Shown piece by piece: positions 1 through 42,911 of a stretch of 42,911 nt of DNA. The number at the start of each line of letters is the position of its first letter. Positions within the stretch are counted from its first letter, which is position 1. Under the pieces are notes generated by a model. The model ran no database searches. It was not told the origin of the DNA and saw only the letters and a program-made list of their open reading frames with translations. Source of the DNA: a virus; the IMG/VR virus record IMGVR_UViG_3300027861_001490, positions 1-42,911 of that record. One strand, given 5' to 3'. The position numbers and the translations under genes were made by a program.

Positions 1-612
1 TGTTCAGAATACGCAATAGCAGGACAGTTGCAACAAAGACCATCACCTAGAGGTGGTGGATTATTTGCAGTAGAGAATTTCAGTTTTGTAGATAGCATCC
101 CACCATCAGAGATAATAAGAACGGTTAGATATTGGGATAAAGGTGGAACAGAAGATGGAGCTTTCACTGGTGGCTGCAAAATGCATAAAATGAAGAATAA
201 CTCTTTCATAGTAGAGCATCTAGTTTCTGGTTTATGGAAAGCTCCTAAACGAGAACAGATGATAAAAAATGTAGCACTCAATGATGGTAGGGCAACAATA
301 GTAGGCATAGAGCAAGAACCCGGATCAGGTGGTCTTGAGTCAGCCGACAACACAGTAAAAAATTTAGCAGGGTTCGCAGTTAAAAAAGACAAAGTTACAG
401 GTGATAAAGTTTTACGAGCCGAACCCTACGCTACTCAAATAGAAATAGGAAATGTGTATTTACTTAGAGGTGCATGGAATACAGATTTCATTCATCAGCA
501 TGAACTATTCCCCGCAGGTTTGAGAAAGGATTTTGTTGATTGCGCATCAGGAGCCTTTAATATGCTCAATGGTAAAGGTGTTGCTAGAGTTTGGGGAAGA
601 AGCGAAGAATAA
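1..612 (+). CDS. terL: Terminase large subunit, C-terminal nuclease part (5' end outside window)
   Basis: The reading frame is open from base 1, so the gene is truncated at its 5' end; 203 residues are visible. The start reads SEYAIAGQLQQRPSPRGGG, the linker typical between the ATPase and nuclease domains of large terminases. The RNase H-like nuclease follows: RYWD (visible residues 43-46) supplies the first metal-binding Asp, VGIEQEPGSGG (about 102-112) the middle acid, and RKDFVDCASGAFN (about 175-187) the last Asp cluster. The enzyme would cut concatemeric DNA during head filling. The ATPase half lies beyond the left edge. The TTG at 28 is only an internal codon, not the start. The next gene is an HNH endonuclease, and the portal gene follows that. 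Confidence 0.93.
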   Translation, partial: CSEYAIAGQLQQRPSPRGGGLFAVENFSFVDSIPPSEIIRTVRYWDKGGTEDGAFTGGCKMHKMKNNSFIVEHLVSGLWKAPKREQMIKNVALNDGRATIVGIEQEPGSGGLESADNTVKNLAGFAVKKDKVTGDKVLRAEPYATQIEIGNVYLLRGAWNTDFIHQHELFPAGLRKDFVDCASGAFNMLNGKGVARVWGRSEE

Positions 613-614
613 AT

Positions 615-668
615 TTGAAGAGATAGGAAGATATTCCGAAAACTGACTTCCGATCAGTTTCTCTTCAA
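615..668 (+). promoter_or_regulatory. Intercistronic hairpin before HNH gene
   Basis: Between the terminase stop and the HNH start there are nested inverted repeats. Bases 615-623 (TTGAAGAGA) pair with 660-668 (TCTCTTCAA), and AAACTGA (640-646) pairs with TCAGTTT (654-660) around a 7-nt loop; they share base 660. An alternative pairing joins TTCCGAA (634-640) with TTCGGAA (678-684). No T-run follows, so it looks more like an mRNA structure controlling or insulating the downstream endonuclease than an intrinsic terminator. Confidence 0.5.
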
Positions 669-703
669 TAATTTCAATTCGGAAAATTACTACGGAGGTG
701 GTT

Positions 704-1288
704 ATGAGAGTATGTGGAACAGAGAATTGCACAGGTAAGATTGTTGTTAAGAATAAATGTCAGAAATGTTACGATGTTTGGAAGTATCAAGCAAATAAGG
801 AAAAAATTAAACAACGAACAGCATTGTATTATTCAAATAACAAGGAAAGAATTTTACCACAGTTAAAAGAGTATCGTAAACAAAATAAAAAGAAGATTGC
901 AGCATATAAAAAAGTGTATCAGCAATCTGAGCAAGGAAAAGCTGTTATAAAGAAATGGCTAAAATCTGAATCTGGAAAAGTGTCAAGAACTGAGACAGAA
1001 AGCAAGTACAGTGCTTTAAATAAACACAAAGACAAGGCAAGAAATTTAGCAAATTACTATCTACCAGAAGCTGTGTGTGAAATAACTGATTGTAACGAAA
1101 TGGGTGAGAAACATCATCCCGATTATAGTAAGCCTTTAGAAGTTACATATCTATGCAAGAAGCATCATGTACAAGAAGAAATAAAAATTATGCCCTCAAG
1201 ACTTCATGATCTTGATGAAGTAGGTCATGTTTTAGGAACAGTATCAGAAGGAACTTACAAACACCTCACATTGGAGCTTGATAAATAA
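704..1288 (+). CDS. HNH endonuclease with zinc-binding N-terminus
   Basis: The 194-residue protein starts at ATG 704, five bases after a GGAGG at 694-698; an in-frame GTG at 698 lies inside that ribosome site and is less likely. The N-terminus has a four-cysteine pattern (C4, C9, C19, C22) suggesting a zinc knuckle. A long Lys/Gln-rich, probably helical DNA-binding stretch follows (about 25-110). The C-terminal third has an HNH-like core: C125/C130, H137-H138 in EKHHPDY, then C151 and H154-H155 in LCKKHH. Such proteins occur as free-standing homing endonucleases or as packaging-associated nucleases beside terminase. The position between terminase and portal, and the preceding hairpin, fit either role. 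It ends one base into the portal start (TAATG overlap). Confidence 0.75.
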   Translation: MRVCGTENCTGKIVVKNKCQKCYDVWKYQANKEKIKQRTALYYSNNKERILPQLKEYRKQNKKKIAAYKKVYQQSEQGKAVIKKWLKSESGKVSRTETESKYSALNKHKDKARNLANYYLPEAVCEITDCNEMGEKHHPDYSKPLEVTYLCKKHHVQEEIKIMPSRLHDLDEVGHVLGTVSEGTYKHLTLELDK

Positions 1289-2697
1289 TGGCAGAAGATA
1301 AAAATACAGTAACATTTAATAAAAAAGACTTTATAAGAACCATGAATGGTATTGTGGGCAGAAGTGATCTCCTACAAAGAGCAGGAAAATCTTATACAGA
1401 CGATAGAGATATATACAAGGCACTAGGGTTTTCGAACTCATTAACCTTCAAGCATTATTGGGAACAGTACAAAAGAGGAGACATTGCAAAGAGGGTTGTG
1501 GAAGCACCTGTTACAGAGTCGTGGAGACTCCCTCCTATAATTGTTGAAAATGATGACAATGAGAAAACTGAGTTCGAAGAACAGTGGGAAAAATTAAATA
1601 GAGAAAAAAATGTTCTTCATTACCTATTAAGATCAGACAAACTTAGTGGTATAGGTAGGTATAGTGGGCTTTTGTTAGGACTTGATGACGGACTTGATTT
1701 AGATAAGCCAGTAGGCAACCCTACAAAACTTCTATACCTTAGACCTTACAAAGAAGAAAGTGCTACAATAAAAACATTTGTAAATGATACTGCAGATGAA
1801 AGATTTGGTTTACCAGAGTTATATGAGATACAGACAACTACTCTTGCAACGGATACTGCAAGTACACAGACTAAGTTAGTACATTGGTCTAGAATAATCC
1901 ATATTGCGGAAGGATTATTAGAAGATGATGTGTATGGTACTCCAAGGCTAGAAGCTATTTTCAATCAGTTAAAGAATTTGGAATTGGTAAGTTGTGGTAG
2001 TGCAGAGATGTTCTGGAGAGGAGCACTACCGGGGTTTGCATTCATCCTAGACAAAGATGCTGTACTTGATTCTTCTTTAACAGAAGCAACTATGGCAACT
2101 GACCTAGAAAAGTATTTTCATAATTTACAAAGATCAGTAAACTTACAAGGAATGGACATTAAGAGTCTAGCTCCACAAGTTGCTGACCCATCAAATCATA
2201 TAGATGTATATGTTTCACTCATTTCAGGAGCAACAGGAATTCCAAAGAGAATCCTGATTGGGAGTGAGAGAGGTGAATTAGCTAGTTCTCAAGACGAGAC
2301 AGCTTGGAATAAGAGATTAGAAGAAAGAAGAATAAATTTTATATCCCCTAGTATTATTGATCCATTCATTCAAAGACTTCAAAAATTTGGAATATTAAAG
2401 GAAGCTACTTATAGTATTGAATGGAAACCAATAGCTGTACCTTCTGAGAAGGAGAAAGCTGAAATAGTTAAGACCCTTTCAGAAGCTATAGCGACTTACT
2501 TTAACGCAGTAGATGCATTTGATTTCTTACCATTTGAAATCTACATGAAGCATTTCTTAGATTTTGATCCGGAACTTGTGAGTAAGATTTTGGAGAAAAC
2601 TAAAGGGGCTGTAAGAACAAAATTGAATGAGCCAAGCTCGAAGACAAATCCTGAAGGTAGAGATTTGAACCCAAAGCAGGGAGAGGATAAGAAATGA
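1288..2697 (+). CDS. Portal protein (DUF1073-like)
   Basis: This 469-residue protein follows the terminase block and precedes the protease and capsid genes, the standard portal position. Early segments such as LTFKHYWEQYKRGDIAKRVVE, followed by the tryptophan of ESWRLPP (about residues 48-75), and a later AAGGI-like element, SGATGIPKRILIGSERGELASSQDE (about 313-337, read in pieces), match the DUF1073/HI1409 type of portal. The C-terminal 40 residues are polar and Lys/Pro-rich, as usual for portals. The portal dodecamer forms the DNA channel of the capsid and docks terminase. Database searches may label this family Acb1-like N-terminal domain, but no anti-CBASS phosphodiesterase domain is apparent. 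Confidence 0.85.
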   Translation: MAEDKNTVTFNKKDFIRTMNGIVGRSDLLQRAGKSYTDDRDIYKALGFSNSLTFKHYWEQYKRGDIAKRVVEAPVTESWRLPPIIVENDDNEKTEFEEQWEKLNREKNVLHYLLRSDKLSGIGRYSGLLLGLDDGLDLDKPVGNPTKLLYLRPYKEESATIKTFVNDTADERFGLPELYEIQTTTLATDTASTQTKLVHWSRIIHIAEGLLEDDVYGTPRLEAIFNQLKNLELVSCGSAEMFWRGALPGFAFILDKDAVLDSSLTEATMATDLEKYFHNLQRSVNLQGMDIKSLAPQVADPSNHIDVYVSLISGATGIPKRILIGSERGELASSQDETAWNKRLEERRINFISPSIIDPFIQRLQKFGILKEATYSIEWKPIAVPSEKEKAEIVKTLSEAIATYFNAVDAFDFLPFEIYMKHFLDFDPELVSKILEKTKGAVRTKLNEPSSKTNPEGRDLNPKQGEDKK

Positions 2698-2909
2698 GCC
2701 AAGGACATAAGATTAAATTACTAGAAACAAGAGATGATAAATTATCAGACCTTTTCCACATGAGAACGAAAGATTACAACGATCTTGTAAATACAGTTAA
2801 CTTTTTAGCACTTGAAGTAGGAATGTTTCTGACACATGACATTGATCCTGACTGTCCGAAGAAGCTATTTGTGGAGACACATCCTGACTTATTTGAGGAG
2901 AACCTATAA
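2694..2909 (+). CDS. Small acidic protein of unknown function
   Basis: A 71-residue acidic protein whose start overlaps the portal stop by four bases (ATGA) and whose stop overlaps the next start, so it is translated within the head operon. There is no signal peptide, membrane segment or motif I recognise. It is mostly charged, with a central hydrophobic helix-like stretch (VNFLALEVGMFL, about 34-45). The placement suggests an accessory virion or assembly role; this is inference only. Confidence 0.6.
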   Translation: MSQGHKIKLLETRDDKLSDLFHMRTKDYNDLVNTVNFLALEVGMFLTHDIDPDCPKKLFVETHPDLFEENL

Positions 2910-3325
2910 TGTCAGAAGAACTTAGAAGAGTAGAGGAAAATCTAGAGAAGAATTTCAGAATAGTTTTTGATAAGCTTGATGCTATGAACACTCAGATAAC
3001 TACTCATAAAGTACTCATAGAGACTTGTGGTAATGACTCAGATGCATTAAAGGATACAGTTCACGGAAATGGCAAAGCAGGTTTGGTTATAGAAGTAGAT
3101 AGGATAAAGACTACTCTAAAGAATACAGGTATAATGAAAAGAAGTATGTGGACAAATGCAGGAATAATATTCTCATGCGTGGGAGTCACCGCAGCAATAT
3201 TCTTTAGTATCATGGCTGCTAATAGTGCAAGCAAAGATCGTTTCTACAAAAAAGACGGTAGCAGACTAGAAAAAAGAATATCATACTTGGAATCGTTAAA
3301 AGAGGAAATGAATGACACTAACTAA
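2909..3325 (+). CDS. Coiled-coil protein with one membrane segment
   Basis: A 138-residue protein. The first 35 residues are charged and helical, suggesting a short coiled coil, and a single hydrophobic segment lies at about 84-104 (NAGIIFSCVGVTAAIFFSIM). It is followed by a basic/charged tail. This layout resembles small phage membrane proteins of the XhlA or spanin/holin-accessory kind, but no diagnostic motif is present. It overlaps the next gene by 14 bases. A contribution to lysis or entry is possible, since a lipoprotein and a holin-like protein lie 1.4 kb downstream. Function is not established. Confidence 0.6.
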   Translation: MSEELRRVEENLEKNFRIVFDKLDAMNTQITTHKVLIETCGNDSDALKDTVHGNGKAGLVIEVDRIKTTLKNTGIMKRSMWTNAGIIFSCVGVTAAIFFSIMAANSASKDRFYKKDGSRLEKRISYLESLKEEMNDTN

Positions 3326-4682
3326 ATCGAGAGAAAGTGATCAAAAACACAATAAAAGAGTATTCTTAGCTTCTGGAGAACCATTAGAAGGTGTTGTTAT
3401 AGTTGACAAGAATGGGGATCAGACAGGAACACCATTAACACCATTGACTGTAAGTACTGCTGCAGGTCTATTTAGCATTGATGCTTTTGCAAGACAAAGA
3501 ATGTCGCAACCTATTACAATATTTGATAGCAAGCAGTTACACGACAATTCACCTTTGTCATGGGATGACCAAGAAGTGTCGGGAGGAAGCACAACATCTA
3601 CTCACTCAGCTAATAAGGCATCAACCACTATGGGAGTCGCTCTTAATACAGCAGGGAGAAGAGTAAGGCAGACATTCAGATGTTTTAATTATCAACCGGG
3701 AAAATCTCAACTTGTCTTTCTGACAGGCACTCTAGGTCTTAGTGGTGGAGGAACAGGCATTACCCGTTACATGGGATACTTTGAAGACAGTAATGGAATC
3801 TATTTTAAAGATAATGAAGGAACTATCCAAGTAGGTATTAGATCAAATGCGACAGGGAGTGTCGTAGATAATGTAGTGAGTCAGGATAGTTGGAATGTAG
3901 ATGGCCTAGGTCACGCAAGCAATTCGTTAAATCCATCGGGAGTAACTATGGATGTTACTGATAAATCTCAAATAGGCTTTATTGATTTTGAGTGGTTGGG
4001 AGTAGGAACAGTGGGAATAGGTTTTGTTATTAATCGAATTCCTTATTATGTACATTTCTTTCATCATGCTAATATACTGTCTGGTGTTTATATGTCTAGT
4101 CCCAATCTACCTCTCAGATATGAGATAGAGAATGATGGTACAGGAGCAGCATCTACGCTTGAGCATATATGTGGAACTGTTATTAGTGAAGGAGGACAAC
4201 AAGAGATAGGAGTGGACAGAAACTCATCTACTGATAATACTCAAGTGACTTGTGCCACAGTGGGAGTTCTGTACGCTATTAAAGGTATTAGATTAAAGTC
4301 TAATCATTTAGATGACACTGTTAAAGTATTAAAAATAGCATTATCACTTCAATCAGCTAGTGATGACATAGAGTGGGTATTAATGTTTGACCCAACAATA
4401 GCAGGTAGCCCTACTTGGAATGCAGAAACAAATAGTGCGGTTGAATCATTTACAGGAGCTACAGCCAATACAATTACTAATGGTTCAAGGATGGATGCAG
4501 GATATGTTTCTACTGGTTCGGGGCAAAATGCTTCTGGTGGAAGTTCTTCAAATATTACAAATGCCTTATTATTAGGATCAAGTATAGCAAAAACTCCAAC
4601 AACTATTGTTCTATGTGCAAAATCATTGACATCAGTAAATGCTATTGTAGAGGGAGGCATCACTTGGAAAGAATTAACATAA
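3312..4682 (+). CDS. Putative virion surface protein, beta-rich
   Basis: A 456-residue protein rich in Gly, Ser and Thr, with alternating hydrophobic residues typical of beta-sandwich phage surface proteins. It has no signal peptide. A central block (RIPYYVHFFHHAN, then GVYMSSPNLPLRYEIENDG and TGAASTLEHICGTVISEGG, roughly residues 235-290) looks like a conserved core; I have an impression of similar blocks in other phage proteins but cannot confirm it here. The gene sits between portal and protease, where head fibres or decoration proteins are sometimes found. Receptor binding or capsid decoration is the most reasonable guess. It could also be an ejection-related or tail protein encoded out of place. 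Confidence 0.6.
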   Translation: MTLTKSRESDQKHNKRVFLASGEPLEGVVIVDKNGDQTGTPLTPLTVSTAAGLFSIDAFARQRMSQPITIFDSKQLHDNSPLSWDDQEVSGGSTTSTHSANKASTTMGVALNTAGRRVRQTFRCFNYQPGKSQLVFLTGTLGLSGGGTGITRYMGYFEDSNGIYFKDNEGTIQVGIRSNATGSVVDNVVSQDSWNVDGLGHASNSLNPSGVTMDVTDKSQIGFIDFEWLGVGTVGIGFVINRIPYYVHFFHHANILSGVYMSSPNLPLRYEIENDGTGAASTLEHICGTVISEGGQQEIGVDRNSSTDNTQVTCATVGVLYAIKGIRLKSNHLDDTVKVLKIALSLQSASDDIEWVLMFDPTIAGSPTWNAETNSAVESFTGATANTITNGSRMDAGYVSTGSGQNASGGSSSNITNALLLGSSIAKTPTTIVLCAKSLTSVNAIVEGGITWKELT

Positions 4683-4698
4683 TTAGAAAGGATTCAAA

Positions 4699-4824
4699 AT
4701 GAAGAAAACAATAATTATATATTGTGCAGTCGCAGCTTTTGTAGTAATGAGTGTAGTAAGCTGTACGATGTCAAATTTAAAAGTAGGGAATGTAACAACT
4801 GATAAGGTAAAGGTGACTGAATAA
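4699..4824 (+). CDS. Small lipoprotein (41 aa)
   Basis: A short ORF with AGAAAGGA upstream of its ATG. The protein has a basic N-terminus (MKKT), a hydrophobic core and a lipobox VVSC, with the lipidated Cys at residue 22; the mature part is only about 20 residues. Its stop overlaps the ATG of the holin-like gene by one base. Tiny lipoproteins beside holins suggest an outer-membrane spanin (Rz1-like) role, though the mature part is shorter and less Pro-rich than usual. It could instead act in superinfection exclusion. Confidence 0.65.
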   Translation: MKKTIIIYCAVAAFVVMSVVSCTMSNLKVGNVTTDKVKVTE

Positions 4825-5012
4825 TGAGGAAAAGTATTTGGAAGTCAAAATCGTTTTTAACAGGTCTTGTTGGATTAGCAGTCACTGTAGTAGCAGGTTA
4901 TGGAATAGATATTCCTGCTGACGTATTGGTTAAAGTATTAGAAGGAATATTAGGTCTTGGTGGAATAGTTCTAGTTGGTAAGTCTGCAGCAAAAAGAATG
5001 ACTAAGGAATAA
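4824..5012 (+). CDS. Holin-like small membrane protein
   Basis: A 62-residue protein with a basic start (MRKSIWKSK), two hydrophobic segments (about 10-26 and 36-52), a short polar turn between them and a Lys/Arg-rich tail (AAKRMTKE). Small size, two membrane helices and a charged C-terminus are typical of class II holins, which form inner-membrane lesions at lysis. Coupling to the lipoprotein gene supports a lysis module. No endolysin is adjacent, so the partner enzyme is elsewhere or this protein is a minor membrane component. Confidence 0.6.
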   Translation: MRKSIWKSKSFLTGLVGLAVTVVAGYGIDIPADVLVKVLEGILGLGGIVLVGKSAAKRMTKE

Positions 5013-5015
5013 AAC

Positions 5016-6803
5016 ATGGATAAAACAGAAAATGCTGTCATCACAGTAGAAACAGAAGATGCTACAATAACTATCGACACCGATAAAGTTACAGATTCTG
5101 ATGAAGTTGTAGAGGAAATTGGTGAAGATGTTCTAAGCCCTAACGAGGGGGAAGCACATGATACCTTTCTCAATAGATGTATGGTATTTCCTGCAATGAT
5201 GAAGGATTTTCCAATGCAAAGAGATAGATGGACAGCATGTACACAGACTTTTGAAGGTGTGCATCAGAATATGGTCTCTAACAGCTTAGTAGCTCAAGTA
5301 AGTAACTTCAGTATGCGTAGAGAGGTCAAAGATGGTATCCCACACATAGTAGTTCCGATAGTTGCCTTAGTAGAAGGTGTACATAGTGGCAGTGGGGGTG
5401 CTGTGATGCATTCAGCAAGTGAGATACAACGTACCGCAGGAGATTGGAATGGTACACCACTTACTCTTAACCATCCAACAGTTGGAGGAAACAGTGTTTC
5501 AGCTTTGAATCCTACTATAATGAAGCAATGGAGTGTAGGTTCTTTTGAAAATGTTTTTTATGAAGGTGGTAAGTTAAAAGGTGAGGGTTGGATTAATGTT
5601 GAGAAACTTTCCCAATTATCTCCGGAAACACTGGTTAGAATAAAACAAGGAGAGGAACTTGAAGTATCCACAGGTTTCTTTAGTGCAACAGATAGTATTG
5701 AAGGGACTTGGAAGGGTGAGAAATTTGAAGGCACAGTGATGGATATAATTCCAGATCATTTAGCATTGCTTCCACATGATGAAGGAGCTTGCAGTATGAA
5801 AGATGGTTGTGGAATAAGAGATGAAGGAGAATGTGAAACCTGCAGAGTAAATAATTCTACTCTTGAATTGGTACAAGCAGGAACAGAGGAAACAATAATT
5901 GAACCACAAGGGGGTGAGGAAAAAATTAAAGTAAATGTAAATGAACTTAAGAAGCAAGGTTTTTATGTAAATGAGTTAAGTCATAGTAAACTTAGAGAAG
6001 CTTTGATTCAAAGAGTAAATGCAATGGACACAAGTGGTACTATGCATTTTTTAAGGGAAGTTTTTGATGATCACTTTATTTTTGAGAAGCTCTCTGCTGA
6101 TGGCACTCAGTTATTTAGTCAGAAGTTCTCAATAAAATCTAATAATGATGAATTAAAGATTAAAGGTGAACCGAAAGAAGTGAGAGAAAAAGTTGAGTTT
6201 ATTCCACTTGAAGTGAATAAAAATTCTAAAATTGAGGAGGCAGTGATGCTAAGAAAAGATTTAGTCGAAGCTCTTATTACGAATGCAGAGACTCCATATG
6301 ATGCAGATGATAGGGATTCGCTAGTTGCAATGAGTGAAGAGAAGTTCGAAAACGTAGTTAAGTTTGTTGATTGCAAGTGCAAAGAGGAAGCAGTTACAAC
6401 TAACAAAGAAGAAGTTAAGGAAGAAGTTAAAAAGGAAATTACAGTTAATGAGGAGAAAGAAGTGGAAGACACTAAAATGACTTATGCTGAACTTCTTGAA
6501 AATGCTGCTCCAGAGGATAGAGAGTTTATAGAAAACGGAACTGCAATGTATAAAGAAGAAAAAGCGAAAGCTGTTAACGCATTAGTTGAGAATTCTAGAA
6601 ATCCTTTTTCTAAGGAAACACTGGAAGCGAAGAGTTTGAAAGAGTTGAAGGAACTAGCTGTTCTTGGTAACGTGCCAGTTTCTTTCGAGGGCAACAACCC
6701 TGATACGTCTGTTAAAGTGCCTAAAGCAGGTGAAAGACAGAATGACGGAAAAGGTGTACCTACAGTACAGACTCTATCAAGTTTCATTAGAGAAGCTAAG
6801 TAA
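5016..6803 (+). CDS. Prohead protease (DUF2213-like) fused to scaffold
   Basis: A 595-residue, strongly acidic protein. Residues about 50-80 hold a small conserved region (FLNRCMVFPAMMKDFP) often seen near head maturation proteases. Residues about 105-270 match the DUF2213 protease pattern: WNGTPLTLNHPTVGG, LKGEGWINVEKL, GEELEVSTGFF, then DHLALLPHDEGACS. The His of LNHP and the Ser of EVSTG are candidate catalytic residues for this U35-like protease. The C-terminal half is Glu/Lys-rich and probably coiled, as expected of a scaffold that is digested during maturation. It ends with a Pro/Gly segment and an IREAK tail. The position just before the decoration and capsid genes fits. Confidence 0.85.
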   Translation: MDKTENAVITVETEDATITIDTDKVTDSDEVVEEIGEDVLSPNEGEAHDTFLNRCMVFPAMMKDFPMQRDRWTACTQTFEGVHQNMVSNSLVAQVSNFSMRREVKDGIPHIVVPIVALVEGVHSGSGGAVMHSASEIQRTAGDWNGTPLTLNHPTVGGNSVSALNPTIMKQWSVGSFENVFYEGGKLKGEGWINVEKLSQLSPETLVRIKQGEELEVSTGFFSATDSIEGTWKGEKFEGTVMDIIPDHLALLPHDEGACSMKDGCGIRDEGECETCRVNNSTLELVQAGTEETIIEPQGGEEKIKVNVNELKKQGFYVNELSHSKLREALIQRVNAMDTSGTMHFLREVFDDHFIFEKLSADGTQLFSQKFSIKSNNDELKIKGEPKEVREKVEFIPLEVNKNSKIEEAVMLRKDLVEALITNAETPYDADDRDSLVAMSEEKFENVVKFVDCKCKEEAVTTNKEEVKEEVKKEITVNEEKEVEDTKMTYAELLENAAPEDREFIENGTAMYKEEKAKAVNALVENSRNPFSKETLEAKSLKELKELAVLGNVPVSFEGNNPDTSVKVPKAGERQNDGKGVPTVQTLSSFIREAK

Positions 6804-6824
6804 AGTAGAGAATTAATAATTTTT

Positions 6825-6840
6825 AAATTTAGGAGGAAAA
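6825..6840 (+). promoter_or_regulatory. Strong ribosome site before decoration gene
   Basis: AAATTTAGGAGGAAAA precedes the decoration protein. The same 16 bases recur at 18483-18498 before the tail tube gene. A full AGGAGG with A-rich flanks marks the highly expressed virion genes. Confidence 0.7.
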
Positions 6841-6846
6841 CAAAAG

Positions 6847-7275
6847 ATGGCTCCAAAGACTATTATAGTTAAAGGAAATCCAGTTAGGGGTGAGAAAATT
6901 GCTAACGCAGCTATCACACCGGGACATCTATGCGAATTTATAAGTACTGATAAAATTCAGAAGCAAGCAGGTAATGCCTCTAATTTTCTTAGAATGTTTG
7001 CATTAGAGAACTCACTAATTGGTGATGAGATTGGAACTGACTATGCTGCAGCACAACAAGTGCAGTATGGTATCTTCAATGGTGGAGATGAAGTTTATGC
7101 ATGGCTTTCAGACGGAGAGAGTGTAGTAATCGGTGATGAACTTGAAGCAGGTACAACAGATGGTGAGCTTATTAAGCTTGCTTCTGGAACGGCTATTGCT
7201 GTAGCAAAAGCTGCAGTAGACCTATCAGCTTCTGCAAACGCTGCTAAAGGCAGAGTAATCGCAATCATAATCTAA
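6847..7275 (+). CDS. Capsid decoration/cement-like protein
   Basis: A 142-residue, small-residue-rich protein immediately before the major capsid gene. It contains a GHLCEF-type strand near residue 27, then Gly/Asp-rich turns (GGDEVYAWLSDGESVVIGDELEAG, read in pieces, about 75-98) and an Ala-rich end. The pattern matches beta-barrel head decoration proteins that occupy this position in many siphoviruses. These proteins stabilise the expanded capsid. The exact family cannot be fixed by eye. The full AGGAGG signal upstream suggests high expression. Confidence 0.7.
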   Translation: MAPKTIIVKGNPVRGEKIANAAITPGHLCEFISTDKIQKQAGNASNFLRMFALENSLIGDEIGTDYAAAQQVQYGIFNGGDEVYAWLSDGESVVIGDELEAGTTDGELIKLASGTAIAVAKAAVDLSASANAAKGRVIAIII

Positions 7276-7293
7276 TTTAGGGAGAGATAAAAG

Positions 7294-8286
7294 ATGGATG
7301 TAAACATTGACGTTATTAACGCAGGTACAGGTTATGGTGGAGTTGCTGAAAAGCTTCTACATAATAACATGAATGTATCTTCTTTAAGAACAAACGCTGT
7401 CCTTACATATGATGAATGGAAGGATATAGACACTGTAGTTCTACAGGAGGCTCACAGGAGACTAGGTGGAGTTAACGACCTTATCGAAAGAGGACTTGTT
7501 AGAACTGGTGGTGGATTAGGAAGTACGGTATTACAATGGCAGGATGCTAGTGATACTGATGATGCAGAAGTTAACATGGATGGTGTGAGTAGAAGTGCAA
7601 AAGATAGACAAGAATTTGACACTAACTATCTACCTTTACCAATCATTCATAGAGATTTTGGTTTCAGTATTAGGGAAATCGAAGCTTCTAGAAATACTAC
7701 TGCTAGTCAGCCACTTGATCTTTCAATGGCAGAAGAAGCTTCAAGAAAAGTTGCTGAAAAAGCAGAAAGTATTCTGTTCACAGGTTTAAGTACTTACTCA
7801 ATGGGTTCAAATGGTGGAATCATTTACGGATACACCGATCACCCTGACAGAAATACTCAAACGCTTTCACAGAACTGGGATGCTTCTGGTAAAACAGGAC
7901 AGGAGATTCTAACAGATGTTATTACTGCAAAACAGGCTCTGATTAACGACAGACATTATGGGCCGTTTATGCTTTACATACCAACTGCTTATGAGTCAGT
8001 TCTGGATGACGAATTTAGTACTCAGTACCCAAGATCAATCAGAAGTAGATTGCTTGAGCTTGAAGGACTGCAAGGTATTAAAGTTTCTGATTTCTTAACT
8101 GCTAATAACATAGTGATGGTTTCTATGCAAAGCACAGTTGTTAGAATGGTTGAAGGTCTTCCGCTTACAACAGTACAGTGGGAAACTGAAGGTGGAATGC
8201 AAGTGAACTTTAAAGTGATGACAATCATGGTTCCGCAGATTAGGTCTACACAGGCTAACAGAAGCGGTATCGTTCATATTTCATAA
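7294..8286 (+). CDS. Major capsid protein (HK97-fold, encapsulin-like)
   Basis: A 330-residue protein. Features include an N-terminal arm, LQWQDASDTDDAEVNMDG (about 91-108), PLPIIHRDFGFSIREIEAS (about 122-140) and SMAEEASRKVAEKAESILFTG (about 150-170, read in pieces). Near the end, GGMQVNFKVMTIMVPQIRS is like the last strand of HK97-type coat proteins related to family 1 encapsulins. Position after protease and decoration genes supports it. It begins at ATG 7294 after GGGAGAG. No separate delta domain is visible in front, consistent with scaffold function being supplied by the protease fusion. Confidence 0.88.
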   Translation: MDVNIDVINAGTGYGGVAEKLLHNNMNVSSLRTNAVLTYDEWKDIDTVVLQEAHRRLGGVNDLIERGLVRTGGGLGSTVLQWQDASDTDDAEVNMDGVSRSAKDRQEFDTNYLPLPIIHRDFGFSIREIEASRNTTASQPLDLSMAEEASRKVAEKAESILFTGLSTYSMGSNGGIIYGYTDHPDRNTQTLSQNWDASGKTGQEILTDVITAKQALINDRHYGPFMLYIPTAYESVLDDEFSTQYPRSIRSRLLELEGLQGIKVSDFLTANNIVMVSMQSTVVRMVEGLPLTTVQWETEGGMQVNFKVMTIMVPQIRSTQANRSGIVHIS

Positions 8287-8350
8287 TTGCTCACAGTAAC
8301 CAATCTGTTTTTTAATACTTTATTTTAACCATAAATAAAAGGACAATAAA

Positions 8351-8683
8351 ATGCCGAAGTTTCAAGTTAAAGAAGGAAAAAAGCACTACTGGAAAAAGTC
8401 AGTTATAAGAGGAGGAAAAGATTCTGTCCTTAACGACAGACTTTTACAAGGTGGTGACATTCTCGAATGTGAAGAATGTGAGCTTGGTCAAGCAAGAGAC
8501 AAGTTCATTTTAATGACACAAACAGAGAAGAAGCAAGAACCTGTATATGGTTTCTTAATAAGAAAAATTGCAGATAAGCAGTATGATGTAATCAGTGAGA
8601 AGACAGGTGCTAAGATCAATGATAAAGTTTTGACACATAACGAAGCTAGAGAACTTGTAAAAGCACAGAGGTCTGATGGCTGA
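8351..8683 (+). CDS. Small head-associated protein, function unknown
   Basis: A 110-residue basic protein between the capsid gene and the accessory island. The C-terminal half (YDVISEKTGAKINDKVLT, about 77-94) resembles a short module that recurs in small phage head genes, usually after the major capsid protein. No catalytic motif is present. The end overlaps the next gene by eight bases, so the island's first gene is translationally linked to the capsid operon. A virion or assembly role is inferred from position. Confidence 0.55.
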   Translation: MPKFQVKEGKKHYWKKSVIRGGKDSVLNDRLLQGGDILECEECELGQARDKFILMTQTEKKQEPVYGFLIRKIADKQYDVISEKTGAKINDKVLTHNEARELVKAQRSDG

Positions 8684-9350
8684 TCGTTGGACTGTTCAAA
8701 AGTTGTGGCCTGATTCTACAGTGTTTATTGTAGGTGGTGGAGAAAGTCTCAACAAAACTGGTTTGCAATGGGATGAAAATACAGAAGATATTATCAAGAA
8801 ATCTATTTCTGATGATCTAGCTTGTATTCATGATCAACGTGTAATAGGTGTCAACAACGCTTTCGAATTAGGAGATTGGGTTGACATCTGTTTCTACGGT
8901 GATACTAGATGGTTAGATTGGAACGAAGATAAGATAATTCACTTTGCAGGTTTAGTAGTTTGTTGTCACCCACAAAATAAAATCGCTTGGATAAAGACTG
9001 TGGATAGAGAAAATGGATTTGGGTTAAACAAAGACCCCAATTTCATTACATGGAATAAATCATCTGGTGCTGCAGCTATTAATTTAGCTGTACACTTGGG
9101 TGCTAAAAACATAGTCTTGATAGGTTTTGATATGTTTGCTAGTGCGGATGGTGCTGATAATTGGCACAAAGCACATGTTATACCTAATCAGATAGCGACC
9201 TCACCTTATGAACGAATGCTGCATGCATTTGCAGAAATAAAACACGATGCTGATTCACTCAGAGTCAGGATAATTAACGCATCATTGAATAGTAAAATAG
9301 AATGTTTTCCAAAAATGGAGTTACAGGAGGCCATAGAACTTTGCAAATAG
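8676..9350 (+). CDS. DUF115/MAF-like protein, possible sugar transferase
   Basis: A 224-residue Rossmann-like protein. FIVGGGESLN (about 17-26) is the nucleotide-binding-like loop, and SSGAAAINLAVHLGAKNIVLIGFDM (about 128-152, read in pieces) is the characteristic second block of DUF115 proteins. These are related to motility accessory factors that attach sialic- or pseudaminic-type sugars, and to MptE-like pterin enzymes. It is the first gene of the accessory island and overlaps the preceding head gene. Its neighbours are glycosyltransferases, so a sugar-transfer role is more likely than pterin metabolism. Substrate cannot be inferred. Confidence 0.7.
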   Translation: MADRWTVQKLWPDSTVFIVGGGESLNKTGLQWDENTEDIIKKSISDDLACIHDQRVIGVNNAFELGDWVDICFYGDTRWLDWNEDKIIHFAGLVVCCHPQNKIAWIKTVDRENGFGLNKDPNFITWNKSSGAAAINLAVHLGAKNIVLIGFDMFASADGADNWHKAHVIPNQIATSPYERMLHAFAEIKHDADSLRVRIINASLNSKIECFPKMELQEAIELCK

Positions 9351-9982
9351 TTTGTTGCTATAAATCGGGAGGAGACTTTGGATGGGATTACGTTGATAAG
9401 CTTCACGAAAATCTCCTAGAGAAGTTGCATCACAGTTTTGAATTTACGGTGTTCACCGACAAGACTGACAGATTTTCTTTAAATGGAATCAACATACAGC
9501 CATTGGAGACTGATCTAGAATCTTACTGGTCAAAATTAGAAGTATTTAGAATGACAGGACAAGTAGTATATTTTGATTTAGATGTAATATTAATGCAGGG
9601 ATTAGATGAATTATTTAGGGCAGTAGAATTCTCTCCTTGTAGGACTAATGCGAATAATCATTTTTATATGATGAATGCATTTAATGCAAGTCATCCATTT
9701 AATTCCTCTATAATGGCATGGTCTGGAGACTTTTCTTATCTCCTTAACAATGTAGACCAGAATGTTTTAGATAGATATGGTAAATGGGATCAGGATTATA
9801 TAAGTGATGAAGTTTCAAAAACAAATGAAATACTTTCAGTAAACGATTTTATAAATGTTGCTTCTTATAAACATCATTGTAAAGATGGAGTGGATGACAT
9901 GGTGGATATAGTTGTCTTTCACGGACACCCTAGACCAAGAGATGTTAATTGGTTGGGGACATGTAAAGAGTTAAAAATATGA
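9341..9982 (+). CDS. Glycosyltransferase-like protein (GT-A fold)
   Basis: I place the start at TTG 9341, eleven bases past the start of the final G of AGGAGG (9325-9330). The protein then begins (M)QIVCCYKSGGDFGW, a natural first beta strand. An upstream ATG at 9302 in the same frame lacks a ribosome site and would overlap the previous gene by 49 bases. The product has about 213 residues. VYFDLDVILMQGLDEL (about 75-90) carries the DxD motif that binds the metal/nucleotide-sugar. Near the end, VVFHGHPRPRDV resembles the closing His motif of family 8-like and related transferases. Acceptor and donor are unknown. The stop overlaps the next ATG (ATGA). Confidence 0.75.
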   Translation: MQIVCCYKSGGDFGWDYVDKLHENLLEKLHHSFEFTVFTDKTDRFSLNGINIQPLETDLESYWSKLEVFRMTGQVVYFDLDVILMQGLDELFRAVEFSPCRTNANNHFYMMNAFNASHPFNSSIMAWSGDFSYLLNNVDQNVLDRYGKWDQDYISDEVSKTNEILSVNDFINVASYKHHCKDGVDDMVDIVVFHGHPRPRDVNWLGTCKELKI

Positions 9983-10602
9983 AAAGCGGAATATACCAAA
10001 TAATTTGTAAAGCAAATAATAAACGATATATTGGAAGCTCTATTGACCTATTCAAAAGAAAGAGTACTCATTTTAATGAATTGAGAAGCGGTATTCATGA
10101 CAATAAATATCTCCAAAATGCTTATAATAAACATGGCAAAGGCAGTTTTGAGTTTAAAATACTTTGTTATTATGAGCCAACAGAATTGCTTTTTCAAGAA
10201 CAGAGATTCTTAGATTATTATTGGGAAACTGCTTCTCTTTTCAATATTTGCGAAACAGCAGGTTCGTGTTTCGGAAAGAAAGTTTCTGAAGAAGCAAAAC
10301 AGAAAATTTCTAAAGCTAATACAGGCAAAAAACATTCCGAAGAAACTAAAAAGAAAATAATAAAATCCTTAACAGGCAAAAAACATTCCGAAGAAACTAA
10401 AAAGAAAATATCTGCATCTCATAAAGGTAAAAAACATTCTGATGAAACTAGGAAGAAAATATCAGAGACAGGAAAAGGTATGAAGAGAAAGCCTTTTTCA
10501 GAAATAGCCAAAGGGAATATGTCGATTGCTGCTAAAAAGAGAAGCCATAATAGGGATGGTAGCACTGGTAAATTTTCTAAGGGAGAATTGGTATCAAGAT
10601 AA
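9979..10602 (+). CDS. GIY-YIG homing endonuclease with NUMOD3 repeats
   Basis: A 207-residue free-standing endonuclease. GIY at residues 4-6, YIG at 17-19, R27 and a Glu near 74 match the catalytic layout of I-TevI, and even the start MKSGIYQI is the same. Residues about 100-165 contain three to four NUMOD3 DNA-binding repeats of 17 residues (TGKKHSEETKKKI). Two of these are encoded by identical 39-bp stretches. The ATG overlaps the stop of the upstream transferase, and the 3' end overlaps the reading frame of the downstream transferase, which lacks a normal start. The gene is therefore probably an insertion into the glycan island, not part of its function. Confidence 0.9.
   Translation: MKSGIYQIICKANNKRYIGSSIDLFKRKSTHFNELRSGIHDNKYLQNAYNKHGKGSFEFKILCYYEPTELLFQEQRFLDYYWETASLFNICETAGSCFGKKVSEEAKQKISKANTGKKHSEETKKKIIKSLTGKKHSEETKKKISASHKGKKHSDETRKKISETGKGMKRKPFSEIAKGNMSIAAKKRSHNRDGSTGKFSKGELVSR
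10321..10410 (+). repeat. Two identical 39-bp direct repeats in the homing endonuclease
   Basis: Bases 10321-10359 and 10372-10410 are identical and lie 51 bp (17 codons) apart, encoding TGKKHSEETKKKI twice. A third, diverged copy follows at about 10423-10461. Identity at the DNA level implies recent duplication of a NUMOD3 unit. Confidence 0.9.
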
Positions 10603-11273
10603 ATGTTATCGCAGTCAATCAGAATAGGGATCAACATGAGAATACCTTTATACGCTATATAGAAATACTGAAAGAGCATTATAAAGAAGATCATGATATA
10701 AAGTACTTTATATCAGAGGGACATCATTTCGAATTCAATAAGGCTAAATTATTGAACAAAGCAATAGCTGAGATGAGGCAGGATTTTGATGTGCTCTGCG
10801 TGTTTGATATTGATATGATTTACAGCTACCAATTCTTTAGTGCGATAGAGGAAGCTTTATATGAAGGTTGTAATTACATTGTTTCTTACGGACAAAAACT
10901 TCCTAAAGACCAATCTGATTACATAGTTGAAAATATGCAGAAGTGTTTTAGAGGAGAAGGTTCATTATTTAAAGGCTGTTCTCAAATAACTATCACAAAG
11001 GAAGTGCTGCAAATATTCAAAGATTGTTTCGGAGAAAAGTTTTACGATGAATCATATACTGGATGGGGTGGAGAAGATTCAGACATTTCGTTCAAGAGTA
11101 AGTTGTTGGAAGAAAAAATATTAATAAAAAGAAAAGAGTTGTTTGATATGTGGTTCCATCTATGGCATGAAAGTAGGGAACCTGAGAATTATAGAGAGAA
11201 GGATGGTAACTCTACTAAGTTCCAAGATAGTAAAGATGTGCTGAGAGAGAAGGTGGATAAATATGTATCCTGA
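10593..11273 (+). CDS. Glycosyltransferase (GT7-like C-terminal domain), apparent ATC start
   Basis: The frame opens at 10581 and has no ATG, GTG or TTG before 10749, yet the upstream residues are clearly coding: INVIAVNQNRDQHENTFI and FEFNKAKLLNKAIAEM form the usual N-terminal strand and F-N-x-x-K-L-L-N block. The best start is ATC 10593, seven bases after GGGAG (10581-10585), giving (M)KINVIAV and 226 residues. FDIDMI (about 59-64) is the DxD motif, and GWGGEDSD (about 162-169) is the acceptor-side block of galactosyltransferase-like enzymes. It overlaps the homing endonuclease by ten bases. Alternatives are a -1 shift from that gene or loss of the original ATG. Confidence 0.75.
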   Translation: MKINVIAVNQNRDQHENTFIRYIEILKEHYKEDHDIKYFISEGHHFEFNKAKLLNKAIAEMRQDFDVLCVFDIDMIYSYQFFSAIEEALYEGCNYIVSYGQKLPKDQSDYIVENMQKCFRGEGSLFKGCSQITITKEVLQIFKDCFGEKFYDESYTGWGGEDSDISFKSKLLEEKILIKRKELFDMWFHLWHESREPENYREKDGNSTKFQDSKDVLREKVDKYVS

Positions 11274-11967
11274 GATAACATTCACTATAACTACTTATAA
11301 AAGACTAGATATGTTCAAACGAACAATGAAAAGCTTTATGAGAAAGTGTATGGATAAAGAGTTAATAACACGATGGATACTGGTGGATGATGGAAGCCCT
11401 CAAGAGGAGTTGGATGAAATCAAGGAACTTTATCCAATTTTCGAGATCGTGCAAAATACTGTGGATCGTAGGGGGCAGCCAGTAAGCCTCAATAAGATTA
11501 TCGACATGGTGGAGACTGAATGGTTTTTTCATTGTGAAGATGATTGGATATTCCTGATACCATTCTTCATAGGGAATTTATTCGATATAGCTAATGATGA
11601 TAGGAGAATCAAAAATGTAATAATGCGAAATAAAAGGGGAAATATTCAGTATGGAAAAGAAGGAAATTTGATGTACAATCTTCATAGATATGATCCAGTA
11701 ATGGAGCCTCCACTGGTAAAGGACTACTCTCCATGCATACTTGATTGTGATAGCAATTGGTTTGGGTATAGTTGGAATCCCGGTCTTCATCACATACCTA
11801 CATTAAAGATCATAGGAAAATTAGATGAAGGACATTCAAACATCTCTAGAAAATGGGACAGAGCACACGCTTTAAGATACTTAGAACTAGGATTTAAAAG
11901 AGCGAATCCAGTGGATAAAATTTACATTGACCATATAGGCGAAGGGAAATCAGAGTACACACATTAA
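11263..11967 (+). CDS. Glycosyltransferase family 2-like
   Basis: A 234-residue protein beginning at ATG 11263 within the end of the previous gene. ITFTITTYKRLDMF (about 5-18) and WILVDDGSPQEE (about 38-49) are the standard GT-2 nucleotide-binding strands; EDDW (about 92-95) corresponds to the DxD position. A later YSWNPGLHHIPTLK block probably forms the acceptor side. It is cytoplasmic, with no membrane segment. It overlaps the next gene by one base. It would transfer a sugar from a nucleotide donor; the acceptor, possibly a virion protein or a small molecule made by the island, is unknown. Confidence 0.8.
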   Translation: MYPEITFTITTYKRLDMFKRTMKSFMRKCMDKELITRWILVDDGSPQEELDEIKELYPIFEIVQNTVDRRGQPVSLNKIIDMVETEWFFHCEDDWIFLIPFFIGNLFDIANDDRRIKNVIMRNKRGNIQYGKEGNLMYNLHRYDPVMEPPLVKDYSPCILDCDSNWFGYSWNPGLHHIPTLKIIGKLDEGHSNISRKWDRAHALRYLELGFKRANPVDKIYIDHIGEGKSEYTH

Positions 11968-12611
11968 TGGATATAATTTTAGTAACTAACAATAACAAAT
12001 TTGACACAACTGAAATAGAAGAAAGCATTTCTGACGAGCACAATTTAATTTTTACAGGTCTAGATGCTTCTGCAAGTGTGAACAGAAACAAAGGATTGAG
12101 TGAAGTCAAATCAGAAATCTATATAATGATGGATGATGACATGCAGGGCTTCTATGAAGGGTGGGTTGAAGACCTAATAAAACCTATGCTTCACAATCAG
12201 ATGATACTCATAACATCCGCTAGGTTACTAAATACTAACGGTACAATGGGGCATATGATGGGAGACAATAAGGTATTTGAAAAAGGTACTTACGATGCAT
12301 CACCTAGCACTTACAGGGGATATACCAGAATACCTACAGCATGTTTAGCATTAAGGAAAAACAGTCTCAGATACAATGAAGAATTCATAGGCAGTGGTTA
12401 TGAAGACACTGATTATATGAACAGAATTAATATGCATTTCAAACATACAAGAATTATGATTAACAACGATTGCAAATTGATTCATAACAATATACAACAG
12501 AATCAAGGTGGTAAGTACTTTGCCCACAATAAAGAATTATACTTAAGTTTATATCCTGACGATACAACCGTTACTAACCAAGTCGATTGGACAGCAAGGA
12601 AAAGGAAATGA
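11967..12611 (+). CDS. Glycosyltransferase family 2-like, minimal
   Basis: A 214-residue protein with a shortened GT-A core. The N-terminal strand is DIILVTNNNKF, then ASASVNRNKGLSEVKSEIYIMMDDDM (about 34-59, read in pieces) provides the N-x-G segment and the metal-binding DDD. GSGYEDTDYMNRI (about 141-153) is the acceptor-side ED motif seen in many GT-2 enzymes. There is no membrane anchor. Start and stop overlap both neighbours (TAATG and ATGA junctions), placing it firmly in the island's operon. The specific sugar cannot be read from sequence. Confidence 0.8.
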   Translation: MDIILVTNNNKFDTTEIEESISDEHNLIFTGLDASASVNRNKGLSEVKSEIYIMMDDDMQGFYEGWVEDLIKPMLHNQMILITSARLLNTNGTMGHMMGDNKVFEKGTYDASPSTYRGYTRIPTACLALRKNSLRYNEEFIGSGYEDTDYMNRINMHFKHTRIMINNDCKLIHNNIQQNQGGKYFAHNKELYLSLYPDDTTVTNQVDWTARKRK

Positions 12612-13555
12612 ATAACAAGATTTACGAAATTGAGCTAAATACCAGTAATATATGTGGGGCTGAGTGTATTATATGTTCCAGACCTCATGGATGTGGAAAC
12701 AGTTTCTTTATGAAATGGGATGTTTTCGATACTCTAGTAGAGCAGTTAAAAGATGTAGATTTCACAATGATACAAACAAGTGGTAATGGGGAGACATTTT
12801 TAAATCCTAACTACCTTGACTACATTAAGAAATTGAAAGACACTTTTCCAGATAAGGTAAGGTGGACTTACAATAACTTCTCTATGCTAGATAAAGAAAA
12901 AGCAGATAGAATAGTAGAAGAGGATTTGTTTGATAGAATACATGTGAGATTAGAAAGTCTTGACAGAACAGTTTTTGAGAAAAATAGTAATCTTAATATG
13001 GATAATGTATTTGACAATCTTAAATACTTCTTATCTATAAATAAAAAGATACCAGTTGTAATTCTCTACAATGATATCAGGAAATATTATGCAAAGTGTC
13101 AAAGAGTTCTAGGTATGCGACCTGCAAGAGATATCTACACAGACGAGGAACTGAGTAAACTAAAATGTGAAGAAGGTGAGATCATAAACTACTTTAAGAA
13201 AGATAGTAGATCACCTTTGTCAATCACAAGTATAAGTCACTGCCTATGGGGAGAGCGTTTAAAAGCTCCTAAAGATACAGAAACAGCTTGTCCTAAACTA
13301 GACATAATAAAAACTGTTACTTGGATATGTCCTAACGGTGACGTACAAGTTTGTTGTTATGCTGATCACCAAGATGAAATGACATGCGGAAACATAATGG
13401 ATGATCACATATTAGATATCTTTAACGGTGAGAAGAGAAGAGAATTAATAAACAGAATTGAGAACAGGGACATAACAGATTATCCATGTACGAATCCGAA
13501 GTGTTGTGGGTTCCATGAAGGAAAGGAAAACACATCAGTAAGACACCAAAAATAG
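12608..13555 (+). CDS. Radical SAM/SPASM enzyme
   Basis: I choose ATG 12608, just after AAGGAAAAGGA; a TTG at 12587 in the same frame lacks a site. The 315-residue protein carries the radical SAM cluster motif CGAECIIC (C16, C20, C23, CX3CX2C), SGNGETFLN (about 58-66) in place of the GGEP-like SAM-binding strand, and a Cys-rich C-terminus (C212, C228, C241, C249, C250, C260, C294, C299, C300) typical of SPASM domains with auxiliary iron-sulfur clusters. SPASM enzymes modify peptides, sugars or proteins by radical chemistry. Neighbours are glycosyltransferases. No obvious precursor peptide is encoded nearby, so a sugar or virion-protein substrate is plausible. Confidence 0.88.
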   Translation: MNNKIYEIELNTSNICGAECIICSRPHGCGNSFFMKWDVFDTLVEQLKDVDFTMIQTSGNGETFLNPNYLDYIKKLKDTFPDKVRWTYNNFSMLDKEKADRIVEEDLFDRIHVRLESLDRTVFEKNSNLNMDNVFDNLKYFLSINKKIPVVILYNDIRKYYAKCQRVLGMRPARDIYTDEELSKLKCEEGEIINYFKKDSRSPLSITSISHCLWGERLKAPKDTETACPKLDIIKTVTWICPNGDVQVCCYADHQDEMTCGNIMDDHILDIFNGEKRRELINRIENRDITDYPCTNPKCCGFHEGKENTSVRHQK

Positions 13556-14403
13556 TAGCTCTATGCAAGACATTCAGAGGAGATGAATTCCTAGAAGCTA
13601 TGGTTAGGAGTATCTATAACCATGTCGATCATATTGTGTTTGTGAACTCAGAGAAGTCTTGGGATCATGGTCTTAAAGGGAACGTAGATACTTATGGCAA
13701 CACCTGTAAACCAGTAATTGAGAAACTGAAAAAGCAGGATATATGGGAAAAGATAATCTCTATTGATTGTAATACCGGAGATCAGTTCCATCAGTGTATG
13801 GAAGGTTACAGATATATACAGAATAATCTGAATGCTGATTGGGTAATGTTAATTGATACTGATGAAGTTTGGGATGATTACAATCTAACTCATGCTATAA
13901 GCTATCTGAAAAGGAATGAGAACCACGATTACGTTTACAGAGCTAGGCTTTATACTTATATAAAGAGTCCGTTCTATAGAGTAGAACCAGAAGAAGTAAT
14001 GGCTCCTACAATATTCGTAAGTGCTCGTAGAAAAGATTTAGGAAAGAATCACAGATGTTGTCAAGAAGCGTTTATGCAAAAAATGACAACTGATATTATT
14101 CCTAGAAAGCCTATTTGGTTTCACCACTTTGTTTATGTGAGGAGAGATTTCAATACTGTTCTGGAGAAAATCAGAAATTCAAATGGTTATGAAGGAAACA
14201 AGATAGTCGACTTAGAAGATTGGACTGAAAATGTCTGGAACAAAATTCCGGAACCTCTAGAAGGACAATGGAGAAAAGGATTTCATCCTGCAGTGCATTT
14301 CAAGAAGCATTGGGCAGGAATAAAAGAAATAACATTAGATGATTTACCAGAGGTATTTCATGAACACCCACATTTATTAGGAGAGCTTAGTGGCAATTTG
14401 TAG
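13534..14403 (+). CDS. Glycosyltransferase-like protein, apparent ATC start
   Basis: The frame is open from 13519 and has no ATG/GTG/TTG until 13600. The residues before 13600, SKTPKIVALCKTFRGDEFLEA, are a textbook first strand and helix of a GT-2-like enzyme, so the true start must be upstream. ATC 13534, six bases after AAGGA (13523-13527), gives 289 residues; ATA 13552 has no ribosome site. LIDTDEVWDD (about 108-117) is the metal-binding DxD. The C-terminal half is rich in His and Trp, with no membrane segment. It overlaps the radical SAM gene by 22 bases and the methyltransferase gene by 14. Confidence 0.75.
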   Translation: MSKTPKIVALCKTFRGDEFLEAMVRSIYNHVDHIVFVNSEKSWDHGLKGNVDTYGNTCKPVIEKLKKQDIWEKIISIDCNTGDQFHQCMEGYRYIQNNLNADWVMLIDTDEVWDDYNLTHAISYLKRNENHDYVYRARLYTYIKSPFYRVEPEEVMAPTIFVSARRKDLGKNHRCCQEAFMQKMTTDIIPRKPIWFHHFVYVRRDFNTVLEKIRNSNGYEGNKIVDLEDWTENVWNKIPEPLEGQWRKGFHPAVHFKKHWAGIKEITLDDLPEVFHEHPHLLGELSGNL

Positions 14404-15130
14404 ACACAATGATTGGAAGGTACGAGGAGATGGTTGCTATAAAGAATGTACAGTATGTGGAGTCTGGTTAGGAAATAGAACTGATCCTCACAACTATGAC
14501 GGTGATTACTATCACAGGAATAATACTATAGTAGATGGAATTCCTCAGAGACAATGGTATTGGGGAATACACAAAGCTATTTGGGATCAGATGGGCATTG
14601 ATTTCACTGAAATGGAAAGAGCTTTAGAATATGGTTGCGGAACAGGACAGTTACTTTGGTCATTATATAGAAAGTATGGCATTAGATGTCTAGGTGTGGA
14701 ACAATCATTTTGGGCTTACAATTGGCAGAGAGAAGTTCATGGCTTTGATGATGACTACCAGATATTGAATTTCAATGTCGAAGAATTAGACAACTCAATA
14801 TTGATATGTTGTCCAGAACATGAGGATCGTAAATTTAATTTCATCTATTCCTGTCATGTAATGGAACACTTAATTGATCCAATGAGGATGATAGAGAGAA
14901 GTCATGAAATGCTCAACAGTGGTGGGACTTTCTACATGGCTGTTCCTGATAAAGAACATCAGAAATCCTTACACGTTCATAAGTGGACTTACGATGAAGA
15001 GTGTATCAGAATGTGGTTTGAACAAGCAGGATTTAAAAATATACAGATAATACAGACTAAGCCACACAACCCACCACCTATAAATGGCGAGTATCGTGGG
15101 CATTACCTTCACGCAAGTGGGGTGAAATAA
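14390..15130 (+). CDS. SAM-dependent methyltransferase, class I, with Cys-rich N-terminus
   Basis: A 246-residue protein starting at GTG 14390, seven bases after AGGAG. Residues 4-23 hold CRH and a CX3CX2C group (C16, C20, C23), a probable zinc site. LEYGCGTGQLLW (79-90) is motif I binding SAM; LGVEQS is motif II; FNFIYSCHVMEHLIDP (about 145-160) is the post-I/IV region of Methyltransf_11/23-type enzymes. Methyltransferases with an N-terminal zinc site occur in sugar biosynthesis clusters, modifying nucleotide sugars or glycans. The island context supports glycan O-, N- or C-methylation. It overlaps the next start by one base. Confidence 0.85.
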   Translation: MAICRHNDWKVRGDGCYKECTVCGVWLGNRTDPHNYDGDYYHRNNTIVDGIPQRQWYWGIHKAIWDQMGIDFTEMERALEYGCGTGQLLWSLYRKYGIRCLGVEQSFWAYNWQREVHGFDDDYQILNFNVEELDNSILICCPEHEDRKFNFIYSCHVMEHLIDPMRMIERSHEMLNSGGTFYMAVPDKEHQKSLHVHKWTYDEECIRMWFEQAGFKNIQIIQTKPHNPPPINGEYRGHYLHASGVK

Positions 15131-16125
15131 TGGAACCAACAACGAGATTTGTATTAGATTCATCTAGAAGCTGCAATATAAAATGTAAATTTTGTTATTA
15201 CCTACATACTTATGATAAATGGAAAGAGTATGATTGGAGTTTAGATAAAGCGAAAGGAGTCATTGATAGTGGAATTGCTAGAGGTAATGATTATATGGAT
15301 GTTACAGGGGGAGAACCCACAATGTATAAACACATTTGTGAGGTGGTTGCCTACGCTCTTTCTAAAAATGTTAAGACCTGTATCATAACTAACGGAATAG
15401 TTCCTAGCCATAAAGCAGAGAAATTAATAAGTGCAGGAATAGACGAGTTCTTAGTTTCAAGACATGGTTTAGAAGATACTCATGACTTTACAACCAATTG
15501 CAGAGGTGCTTATAGGAAGCAATTGAATTTCCTACACGTTCTGGATATGAATGAGATACCTATCAGATTCAATTGTGTTATAAACCATTTTAATCAACAT
15601 GATATTTATGAGATAGCAAAAGAACTTGTTCAGCATAAGCCTAGAATTGTGAACTTTATTAATATGAATCCTCACCATGAATGGCAAGACAAGAATCTAG
15701 AGACTAAGAAAGTTGCAGCAGATTTAAATGTGGTAGAACCATTGCTTAACAAAGCTATCAAACTTTTAGAAGATAATGGTATAGGAGTCAACGTCAGATA
15801 TTACCCTATGTGTAGAATAGCGGAAGAGTATAGGAGATGTATTTGTAATGATTTACATGTGGTATTCGATCCCTACGAATGGGATTACAACATAGAACCT
15901 AAAACTGTTCAGGCTTTTAATAATTGGGGAAAACGCACAAGCTCAAATGTTGAATGTAAAAATGGTTCTTGTAAAGAATGTGACTTACAAAACATTTGCG
16001 GAGGTATTAACAAAGCTTTTGATAGAGCAACAGATTACAAATATACAAAGCCTGTTAAGAACTTCAAAGAGAACAAAGAAGATTTTTACTTTTACAGAAA
16101 AGATAACATAAGGACAATAACATGA
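15130..16125 (+). CDS. Radical SAM enzyme with SPASM-like C-terminus
   Basis: A 331-residue protein. CNIKCKFC (C15, C19, C22) is the CX3CX2C cluster motif, followed by YY as in many family members. TGGEPT (about 59-64) is the SAM-binding motif, and ITNGI (about 83-87) the next strand. The C-terminus has a compact Cys group, CKNGSCKECDLQNICGG (about 277-293), consistent with a SPASM/twitch auxiliary cluster. It is distinct from the radical SAM enzyme at 12608: a canonical GGEP here, and a more typical fold. It overlaps the sulfotransferase start (ATGA). It could form a C-C, C-S or epimerised bond on a peptide or sugar. Confidence 0.88.
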   Translation: MEPTTRFVLDSSRSCNIKCKFCYYLHTYDKWKEYDWSLDKAKGVIDSGIARGNDYMDVTGGEPTMYKHICEVVAYALSKNVKTCIITNGIVPSHKAEKLISAGIDEFLVSRHGLEDTHDFTTNCRGAYRKQLNFLHVLDMNEIPIRFNCVINHFNQHDIYEIAKELVQHKPRIVNFINMNPHHEWQDKNLETKKVAADLNVVEPLLNKAIKLLEDNGIGVNVRYYPMCRIAEEYRRCICNDLHVVFDPYEWDYNIEPKTVQAFNNWGKRTSSNVECKNGSCKECDLQNICGGINKAFDRATDYKYTKPVKNFKENKEDFYFYRKDNIRTIT

Positions 16126-16844
16126 AATCACCAATCTTAATCACAGGTTGTGCACGAAGTGGGACAAGTATGACAGCAGGTGTTGTAAATATCTGTGGAG
16201 CACATGGAGGCCACACAAGTCCTGCTACAATATACAATAAAAAAGGTATGTTCGAAAATGCTGATATAAGGAATGACTTAGTAAAGCCTCTCTTACAAAC
16301 TCTAGGAGTCGACCCTATGGCACAGCATCCTTTACCAGATGTAAATCTGTTTAAAGAGTTAGATGGTGCGGAATGGAGAGAGAAGATAGAAAAGATTTTT
16401 AAGGAGCAAGGTGTAGGAGAGGATGACACTTGGTTCTACAAAGGTGCAAAGATGTGCTTAATGTGGCCTCTGTGGAATGCAGCTTTTCCTGATGCTAAGT
16501 GGATTATAGTCCGGAGAAGAAGTAAAGAGATAGTAAACTCCTGCATGAGAACTGGTTTCATGAAAGCTTTTGATAAAGAAGAGGGATGGCAAGGATGGAT
16601 TCTACAACATGTAGAAAGATTTAATGAAATGCTTCACGCTGATTTAGATTTGATTGAAGTTTGGCCTCAAGAAATGATTGACGGTCAATTCAGTGAGATG
16701 CAGTCAGTTATAGAGTGGTTGGACTTAGAATGGAAAGAAGCAGAAGTAAGAGAATTTGTAGCACCTTCATTGTGGAATGAAGGAAAGGTAGTTGTGAATG
16801 ATAAGATTATAGCAGAAGCTTTTGATAAAGGAAGGTTAGGATAA
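16122..16844 (+). CDS. Sulfotransferase-like protein (PAPS-binding)
   Basis: A 240-residue protein. ITGCARSGTSMTAG (about 7-20) is the 5'-phosphosulfate-binding P-loop-like motif at the N-terminus of sulfotransferases. WIIVRRRSKEIVNSCMRTG (about 127-145) matches the 3'-phosphate-binding region (R-x-P/R...S). The N-terminal GMFEN segment (about 42-46) resembles that of bacterial sulfotransferases acting on carbohydrates. The enzyme would move sulfate from PAPS to a hydroxyl or amino group. As the last gene of the island it could sulfate the glycan assembled by its neighbours. The stop is one base before the head adaptor gene begins. Confidence 0.8.
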   Translation: MKSPILITGCARSGTSMTAGVVNICGAHGGHTSPATIYNKKGMFENADIRNDLVKPLLQTLGVDPMAQHPLPDVNLFKELDGAEWREKIEKIFKEQGVGEDDTWFYKGAKMCLMWPLWNAAFPDAKWIIVRRRSKEIVNSCMRTGFMKAFDKEEGWQGWILQHVERFNEMLHADLDLIEVWPQEMIDGQFSEMQSVIEWLDLEWKEAEVREFVAPSLWNEGKVVVNDKIIAEAFDKGRLG

Positions 16845-16845
16845 A

Positions 16846-17232
16846 ATGGCGAGAGTTTCAGATGCAGAGGTAGCAGCAATACTTGATACAACTGTGACTA
16901 GCTTTACACCGTTTATAACGGCAGCTAATACGCTTGTAACAACTATGTTAGCCACACCTGCAAAGGTAACAAACACTACGTTACTAAAAGAAATAGAGAG
17001 ATGGTTAGCAGCACATTTCTTCAAGTGTAGTTTAGAGATGCAAGAGAAGGTTCACGAAGTAGGAGAAACTAAAGCAACATTCTTCGGTGCTTCAAATGAG
17101 AAACTTCTAAACTCTACCCTATATGGGCAGACAGCACTGGTTCTGGATACATCAGGAACACTGTCAAACTTAGGTAAGAGGATAGGAAGATTTAAACCAA
17201 TTCTAGCAATTAGCAGAGCAGAGGATGCATAA
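16846..17232 (+). CDS. Head-tail adaptor (connector) protein
   Basis: A 128-residue mostly helical protein that resumes the structural operon after the accessory island. The VSDAEVAAILDT start, the central WLAAHFF helix (about 53-59) and the late GRFKPILAISRAED match the small gp6/gp15-like adaptors that attach to the portal. Location right before stopper and gp10-like genes supports it. Family assignment is by position and general composition. Confidence 0.65.
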   Translation: MARVSDAEVAAILDTTVTSFTPFITAANTLVTTMLATPAKVTNTTLLKEIERWLAAHFFKCSLEMQEKVHEVGETKATFFGASNEKLLNSTLYGQTALVLDTSGTLSNLGKRIGRFKPILAISRAEDA

Positions 17233-17609
17233 TGACATCATTTTTAAATAGAGGAAACAATCAAACATTAGTCTATTGGGCTTTCTCGGCAAGAGATGGC
17301 TACGGTGCAGCTACTTTTACAGCACCAGTAGAGATATCTGGTAGGTGGGAAATTAGGCAGAAGATGTTTACTACAACTGCAGGACAGAGATTAGAGAGTA
17401 GTAACATATGTTATGTAGGACAAGATGTGGAACCTAATGATTGGTTATTCTTAGGATCGTTAACTGATATAGCATCTGCTATAGATGAAACTAATCCTAA
17501 AAATGTGACAGGTGCTCTAGAAGTTAAAGCAAGAACAAAGATACCGACATTGAGGGCAGGAGATTTTCAGAGAATAGTCTTTATGACAGAGGCAACTTCT
17601 ACGAGGTAA
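17232..17609 (+). CDS. Head closure/stopper-like protein
   Basis: A 125-residue beta-rich protein. The middle reads SGRWEIRQKMFTTTAGQ, and NWLFLG-like strand segments (DWLFLGSL, about 74-81) follow. This is the size and position of the head-closure ring protein between the adaptor and the HK97-gp10-like gene. Start overlaps the adaptor's stop (TAATG). Identification is by order of neck genes rather than a strong motif. Confidence 0.6.
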   Translation: MTSFLNRGNNQTLVYWAFSARDGYGAATFTAPVEISGRWEIRQKMFTTTAGQRLESSNICYVGQDVEPNDWLFLGSLTDIASAIDETNPKNVTGALEVKARTKIPTLRAGDFQRIVFMTEATSTR

Positions 17610-17611
17610 AC

Positions 17612-18082
17612 ATGGGAATAAAAGTAATAGGTGGCAAATTAGTAATAAGCAACCTTAAAAAAGCTATAAAGAAAATAGAAGGTAAGCTCACTAGAGTAGG
17701 AATGCTTAAAGTAGGTAAGTTAGTCATGAAGAGATCAAAAGCATTAACCCCAATGGATAAAGGTAATCTAATGGAAAGTGCCTTTGTTGTGTTTGGCGGT
17801 AACAAGACACTTCCACAAGCTATTACTACAAACAATTTTAACACTACTGAACCAGAAGGTAAAAGAGTTGCAGCAGAGCATGGTAGTGTGATAGCAGAAC
17901 ATACAGCCAATAGAAGACCTAATCCATTTTCAATAATAGGGTATTCCGCTTTCTATGCTTTGAAAGAACATGAGGCTATGGATGAAGTTCATGATATAGG
18001 TTTCCCTAAATTCTTAGAAACTGCTGTAGTACAGTCGCATAGAGACATACTAAAAATATTAAAGGAAAGTGTGAAGAGATGA
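17612..18082 (+). CDS. HK97 gp10-like neck protein
   Basis: A 156-residue protein. RSKALTPMDKGNLMESAFV (about 41-59) is the characteristic R-x-x-x-P-x-D-T-G-x-L-x-x-S block of HK97 gp10 family proteins, and YSAFYALKEHE (about 111-121) is the conserved Y-A-x-x-x-E-x-G-like segment. The C-terminal helix is basic. Members lie at the head-tail interface or take part in tail completion. It overlaps the next gene by four bases. Confidence 0.8.
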   Translation: MGIKVIGGKLVISNLKKAIKKIEGKLTRVGMLKVGKLVMKRSKALTPMDKGNLMESAFVVFGGNKTLPQAITTNNFNTTEPEGKRVAAEHGSVIAEHTANRRPNPFSIIGYSAFYALKEHEAMDEVHDIGFPKFLETAVVQSHRDILKILKESVKR

Positions 18083-18483
18083 ACAGTCCTAGCCAAGACA
18101 TAAAAGATTTATTAGAAGCATCATCTGCAGCTACAGGACTCACATTTGCAACTGATCTATTCGTAGGACAGGAACCAGATGGTGGAGGTGTTGCAGATAA
18201 AGTAGTAACTGTATACGATACAGGTGGAGGAGAACCTGATCCAAACAGAAGCTTGAAAGAACCTACCATCCAAGTAAGAGTTAGAGGGGATAAGTTTGGT
18301 TATCAAGCAGGATATACTTTAGCGGAAACTGTGTTTGATGTGTTGCACGGAGTAAAGAACACAACAGTTAACTCTACTAGGTATGTACATATCATAGCTA
18401 CATCGGACATATTGTATTTAGGATTTGATAAAAACAATCGCCCTATGTGGACATGTAACTTTAGAATTATTAGAACAGCTTAA
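18079..18483 (+). CDS. Tail terminator/minor capsid-like protein
   Basis: A 134-residue protein. Residues about 27-62 (LFVGQEPDGGGVADKVVTVYDTGG, read in pieces) followed by PTIQVRVRGDKFGY (about 63-76) match the phage minor capsid/tail completion family that caps the tail tube. Its place between the gp10-like gene and the tail tube gene is standard for tail terminators. Confidence 0.75.
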   Translation: MNSPSQDIKDLLEASSAATGLTFATDLFVGQEPDGGGVADKVVTVYDTGGGEPDPNRSLKEPTIQVRVRGDKFGYQAGYTLAETVFDVLHGVKNTTVNSTRYVHIIATSDILYLGFDKNNRPMWTCNFRIIRTA

Positions 18484-18498
18484 AATTTAGGAGGAAAA
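18483..18498 (+). promoter_or_regulatory. Strong ribosome site before tail tube gene
   Basis: The 16 bases AAATTTAGGAGGAAAA are identical to those at 6825-6840 before the decoration gene. The tail tube ATG follows at 18503; another ATG at 18498 is out of frame and stops quickly. Confidence 0.7.
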
Positions 18499-18502
18499 TG
18501 AA

Positions 18503-18907
18503 ATGGCAAGTGGTGCAATTAGTGGTGTAGGAACAGTGTTCAAAAGAAACGCTGTAGCTTTGGCAGAAGTTAATTCTATATCAGGGCCGAATAGAACAAG
18601 AGACACGATTGATGTAACTACACTAGATTCAACAGGTGGCTACAGAGAGTTTATTGGTGGGTTTAGAGATGGTGGAGAAGTAGTTCTAGATATGAACTAT
18701 ACAAGAGCAGGATTTGATGCACTTAACACTGACTTTGAAAACAACACGACTGCTCAGACATATGTAATTGTTATGAGTGACACAGGAGCTACAGAGTTTT
18801 CTTTCTCTGGTTGGGTAACAGCTTTAGGAAAATCTATTCCACTGGATGACAAGGTAACAATGAGTTGCACAATTAAGATAGATGGACAGATTACAGAGAC
18901 AAGCTAA
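18503..18907 (+). CDS. Major tail (tube) protein
   Basis: A 134-residue protein that starts after a full AGGAGG. The segment VALAEVNSISGPNRTRDTID (about 13-32) and then TTLDSTGGYREFIGGFRDGGEV (about 34-55, read in pieces) are the hallmark of short siphovirus tail tube proteins, with the D-x-T-x-x-D and G-x-x-D-x-G turns. The end, VTMSCTIKIDGQITETS, is the last tube strand. It polymerises into the tail tube around the tape measure. Confidence 0.85.
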   Translation: MASGAISGVGTVFKRNAVALAEVNSISGPNRTRDTIDVTTLDSTGGYREFIGGFRDGGEVVLDMNYTRAGFDALNTDFENNTTAQTYVIVMSDTGATEFSFSGWVTALGKSIPLDDKVTMSCTIKIDGQITETS

Positions 18908-18941
18908 TAATTTTTAGACCTTAACCATAGGAGTATCAAAA

Positions 18942-19289
18942 ATGGGATTTTTAACAAAAGAACAAATAATGCAAGCACAAGATTTAAAAACTGAAACAGT
19001 CCACGTTGAAGAGTGGGGTGGTGACGTACAGGTAAGAACTATCACAGCTAAAGAAAGAGATGAATTTGAGAAGCAGTTAATAAGTGGTGACGATTCAGAT
19101 ATGGAAAACATAAGAGCTAAATTCGTGGCAGCTACAGTAGTTGATGAAAAAGGAAAGCTTATGTTTGGCAAACTTGATTTAGTTGACTTAGGAAAGAAAT
19201 CTGCTTCTGCAATGGATAAACTCTTCGAAGTAGGACAAAGACTTGCAGGACTTAAAAAAGAAGAAGTTGAAGAACTGGTAAAAAACTAA
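18942..19289 (+). CDS. Tail assembly chaperone (gpG-like)
   Basis: A 115-residue acidic protein between tail tube and tape measure, the position of lambda gpG. It contains the conserved VRTITAKERDEFEKQL segment (about 31-46). It ends KKEEVEELVKN; the last two codons before the stop form a slippery site (19280-19286), so some ribosomes shift to make the longer GT product. The two forms help load the tube protein on the tape measure and are absent from the mature virion. Confidence 0.88.
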   Translation: MGFLTKEQIMQAQDLKTETVHVEEWGGDVQVRTITAKERDEFEKQLISGDDSDMENIRAKFVAATVVDEKGKLMFGKLDLVDLGKKSASAMDKLFEVGQRLAGLKKEEVEELVKN

Positions 19290-19615
19290 AGAAGCCAAGC
19301 AACCTTATTAAATTCAGACTTTGTTTGGCTTTAGGATTTCCCCATCCAGATTATTTAATGGAGGGTCTGACCTCGAAACAGCTTAGTGATTGGGAAATCT
19401 ATTACGCAGTAGAACCATTTGGTGAGGAAGCTGAGTGGAGTAGAATTGGTAGGTACTGTAGCTTACTGATTAACCTGAAACTAAAAGAAGGAAAAGAACA
19501 GTTTACACCATTTGATTTTATGCCTGATTTGTACGAAGGTATTAGAAGCAGAATGAAACAAACATCCGAAGACCACGTTGGTATGATGAGGTCAATGATA
19601 AACAAGGAAGAATAA
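18942..19615 (+). CDS. Frameshifted tail assembly chaperone (gpGT-like)
   Basis: After a -1 shift at A AAA AAC (19280-19286) translation continues from base 19286 in the new frame to the stop at 19613-19615, adding 109 residues for a product of about 224. The added part contains LCLALGFPHPDYLMEGLTS and QLSDWEIYYAVEPFGEE, the signature of the lambda gpT-type extension. The extension has no normal start of its own: an internal TTG at 19325 lies after conserved residues. Spacing to the tape measure gene is three bases. Confidence 0.9.
19280..19331 (+). promoter_or_regulatory. Programmed -1 frameshift element
   Basis: The slippery heptamer A AAA AAC occupies 19280-19286, directly before the zero-frame TAA at 19287. 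A downstream stem pairs AAGCCAA (19292-19298) with TTGGCTT (19325-19331), beginning five bases after the heptamer. This is the same heptamer type as many siphovirus G/GT genes. Confidence 0.88.
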
Positions 19616-19618
19616 CAT

Positions 19619-21814
19619 ATGGCTAATATAGGAACATTAACAGTTGTAATTGATGGACAAACTTTCAAGCTCAAGAAAAAGCTTAAAGAAGCAGAGAACC
19701 AAGTGACAAAGTTTTCTAAAAAGGGAACCAGTGGATTTAAAAAATTCAGGCAATCTGTTCTCTCTGCTAGGTCTTCTGTAATTGCATTAGGCGCAGTTAC
19801 TGCATTGCTAGGTAAGAGGATTCTTGGTAACGCTGTAAAAGAAGCAGGAAATTTCGAAGAATCATTAGGGAAAATCAACTCTCTTTTAGGTGATTCTGAA
19901 TTAGTTTTTGGAGAGTTTTCTAGCGGAATCGTTGGACTATCAAAGGAGTTTGGTAGATCAAAGGAGGATTTGGCTGCAGGTTTAAAAGACATTATTGATG
20001 CAACTATACCTGCCTCTGAAGCTATGGAGGTTTTAAGGGAGTCTACAAAATTATCTGTTGGTGGTTTCACAGATGTGAACACTGCTACTTCTGCAGTGAT
20101 TTCCACTTTTCAACTTTACAGAAATGAATTAAAGGATGTAGGAGATGCTGCAGATTTCTTATTCGCTACTCAGATTCGTGGTAGGTTGACTTTAGAAGAC
20201 CTTGCAAAAAATATAGGTACTGTAATTGGTACAGCTAAAACTGCAGGTGTTGCTCTAGAAGACTTTGGTGTTGGATTTACTGCTATAAGTAGGGTTGCAG
20301 GGAGTGCTTCAAAAACAGCCACACAGTTCCGTGCATTGATAGATGTCTTCACAAAGAAACAACCTATAGAAGCCACAACATTAGCAATGAAAGAATTTGG
20401 AGTCTCTCTTAACTCTTCAGCTATAGCAAATGGGAAACTTATTGAAACGGTATTGAAATTTCAGAAAGGCTCTCCTGACCAACTGCGTACTATTTTCAGA
20501 AGAAGTAGGGCTTTCAAGGCAGCAGCAGCTATCTTACTGCAACATGGAAAAATTTCAGAAGATTTCAGAAAGATACTGGAAAGAGAAGGGCTTAACACAG
20601 AGAAAGCAGCCGAGGCACAGGAACTCTTCAATCAGAAAATGAGGGTGTTCAAACAGGAGATAGCAGAAGTAGCATTAAAGATTGGAAATGCACTACTACC
20701 ATCAGTAATCTCACTGACCGACCAATTAATACAAATCAAGGAATTAGGTGTAGGAGGCTTAATACCTAAATTCTTACTTGACTCAGTGCCTGACATACTT
20801 AAACTAGATGGCATAGTAACTGCACTTAAGAATGTACAACTTCCTGCAACAGGTGGGAGAAATTTTGAAGCCTTGACAAAGGCAGGAGAATTTTTCAAGA
20901 CAGGTGGTAATATGGGCAGTGGTGACAGCCCAATGGCAAGTAGGGAAGAAGGCCAAAAAGCATTTGATGCATTGAAAGCAAAGAGAGATGCTAATTTGGC
21001 ACAAGAAAAATCCTTTGCTACAGCAAGAGAAAGGATAGTTCTCAACTCTTCGGAGTTTGCTATTCACCAATTCGATAAAGAGATTGTGAAATTTAAAAGA
21101 TTAGCTGATGAAGGAATTATAGACCAGAAGAGATTTGCTGAGTTCAGAGAAAAAGGCATGCAGCAAATAAGGCTGAAAAATAATCAGACTTTTCAAACTA
21201 TGGCATCAGCAGCAAAAAGTTTCGGTGATGATTTTACAGATACTATGACTGATCTAGTTCATGGCTCAGAAATAACCTTCGGAAACATCTTAGAATCTTT
21301 CTCAAGAATGCTTGTAAGTATGGCTATTAAGATCAGAGTTGTGCAGCCACTATTGAATAGTGTGTTCGGAGCAGCAGCAGGAGGAGGAGCAGTAGGAGGA
21401 GGCTTACTGGGAAATCTATTCACGAAGAGTAATGCTCCTACAGGAGGAATGATCGGGCCACCTACTCCCAAAAAGGGATTATTTGGTTTAGGTTTCATGG
21501 GTTTAGCTGATGGAGGTGTGGTCAAAGCCAAATCTGGTGGAGGATTATATAACATAGGCGAGGCAGGGAAAGATGAAGCAGTTATTCCTCTTGACAGATT
21601 CAAAGACCTCGGTGGTGGTTCTAATGTAACGGTGAATGTTATAGGTGCACCTGCAGGAACGAAGACAGAGGAGCAAGATGATGGAGCAGGTGGAAAGAGT
21701 GTTAATGTTATTCTTGATGAACAGGTTGCTAAGAACATAAGACCGGGAACGAAGACATTCCAGAAATTAACATCTACATTCACATCAATGAATACTAAAT
21801 TAACAGGGAGATAA
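19619..21814 (+). CDS. Tail tape measure protein
   Basis: A 731-residue protein. The N-terminal 60 residues are basic and helical. Residues about 75-300 fit the PhageMin_Tail domain (FEESLGKINSLLGDS, GLKDIIDATIPASEAME, SKTATQFRALIDVF). The middle is helical. The end has a small-residue, Gly-rich hydrophobic patch (about 578-600, GAAAGGGAVGGGLLGN) and a GGVVKAKSGGGLYNIGEAG motif (about 628-646) common in lambda-like tape measures. By the rule of about 0.15 nm per residue the tail would be short, near 100 nm. It starts at ATG 19619 right after the GT frame ends. Confidence 0.9.
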   Translation: MANIGTLTVVIDGQTFKLKKKLKEAENQVTKFSKKGTSGFKKFRQSVLSARSSVIALGAVTALLGKRILGNAVKEAGNFEESLGKINSLLGDSELVFGEFSSGIVGLSKEFGRSKEDLAAGLKDIIDATIPASEAMEVLRESTKLSVGGFTDVNTATSAVISTFQLYRNELKDVGDAADFLFATQIRGRLTLEDLAKNIGTVIGTAKTAGVALEDFGVGFTAISRVAGSASKTATQFRALIDVFTKKQPIEATTLAMKEFGVSLNSSAIANGKLIETVLKFQKGSPDQLRTIFRRSRAFKAAAAILLQHGKISEDFRKILEREGLNTEKAAEAQELFNQKMRVFKQEIAEVALKIGNALLPSVISLTDQLIQIKELGVGGLIPKFLLDSVPDILKLDGIVTALKNVQLPATGGRNFEALTKAGEFFKTGGNMGSGDSPMASREEGQKAFDALKAKRDANLAQEKSFATARERIVLNSSEFAIHQFDKEIVKFKRLADEGIIDQKRFAEFREKGMQQIRLKNNQTFQTMASAAKSFGDDFTDTMTDLVHGSEITFGNILESFSRMLVSMAIKIRVVQPLLNSVFGAAAGGGAVGGGLLGNLFTKSNAPTGGMIGPPTPKKGLFGLGFMGLADGGVVKAKSGGGLYNIGEAGKDEAVIPLDRFKDLGGGSNVTVNVIGAPAGTKTEEQDDGAGGKSVNVILDEQVAKNIRPGTKTFQKLTSTFTSMNTKLTGR

Positions 21815-21817
21815 TAA

Positions 21818-22189
21818 ATGGCAGCATGGCCTGTATCATTACCACAACAAGGATTTATGAATATAACTGATACAAGACAAACAGTTTTAGCAAGATCGTC
21901 TATGGATCAGGGAGCACCAAAGGTACGCAAAAAGTACACAGCAGCGGTTAGGAATTTAGATATAAAGATGCTCTTGAATGGTACTCAGAGAGCTACCTTT
22001 GATACTTTCTACATCACCACAACAGAAGAAGGTTCGAACTCTTTCACTTGGACTGATCCTGTGGATGATTCAGGAATTACTTGTAGGTTTGTAGAGCCTC
22101 CTGCATGGAAGCTTCTTTCTAATAGTGACGGTTCTTCTACAGCTACACGAATGTGGGAGAGCATGATGAAACTGGAGATATTACCTTAA
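21818..22189 (+). CDS. Minor tail protein downstream of tape measure
   Basis: A 123-residue beta-rich protein. WPVSLPQQGFMNITDTR at the start and FTWTDPVDDSGITCRF (about 75-90) match small tail-tip proteins that follow the tape measure in lambda-type tails, near the gpM/distal tail position. The next genes are DUF1833, NlpC/P60-like and J-like, so the module order is intact. Confidence 0.7.
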   Translation: MAAWPVSLPQQGFMNITDTRQTVLARSSMDQGAPKVRKKYTAAVRNLDIKMLLNGTQRATFDTFYITTTEEGSNSFTWTDPVDDSGITCRFVEPPAWKLLSNSDGSSTATRMWESMMKLEILP

Positions 22190-22190
22190 A

Positions 22191-22658
22191 ATGACAATTA
22201 CAAATACAACTAAACAACAGGCTTTTTTACAAGAGACAGATCAAGTATATCTTGTATTGTTGACTATATCTCATGCAGATATTAGTCCTTCAATAACGGT
22301 GGTGAACAATAATGCTGACATAGTTTCGAATGGTACTACATTCACAGCTTTGCCATTTGATATAACACTACCAGACAATAGGGAGAATTCTCCTACTAGG
22401 GCTACTCTTTCTATTGATAATGTCTCAAGGGAAATAGCTACTCATATAAGGAATATAACAACTGCTCCTACTATTACTATACAATTAATAAGAGCAGCCG
22501 ATCCAGATACGTTAGAGATTGAATTTGTTCCTTTGACATTGAGAAATATTAGTTGGGATTTCACAACAATTAGTGGAGAATTATTAGGAGAGAATATGGA
22601 TACAGAACCGTATCCTGCAGGACAGTTCTCACCTGCGTTCTTTCCGGGGATGTTCTAA
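22191..22658 (+). CDS. DUF1833-like tail assembly protein (gpL-like)
   Basis: A 155-residue protein. FLQETDQVYLVLLTISHAD (about 12-30), ALPFDITLPDNRENSPTRATLSIDNVSREIA (about 51-81, read in pieces) and the ending PYPAGQFSPAFFPGMF are characteristic of DUF1833 phage proteins, placed where lambda gpL is. It probably forms part of the tail-tip hub. One base separates it from the preceding gene. Confidence 0.85.
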   Translation: MTITNTTKQQAFLQETDQVYLVLLTISHADISPSITVVNNNADIVSNGTTFTALPFDITLPDNRENSPTRATLSIDNVSREIATHIRNITTAPTITIQLIRAADPDTLEIEFVPLTLRNISWDFTTISGELLGENMDTEPYPAGQFSPAFFPGMF

Positions 22659-22661
22659 AAT

Positions 22662-23063
22662 ATGAAAATAGAAGAGTTTGCTAAGAAAGCTATAAGTGTG
22701 CCATTCAAACCTCATGGGAGATCATGGGATGCATGGGACTGTTGGGGTTTAGGTTATATGTATTACAAAGAGGTGAAAGGAATACTTCTACCTACATATA
22801 ATAAAGATTATAAAAGTGTAAAGGATCGTGAATTGCTGCAACAACTTTTCTCAGAAGGAATAGCACAGTCTTGGGAAGCAGTTGAAAAAGCTGAACCACT
22901 TGATGGAATAATGTACTTCTCTTCTGGAAGAACTTGTCATGTAGGTTGGGCTATTGATAGTAAAATGATGCTTCACACAGAGCATGGAACTGGTACTACT
23001 TTTGAAAGAATTGATAGTTTAATAAGAAGAGTGGAGGGAATCTACAGGTATGTCGGAAAATAA
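22662..23063 (+). CDS. NlpC/P60-like tail-tip peptidase
   Basis: A 133-residue protein. DAWDCWGLGYMYYKEV (about 23-38) carries the catalytic Cys of NlpC/P60 enzymes, and CHVGWAIDSKMMLHTE (about 90-105) carries the catalytic His. Lambda gpK has this domain at the same position. The enzyme may open peptidoglycan cross-links during DNA entry. The stop overlaps the start of the J-like gene by 14 bases. Confidence 0.88.
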   Translation: MKIEEFAKKAISVPFKPHGRSWDAWDCWGLGYMYYKEVKGILLPTYNKDYKSVKDRELLQQLFSEGIAQSWEAVEKAEPLDGIMYFSSGRTCHVGWAIDSKMMLHTEHGTGTTFERIDSLIRRVEGIYRYVGK

Positions 23064-26000
23064 TTTAATGATTCATCCTGATGTAAAGGATAAGCTAAGA
23101 GTTATAGCGGTTCCACACCCTTTTAAAGCTAAGAGTATAGATAAGTATATAACACAGGGAGGCTCAGTTTCAGAAATACTAGAAATGGTACAGCCTGATG
23201 CTGTGCTGAGAAGGTATGCAGTGATATGCGTTAACGATGAATATTTAGAGAAGTCAGAATGGGATACTACTTATCCAGAAAATCTAGACATGGTTGTAAT
23301 AAAGACTGTGCCTCTAGGTGGTGGTGGAGGAGGAGGTGGAGGAGGAAGTTCTAAAAATCCTATCAAAATCGTTGCTCAAATAGCTGTGTTTGTATTAGCT
23401 GTAGCTTTAGCTGCCCCTAGTGGTGGTAGCTCACTATCTCTGGTTGGTGCATTAGGTTGGTCAGGAACTGCCTACTCGTCAGCTTTGATATTTGGTGTAG
23501 TATCTGGAGTAGGTATGTTGGCTATAAACGCTTTATCCCCTCCTCCTAGTGTGCGATCACCTAGCGTAGGTTCATTGAGTGGAACAGATCAATTCAGAGA
23601 AAGTCCTACTCTATTCATTGAAGGAGCTAGGAATAGCTTAAGACCATTCGGCCCAATTCCTGTAATTCTAGGAACACATAAACAAGTTCCTCCTTTAGGA
23701 GCCAAAGTGTATACTGAGGTAGTTGGGAATGATCAGCATATCAGGATGCTTGTGATATGGGGATATGGCAGGTTACAAATTGCCGATATTAAGATAGGTG
23801 CTGAACCGATAGCTAACTTTGATGATGTGCAGATAGAGACTCATGAAGGGGTAGTAGCAGATTCTGCTTTCACATTATTCCCTGACACAGTGACACAAAC
23901 AGATTTCAATGTTACATTATTACAAGCAGATAGTTGGACAACTAAAACTACTGAATTAGATACAGATGAAATCAGTGTGGATATTGTCTTCCAATCCGGA
24001 CTTACCAAATTCAATAACGATGGTGTGCGAGTAAACACTACTGTAGTTATTGAACTACAGTATAGAAAATTAGGAGATATAACTTGGCTTACTCCAACCT
24101 ATACAGCGAACACAGCAAACTCATTAGCAGGATATGCTCTTACCTTTACAGACAGTACAGCAAAGGCTAGGAGATATGGTTTCAGATGGGCTGTAGCAAC
24201 AAGAGACACATATGAGGTACGAGTAAGAAGAACAACTACAGATAGCACAAGTGCTCAAACATATGATGTAGCTTCATGGAGCACTATAAGATCATTCAAA
24301 AATGTTGACCCATTAAATTTCTCTCACCCTTTAGCTGCTACTGTTATTACAGTAAAAGCTACAGATCAGTTGAGTGGAGTAATTGATAATTTAAACGCTA
24401 CAGTTTCTTCTTACGCACCAGAATTTGGTGGTTCATCTTGGGCAGATGCTGTAACTAGCAATCCCGCTTCATTGTTTAGACATGTTCTACAAGGAGTAGC
24501 TAATGATGGTGCTGTTGCTGATTCAAGATTGGATTTAGATAGTATAGAGGCTTTCTGGACTCACTGTGATACCAACAGTTTTGAGTTTAATCAGATAAGG
24601 GATTTCCAAGCTAGTGTTGCTGATACTTTGGCTACAGTTGTTTCAGCAGGTAGAGGTTCTTTAACTCAGGTAGATGGTAAGTGGGGAATCAGTATTGACA
24701 AAGCTCAAACAGTTCCAACACAGCATTTTACACCTGTCAACTCATGGAGTTTTGAAGCAAGTAAAGCCTTTGTGGATACACCACACGCTTTCAGAATGAG
24801 ATTCTCTAACAGAGACAAGGAGTGGGAGTCAGATGAAAGAATAGTTTATGATGACGGTTTCACTGCATTAAACGCTACAGTGTTTGAACAACTTGATGCA
24901 ATAGGGATAACTCATACAGATCATGTATGGAAGCAAGGAAGATTTGCATTAGCTCAAATAAGGTTAAGACCAGAGAGATGGTCATTGAGTACTGACTTTG
25001 AATATATCACAGCAGCTAAAGGTGATATGGTTCTCATTACTCACGATGTTCTCGTAGTAGGTTTATCTTCTGGTAGAATTAAGACAGTAAATTTAAACAG
25101 TGCAGGAGATGTTACCGGAATAACTACAGACGAAATTCTTACTATGGAAGTAGGTAATGATTATGGAGTATCTATAAGAACTTTAGCAGATCAAGAGATA
25201 GTAAGATCAGTTGTTTTAGATGTAGGAGATCAAACTACTATAACATTCACAGCAGTGATTGCTATTGCTGACACTCCAGTAGTGGGAGACTTATTCTCAT
25301 TCGGCATATCTGGTTCAGAGACTATAGAAGGACTACTATTATCTGTAGAGCCACAGTCAGATTTAACAGCTAGACTGAATATAGTACCAAACTCAGCAGC
25401 GGTATATACTGCTGATACAAGTACTATTCCTGCATTTGATTCTAAGATTGTCTCTGATGATCCTTTACCAGATGTTTCTATCATAGGGACAAGAACTGAT
25501 GAAAGTGTCTTAACTCTAGGGGCAGGTGATACTTTAATTCCTAGATTAGCTGTGGATTTTATTCCTATAAGTGAACCATTTGATACTTCTATATACGCAC
25601 AGATAAGAGTAACAAGTGCAGGAGGAGATTTTCAACCTGCTACAATTATTTCCCAAACTAATGAGGAGATAGTTTTAGGAGATGTAGTACAAGGTGAAAC
25701 ATATGATGTAAGATTAAGAACTACAAGTCCTTTGTTCATAGTGAATGGGGATTACTCTAGTGCGAGTGGTGTTCTAATTATAGGACAAACAAGTGCTCCA
25801 GACCCCTTATCTAACTTAACTATATCAGCATTTGGTGGTTCGGCTATGATGAGGTGGAGCATGCCTCCTGCGTTAGATGTTAAATTTGGAGGAACAGTTA
25901 CCTTTAGACATTCAGAAGAGCTTGACTCAGATAATGCTTCGTGGTCGCAGTCAGTAGCAATAGGTACTTCAGCGAAAGGTTCTGATTTGATTGTGCAGTT

Positions 26001-26628
26001 ACCGTTAAAACCGGGTACTTATCTAGCAAGAGTATTTGATAAAGGTGGAAGACCTAGTACAGTAGTTAAGATAGATACAAAACAAGCTACTATACAAGCA
26101 TTCTCCACAGCAGCAGCTACTGTTATAGAGGAAACAGCTTTCTCAGGAATACACTCAAATACAACAGCACCTGATGGAGCCTTGAAGATAGTAGGTTCAG
26201 ATAACTTTGATGATTGGACAGATATAGATACTGTTAATAATTGGGATAGTGAGGGAGGAATATCTCTTACAGGAACTTATGATTTTGCAGCAGGATTTGA
26301 CCTTACAACAGTTAAAGCTGTTAGATTGACTACTGATTTAACCGTATTAGTTGCAGGACTATTAGACGAAATAGATTCATGGTCAGGAAATGTAGATGAC
26401 AGGGAGGATTGGGATGGTTCTGCAGTTGGTTCTTCTACTGCTCAAGTGCAGGTAAGGCAGACAGATGATGACCCTGCAGCCTCTTCTGCCTCATGGTCAG
26501 CTTGGAATGATTTAGATAGCGCAGAGTTCAATGCTAGAGGGTTTGATTTTAGGTGTGTACTAACTACCACTGACATAGCATTCAATATTTTAGTAAGTAA
26601 ACTACAAGTAAAAGCGGAGGAATTGTAA
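23050..26628 (+). CDS. Tail tip/host-specificity protein (J-like)
   Basis: A 1192-residue protein, the largest tail gene. Residues about 5-80 are the first domain; ten consecutive Gly codons follow (23317-23346), then a long hydrophobic stretch (about 105-165) as seen in other J-like tip proteins. FRESPTLFIEGARNSLRPFGPIPVILG (about 187-213, read in pieces) opens the conserved core, which continues to about residue 780. The rest contains fibronectin III-like repeats and a more variable end. J-type proteins form the central tip fibre and touch the receptor, so the C-terminal part is the best host-range candidate. It overlaps the next gene by one base. Confidence 0.88.
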   Translation: MSENNLMIHPDVKDKLRVIAVPHPFKAKSIDKYITQGGSVSEILEMVQPDAVLRRYAVICVNDEYLEKSEWDTTYPENLDMVVIKTVPLGGGGGGGGGGSSKNPIKIVAQIAVFVLAVALAAPSGGSSLSLVGALGWSGTAYSSALIFGVVSGVGMLAINALSPPPSVRSPSVGSLSGTDQFRESPTLFIEGARNSLRPFGPIPVILGTHKQVPPLGAKVYTEVVGNDQHIRMLVIWGYGRLQIADIKIGAEPIANFDDVQIETHEGVVADSAFTLFPDTVTQTDFNVTLLQADSWTTKTTELDTDEISVDIVFQSGLTKFNNDGVRVNTTVVIELQYRKLGDITWLTPTYTANTANSLAGYALTFTDSTAKARRYGFRWAVATRDTYEVRVRRTTTDSTSAQTYDVASWSTIRSFKNVDPLNFSHPLAATVITVKATDQLSGVIDNLNATVSSYAPEFGGSSWADAVTSNPASLFRHVLQGVANDGAVADSRLDLDSIEAFWTHCDTNSFEFNQIRDFQASVADTLATVVSAGRGSLTQVDGKWGISIDKAQTVPTQHFTPVNSWSFEASKAFVDTPHAFRMRFSNRDKEWESDERIVYDDGFTALNATVFEQLDAIGITHTDHVWKQGRFALAQIRLRPERWSLSTDFEYITAAKGDMVLITHDVLVVGLSSGRIKTVNLNSAGDVTGITTDEILTMEVGNDYGVSIRTLADQEIVRSVVLDVGDQTTITFTAVIAIADTPVVGDLFSFGISGSETIEGLLLSVEPQSDLTARLNIVPNSAAVYTADTSTIPAFDSKIVSDDPLPDVSIIGTRTDESVLTLGAGDTLIPRLAVDFIPISEPFDTSIYAQIRVTSAGGDFQPATIISQTNEEIVLGDVVQGETYDVRLRTTSPLFIVNGDYSSASGVLIIGQTSAPDPLSNLTISAFGGSAMMRWSMPPALDVKFGGTVTFRHSEELDSDNASWSQSVAIGTSAKGSDLIVQLPLKPGTYLARVFDKGGRPSTVVKIDTKQATIQAFSTAAATVIEETAFSGIHSNTTAPDGALKIVGSDNFDDWTDIDTVNNWDSEGGISLTGTYDFAAGFDLTTVKAVRLTTDLTVLVAGLLDEIDSWSGNVDDREDWDGSAVGSSTAQVQVRQTDDDPAASSASWSAWNDLDSAEFNARGFDFRCVLTTTDIAFNILVSKLQVKAEEL

Positions 26629-26987
26629 TGCCAAAAGTGGCTGTGTTTGAAATGGTTGGGAATGATAAAAGATTAATTAATTGGGAAGAGAAATCCCATA
26701 AAGATTTAAAGGAAGAAGATATAGTTGTACCTGATGATTGTGATTTGACTACTGATGGCAGATACACTTATAGGAATGACAGATTTGAACCTTGGGGGCA
26801 TGGGTTTCCTAAACCTAGAAATCCACAAGTACCTAAAGAAAGGGCTTGGTATTTATTTATGAAAGCTGTTATAGACAGTAATGTAATAGATATGATTCCT
26901 GCTGAATGTGGTCAATGGATGAAATGGTATGAGGATAATTTAAAGAAGAGAGAAGAAGAAGAAAAGTTAATAAGGAGGAGTAGATAA
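26628..26987 (+). CDS. Small tail-fibre-associated protein, unknown
   Basis: A 119-residue charged protein between the tip gene and a fibre gene. It has a Pro/Trp-rich middle (FEPWGHGFPKPRNPQVPKE, about 63-81) and a Lys/Glu/Arg-rich helical tail. No motif is recognised. Overlap with both neighbours (TAATG) places it in the fibre operon; it may be a linker or assembly protein. Confidence 0.55.
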   Translation: MPKVAVFEMVGNDKRLINWEEKSHKDLKEEDIVVPDDCDLTTDGRYTYRNDRFEPWGHGFPKPRNPQVPKERAWYLFMKAVIDSNVIDMIPAECGQWMKWYEDNLKKREEEEKLIRRSR

Positions 26988-28015
26988 TGTCGCAAGATGA
27001 TATGAATGTAGCTAACAGTGATGGTGCTACAGTAAGAGCAGACATCAATTCCCAATTAGGAGCAATTGTGACGAGTCATTCAGGAGCTACTGCTCCCTCA
27101 ACAACTTTTGCTTTTCAATTATGGGCTGATACTGCAAATGATTTAATGAAGATAAGAAACGCTGCTAACAGTGCTTGGATAATAATGTTTGTGTTGTCAA
27201 CGTCAGGATTCGAACAAGGGGCAGATATAGCATCAGGTACAGCATTACCAGTACTAGCAGATGGTGTGTTAAATGATGTTACAGGAACAACAACAGTTAC
27301 CTCTATAAACACTCTAGGAATAGGTTCGTTTAAGATACTGCAATTTGATGCTGCAGTACTACTGACTCACCACAGTACAGATTTAGTACTTCCTGCAGGA
27401 AGAAATATAACAACAGTAGCAGGACAGGTTATTTCTTTCTATGAGTATGCGACAGGAGATTGGAGGCTTGTTTCTAACTCCCTTCCTTCTGTGGGGAAGC
27501 ATACTATCTTTATTCCAGCAGCAGCTATGAGACCTACAACTTCAAATGGAGCAGCGGCAATTGCAGATACAGAGACTACAGCAGGGAGACCTGACATAAG
27601 TGGATTTGCTTTTGATTCGAGTGCTGATGAGCACGTACAGTTTCAGGTCTGTATGCCGAAGAGTTGGAATCTGGGCACAGTGACATTCCAATCTTTCTGG
27701 TCTCACAATGGAGGACAGACTGGAGGACTTGACGGAGTGGCTTTCGGATTACAAGGTGTGGCGGTGAGTAATGATGATACTATAGATGTTGCTTATGGTA
27801 CGGCTATAGTACCTACTGCAGTGGATGGAGTAACGGCAGAAGATATGTTCCAGTCTGCTGAGTCAACGGCAATTACGATAGCTGGAACTCCTGCGGATGA
27901 TGATATAATTTTCTTCAGGTTGTTCAGAGATGTTTCTGCTGATGACTTGGATGTGGATGCTAACCTCATAGGAATTAAATTATTCATAACACTTGATGCA
28001 CAGGAGGATACATAA
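26987..28015 (+). CDS. Tail fibre-like protein
   Basis: A 342-residue protein. The N-terminal DMNVANSDGATVRADINSQL and then TTFAFQLWADTANDLMKIRNAANSAWI (read in pieces, about 5-68) form an attachment module I associate with phage fibre genes. A middle region (about 85-165) and a jelly-roll-like C-terminus rich in Asp and Thr follow. The gene lies in the variable fibre section after the J-like gene. A receptor-binding or side-fibre role is inferred. It overlaps the next gene by one base. Confidence 0.7.
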   Translation: MSQDDMNVANSDGATVRADINSQLGAIVTSHSGATAPSTTFAFQLWADTANDLMKIRNAANSAWIIMFVLSTSGFEQGADIASGTALPVLADGVLNDVTGTTTVTSINTLGIGSFKILQFDAAVLLTHHSTDLVLPAGRNITTVAGQVISFYEYATGDWRLVSNSLPSVGKHTIFIPAAAMRPTTSNGAAAIADTETTAGRPDISGFAFDSSADEHVQFQVCMPKSWNLGTVTFQSFWSHNGGQTGGLDGVAFGLQGVAVSNDDTIDVAYGTAIVPTAVDGVTAEDMFQSAESTAITIAGTPADDDIIFFRLFRDVSADDLDVDANLIGIKLFITLDAQEDT

Positions 28016-28515
28016 TGATTAAGACGTATTGTTTATTGGACAGAGTAACTGGTGAGGTGGTGAAGACAAAAGTCTTTGAAGATATTAAAAGAAGTTTTGT
28101 AAAAAGAAAGGTGTGGTTGGAGAGGGAACAAGAAGTGCGCCCTCCTTTGAATACTGTCTCTGTGCCAGACCCTGGCGGTCAGGGTGGGACATCAGAAGTG
28201 CCAATACAGAAAGTAGTTAGTACAGTGACACATGCTGACTTAACTGATTTGAATATTCCAGTACCTCCTGCAACGAAAATAACATTCGGGTACAATGTTG
28301 TGGACATGACAGCAGAGGAAATACAGTCAGTTAAAGATACCTTTATTGACATACATCATGGTGACATGGAGAGCCATTTAACAAGGGCAGTAGAGTTAAT
28401 CTTTACCAAAATAGCAACTAATAATGGGGTGGCTTTACAGAAATCAGACTTTCCTAACAAGGTATGGGATGTAGTGAATAAAATGAGAGCCTATAGGGGA
28501 CAGAATCCAATATGA
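28015..28515 (+). CDS. Fibre-associated protein, unknown
   Basis: A 166-residue protein. It has a positively charged start, a Pro/Gly-rich linker (VPDPGGQGGTSEVP, about 50-63), and a C-terminal helical half from VVDMTAEEIQSVK (about 97-109). The layout resembles small tail-fibre accessory proteins encoded after fibres. No enzymatic motif. It overlaps the propeller-like gene by four bases (ATGA). Confidence 0.55.
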   Translation: MIKTYCLLDRVTGEVVKTKVFEDIKRSFVKRKVWLEREQEVRPPLNTVSVPDPGGQGGTSEVPIQKVVSTVTHADLTDLNIPVPPATKITFGYNVVDMTAEEIQSVKDTFIDIHHGDMESHLTRAVELIFTKIATNNGVALQKSDFPNKVWDVVNKMRAYRGQNPI

Positions 28516-29522
28516 ACTTAATAAATAGAACAGTTAACCAAACAATATTGGGTGGGTTTGTGCCAGACTGCAAGCATACCATCCTCAGTTCTCCACAGTG
28601 CAGAATGTATAAGCAGAGATTAATGGTAACTCATTTCTTAGGTTTTGGTGGAAGTAGTAGCAGTATATCTGGCGTAGGTCATGGTTATACATCAGGTGGA
28701 AACACTGGGTCAGTCTCAGACGTAATAGATAAGTTTACATTTTATTCTAGTGGAAACGCAGCAGATGTTGGAAACTTAACAGTGGCAAGAGCTAGAGTAT
28801 CAGGGCAATCATCTTCGGATAATGGTTATACATCAGGTGGGTTTGATAGCACATACTCAGACGTAGTAGATAAGTTCCCTTTTGCTTCAGATACTAATGC
28901 AGCAGACGTTGGTAATTTAACAGTGGCAAGAGCTAGAATAGCAGGGCAATCATCCGCAAATCATGGTTACACATCAGGAGGGTGGACAGGGGCAGTGTCA
29001 GATGTAGAAGACAAGTATACATTTGCTTCCGATGCAAATGCAACAGATGTTGGAAATCTAACAGTGGCAAGAAGATACCCTGTAGGCTCATCATCTGCAA
29101 ATCATGGTTATTCATCAGGTGGGTTTGATTTGAGTGTAGTTTTAGATGTAATTGATAAGTTTACTTTTGCTTCTGACGCAGATGCAACTGATGTTGGTAA
29201 CTTACTATCAACAGAAAGACAAGCAGCAGGGCAATCATCTTCAACTCATGGCTATGTATCAGGTGGACTCTCTGATACCACTAGAATACAAAAATTTACA
29301 TTTGCATCTGATAATAATTCAACAGATGTTGGGGATTTAACAGTTGGAAGATCAATAACAACAGGGCAATCATCTTCAGATAATGGTTATACATCAGGTG
29401 GTGATAGTTCTTCAGATGTAATAGATAATTTCCCATTTGCATCTGATACAAATGCAACTGATGTTGGAAACTTATCAGTAGGAAGGTCACAGCCAGCAGG
29501 ACAGGAGTCATTAACAATATGA
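28512..29522 (+). CDS. Six-repeat beta-propeller-like tail protein
   Basis: A 336-residue protein. After about 55 residues it contains six repeats of 45-49 residues, each beginning GYTSGG and carrying DVIDKFTFAS...ATDVGNLTVAR and a GQSS end, the pattern of Kelch-like propeller blades. Repeats start near bases 28681, 28824, 28966, 29104, 29249 and 29386. A six-bladed propeller or fibre built of blades is the simplest reading. In the fibre section such a protein is likely to bind a host surface glycan or protein. The repeats vary mostly just after GYTSGG, the exposed loop. It overlaps the next gene by four bases. Confidence 0.75.
   Translation: MNLINRTVNQTILGGFVPDCKHTILSSPQCRMYKQRLMVTHFLGFGGSSSSISGVGHGYTSGGNTGSVSDVIDKFTFYSSGNAADVGNLTVARARVSGQSSSDNGYTSGGFDSTYSDVVDKFPFASDTNAADVGNLTVARARIAGQSSANHGYTSGGWTGAVSDVEDKYTFASDANATDVGNLTVARRYPVGSSSANHGYSSGGFDLSVVLDVIDKFTFASDADATDVGNLLSTERQAAGQSSSTHGYVSGGLSDTTRIQKFTFASDNNSTDVGDLTVGRSITTGQSSSDNGYTSGGDSSSDVIDNFPFASDTNATDVGNLSVGRSQPAGQESLTI
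28676..29500 (+). repeat. Six direct repeats of about 138-147 bp (propeller blades)
   Basis: The unit starting with a GGTTATACATCAGGTGG-like sequence recurs six times, with the third and fourth codons of the motif and the TTTGCTTCAGATAC region best kept. The repeat is in frame throughout and has no spacer structure, so it is coding, not CRISPR. Confidence 0.85.
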
Positions 29523-30319
29523 AAATTGAAAAGCTAATACAAAAAGAAATGAATTTAGTTTCATATGGAAACAAGACTCTGGCTGAAAACTTTAAGAGTG
29601 TTGATAAAGCAATAGCGAAGTTACAGCCCACAGAGAGGATTTGGAATAAGTCTAGGAGTCAGTTTCAGCTTAAATTTATAACGTGTGGTCAGTCAGATGC
29701 GTGGATGCGTATGAGACAAATATCAGCAGAATCGGCAAGGAAACGACAGGCATTGACAGAAGCGAAATTCAGTTACATGGAAAAAATAAAGAGGGCTGAA
29801 ATCAAAGACGAAGATGCAGATGTCGAGCAACACAGATTAAAAAAAGAACTGTTACAAATTGGAGCAGGGAGGCTTAAATCACAAGCAGCGGAGATACTAA
29901 TAAAGATTGAGGGAGCGATGAAGGAGATTGAAACTCTTTCAGAAATGTATGACACCTTAAAGCAGCAGTTAGGGGAGATAACTGAAGAAGAATTTGAGCT
30001 TATACAGGTTAAAGCTCACATAAAAAGAGCATTGATGCAATCAATAAGAGATGTAAGGTGTGGGGGAGTGATGGGTACTGGGAATCAGGAGTATCTTGAA
30101 CAGTGTGGAGTTAGTATTACTGCTGCACTAAAGGAGATAGCTAATTTTTTGAAACAGGAAGATGAATCAGGGGTTGGCAATACTTCCATGATGCACCAGT
30201 TCTTAGGTGATTTTGCAGACCGTTATGCTCCTGTTGCTATTCAACAGGCAGAGTGGCTTGGCTTTAATTTAGAACATATTTCTGAACTGACATTTGTACC
30301 TTCTGAGGAGAAGGAGTAA
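29519..30319 (+). CDS. Helical protein at end of structural operon, unknown
   Basis: A 266-residue protein, Lys/Glu-rich and mostly helical, with a probable coiled coil at about 55-160. Two Cys in VRCGGVMG and LEQCGVS (about 180-200) stand out. There is no signal or membrane segment. It is the last rightward gene, overlapping the propeller gene by four bases, and it ends five bases from the first leftward gene. I do not recognise a family; it may be a virion-associated or early regulatory protein. Confidence 0.6.
   Translation: MKIEKLIQKEMNLVSYGNKTLAENFKSVDKAIAKLQPTERIWNKSRSQFQLKFITCGQSDAWMRMRQISAESARKRQALTEAKFSYMEKIKRAEIKDEDADVEQHRLKKELLQIGAGRLKSQAAEILIKIEGAMKEIETLSEMYDTLKQQLGEITEEEFELIQVKAHIKRALMQSIRDVRCGGVMGTGNQEYLEQCGVSITAALKEIANFLKQEDESGVGNTSMMHQFLGDFADRYAPVAIQQAEWLGFNLEHISELTFVPSEEKE
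30299..30314. terminator. Possible hairpin at the convergent junction
   Basis: CCTTCT (30299-30304) and AGAAGG (30309-30314) pair around GAGG at the end of the last rightward gene. There is no T-run, so termination is only a possibility. It is the single hairpin I see where the two operons meet. Confidence 0.3.
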
Positions 30320-30324
30320 TTGTA

Positions 30325-30933
30325 TTAAGTTATTTTGCTAATGCCCTTTTTGATTCGGACTTCGAAAGTTTTATCAGCACACTCTGCCAGTTCGTCAAGG
30401 TGGGTTACGATTATGAATTGAAGATTTAATTTCTTACGGAGTTCCTGCAATAAGTCGCAGGCTCTTGGGAGTAGGTCTTTGGATAAGAACTTGAATGGTT
30501 CATCGAGTATAATTGTATTCCTACTTTTAGGATTTTGAAGAGTCCACAAAGCTATTCGTAAAGCAAAGGAGGCTGTATCAATTACACCTCCTCCGCTTGC
30601 AGACAGTGGGTGGATTCTATTACCATCCTTTTCAAAAATAAGCTCGCACTCAGTTTTATTTCTTTTTACAACAAATTCTATTTTGAACTCATAAGGATCG
30701 TCAAAGATTGTTTCCATAGCAAGTGATACAATGTCAGAAATATGTATTTCTAACTGACTCTGCGTATCCTGTGCTACTTTCTGAATAATAGCTTGAGCAT
30801 CCTCTGAACGTCTTAACGACTTCTTAAGAGTGCTTCTACTAGCATCCAGTTCCAGAAGAGTTCTATGCACTTCATCTCTCTTACCTTTTTCCTGATCTAT
30901 TTTTGATCTGAGTTCTTTAATCAATGTACCCAT
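30325..30933 (-). CDS. Rad50/SbcC-like ATPase, C-terminal half
   Basis: A 202-residue protein: the first 60 residues are a charged coil, followed by an ABC-ATPase lobe II. The signature motif is SASGGGVIDTASFALRIALW (111-130), Walker B is IILDE (141-145) with D144 and catalytic E145, and the H-loop His is in IVTHLDE (H178). There is no Walker A here; that is on a separate gene (34763-35830), which ends at a zinc-hook CxxC. The two halves would assemble into one Rad50-like ATPase with the SbcD-like nuclease encoded nearby, used for DNA end processing, recombination or host DNA degradation. Confidence 0.82.
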   Translation of the reverse strand: MGTLIKELRSKIDQEKGKRDEVHRTLLELDASRSTLKKSLRRSEDAQAIIQKVAQDTQSQLEIHISDIVSLAMETIFDDPYEFKIEFVVKRNKTECELIFEKDGNRIHPLSASGGGVIDTASFALRIALWTLQNPKSRNTIILDEPFKFLSKDLLPRACDLLQELRKKLNLQFIIVTHLDELAECADKTFEVRIKKGISKIT

Positions 30934-31154
30934 CCATGTTTCAAAGACAATTTAGCTCTTTCAGATGTAAGTCTTTTAACTTCCTTGTCGAGTAACCTGT
31001 ATAAATTATGGTTGTGACGATATTTTCCCAAATAAGGGCACAGCATTTCTATGTACCCTAGCATTTCCTGTCTTTCAATTTTAGCCTGTTCATAATAGAA
31101 GTTCTCAGTGTTTAGATCAATATTATCATGCTCTTTTTCTTTTTTAAACCACAT
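30921..31154 (-). CDS. Small charged protein, unknown
   Basis: A 77-residue Lys/Glu/Arg-rich helical protein; its 3' end overlaps the ATPase half downstream by 13 bases. GTATC-like motifs are absent. A strong AGGAG lies before its start. No family is recognised. Its location within the recombination operon suggests an accessory role. Confidence 0.55.
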   Translation of the reverse strand: MWFKKEKEHDNIDLNTENFYYEQAKIERQEMLGYIEMLCPYLGKYRHNHNLYRLLDKEVKRLTSERAKLSLKHGWVH

Positions 31155-31155
31155 A

Positions 31156-31398
31156 TTAATTCTCCTTTTCTAAAAGTTCATTCAATTTTAAAAGTTTTGT
31201 TTCAAGCTTAGTTTCTACCTTCTTAATTTCTGCTGTTTCTTTTCTAGCAACAGCTTCTGCTTCCTCAAAGGTATCACATTTAAACTCTTCCTTCAAGTAT
31301 TTAAAATACTCTTCCTCTTGTCCTTCAAGCTTAATAACTCTGGTATTCTGTAATTCTATTCGTTCCTTTAAAGTAGTTAAATCATCTGTTATTGACAT
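31156..31398 (-). CDS. Small coiled-coil protein, unknown
   Basis: An 80-residue protein almost entirely of heptad-like Glu/Lys/Leu sequence, so probably a short coiled coil. It begins with ATG 31398 after AGGAGGTC and overlaps the small membrane protein upstream. It could bridge or regulate the split ATPase; this is only suggested by position. Confidence 0.6.
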   Translation of the reverse strand: MSITDDLTTLKERIELQNTRVIKLEGQEEEYFKYLKEEFKCDTFEEAEAVARKETAEIKKVETKLETKLLKLNELLEKEN

Positions 31399-31544
31399 AT
31401 TATTCCTGACCTCCTCAAATACCTATCGAAATTAACTGCAGTTACAACAGCGCATCCCCATAACATATTTCCCCAAAATGTCTCGGCAGAAGACATTGCA
31501 GCTAACGGTAATAAATAAATACAGCCCAATAATAAATTCTTCAT
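31389..31544 (-). CDS. Small membrane protein (51 aa)
   Basis: This short gene starts at ATG 31544, whose ATGA overlaps the stop of the SbcD-like gene, and ends at 31389 inside the next gene's start. The protein has a hydrophobic segment at about 4-17 (LLLGCIYLLPLAAM) and another at about 27-38 (MLWGCAVVTAVN), then a basic RYLRRS end. It is a two-helix inner-membrane protein or has a signal-like first helix. Function unknown. Confidence 0.55.
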   Translation of the reverse strand: MKNLLLGCIYLLPLAAMSSAETFWGNMLWGCAVVTAVNFDRYLRRSGIICQ

Positions 31545-32440
31545 TCCAGACTCTCCCATATCTTGGTTTTAGTTTTTTCATTAACTTTATTCTTAGTGAA
31601 AAACTCTTCTAAATTCTTCTCAAAATCAAAATCAATATCATAAGACTCATTCAATCTATTCACAAACGAATCAATTCTATCATCTCTCTTCTTAGCTACA
31701 TCAATATGCTCTCTACTTATAACATCTTTCTCAATAGGAAGGTAGACTCTTTCAACACTATTATCTTCTGCGTACCATAGGTAAACAGAGGGTTCATGGT
31801 GAATTTGGTTTGCACTCATACGCATCAATGAACCTGCGTTAACTAAGAGTCTACCTTCGTGCTCAACGACAAAACTTTGATGGTTATCACCGGAAACTAT
31901 AAGGTCGTAACAAGGAAATTTCCTGAGTAACCTTTTAGCGTGATCTGCTTTTTGATCAAACCATAACTTGTCACCCTGAGACTTGATAACCATTTGATGA
32001 ACCATAGCTATTTGTTTACCTTTAGGACATATTTGATTTATAGCAGATATGTTTTCTGAATAAGCAAAGCCATGAAGATTCAATGTATTAAAATTATATG
32101 GTTGCAGTACATTAATATACTCGTCTTTTTCAAGAACACCCAAACCACCAATCTTCCAATTTTCTAATCTGTGATTTAATATATCATGTTGTCCTGCAAC
32201 TAACCAGATACAAATTTCTGGATTCAATACCTCTTTAGCCCAATTTAATAATCTATCCCCCCACATAGGTCTGTGTCCGAAGTCTCCTGCGACAAGTATA
32301 GGACAATTATGTTCATTAGATAGGTTGAGAATAAACTCAATCTTCTTCCTCTGTGCTTCCATATAATCATCCGTTCTGCAAACTGGTCTGTCCCCTCTAA
32401 TATGCCAATCTGCTGAGAGTATCGCTGTGGGTGTTCTCAA
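31541..32440 (-). CDS. SbcD/Mre11-like metallophosphoesterase nuclease
   Basis: A 299-residue protein with the five calcineurin-type motifs: DWH (11-13), AGDFGHRP (51-58), GQHD (83-86, in place of GNHE/GNHD), MVHQM (H148) and SGDNH (183-187). Mre11/SbcD nucleases cut DNA ends and hairpins with a Rad50/SbcC ATPase. The matching ATPase is encoded as two genes on either side. The start overlaps the NadV-like gene by four bases. The C-terminal 80 residues, after the metal-binding core, are likely the capping and ATPase-contact region. Confidence 0.9.
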   Translation of the reverse strand: MRTPTAILSADWHIRGDRPVCRTDDYMEAQRKKIEFILNLSNEHNCPILVAGDFGHRPMWGDRLLNWAKEVLNPEICIWLVAGQHDILNHRLENWKIGGLGVLEKDEYINVLQPYNFNTLNLHGFAYSENISAINQICPKGKQIAMVHQMVIKSQGDKLWFDQKADHAKRLLRKFPCYDLIVSGDNHQSFVVEHEGRLLVNAGSLMRMSANQIHHEPSVYLWYAEDNSVERVYLPIEKDVISREHIDVAKKRDDRIDSFVNRLNESYDIDFDFEKNLEEFFTKNKVNEKTKTKIWESLE

Positions 32441-33912
32441 AAAGCACCTCCAATAATGTTTTCTCTGACTTCTTTTAATGTTATCTCTTTTGTGTTTTCT
32501 CCATTTCTAAAAACGGTTTGTAGAGCACAGTTGTTTACTTCATCCCAAGTTGCTTGATCTGCTAACTCAAATCCACCTTGATTCTGGTACACAGCAGTCA
32601 ACCCTTTTGCACTGTTCTTCATGCCATTATCAGTCTTTGGTTTCTTAAATATTTCTCTAGGTTCTCCTCCAACTTCTGCATAAGTAGCCTTTACTGCAAA
32701 TCCATAAACATCTCTAGTAGTATATTGGTAAGTGTAAGAACCTATTCCGAACACTACATTTGATGAAGCAAAATTCTTTTGTTGCAGTCTTGCACATATA
32801 TCTCTGCATCTATCTAAAGTGATACTATCTCCATAGATAAGACCGATATGATTGTCTAGTTGTTGGTATCCTTTATCTGTTATGTCTCCACCAAAGGTTT
32901 CCCACAGACATTCAATAGCTCCCTTTAACTGTGGAGCTTTAGTGCCATAGTATGACGGATCACCACAAATAATATTAGCAGGATCACCACTATCAGGTCG
33001 TATTACAACCTTGCCATCTCTAGCCATAATTTCATCTTTAAGAGCAGGTATGTATTCAGTAATAACTTTCCAGAAATCCCAAGTGTCAGATACAATACTT
33101 ATAATACCTGTCGGGTAAGTTTCTGTAATTAACTTTCTGAATGTTTCTAACTCACTTAGTTCTGAACCAAGACACATTACACTGTGCTCAGTAGCAGGAA
33201 CGGAACAACCTACCATCTCTTCGTGATGAAAGGGGACATTATAATACTGTTCTAGGAAATCTATAGCAGGAACAGTATCAGTGCCAATGAAAGAGGTTAA
33301 ATGTCCTGCACCAGAAATACATCCTGCCTCTAGTCCGAACATACCTCTGCATGAGAAATCATGTCCTTGAAATGGCACAAAGTCTCTATTGCCTATAGTT
33401 TTATCTGCATATTCATTGAGTATTTTCTTGTACTCTAAAGCCATCGTAGCTGATGTGCAGGCTCCCCATAATATAGTGCTCATAATAGTTTCAATATAAT
33501 TTGTCAACCAGAAAAATTCAGGTAAGGTATTGAAAACTACCAGACATGGTACTCTTAGATTTACAAGACTTCCTTCCGGAACGGCTTTAATTTCTAAAGG
33601 TAGATATCCTAGATCATGTAATGCTTCAATATGATCTATTTTCACTGTATCCTCTCCTAAAGCTTGATTCATTCTAAACTTATATTTGTCTCTTATTGTA
33701 TTGAAGTCTAGAGCAAAAAAGTTTTCATTCCATTGTTTGATCAAATATTCCTTAATGAAATATTGTAAACCAAAGAAAACTACTTTGTCTACTCCTTCTA
33801 ATCTACTTTCTCTAGGAGTTAAATTACTGAATACTAATGTCGTGTCTTTTGGGTATTGATAGATGTGTCCTGACTTATAAAAGTCAATCATGTGTGGTGG
33901 AAATATATTCAT
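32437..33912 (-). CDS. nadV: NadV/NAMPT-like transferase (NARP1 Namat candidate)
   Basis: A 491-residue protein of the nicotinamide phosphoribosyltransferase family. YKSGHIYQYP near the start, SCRGMFGLEAG (about 187-197), FIGTDTVPAI (about 208-217), the catalytic His in PATEHSVM (H243), and VVIRPDSGDP (about 302-311, R305, D307) are the NAMPT active-site blocks. Standard NAMPT makes NMN from nicotinamide and PRPP. In phages the pair of a NadV-like and a Prs-like gene is NARP1, where the enzyme joins nicotinamide to ADP-ribose pyrophosphate to form NAD+ directly. The adjacent Prs-like gene 12 bases away, and no visible NMN adenylyltransferase, support that reading. Confidence 0.9.
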   Translation of the reverse strand: MNIFPPHMIDFYKSGHIYQYPKDTTLVFSNLTPRESRLEGVDKVVFFGLQYFIKEYLIKQWNENFFALDFNTIRDKYKFRMNQALGEDTVKIDHIEALHDLGYLPLEIKAVPEGSLVNLRVPCLVVFNTLPEFFWLTNYIETIMSTILWGACTSATMALEYKKILNEYADKTIGNRDFVPFQGHDFSCRGMFGLEAGCISGAGHLTSFIGTDTVPAIDFLEQYYNVPFHHEEMVGCSVPATEHSVMCLGSELSELETFRKLITETYPTGIISIVSDTWDFWKVITEYIPALKDEIMARDGKVVIRPDSGDPANIICGDPSYYGTKAPQLKGAIECLWETFGGDITDKGYQQLDNHIGLIYGDSITLDRCRDICARLQQKNFASSNVVFGIGSYTYQYTTRDVYGFAVKATYAEVGGEPREIFKKPKTDNGMKNSAKGLTAVYQNQGGFELADQATWDEVNNCALQTVFRNGENTKEITLKEVRENIIGGAF

Positions 33913-33924
33913 AATTATTCTCCT

Positions 33925-34761
33925 TTAATAATTTAGATTGAATGATTTAACATAGCTATTGTGATAGTCCTTTAGTCTACTGTTTGTAGTTCCTACTCTC
34001 TTGTAATACTTACTTAGTTCCGCAAATCCCTTAGAGAAGATTCCGTGACTTACGAATAGATATGACTCTTTTACTTTTGCTTCCTGTAGTCTCTGTCCTA
34101 AAGCATTGAATGTAGCTCCACCGTCACAGATATCATCAACAACTATTGCAGTCATTCCCTCAATCATATTCTCAATTGATGCAACAACTATTCCAGATTC
34201 AGTTCTTCTTTTATTGCAGTAGATAACTGTGTCAAACATTCCCTTATTATACAAAGCTTCTGCTTTCTTTCTAGCTCCGTTATCAGGACAGATAAGAGCT
34301 AACTTGCTTTTACTAATATCTAAATATTCAATGAAGTCTAGAACCTCTCTGAAATTATCATAATCCACAAGCATCATATCATCTAACATAAGTCCTGCAA
34401 CATTACTATGAATGTCATATGATATAATCCTGTAAAGATTTAATGACTCTAGTATTTTACAGATAACTTTGAGAGAGAATGCCTCTCCTGTATCGCAAAC
34501 CCTGTCCTGTCTTGCGTAAGGAAAATAAGGGATGAATAATTCTATGTCTCGTACTCCTCGTCTTTTCAGAGCATCCACAGCAAATATGATATTCATTAGA
34601 TCATCTGAATTATTTACTCTACTGTTTATACGACAAGAATGTACTCCATGTGGTACGTCTATTTGTAAATAACATTCTCCTGCAGGAAACAGATTAACCT
34701 TAAAATCTAATGCTTCGCCACATTGTCCGAAACCTTGATGCAAATTTAATGTTTTTTCCAT
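33925..34761 (-). CDS. prs: Prs-like pyrophosphokinase (NARP1 Adps candidate)
   Basis: I choose ATG 34761, just after GGGGAG; GTG at 34779 would fall in the previous gene. The 278-residue protein has YFPYARQDR (79-87), the ATP-binding region, SYDIHSN (114-120) in place of the usual DPHS, PDNGARKK (159-166) and the PRPP-type loop VVDDICDGGATF (207-218). It is shorter than cellular PRPP synthetases (about 310). In NARP1 a Prs homologue (Adps) pyrophosphorylates ADP-ribose instead of ribose 5-phosphate. Adjacency to the NadV-like gene suggests this. A plain PRPP-supply role is the alternative. Its start is coupled to the stop of the ATPase gene. Confidence 0.88.
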   Translation of the reverse strand: MEKTLNLHQGFGQCGEALDFKVNLFPAGECYLQIDVPHGVHSCRINSRVNNSDDLMNIIFAVDALKRRGVRDIELFIPYFPYARQDRVCDTGEAFSLKVICKILESLNLYRIISYDIHSNVAGLMLDDMMLVDYDNFREVLDFIEYLDISKSKLALICPDNGARKKAEALYNKGMFDTVIYCNKRRTESGIVVASIENMIEGMTAIVVDDICDGGATFNALGQRLQEAKVKESYLFVSHGIFSKGFAELSKYYKRVGTTNSRLKDYHNSYVKSFNLNY

Positions 34762-34762
34762 A

Positions 34763-35830
34763 TTACTCTCCCCTTCCACATAAAGGACAAGTTAAAGGCA
34801 TCAACTCCTCAAATTTAGCCTTATCTTCTTCTAATTTCATCTTCTTCCAATCAAGATCAGTCTGTATATCAGTAATTGTTCCTAAAGTGTTTTTCAATTC
34901 CTCTAAATTTCCCTGTCTCTGATCTAAATGAATAATGTCTTTCTCAATAGCATATATGTCATTTTGGCAGTCTTTAACACCAGAATACTTTTTAAGCTCT
35001 CTTTGACATTGTATGATGTAATCTAATGTTGCCTTTAAGCCCTCAACTCTAGTGGTTTTGTCAATTCGTTCTTTTTCTAACTCTTCTACCTCAATTATAA
35101 GCTTTTTAGCTTCAATTACACTAGAATATTTCTTAAGTTCATCCTGACAAATTGTAACGCTTTTCAGCACATCATGAAGAGTATCAAGATTACTAGATCG
35201 TTCAAACACTTCCTCATTTAACCCCTCTATTTCGATCAGGAGAGCCTCTGCTTTTTCGAGGTAGTCAAACCCTGCATAACGTATTTGCGTGGCTTCTAGC
35301 TCCTGTTTTACCCTTGTATACACCGTTTTTTCGTCTTTTAGGGTCTTATTTATATTAGTTAGGGATGTGTCGATCTTATCTAAATGAACTATATTATTCA
35401 GATATGAGGCAACTTCTCCCCCCGACATAGCTAACAGAAAAGGAGAATCGAACTGACTCGCTATGTTTAAGGAGGAGAAGTTTAAAAGTTCTTTTATTTC
35501 GGTAGGTACATTTTGTCCAAATGATGCAAAAGATGTTATACCATTTGGATCACTTATTGAGTATGTGTTCTTAGTCTTTTCTTTAGACCTAATAACTGTT
35601 TGCTGATAATCAGAATGTAGTTCAGTGGATAAGGTAGCTTTTGTATCACCACCCCATTTACTCCGGAAAGCTTCACCCGATGGTTTGTTGTTAGCCACCC
35701 AATTGAGTGCTCTGATGATAGCACTTTTGCCTGAATCGGATTGTCCGATAATGACATTGATACCATCATCAAAGCTGAGTTCAGTTTTCTTATGGCTCTG
35801 AAAGTTAGAAATTGTTAGTTGTTTAATCAT
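34763..35830 (-). CDS. Rad50/SbcC-like ATPase, N-terminal half
   Basis: A 355-residue protein. ISNFQSHKKTELSFDDGINVIIG leads into the Walker A GQSDSGKS (29-36), and LAMSGGEVASYLNNIVHLDKID (about 138-160, read in pieces) is the phage SbcC-type motif. A long coiled coil fills about 160-335, and the protein ends TCPLCGRGE with C348 and C351, the zinc-hook CxxC. It stops exactly at the hook, and the returning coil plus Walker B are on a separate gene at 30325-30933. It would pair with the SbcD-like nuclease. Start overlaps the upstream gene by eight bases. Confidence 0.88.
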   Translation of the reverse strand: MIKQLTISNFQSHKKTELSFDDGINVIIGQSDSGKSAIIRALNWVANNKPSGEAFRSKWGGDTKATLSTELHSDYQQTVIRSKEKTKNTYSISDPNGITSFASFGQNVPTEIKELLNFSSLNIASQFDSPFLLAMSGGEVASYLNNIVHLDKIDTSLTNINKTLKDEKTVYTRVKQELEATQIRYAGFDYLEKAEALLIEIEGLNEEVFERSSNLDTLHDVLKSVTICQDELKKYSSVIEAKKLIIEVEELEKERIDKTTRVEGLKATLDYIIQCQRELKKYSGVKDCQNDIYAIEKDIIHLDQRQGNLEELKNTLGTITDIQTDLDWKKMKLEEDKAKFEELMPLTCPLCGRGE

Positions 35831-36038
35831 TGATATCGTTTATGATTTTACTTATAAATTTCCAAATTGGTGATGTCTCTGATGCATTGCATCTCATACC
35901 TCTAGTGGAGTGCTCCATCACACTATCACTAAGAATATTGTATCTGTGCCACATATCGTATAATTCTGCTTCTGATTCAAATGTGAATTCTACAGTTATT
36001 GGTTCAAATCTATTTGCATTTTTCTGTACTATCTTCAT
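35823..36038 (-). CDS. Small protein upstream of split ATPase, unknown
   Basis: A 71-residue protein with ITVEFTFESEAELYDMWHRYN (about 14-34, read in pieces), a strand-helix start, and a SPIWKFISKIIND helix at the end. It begins after an AAAGGAGAAT ribosome site. No family is recognised. It is in the early operon next to the recombination genes. Confidence 0.55.
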   Translation of the reverse strand: MKIVQKNANRFEPITVEFTFESEAELYDMWHRYNILSDSVMEHSTRGMRCNASETSPIWKFISKIINDIND

Positions 36039-36049
36039 ATTATTCTCCT

Positions 36050-36361
36050 TTAAATAACGTAGTTATGTCCCCAAAATTGTTTACAGGCTCTGATTAAAGC
36101 GATCTTTCGGCCTTTCTTTTTATCAAAATTATCATGTTTACTACATTTTGCTTCGCCAATGTAATTCCGACCATCAATAACCAAAGCAACCTTCACAAGC
36201 CTAGCACCATCTGATGTAACTAATGGTAATGAGATTATTTCCCCTTCTCCATCAGTCTCAAAAGTGTGGTACAAAATCTTAAAATCCTCAACCTTTTCCA
36301 TTGGCAAGTTGTTGTAAATTTGTGCTCCTGCAATACGTTTTAATTTGTCATTGTTCCGCAT
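36050..36361 (-). CDS. Conserved-looking small early protein, unknown
   Basis: I choose ATG 36361, six bases after AAGGAG; the longer ORF from 36397 would overlap the upstream gene. The 103-residue product has a short strand-rich N-terminal part and ends with NYIGEAKCSKHDNFDKKKGR (about 70-89) and IALIRACKQF. That G-x-A-K-C-x-x-x-D-x-F-D-x-K-x-G-R-x-I-A pattern looks like a recurring small phage protein family. Function is unknown. Confidence 0.6.
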   Translation of the reverse strand: MRNNDKLKRIAGAQIYNNLPMEKVEDFKILYHTFETDGEGEIISLPLVTSDGARLVKVALVIDGRNYIGEAKCSKHDNFDKKKGRKIALIRACKQFWGHNYVI

Positions 36362-36374
36362 CCCTTTCTCCTTT

Positions 36375-36854
36375 TTAAAATTTAATTTCTCCATCAATAA
36401 TATGGTCTTCTAAATAAACACACAGAGCAAACGCATCCCAACTATGCTTCTTAAGTGGGTACAAGGTTCCCTGATTTTTCTTAGTTCCTTTTTCCCCAAA
36501 CCGATCTTTAAGAACTCTAGCAATATTAGCATCCTTTGCCCTAGAAGTATGGCAAAAATGTAATTGAATCTCCGGTTTAAAAACTAGGTAGTAATCTTGC
36601 TCATTTTGCTCAAGACGTTCCTGAAATCTTCCGATAGCTTTACAGGTATCAAAAGTGGTTACTCCTACAGGCATACCATAACTCCTGATATCCTCAATCA
36701 CATAATGAGTGACCCAACATGATCCATGAACATCAAAAGGGATTGCCCCATTCGCCTCCTCATGATTGGAATACAGAATCTCCTGCTTATCTGTATTCCA
36801 AATACAGACCCCACTTTTCTCTGAACCTACATCTATTCCACAAATTATACTCAT
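36375..36854 (-). CDS. RuvC-like Holliday junction resolvase
   Basis: A 159-residue RNase H-fold protein. GIDVGSEKSGVCIW (6-19, D8) is the first strand, VIEDIRSYG (52-60, E54) the second acid, and a later KDANIARVL (about 107-115) and HSWDAFALCVY (137-147, D140) supply the last two Asp residues, the RuvC arrangement. Phage RuvC-like enzymes resolve branched DNA before packaging. Neighbouring RecA-like and SbcCD-like genes make a recombination operon. It shares one base with its upstream neighbour. Confidence 0.82.
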   Translation of the reverse strand: MSIICGIDVGSEKSGVCIWNTDKQEILYSNHEEANGAIPFDVHGSCWVTHYVIEDIRSYGMPVGVTTFDTCKAIGRFQERLEQNEQDYYLVFKPEIQLHFCHTSRAKDANIARVLKDRFGEKGTKKNQGTLYPLKKHSWDAFALCVYLEDHIIDGEIKF

Positions 36855-37138
36855 TATAACCCAAAGCCCCTGCTGCTGCTACTGTAAGGGTCTACCATAT
36901 TTATGTCATCTCCTATAGTACCGAATCTCTTACTGTCAGCAAATTCATCTAAGCCCATTTCTAAGAAATCACAAATAGCCTTTTCTGCATCCCCAACATT
37001 TTTCTGTGCTTGTTTTGCACTTCCTTCAAACACTTGCTTTCTGCGGATCAATAAATCCAGTTCCTCCTTATAGTTCTTTTCAATACGTTCTTGAATTTCT
37101 TTCTCTACTTCTTTTCTAAGTTCATCTCTGTCTATCAT
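36854..37138 (-). CDS. Small helical protein beside RecA, unknown
   Basis: A 94-residue protein, Glu/Lys-rich and helical for its first 60 residues, ending in a Ser/Gly-rich tail (YSSSSRGFGL). It overlaps the RecA-like gene by four bases and the RuvC-like gene by one. A recombination mediator is a reasonable guess from position, but no motif supports it. Confidence 0.55.
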   Translation of the reverse strand: MIDRDELRKEVEKEIQERIEKNYKEELDLLIRRKQVFEGSAKQAQKNVGDAEKAICDFLEMGLDEFADSKRFGTIGDDINMVDPYSSSSRGFGL

Positions 37139-38187
37139 TCAAATCTCCTTTTCCTTTTAGGTTTAATTTTTTCTTCTATTTCATCCCAATCCTTCTCTAC
37201 TATGCTTGCTAACTTATCATACTCTTTAGGATTATCCTCTACTAATTTGATTAAGTCTATTCTCTCAATCTCTTCTTCATTCCAGATAATCTTTTTAGCA
37301 CCACCGTATAAGTAAGTTAACATGCTTCCGATGTCATCAACACCATAGTCAAAGAGTATGTCAAACTCAGCATCACGAAATGGTTTCGCTACTTTGTTAC
37401 GTTTAAGAACAGCTTTTGTTCTGACACCGTAAACTTTCTTAGTCGATCTAAACTCTTTACTAAGTTTTGCAACTTGTGCTAACCATGCTACCTGATGTGT
37501 GTAGAAGTCGAGAGCTTTTCCACCTACTCTGTAATGTTTCGCACCGAACAAACCTGCGTTAATATTCTCTCGAACCTGACTAATACAAATCATTGTAGCA
37601 TCTTTCCCTTCCATATACTCACAAGCTCTAGGGAAGAGAGTACTTGAAAAGTACTTCTGCTTCTCCATTCCATAACTGCCATCCTGATCCTTATCTTTTT
37701 TAATTGAATCTTCTGCCCTCTTCTTACTCGCTGTAGAACTCATGGCATCTATGGAGTCAATAATATAAAGTAAGAACTCACCCTTCTTTAAATCTTTCAC
37801 TCTCTTCAAGTAATCTCTTCCTACAGTTTCTGCTGTGTCAAATCTTACCCATTCAATTGCTTCAACTAACTCCTCTCCATACATAGCCTCAATAGGGAAA
37901 TCCATGACACCTTCAACATTGTTGTAAACTATCGTGATCTTCTTTACGGCAGGAAATAAGCCAGTCTCCTTTCTATTAAGATTATAATAAACTTGAGCAC
38001 ACGCTTCTAGGGCAAGAAGGGTCTTTCCTGAACTCCCATCTCCTACTAAATTGATAATGCGACCTCTTGCGTAACCGCCCTCCTTACCCTTGCCACTCAT
38101 TGCTAGGTTCAGTAAAACAGAACCTGTACTAATAAATTCTACTCTAGTCTTACTAATCGGTGCTGTCACTGTCTTTGTTTTCGCCAT
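37135..38187 (-). CDS. RecA/UvsX-like recombinase
   Basis: A 350-residue ATPase. GDGSSGKT (49-56) is Walker A, LLYIIDSIDAM (about 139-149) is Walker B, and ICISQVRENINAGLFG (about 206-221) with KALDFYTHQVAW follows, the L1/L2 region of RecA-type proteins. The C-terminal tail ends KPKRKRRFE, strongly basic, unlike the acidic tail of RecA. Phage proteins of this sort promote strand exchange in replication and recombination. It overlaps the preceding gene by 35 bases. It sits in the same operon as SSB-like, RuvC-like and SbcCD-like genes. Confidence 0.87.
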   Translation of the reverse strand: MAKTKTVTAPISKTRVEFISTGSVLLNLAMSGKGKEGGYARGRIINLVGDGSSGKTLLALEACAQVYYNLNRKETGLFPAVKKITIVYNNVEGVMDFPIEAMYGEELVEAIEWVRFDTAETVGRDYLKRVKDLKKGEFLLYIIDSIDAMSSTASKKRAEDSIKKDKDQDGSYGMEKQKYFSSTLFPRACEYMEGKDATMICISQVRENINAGLFGAKHYRVGGKALDFYTHQVAWLAQVAKLSKEFRSTKKVYGVRTKAVLKRNKVAKPFRDAEFDILFDYGVDDIGSMLTYLYGGAKKIIWNEEEIERIDLIKLVEDNPKEYDKLASIVEKDWDEIEEKIKPKRKRRFE

Positions 38188-38611
38188 TCTGTTCTCTTAA
38201 ACCCTTCTTTATATTGTCTCTAACTGCTTTCTTTTCTTCTGTTGTTTTGGGTTCTGCATTTAAACCATTTATCCAAAGAGTAGTAAGATTTTCTAATGAA
38301 GTCTTCTTCTGTGCTAAAGCTGCCACACTGGCTTTACAATTAGCTATATCAAAAGTTAAATTTATTAATTCCTGATCACTATCCAATTCTCTACCCAATG
38401 CTGCGTCAGTCAGCTTCATACCAGAATTGTGATACTTCTCTGTTACTTCTGATACCTTACTACTTTTCAAAGTATCTCTCCTATGAGTTAACTCCGATAC
38501 TCTTAAAGAATTCTCTAGGAAAATAACTGGTTGCAAGTTCCATTCATTTTGTAAATCGTGCTCATTGATCTCAGCTTCATCCAGTGCTGTTTCTTTATTC
38601 CATTCTTCCAT
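38153..38611 (-). CDS. Helical protein before RecA, unknown
   Basis: A 152-residue, acidic and helical protein starting at ATG 38611 with AAAGGAAA upstream. It ends GENKDSDSTD. No family is recognised. It lies between the structured RNA region and the RecA-like gene and overlaps the latter by 35 bases. A role in recombination or single-strand binding is suggested by context only. Confidence 0.6.
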   Translation of the reverse strand: MEEWNKETALDEAEINEHDLQNEWNLQPVIFLENSLRVSELTHRRDTLKSSKVSEVTEKYHNSGMKLTDAALGRELDSDQELINLTFDIANCKASVAALAQKKTSLENLTTLWINGLNAEPKTTEEKKAVRDNIKKGLREQNGENKDSDSTD

Positions 38612-38630
38612 TAATTTCCTTTCTAAAATT

Positions 38631-39069
38631 GGAGCGTGAGTACAGGTCTTTAACCTGTATCATTTTCGGTTTTCAGCCTAGATGACGTATGCTCTTCACC
38701 AGTACTAGCTCACATACACTCCGCATAATTTAGTAAAAAGGCAGGGATCGGTTCGATACAATCCATCTCCACTCCATAGAGGGGGTACTTTAACTTAAGC
38801 GACTGCCATTGCATCAACGAGGCTTTCCACCTGCTTGTCGGGTTTGTCGTTTTTCGTGTTCTACGAGAAGAACTGTGGGGCTGTCTCCCACTGGCTTTAC
38901 ACCGGACTTTGTCCACCGAACTATTGTATATAAGTCTTTACCATTAAGGGATTGTAAGCCGTAGAGCTACTACGTTATCGGGCTTATATACTCAAAAAGC
39001 TAGGGTGAGGGGCTTGAGAGAAAGTTGTCTTACTATTACTAGCTAGTCTTTTCCTGTACCCAATCACCC
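38631..39069 (-). ncRNA. Putative large structured RNA (about 440 nt)
   Basis: This 466-base gap (38612-39077) between the SSB-like and next gene holds no convincing protein gene. By my count G+C over 38641-39060 is about 44 percent, well above neighbouring coding regions. It is full of inverted repeats: GTATATAAG (38926-38934) with CTTATATAC (38983-38991); CGTAG/CTACG (38960-38964/38970-38974); TACAGGT/ACCTGTA (38641-38647/38653-38659); GTGGG/CCCAC (38875-38879/38887-38891); GGGTGA/TCACCC (39003-39008/39064-39069); and GGAG plus GTGAG (38631-38640) with CTCAC plus CTCC (38709-38722). The strand follows the flanking genes. The class is not identified; it does not match tmRNA or RNase P by eye. 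Confidence 0.6.
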
Positions 39070-39077
39070 CAAATTCT

Positions 39078-40151
39078 TTAAAACGGTATTTCATCATTCA
39101 ATGCTTTGTGTGCTTTTCTACAAGCTCTCCACGTTGCTTTGTTATCTTTCTTGCAATCAGCACACTCTTCCTCTGCCTCGTAATCAGCAGCAAAGTCAAA
39201 ACCTTCCGGACATTCATCTGCAACTTCAACTTCTTCATCAGAACCTGTATCTGCATCAGTTATTGTAGGTACTTCATCTTCTGGAATGTCTTCCGGTTCA
39301 TCGCCATGCTCTGGTCTTACTCCACCTGTCATCTCAGCTTTCATAGTTTCGTAATCTTGGAAAGCAAGAACCTCTTTAAAAGTAGGTACTGCTTCTAGGA
39401 ACTCCTCAATCTCTTTAGCACTACCTAATGGTGTTGAAGGATGATCTAACTGTACTGATGTATATTTTGTATTCTTTACTCCCAATCCTTCTCTTACTAT
39501 GATAGCATCGAAACCCTTAAGTGGATCACTAATGTCTAGCATTTTTCTTGTTCTTCTGTTTTGACATAGTGCAACTAAGTTATGTCCTACACTAGAAGTT
39601 GGTGCATCATACAATTTAACTCCCTCGTCTTGCTTATCTCGGTCAATAACAAAAACCAAAGTTCTAGAGGTAAGCTTAAACGCTTTTGCATCTTCTCCCC
39701 TACCTGCTTGAATTAACTTCCTACTTTCCTCACATACAGGACACGCTTCTCCGAGCATCTTTTCTCTACATAAGAACGCACTCTTATACTGTTCTACACC
39801 TATACCGTAATGAACATGTATATCAAAGGCAAAATCATCGGCATCATCAGTAGGAGGTAGTGGTCTTATAAAGTTATCCCCAACTATTGTCTTAAAGGAT
39901 TTCAAACCTTCTGGTAGTTTTAAGTACCAAAATGTGTCACTGGTCTTTCCTGCATTCTCAATTCTCTCTTTTAATCTGTCTGCGTTAAAATTACTTTTTG
40001 TTTTCGTTTTTGTCATTTTTTTCCTTTCGTTTTCTTTTTCTAAATATTGTTCTTTTGTCAATTCAACTACACTCATATCTCCACTCATTCCTCTTTTTAA
40101 ATCGGTATCAGTAAATAAACTTTCTGATTCTGGATGATAGAAGTAATACAC
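39078..40151 (-). CDS. Single-stranded DNA-binding protein (gp32-like)
   Basis: A 357-residue protein from GTG 40151, seven bases after AAAGGA. Residues about 1-45 (YYFYHPESESLFTD, VELTKEQYLE) form a small domain; a second good start, ATG 40016 with an identical CGAAAGGAAAAA site, would give only the main part (about 312 residues). That part has a DTFWYLKLPEG start, a zinc-like CPVCEE group (about 136-141), an extended DNA-binding core and an acidic region rich in Asp/Glu. It ends DEIPF, the acidic tip typical of SSB proteins. It binds replication intermediates and recruits partners through the tail. Confidence 0.75.
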   Translation of the reverse strand: MYYFYHPESESLFTDTDLKRGMSGDMSVVELTKEQYLEKENERKKMTKTKTKSNFNADRLKERIENAGKTSDTFWYLKLPEGLKSFKTIVGDNFIRPLPPTDDADDFAFDIHVHYGIGVEQYKSAFLCREKMLGEACPVCEESRKLIQAGRGEDAKAFKLTSRTLVFVIDRDKQDEGVKLYDAPTSSVGHNLVALCQNRRTRKMLDISDPLKGFDAIIVREGLGVKNTKYTSVQLDHPSTPLGSAKEIEEFLEAVPTFKEVLAFQDYETMKAEMTGGVRPEHGDEPEDIPEDEVPTITDADTGSDEEVEVADECPEGFDFAADYEAEEECADCKKDNKATWRACRKAHKALNDEIPF

Positions 40152-40170
40152 TAATTTTTCCTTTCGTTTT

Positions 40171-40557
40171 TTATTTTAACATTTCTATTTGTTCTACATA
40201 ATCGGGAATCCAAATATCCCACACTGTGTTATTCCAATATTTCGCATTTGCGATCTCCTTATTCAGAGATATCATATCTCTGGTCAGTGCCATACGCTCA
40301 ACATTACCGAAACTATCCTTTCTAGCTTCATCAATTGTTTCTTGTGTTGTAGCAACTTCCCTCATTAGTCTTTTTGCTTTCATACGTTCTATAGGAAATG
40401 CTATTAATAATACAACTAAGACGGAACCAAAAAATATAGTTATTGCTGTACCTGCTCCTGAACCTGTAGACAACCCATAATTGCAATCATCCCAACAAGC
40501 AGCAATTAAAAGTATCCCTACTACTACTGCCAATATTGTGCCAATAAGTATAATCAT
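40171..40557 (-). CDS. Two-helix membrane protein, unknown
   Basis: A 128-residue protein. The hydrophobic N-terminus (MIILIGTILAVVVGILLIAACW, read in pieces, about 1-22) and a second segment at about 36-53 (TAITIFFGSVLVVLLIAF) indicate two inner-membrane helices. The remainder is a charged cytoplasmic tail with a helix. ATG 40557 follows AAGGAGAATAA and the previous stop directly. Early membrane proteins can block superinfection or modify host membranes; nothing specific points to either here. Confidence 0.65.
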   Translation of the reverse strand: MIILIGTILAVVVGILLIAACWDDCNYGLSTGSGAGTAITIFFGSVLVVLLIAFPIERMKAKRLMREVATTQETIDEARKDSFGNVERMALTRDMISLNKEIANAKYWNNTVWDIWIPDYVEQIEMLK

Positions 40558-40764
40558 TTATTCTCCTTTCTCTATTTGATAACGATATATTTCGGAGAAC
40601 ATTGGCTCTCCATCCTTTAAACGATTTCGAACATGAGTCCTAAACTTCTTCGCAACTCCTAAAAATTGTTTGTAATAAAATGGCAACAATACTGTCGTAG
40701 CCTCTTGCAGAGTAAGTTCATCTATAAGTATTCCAGTAGAAATGCGACTTCGTATTACTTTCAT
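40558..40764 (-). CDS. Small basic early protein, unknown
   Basis: I choose ATG 40764, right after AAGGAGATTA; the longer frame to 40854 would run through the tRNA. The 68-residue product is Arg/Lys-rich, beginning MKVIRSRISTGILIDEL, with a central FYYKQFLGVAKKFRTHVRNR stretch. It could bind nucleic acid. It is the first protein gene after the early promoter. Confidence 0.6.
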   Translation of the reverse strand: MKVIRSRISTGILIDELTLQEATTVLLPFYYKQFLGVAKKFRTHVRNRLKDGEPMFSEIYRYQIEKGE

Positions 40765-40780
40765 TAATCTCCTTTCTGAT

Positions 40781-40856
40781 TGGTGGATGCAATAGGAGTC
40801 GAACCTAACACAGAGTCCTTGCAAAAGACCCTCGCCACCTCGGTACATGTGCACCC
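40781..40856 (-). tRNA. tRNA-Ala(UGC)-like gene
   Basis: Read leftward, the 76 bases start GGGTGCA and end TGCATCC-A-CCA: a seven-pair acceptor with a G3-U70 pair, the alanine identity mark, and an encoded CCA. The T arm has the loop TTCGACT flanked by TAGG/CCTA pairs. The anticodon stem GGTCT/GGACT (with wobbles, extendable by two pairs) closes the loop TTTGCAA, anticodon TGC. The D arm (about residues 8-26) pairs poorly although GG occupies positions 18-19. It follows the early promoter. A weakened or unusual tRNA is possible. Confidence 0.7.
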
Positions 40857-40867
40857 TTTATAAACAT

Positions 40868-40945
40868 GCATACAAGGAAGAAACTTTCATCAATGTAGGT
40901 AATTAGAGTTTCAGCTCCTGTCAAGGAGGTTGTCACCTTGTATGC
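40868..40945 (-). ncRNA. Structured leader RNA upstream of the tRNA
   Basis: Outside the tRNA, GCATACAAGG (40868-40877) and CCTTGTATGC (40936-40945) form a perfect ten-pair helix closing 58 bases. Read leftward the inside contains the hairpin CTCCT-TGAC-AGGAG and a longer hairpin closed by GAAACT/AGTTTC. It lies about 20 bases after the predicted transcription start. It is tRNA-sized but has no T-arm or anticodon loop. Confidence 0.5.
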
Positions 40946-40972
40946 CCTTTCAATCAATTATTCATATAACAT

Positions 40973-41000
40973 ATTATACCACAAATTCGAAAAATGTCAA
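40973..41000 (-). promoter_or_regulatory. Consensus sigma-70 promoter (leftward)
   Basis: Read leftward, TTGACA (41000-40995), 16 bases, and TATAAT (40978-40973) match both consensus hexamers exactly. Transcription would start near 40966 and run through the leader, the tRNA and the early operon. I found no other perfect match in the intergenic spaces. Confidence 0.85.
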
Positions 41001-41017
41001 GGAAAATATTGACATTT
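40992..41017. promoter_or_regulatory. Perfect inverted repeat over the -35 box (operator or terminator)
   Basis: AAATGTCAA (40992-41000) and TTGACATTT (41009-41017) are exact inverted copies around eight bases. The repeat covers the -35 box and touches the polymerase stop codon. Read leftward, a TTTTT follows the stem, so it may end the polymerase transcript; it could also bind a dimeric repressor. Confidence 0.5.
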
Positions 41018-42911
41018 ATGCAGCTTTTTTTCGTAGTTCTAACTCCTTTTGATTGAACCAGTTAGTACCAATTGAGCATTCAATCTCCAAGTCTACGTTG
41101 ATAAAATCGAAGTCCCATTGAGTCATAATCTTCTTTATTCGTCTGTAAGTTTTTAGAATGTCATCTTTATGAACGTACAAAGTTATGTCATCATGAATTA
41201 TCAGTGGAATTTTAAACCCTTCTCTAGAGGCTTCGATCATTGAGAGTAGGCACAGATCACTAGCAAGACTTTGAACAGGAGTGTTAATCATCTGGTTGTA
41301 GTCAAGTGGTGCGTGTCTTCGCCTACCTAAGAGACTCTCAACGTAATGATGACTATTGTAAAACTGTTCTAACTTCCTCTGCCACCTTTTGATACTAGGG
41401 TACATGGTGAACAATTCTGCCTGTGCTTGTTGTAGCAAATCCTGATCTAGTTCTAGATTTCTAGCAATTGATTTGTGTCCTGCTCCGTAGAACGAGGGAA
41501 ACACAAAACCATTCTTACTACTAAATCGACTGATCTCTACACCTGTAATCTTTGTTAATCTGTCTGCCCAAAACTGATGCATATCATAGTGAGCGTTAAT
41601 CTGTCGAATCAACTCCTTGTCTCTACTCTCCATTGCCATACATCTAACTTCTGCTCCTGAGTAGTCAAATGACATGAGAACGTGATCTTTCGGAACATAG
41701 AACATCTCTCTAACAAAGGCATTTTCATGCTTTGGGAAGTTCTGCAGGTTAGGGCTGTCACTTGACAATCTTCCTGTCTCTGTGAAGTGGAGATTGTAAT
41801 TGGTATGAATCAGACCGTCATCATATATACTATTCTCCACACCTACTAAGTACGTTGAATGAAGCTTATTCAGTTTCCGGTATTTAAGTAAGTGTTCACA
41901 GAAAGGTATGTCCTTGTAATGCTCTAAGACCTCTTCATCACCACTATCATTAATACCGGATTTCGTTTTCTTAATACTTTTAAGTTTCAGATGTTTGAAG
42001 AGTATCTTATTAGTTTGTTGCCAAGCGTTAAGATTTATCTCCTCTCCCTTATCCTCTTCAAAATCCTTTATCTCCTGCATGTTTCTCAGGATAACTATTT
42101 CGTCTTCTTTTAATTTGCCTACTTCTCTTTTATTCTTAGTGAGAATATTCCTGTCAATCAGAGCACCTGCCATTTCGGCCTTGAGAGTAGCCTCTGCTCC
42201 ATCAATTAACATTTGGTGTACTGACCAATCCTTTTCGTCTAAGAGAGGCAGGTAGTGATCTCTGAGTTTGAAAGTTAATTTAGCATCTAGACCGTTATAT
42301 TGATGGAGTAATGGTATAGGGCATTCTCTCATGTCCTCTTTATACTTGTCAGCCTCTTTAATCTTCTCTAAACCAAAGTTTACAAATGATAAATGATCTA
42401 ATTTGTGTGTTCTATTAGTTTCATTTTTAATATAGGCTAAGTATTGAGTGTCAATTATGTTATTCTGTATGTCAATGCCTAGATATTCTTTTGCCCACAT
42501 TCTCTCAAACTTATAGTTGTGGAATATTTTCACACAGTCAGATGTTAAGAGTCTCTCTAGGGCATCCTTTACTACCAGAGAATCTTTCACTAAGAATGTA
42601 TAGGATTCCTTTTTAGACAAAGCTATCCCACAACTGATTATCTGAGCATCTTTATTAAAGGGTTTTAATGGATATGTTTCCCAATCAAGAGTGTAATCTA
42701 ACTTCTCATTAACAATCGTATTCATCAAATCTACAGCATCTTTTGCAAACAATATCTCATGATCATCCCTGTAGTCGTGATCAAAGCTGTACCTCTCCCT
42801 CAGTACTCTCTTAGCAAACTTCAAGTCCCTCTCAAACACAGGCTGTAGATGCCTTACCTGAGACTGCTCCTGATTATAAGTAACCACTACATTGCATGAC
42901 TTATCATGAAA
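41016..42911 (-). CDS. DNA polymerase, PolA family (5' end outside window)
   Basis: The frame stays open to the window edge, so the GTG at 42887 is probably internal. Counting from that codon: exonuclease motifs LDWET (67-71), HNYKF (123-127) and Y197/D201 in YNGLDA; palm motif A FDYSGAEVR (407-415, D408), O-helix R454...K458 with FYGAG (466-470), and motif C HDD (565-567, usual HDE). The proof-reading domain is intact and the 5' nuclease is absent. The visible start CNVVVTYN followed by VRHLQPVFERDLKFAKR resembles the tail of a uracil-DNA glycosylase-like domain joined to phage polymerases. It is the main replicative polymerase. Confidence 0.92.
   Translation of the reverse strand, partial: FHDKSCNVVVTYNQEQSQVRHLQPVFERDLKFAKRVLRERYSFDHDYRDDHEILFAKDAVDLMNTIVNEKLDYTLDWETYPLKPFNKDAQIISCGIALSKKESYTFLVKDSLVVKDALERLLTSDCVKIFHNYKFERMWAKEYLGIDIQNNIIDTQYLAYIKNETNRTHKLDHLSFVNFGLEKIKEADKYKEDMRECPIPLLHQYNGLDAKLTFKLRDHYLPLLDEKDWSVHQMLIDGAEATLKAEMAGALIDRNILTKNKREVGKLKEDEIVILRNMQEIKDFEEDKGEEINLNAWQQTNKILFKHLKLKSIKKTKSGINDSGDEEVLEHYKDIPFCEHLLKYRKLNKLHSTYLVGVENSIYDDGLIHTNYNLHFTETGRLSSDSPNLQNFPKHENAFVREMFYVPKDHVLMSFDYSGAEVRCMAMESRDKELIRQINAHYDMHQFWADRLTKITGVEISRFSSKNGFVFPSFYGAGHKSIARNLELDQDLLQQAQAELFTMYPSIKRWQRKLEQFYNSHHYVESLLGRRRHAPLDYNQMINTPVQSLASDLCLLSMIEASREGFKIPLIIHDDITLYVHKDDILKTYRRIKKIMTQWDFDFINVDLEIECSIGTNWFNQKELELRKKAA

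Follow-up and report, generated by a model that had tools for sequence, protein, structure and literature searches.

In the window, meaning the whole 42,911-nucleotide stretch of viral DNA analysed, the interval that runs from the major capsid gene to the first neck gene contains ten glycan-type enzyme genes, A to J, and one homing endonuclease gene (Table 1). Termed here the island, this interval encodes A, five further glycosyltransferase-like proteins (B, C, D, E, and G), two radical SAM enzymes, one methyltransferase, and one sulfotransferase, an inventory listed in the original prediction and borne out by domains and motifs. Cofactor and active-site motifs are intact, with CxxxCxxC present in F and I and GxGxG in H. 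Both F and I had been described as radical SAM/SPASM enzymes; the radical SAM assignment holds for both, with SPASM recorded for F and PF04055 for I. The endonuclease gene between B and C was missing from the earlier gene list, and the overlaps between genes, previously put at 1 to 4 nt, measure 1 to 22 nt. The capsid gene product is of the DUF6260/linocin type and falls under the PHROG annotation "virion structural/major head protein." Purifying selection acts on A, B, C, D, E, G, I, and J (dN/dS of 0.04 to 0.25 against the nearest relative). No RNA families were found across the window.

Table 1. Genes of the capsid-neck interval and its landmarks, with the evidence for each assignment.
Feature	Coordinates	Strand	Evidence
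Major capsid protein, left landmark, possible glycan acceptor	7294..8286	+	PF19774, PF04454, phrog_771
g8351, small head-operon protein, candidate acceptor	8351..8683	+	position after capsid gene, C-terminal domain
A, sialyltransferase-fold (GT42/Maf-like), constant first gene	8676..9350	+	PHROG 4603, PF01973 below cut-off, AF2 fold
B, glycosyltransferase, DxD motif	9341..9982	+	phrog_1962
GIY-YIG + NUMOD3 homing endonuclease, between B and C	9979..10602	+	PF01541, PF07460, phrog_314
C, GT7/GT2-like glycosyltransferase, probable AUC start	10593..11273	+	below Pfam cut-offs
D, GT2 glycosyltransferase	11263..11967	+	PF00535
E, GT2 glycosyltransferase	11967..12611	+	PF00535
F, radical SAM enzyme with SPASM domain	12608..13555	+	PF13186, CxxxCxxC at residue 16
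G, GT2-like glycosyltransferase, probable AUC start	13534..14403	+	below Pfam cut-offs
H, SAM-dependent class I methyltransferase, GTG start	14390..15130	+	PF13489
I, radical SAM enzyme	15130..16125	+	PF04055, CxxxCxxC
J, PAPS-type sulfotransferase, last island gene, adjoins neck gene	16122..16844	+	PF13469 over cut-off, PAPS motifs, fold
neck1, first head-tail connector gene, right landmark	16846..17232	+	position and conservation in relatives

Two of the middle genes, C and G, lack an ATG, GTG, or TTG codon at the true N-terminus and, judging from the sequence, probably start at ATC codons (10593 and 13534, respectively). Disruption of gene C by the homing endonuclease was considered and rejected, as a related locus (L003) with no endonuclease at the B-C boundary has the same C N-terminus, with ATT replacing ATC. 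This relative also carries an intein in F and is without H. Relatives of B are present in most islands, and a genome scan with glycosyltransferase G returned nothing but copies of close relatives.

The constant first enzyme, A, has a predicted sialyltransferase fold that is supported by both structure and sequence. The AF2 model (pLDDT 90.6) has CstII as its top structural match (E 2.6e-4, TM 0.43 to 0.50), and a profile search at the sequence level likewise matches CstII (E 9e-4). A is an MptE-like/DUF115 protein, and PHROG annotates its family as alpha-2,3-sialyltransferase (PHROG 4603). Against PF01973, A scores 29.3 bits and does not reach the curated cut-off of 34.6; it is therefore named Maf/GT42-like rather than assigned to the family. 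The Maf_flag10 domain (pfam01973) itself resembles CstII (PMC11339370), and A has the fold and the GGGxS...GxDM motif order in common with GT42 CstII and the Maf flagellin O-glycosyltransferases (MAF_flag10/DUF115, PF01973). A further parallel is that the target of Maf, which is modified in the cytoplasm, assembles by itself. Unlike Maf, A is only about 224 amino acids long and has no flanking Maf domains, and its TM-score to CstII reaches only about 0.45 to 0.5.

At the other end of the island, J passes the Sulfotransfer_3 cut-off (PF13469; 31.9 bits against 27) and contains both PAPS motifs, a 5ʹ-PSB (ITGCARSGTS) and a 3ʹ-PB (R132-x7-S140), whose residues are invariant or nearly so among 10 homologues. 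Its predicted fold is like that of STF1 and TPST. The closest relatives of J with solved structures include tyrosylprotein sulfotransferases, so J could act on protein instead of carbohydrate, although its likeness to these enzymes equals that to others. The J family occurs on at least 344 IMG/VR contigs, and no relatives were found in cultured phages among 50,697 records. Sulfotransferases on viral contigs have likewise been described as "auxiliary metabolic genes" in viromes (PMC8290583, PMC10829341). In those studies they are read as genes of host metabolism or of nucleotide or protein modification, whereas J here is fixed beside a neck gene and downstream of A.

The position of the island is constant among relatives. 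When 74 distinct loci were chosen on A alone, the capsid gene lay upstream of A in all 60 that have at least 2.6 kb of upstream sequence, and the order capsid–g8351–A was found in 59 of these 60, mostly with a gap of 7 nt or less between g8351 and A. J precedes neck1 in 28 of the 35 A-selected loci that reach that gene. Selection on J yielded 64 distinct loci; neck1 or neck2 lies within 1 kb of J in 60/60, and A is present in 17 of the 18 with enough upstream DNA. Among 53 capsid-neck intervals, 21 are empty (340 to 911 b) and 26 contain J, in every case accompanied by A (26/26). This synteny with the capsid and neck genes holds over deep divergence. Cultured relatives of the capsid protein (Brevundimonas and Citrobacter phages) have no annotated glycan genes between their capsid and neck genes, and a genome scan with the capsid protein returned one distant archaeal MAG only.

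Between these constant flanks, gene content varies. Two phages with 95% identical capsid proteins (L002 and L061) share none of their cargo, whereas two with 55% identical capsid proteins (L010 and L080) share all of it, with J 92% identical. Comparison of these sequences indicates that the middle genes are exchanged between phages as a block; near-identical phages could therefore wear different coats. A follows capsid divergence better than J does (rho 0.58 versus 0.28), a correlation confounded by the fact that A adjoins the capsid gene. Bacterial capsule and O-antigen loci show the same pattern, with constant outer genes, different middles in near-identical genomes, and the same cassette in distant ones. 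Unlike those loci, the island is part of the head operon of a phage, and the window's copy lacks genes for a polymerase, a flippase, or export.

This likeness of the cargo to bacterial surface-polysaccharide genes would also fit enzymes that act late in infection on a glycan of the host surface, which might serve to stop progeny re-adsorption or superinfection. Temperate-phage glycosyltransferases alter host serotypes, as is generally known and as noted in PMC12619734. However, the window's island encodes no protein with a transmembrane segment and no flippase, polymerase, or ligase, and its linkage to the capsid and neck genes is unbroken in both sets of 60 loci. Morons of the host-surface-modifying type usually move freely. 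Modification of the host surface is thus an unlikely role for the island. For the virion-glycan reading favoured below, a caveat is that late expression timing or hitch-hiking within the operon could equally produce the linkage to late genes.

Sugars and sulfate might instead be placed on modified phage bases as a defence against restriction, and phage DNA modification based on glycosyltransferases and sulfotransferases has been proposed (Iyer 2013, cited in PMC10829341). Against this stands the head-operon position of the island. Moreover, no thymidylate-synthase-type gene (PF00303) scored over the cut-off in 27 contigs with the locus or A, some of which may be fragments, while the control matched. 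No base-modifying gene was recognised among the tested right-arm genes of the window either; a Tet/JBP search had no working control. DNA hypermodification is largely rejected on these grounds and is very improbable.

A third possibility is that the locus mainly modifies proteins and builds no glycan chain, with A adding a single sugar, J sulfating tyrosines of the head, and the cargo being loosely connected passengers. Loci reduced to A and J, or to A, B, and J, do exist (L109, L116, L203, and L008), and J is similar to tyrosylprotein sulfotransferases. In most loci, however, A and J are separated by several genes for glycosyltransferases or sugar-nucleotide enzymes, and those tested evolve under purifying selection; we consider this explanation improbable.

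The reading we favour, at a probability of roughly 0.7, is that the head operon contains, in this interval, a locus for a virion glycan that is begun by A, lengthened by exchangeable enzymes, and sulfated by J. The original preference for a virion-attached over a host-surface glycan is supported by the synteny, the Maf/CstII-like fold of A, the lack of membrane proteins, and g8351. This small conserved gene between the capsid gene and A was absent from the earlier description; its C-terminal domain is seen only in island phages, an association that is partly phylogenetic, and the domain profile was seeded from these same phages. The further claim of a complete pathway is unsupported because the window's island contains no gene for sugar-nucleotide synthesis, nor one for transport, and donors must come from the host.

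Under the virion-glycan reading, A, as a soluble enzyme related to the Maf catalytic domain, would attach the initial sugar to one of the head proteins during assembly. Candidate acceptors are the capsid or a decoration protein and g8351, whose C-terminal domain is specific to island phages. B and the other glycosyltransferases would then lengthen the glycan with sugar nucleotides from the host. Its modification would fall to the methyltransferase and the two radical SAM enzymes, and J would sulfate the product using host PAPS; the methyl and sulfate groups are predicted to sit on the glycan. The enzymatic activities, the sequence of steps, the acceptor, and the role of the coat are all inferred. 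Recombination would swap the middle block, with the conserved flanking sequence as an aid and homing endonucleases at gene boundaries as a possible second one, giving closely related phages different coats.

The locus would be a distinct form of phage virion glycosylation, which is known chemically in mycobacteriophages; we found no report of it in the open-access literature searched. To our knowledge, phage virion glycosylation is documented chemically in only a few actinobacteriophages. Glycans on the capsid and tail-tube subunits of mycobacteriophages (Che8, Rita, and others) are reported to shield the particle from antibodies (Freeman et al. 2023, cited in PMC11256854, PMC12619734, and PMC13313380). 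There, as in the island, the glycosyltransferases are phage-encoded. In Maravista their genes are found close to the 3ʹ terminus, in the island within the head operon; the island is linked to virion structural genes, a linkage that the precedent systems do not require. Additionally, the mycobacteriophage accounts consulted mention no sulfotransferase, no first enzyme of sialyltransferase fold, and no constant genes with exchangeable cargo in between.

Across a wide set of environmental phages, capsid and neck genes are accompanied by an enzyme of initiating type and a sulfotransferase. A tentative and more speculative extension is that many uncultured tailed phages carry a coat-antigen locus consisting of a fixed Maf-like initiator matched to a dedicated g8351 domain, a swappable cassette, and a terminal sulfotransferase, in which the virion "serotype" might be switched on the same capsid by cassette exchange driven partly by homing endonucleases. 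The model singles out the candidate acceptors (g8351 and the capsid or decoration protein) as well as one enzyme, A, without which the coat should be lost. If the virion-glycan reading is true, some of the virome sulfotransferases now counted under auxiliary metabolism may in fact serve the virion coat. Furthermore, the surface chemistry of the particle would be a routinely swapped trait, with a bearing on virion adsorption, clearance, and decay.

Between the major capsid gene and the first head-tail connector gene (neck1), the window, a 42,911-base IMG/VR viral contig from a tailed phage, carries an island of glycan-enzyme genes termed A to J. The enzymes named in the original prediction are all found there, along with a GIY-YIG and NUMOD3 homing endonuclease that its gene list had missed, and the gene overlaps, put at one to four bases, measure 1 to 22 nt. 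The set had also been said to look like a complete pathway, which it is not, because genes for sugar-nucleotide synthesis, a polymerase and export are absent from the window's island. Some family matches are weak, with C and G scoring under the Pfam cut-offs; despite this, active-site motifs are present in the island enzymes. Measured against the nearest relative, dN/dS is 0.04-0.25 for A, B, C, D, E, G, I and J.

Table. Genes of the window's capsid-neck interval and GIY-YIG endonucleases of related loci
Feature	Positions	Placement
Capsid gene	7294-8286	
g8351, small gene	8351-8683	after capsid gene
A, sialyltransferase/MptE-like		after g8351
B, glycosyltransferase		after A
GIY-YIG + NUMOD3 homing endonuclease	9979-10602	between B and C
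C, D, E, glycosyltransferases		after homing endonuclease
F, radical SAM/SPASM		after E
G, glycosyltransferase		after F
H, methyltransferase		after G
I, radical SAM		after H
J, sulfotransferase		after I, before neck1
First neck gene (neck1)	begins 16846	after J
GIY-YIG, L003	18298-18993	J/neck1 boundary
GIY-YIG, L061	6230-6772, 10266-10970, 11691-12326	within cargo, before J, before neck1

C and G lack an ATG, GTG or TTG at the N-terminus to which the reading frame and a relative point. C has ATC at 10593 behind the Shine-Dalgarno sequence AAGGGAG, giving the natural N-terminus MKINVIAV, and G has ATC at 13534 behind AGGAAAGGA, giving MSKTPKIVALCKTF; the near relative L003 carries ATT and ATC at the equivalent places (L003:11708 and 15712). 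Over the 53 codons ahead of the first canonical start of C, the differences from L003 number 7 in first, 5 in second and 19 in third codon positions, the pattern expected of translated sequence. Two glycosyltransferase genes appear, from sequence comparison, to use AUC or AUU starts with a strong Shine-Dalgarno (10593-10751 and 13534-13599) that are conserved in L003, possibly as a way of keeping enzyme levels low within a highly expressed head operon.

IMG/VR was scanned with the capsid protein (59 loci), a J profile and an A profile; the loci are contig fragments, and their genes were labelled with profile HMMs built for this analysis and iterated on the same locus set. Among 74 distinct loci selected by A (from the best 80 of at least 505 relatives), the capsid gene lies upstream of A in all 60 that extend 2.6 kb or more in that direction, the order capsid-g8351-A holds in 59 of these 60, the distance from g8351 to A is usually 7 nt or less, and J stands ahead of neck1 in 28 of the 35 loci reaching neck1. 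Among 64 distinct loci selected by J (from the best 80 of 344 relatives), neck1 or neck2 is within 1 kb of J wherever at least 1 kb of downstream DNA is available (60/60), and A is present in 17 of the 18 loci with enough upstream DNA. The 53 distinct capsid-neck1 intervals include 21 empty ones (340-911 bases) and 26 with J, all accompanied by A; among these 53, A occurs without J, and J was not seen without A. The smallest islands consist of A-J (L109, L203) or A-B-J (L008), and in a few phages (L024, L109, L116, L137) the A-J pair sits one gene further, between neck1 and neck2. This unbroken linkage to head genes argues against the island enzymes modifying the host surface, as does the finding that the island of the window encodes no membrane protein, flippase or ligase, and that reading is less supported than a virion coat.

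An AlphaFold2 model of A, built on 16 aligned A proteins (pLDDT 90.6), finds its best solved-structure matches in CstII-type sialyltransferases (E 2.6e-4 to 8e-4, TM about 0.45), and a profile search by sequence likewise reaches CstII (E 9e-4). The Pfam match of A, scoring below that family's cut-off, is a domain of the flagellin glycosyltransferase Maf. The substrate of Maf is a self-assembling protein that is glycosylated in the cytoplasm, which would be a fitting parallel for an enzyme acting on capsid. The matched domain likewise resembles CstII in Maf itself (PMC11339370). J passes the Sulfotransfer_3 cut-off, conserves both PAPS-binding motifs among ten homologues and has a fold resembling STF1 and tyrosylprotein sulfotransferases.

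The best-supported reading is that the island makes a virion coat. We infer the enzyme activities, the order of steps and the acceptor: A would initiate a glycan on one of the head proteins, B together with the cargo enzymes (those encoded between A and J) would extend and modify it, and J would add sulfate. DNA modification by these enzymes is less supported, as none of 27 contigs, possibly fragments, has a thymidylate-synthase-type gene over the cut-off; in the separate Tet/JBP search the control failed.

Cargo varies in composition between phages. Glycosyltransferases and radical SAM enzymes make up that of the window; L010 carries GT2s, epimerases, GDP-mannose-dehydratase-like pieces, radical SAM and one methyltransferase; L018 and L061 a zinc dehydrogenase, a split transketolase, and SDR and methyltransferase fusions; and L025 an epimerase, a GT11 fucosyltransferase-type enzyme, an FkbM methyltransferase and GT2s. 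With 95% identical capsids, L002 and L061 have no cargo in common, whereas L010 and L080, with capsids 55% and A 41% identical, have all cargo in common and J 92% identical. These comparisons indicate that phages exchange the cargo, sometimes along with J, and that A remains tied to the capsid. Divergence correlates with capsid divergence at Spearman 0.58 for A and 0.28 for J, both above permutation, and part of the A correlation could come from linkage alone because A adjoins the capsid gene. It is also possible that modification involves A and J alone, with the cargo loosely connected. Three cargo proteins (L061:4702-5436 and 7949-8635; L014:13379-14167) start with a sulfotransferase-like P-loop (e.g. 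PSVQHTGTWFV), which suggests additional sulfotransferases in the transketolase-type cassette; the two from L061 have no Pfam match.

Among the closest phages, GIY-YIG endonucleases occupy differing gene boundaries, and two of the L061 endonuclease proteins start with the first residues of the genes they precede, J and neck1. In L003, F has an intein at a SPASM cysteine pair (L003:13721-15733; ...QVC|CYVEDTEVF...WSSN|CYADHQ...), which F of the window lacks. As a guess, these mobile elements may promote cassette exchange.

A candidate acceptor is g8351, equivalents of which follow the capsid gene in island phages and in relatives with an empty interval alike, apparently with a short common N-terminal part (by eye). 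The island-phage versions of this protein carry at their C-terminus a stretch like GGGRYNVVNTETGRNLNDDYLSKKEATALI. With 16 island proteins as its seed, a profile built for this region picks up 35 of 46 distinct island ORFs and 0 of 21 from empty phages at i-E < 0.01; the 11 island non-matches are alternative overlapping ORFs or come from L030, L035 and L037, which have A and in which J was not found. The association is only suggestive, since the two groups differ by ancestry too. Mycobacteriophage capsid and tail-tube subunits carry glycans at their C-termini, according to the summary of Freeman 2023 in PMC12619734. Between the window and L003, g8351 has a dS of 1.3, against about 0.24 for the flanking capsid and A genes, which marks a small recombination patch.

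Elsewhere in the window, NAMPT-like and PRPP-synthetase-like genes are adjacent (32440-34779, minus strand). Such a pairing is typical of NARP1, by which phages reconstitute NAD+ (Namat/Adps; PMC12774641), or of ordinary NAD+ salvage, and it could be a counter to NAD+-depleting defences.

Virion glycosylation by phage enzymes is already known, and virome papers count sulfotransferases as auxiliary metabolic genes (PMC8290583, PMC10829341). In the open-access papers searched, we found no locus within a head operon that combines a constant Maf-like first enzyme with an exchanged middle and, frequently, a terminal sulfotransferase. Distant relatives of A occur in two cultured phages: in Caulobacter phage CcrColossus (L145, 98832-99482), where its neighbours are a tail gene and further glycosyltransferases, and in the putative morphogenetic pmgO/pmgP region of P1. 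These phages may offer tractable models.
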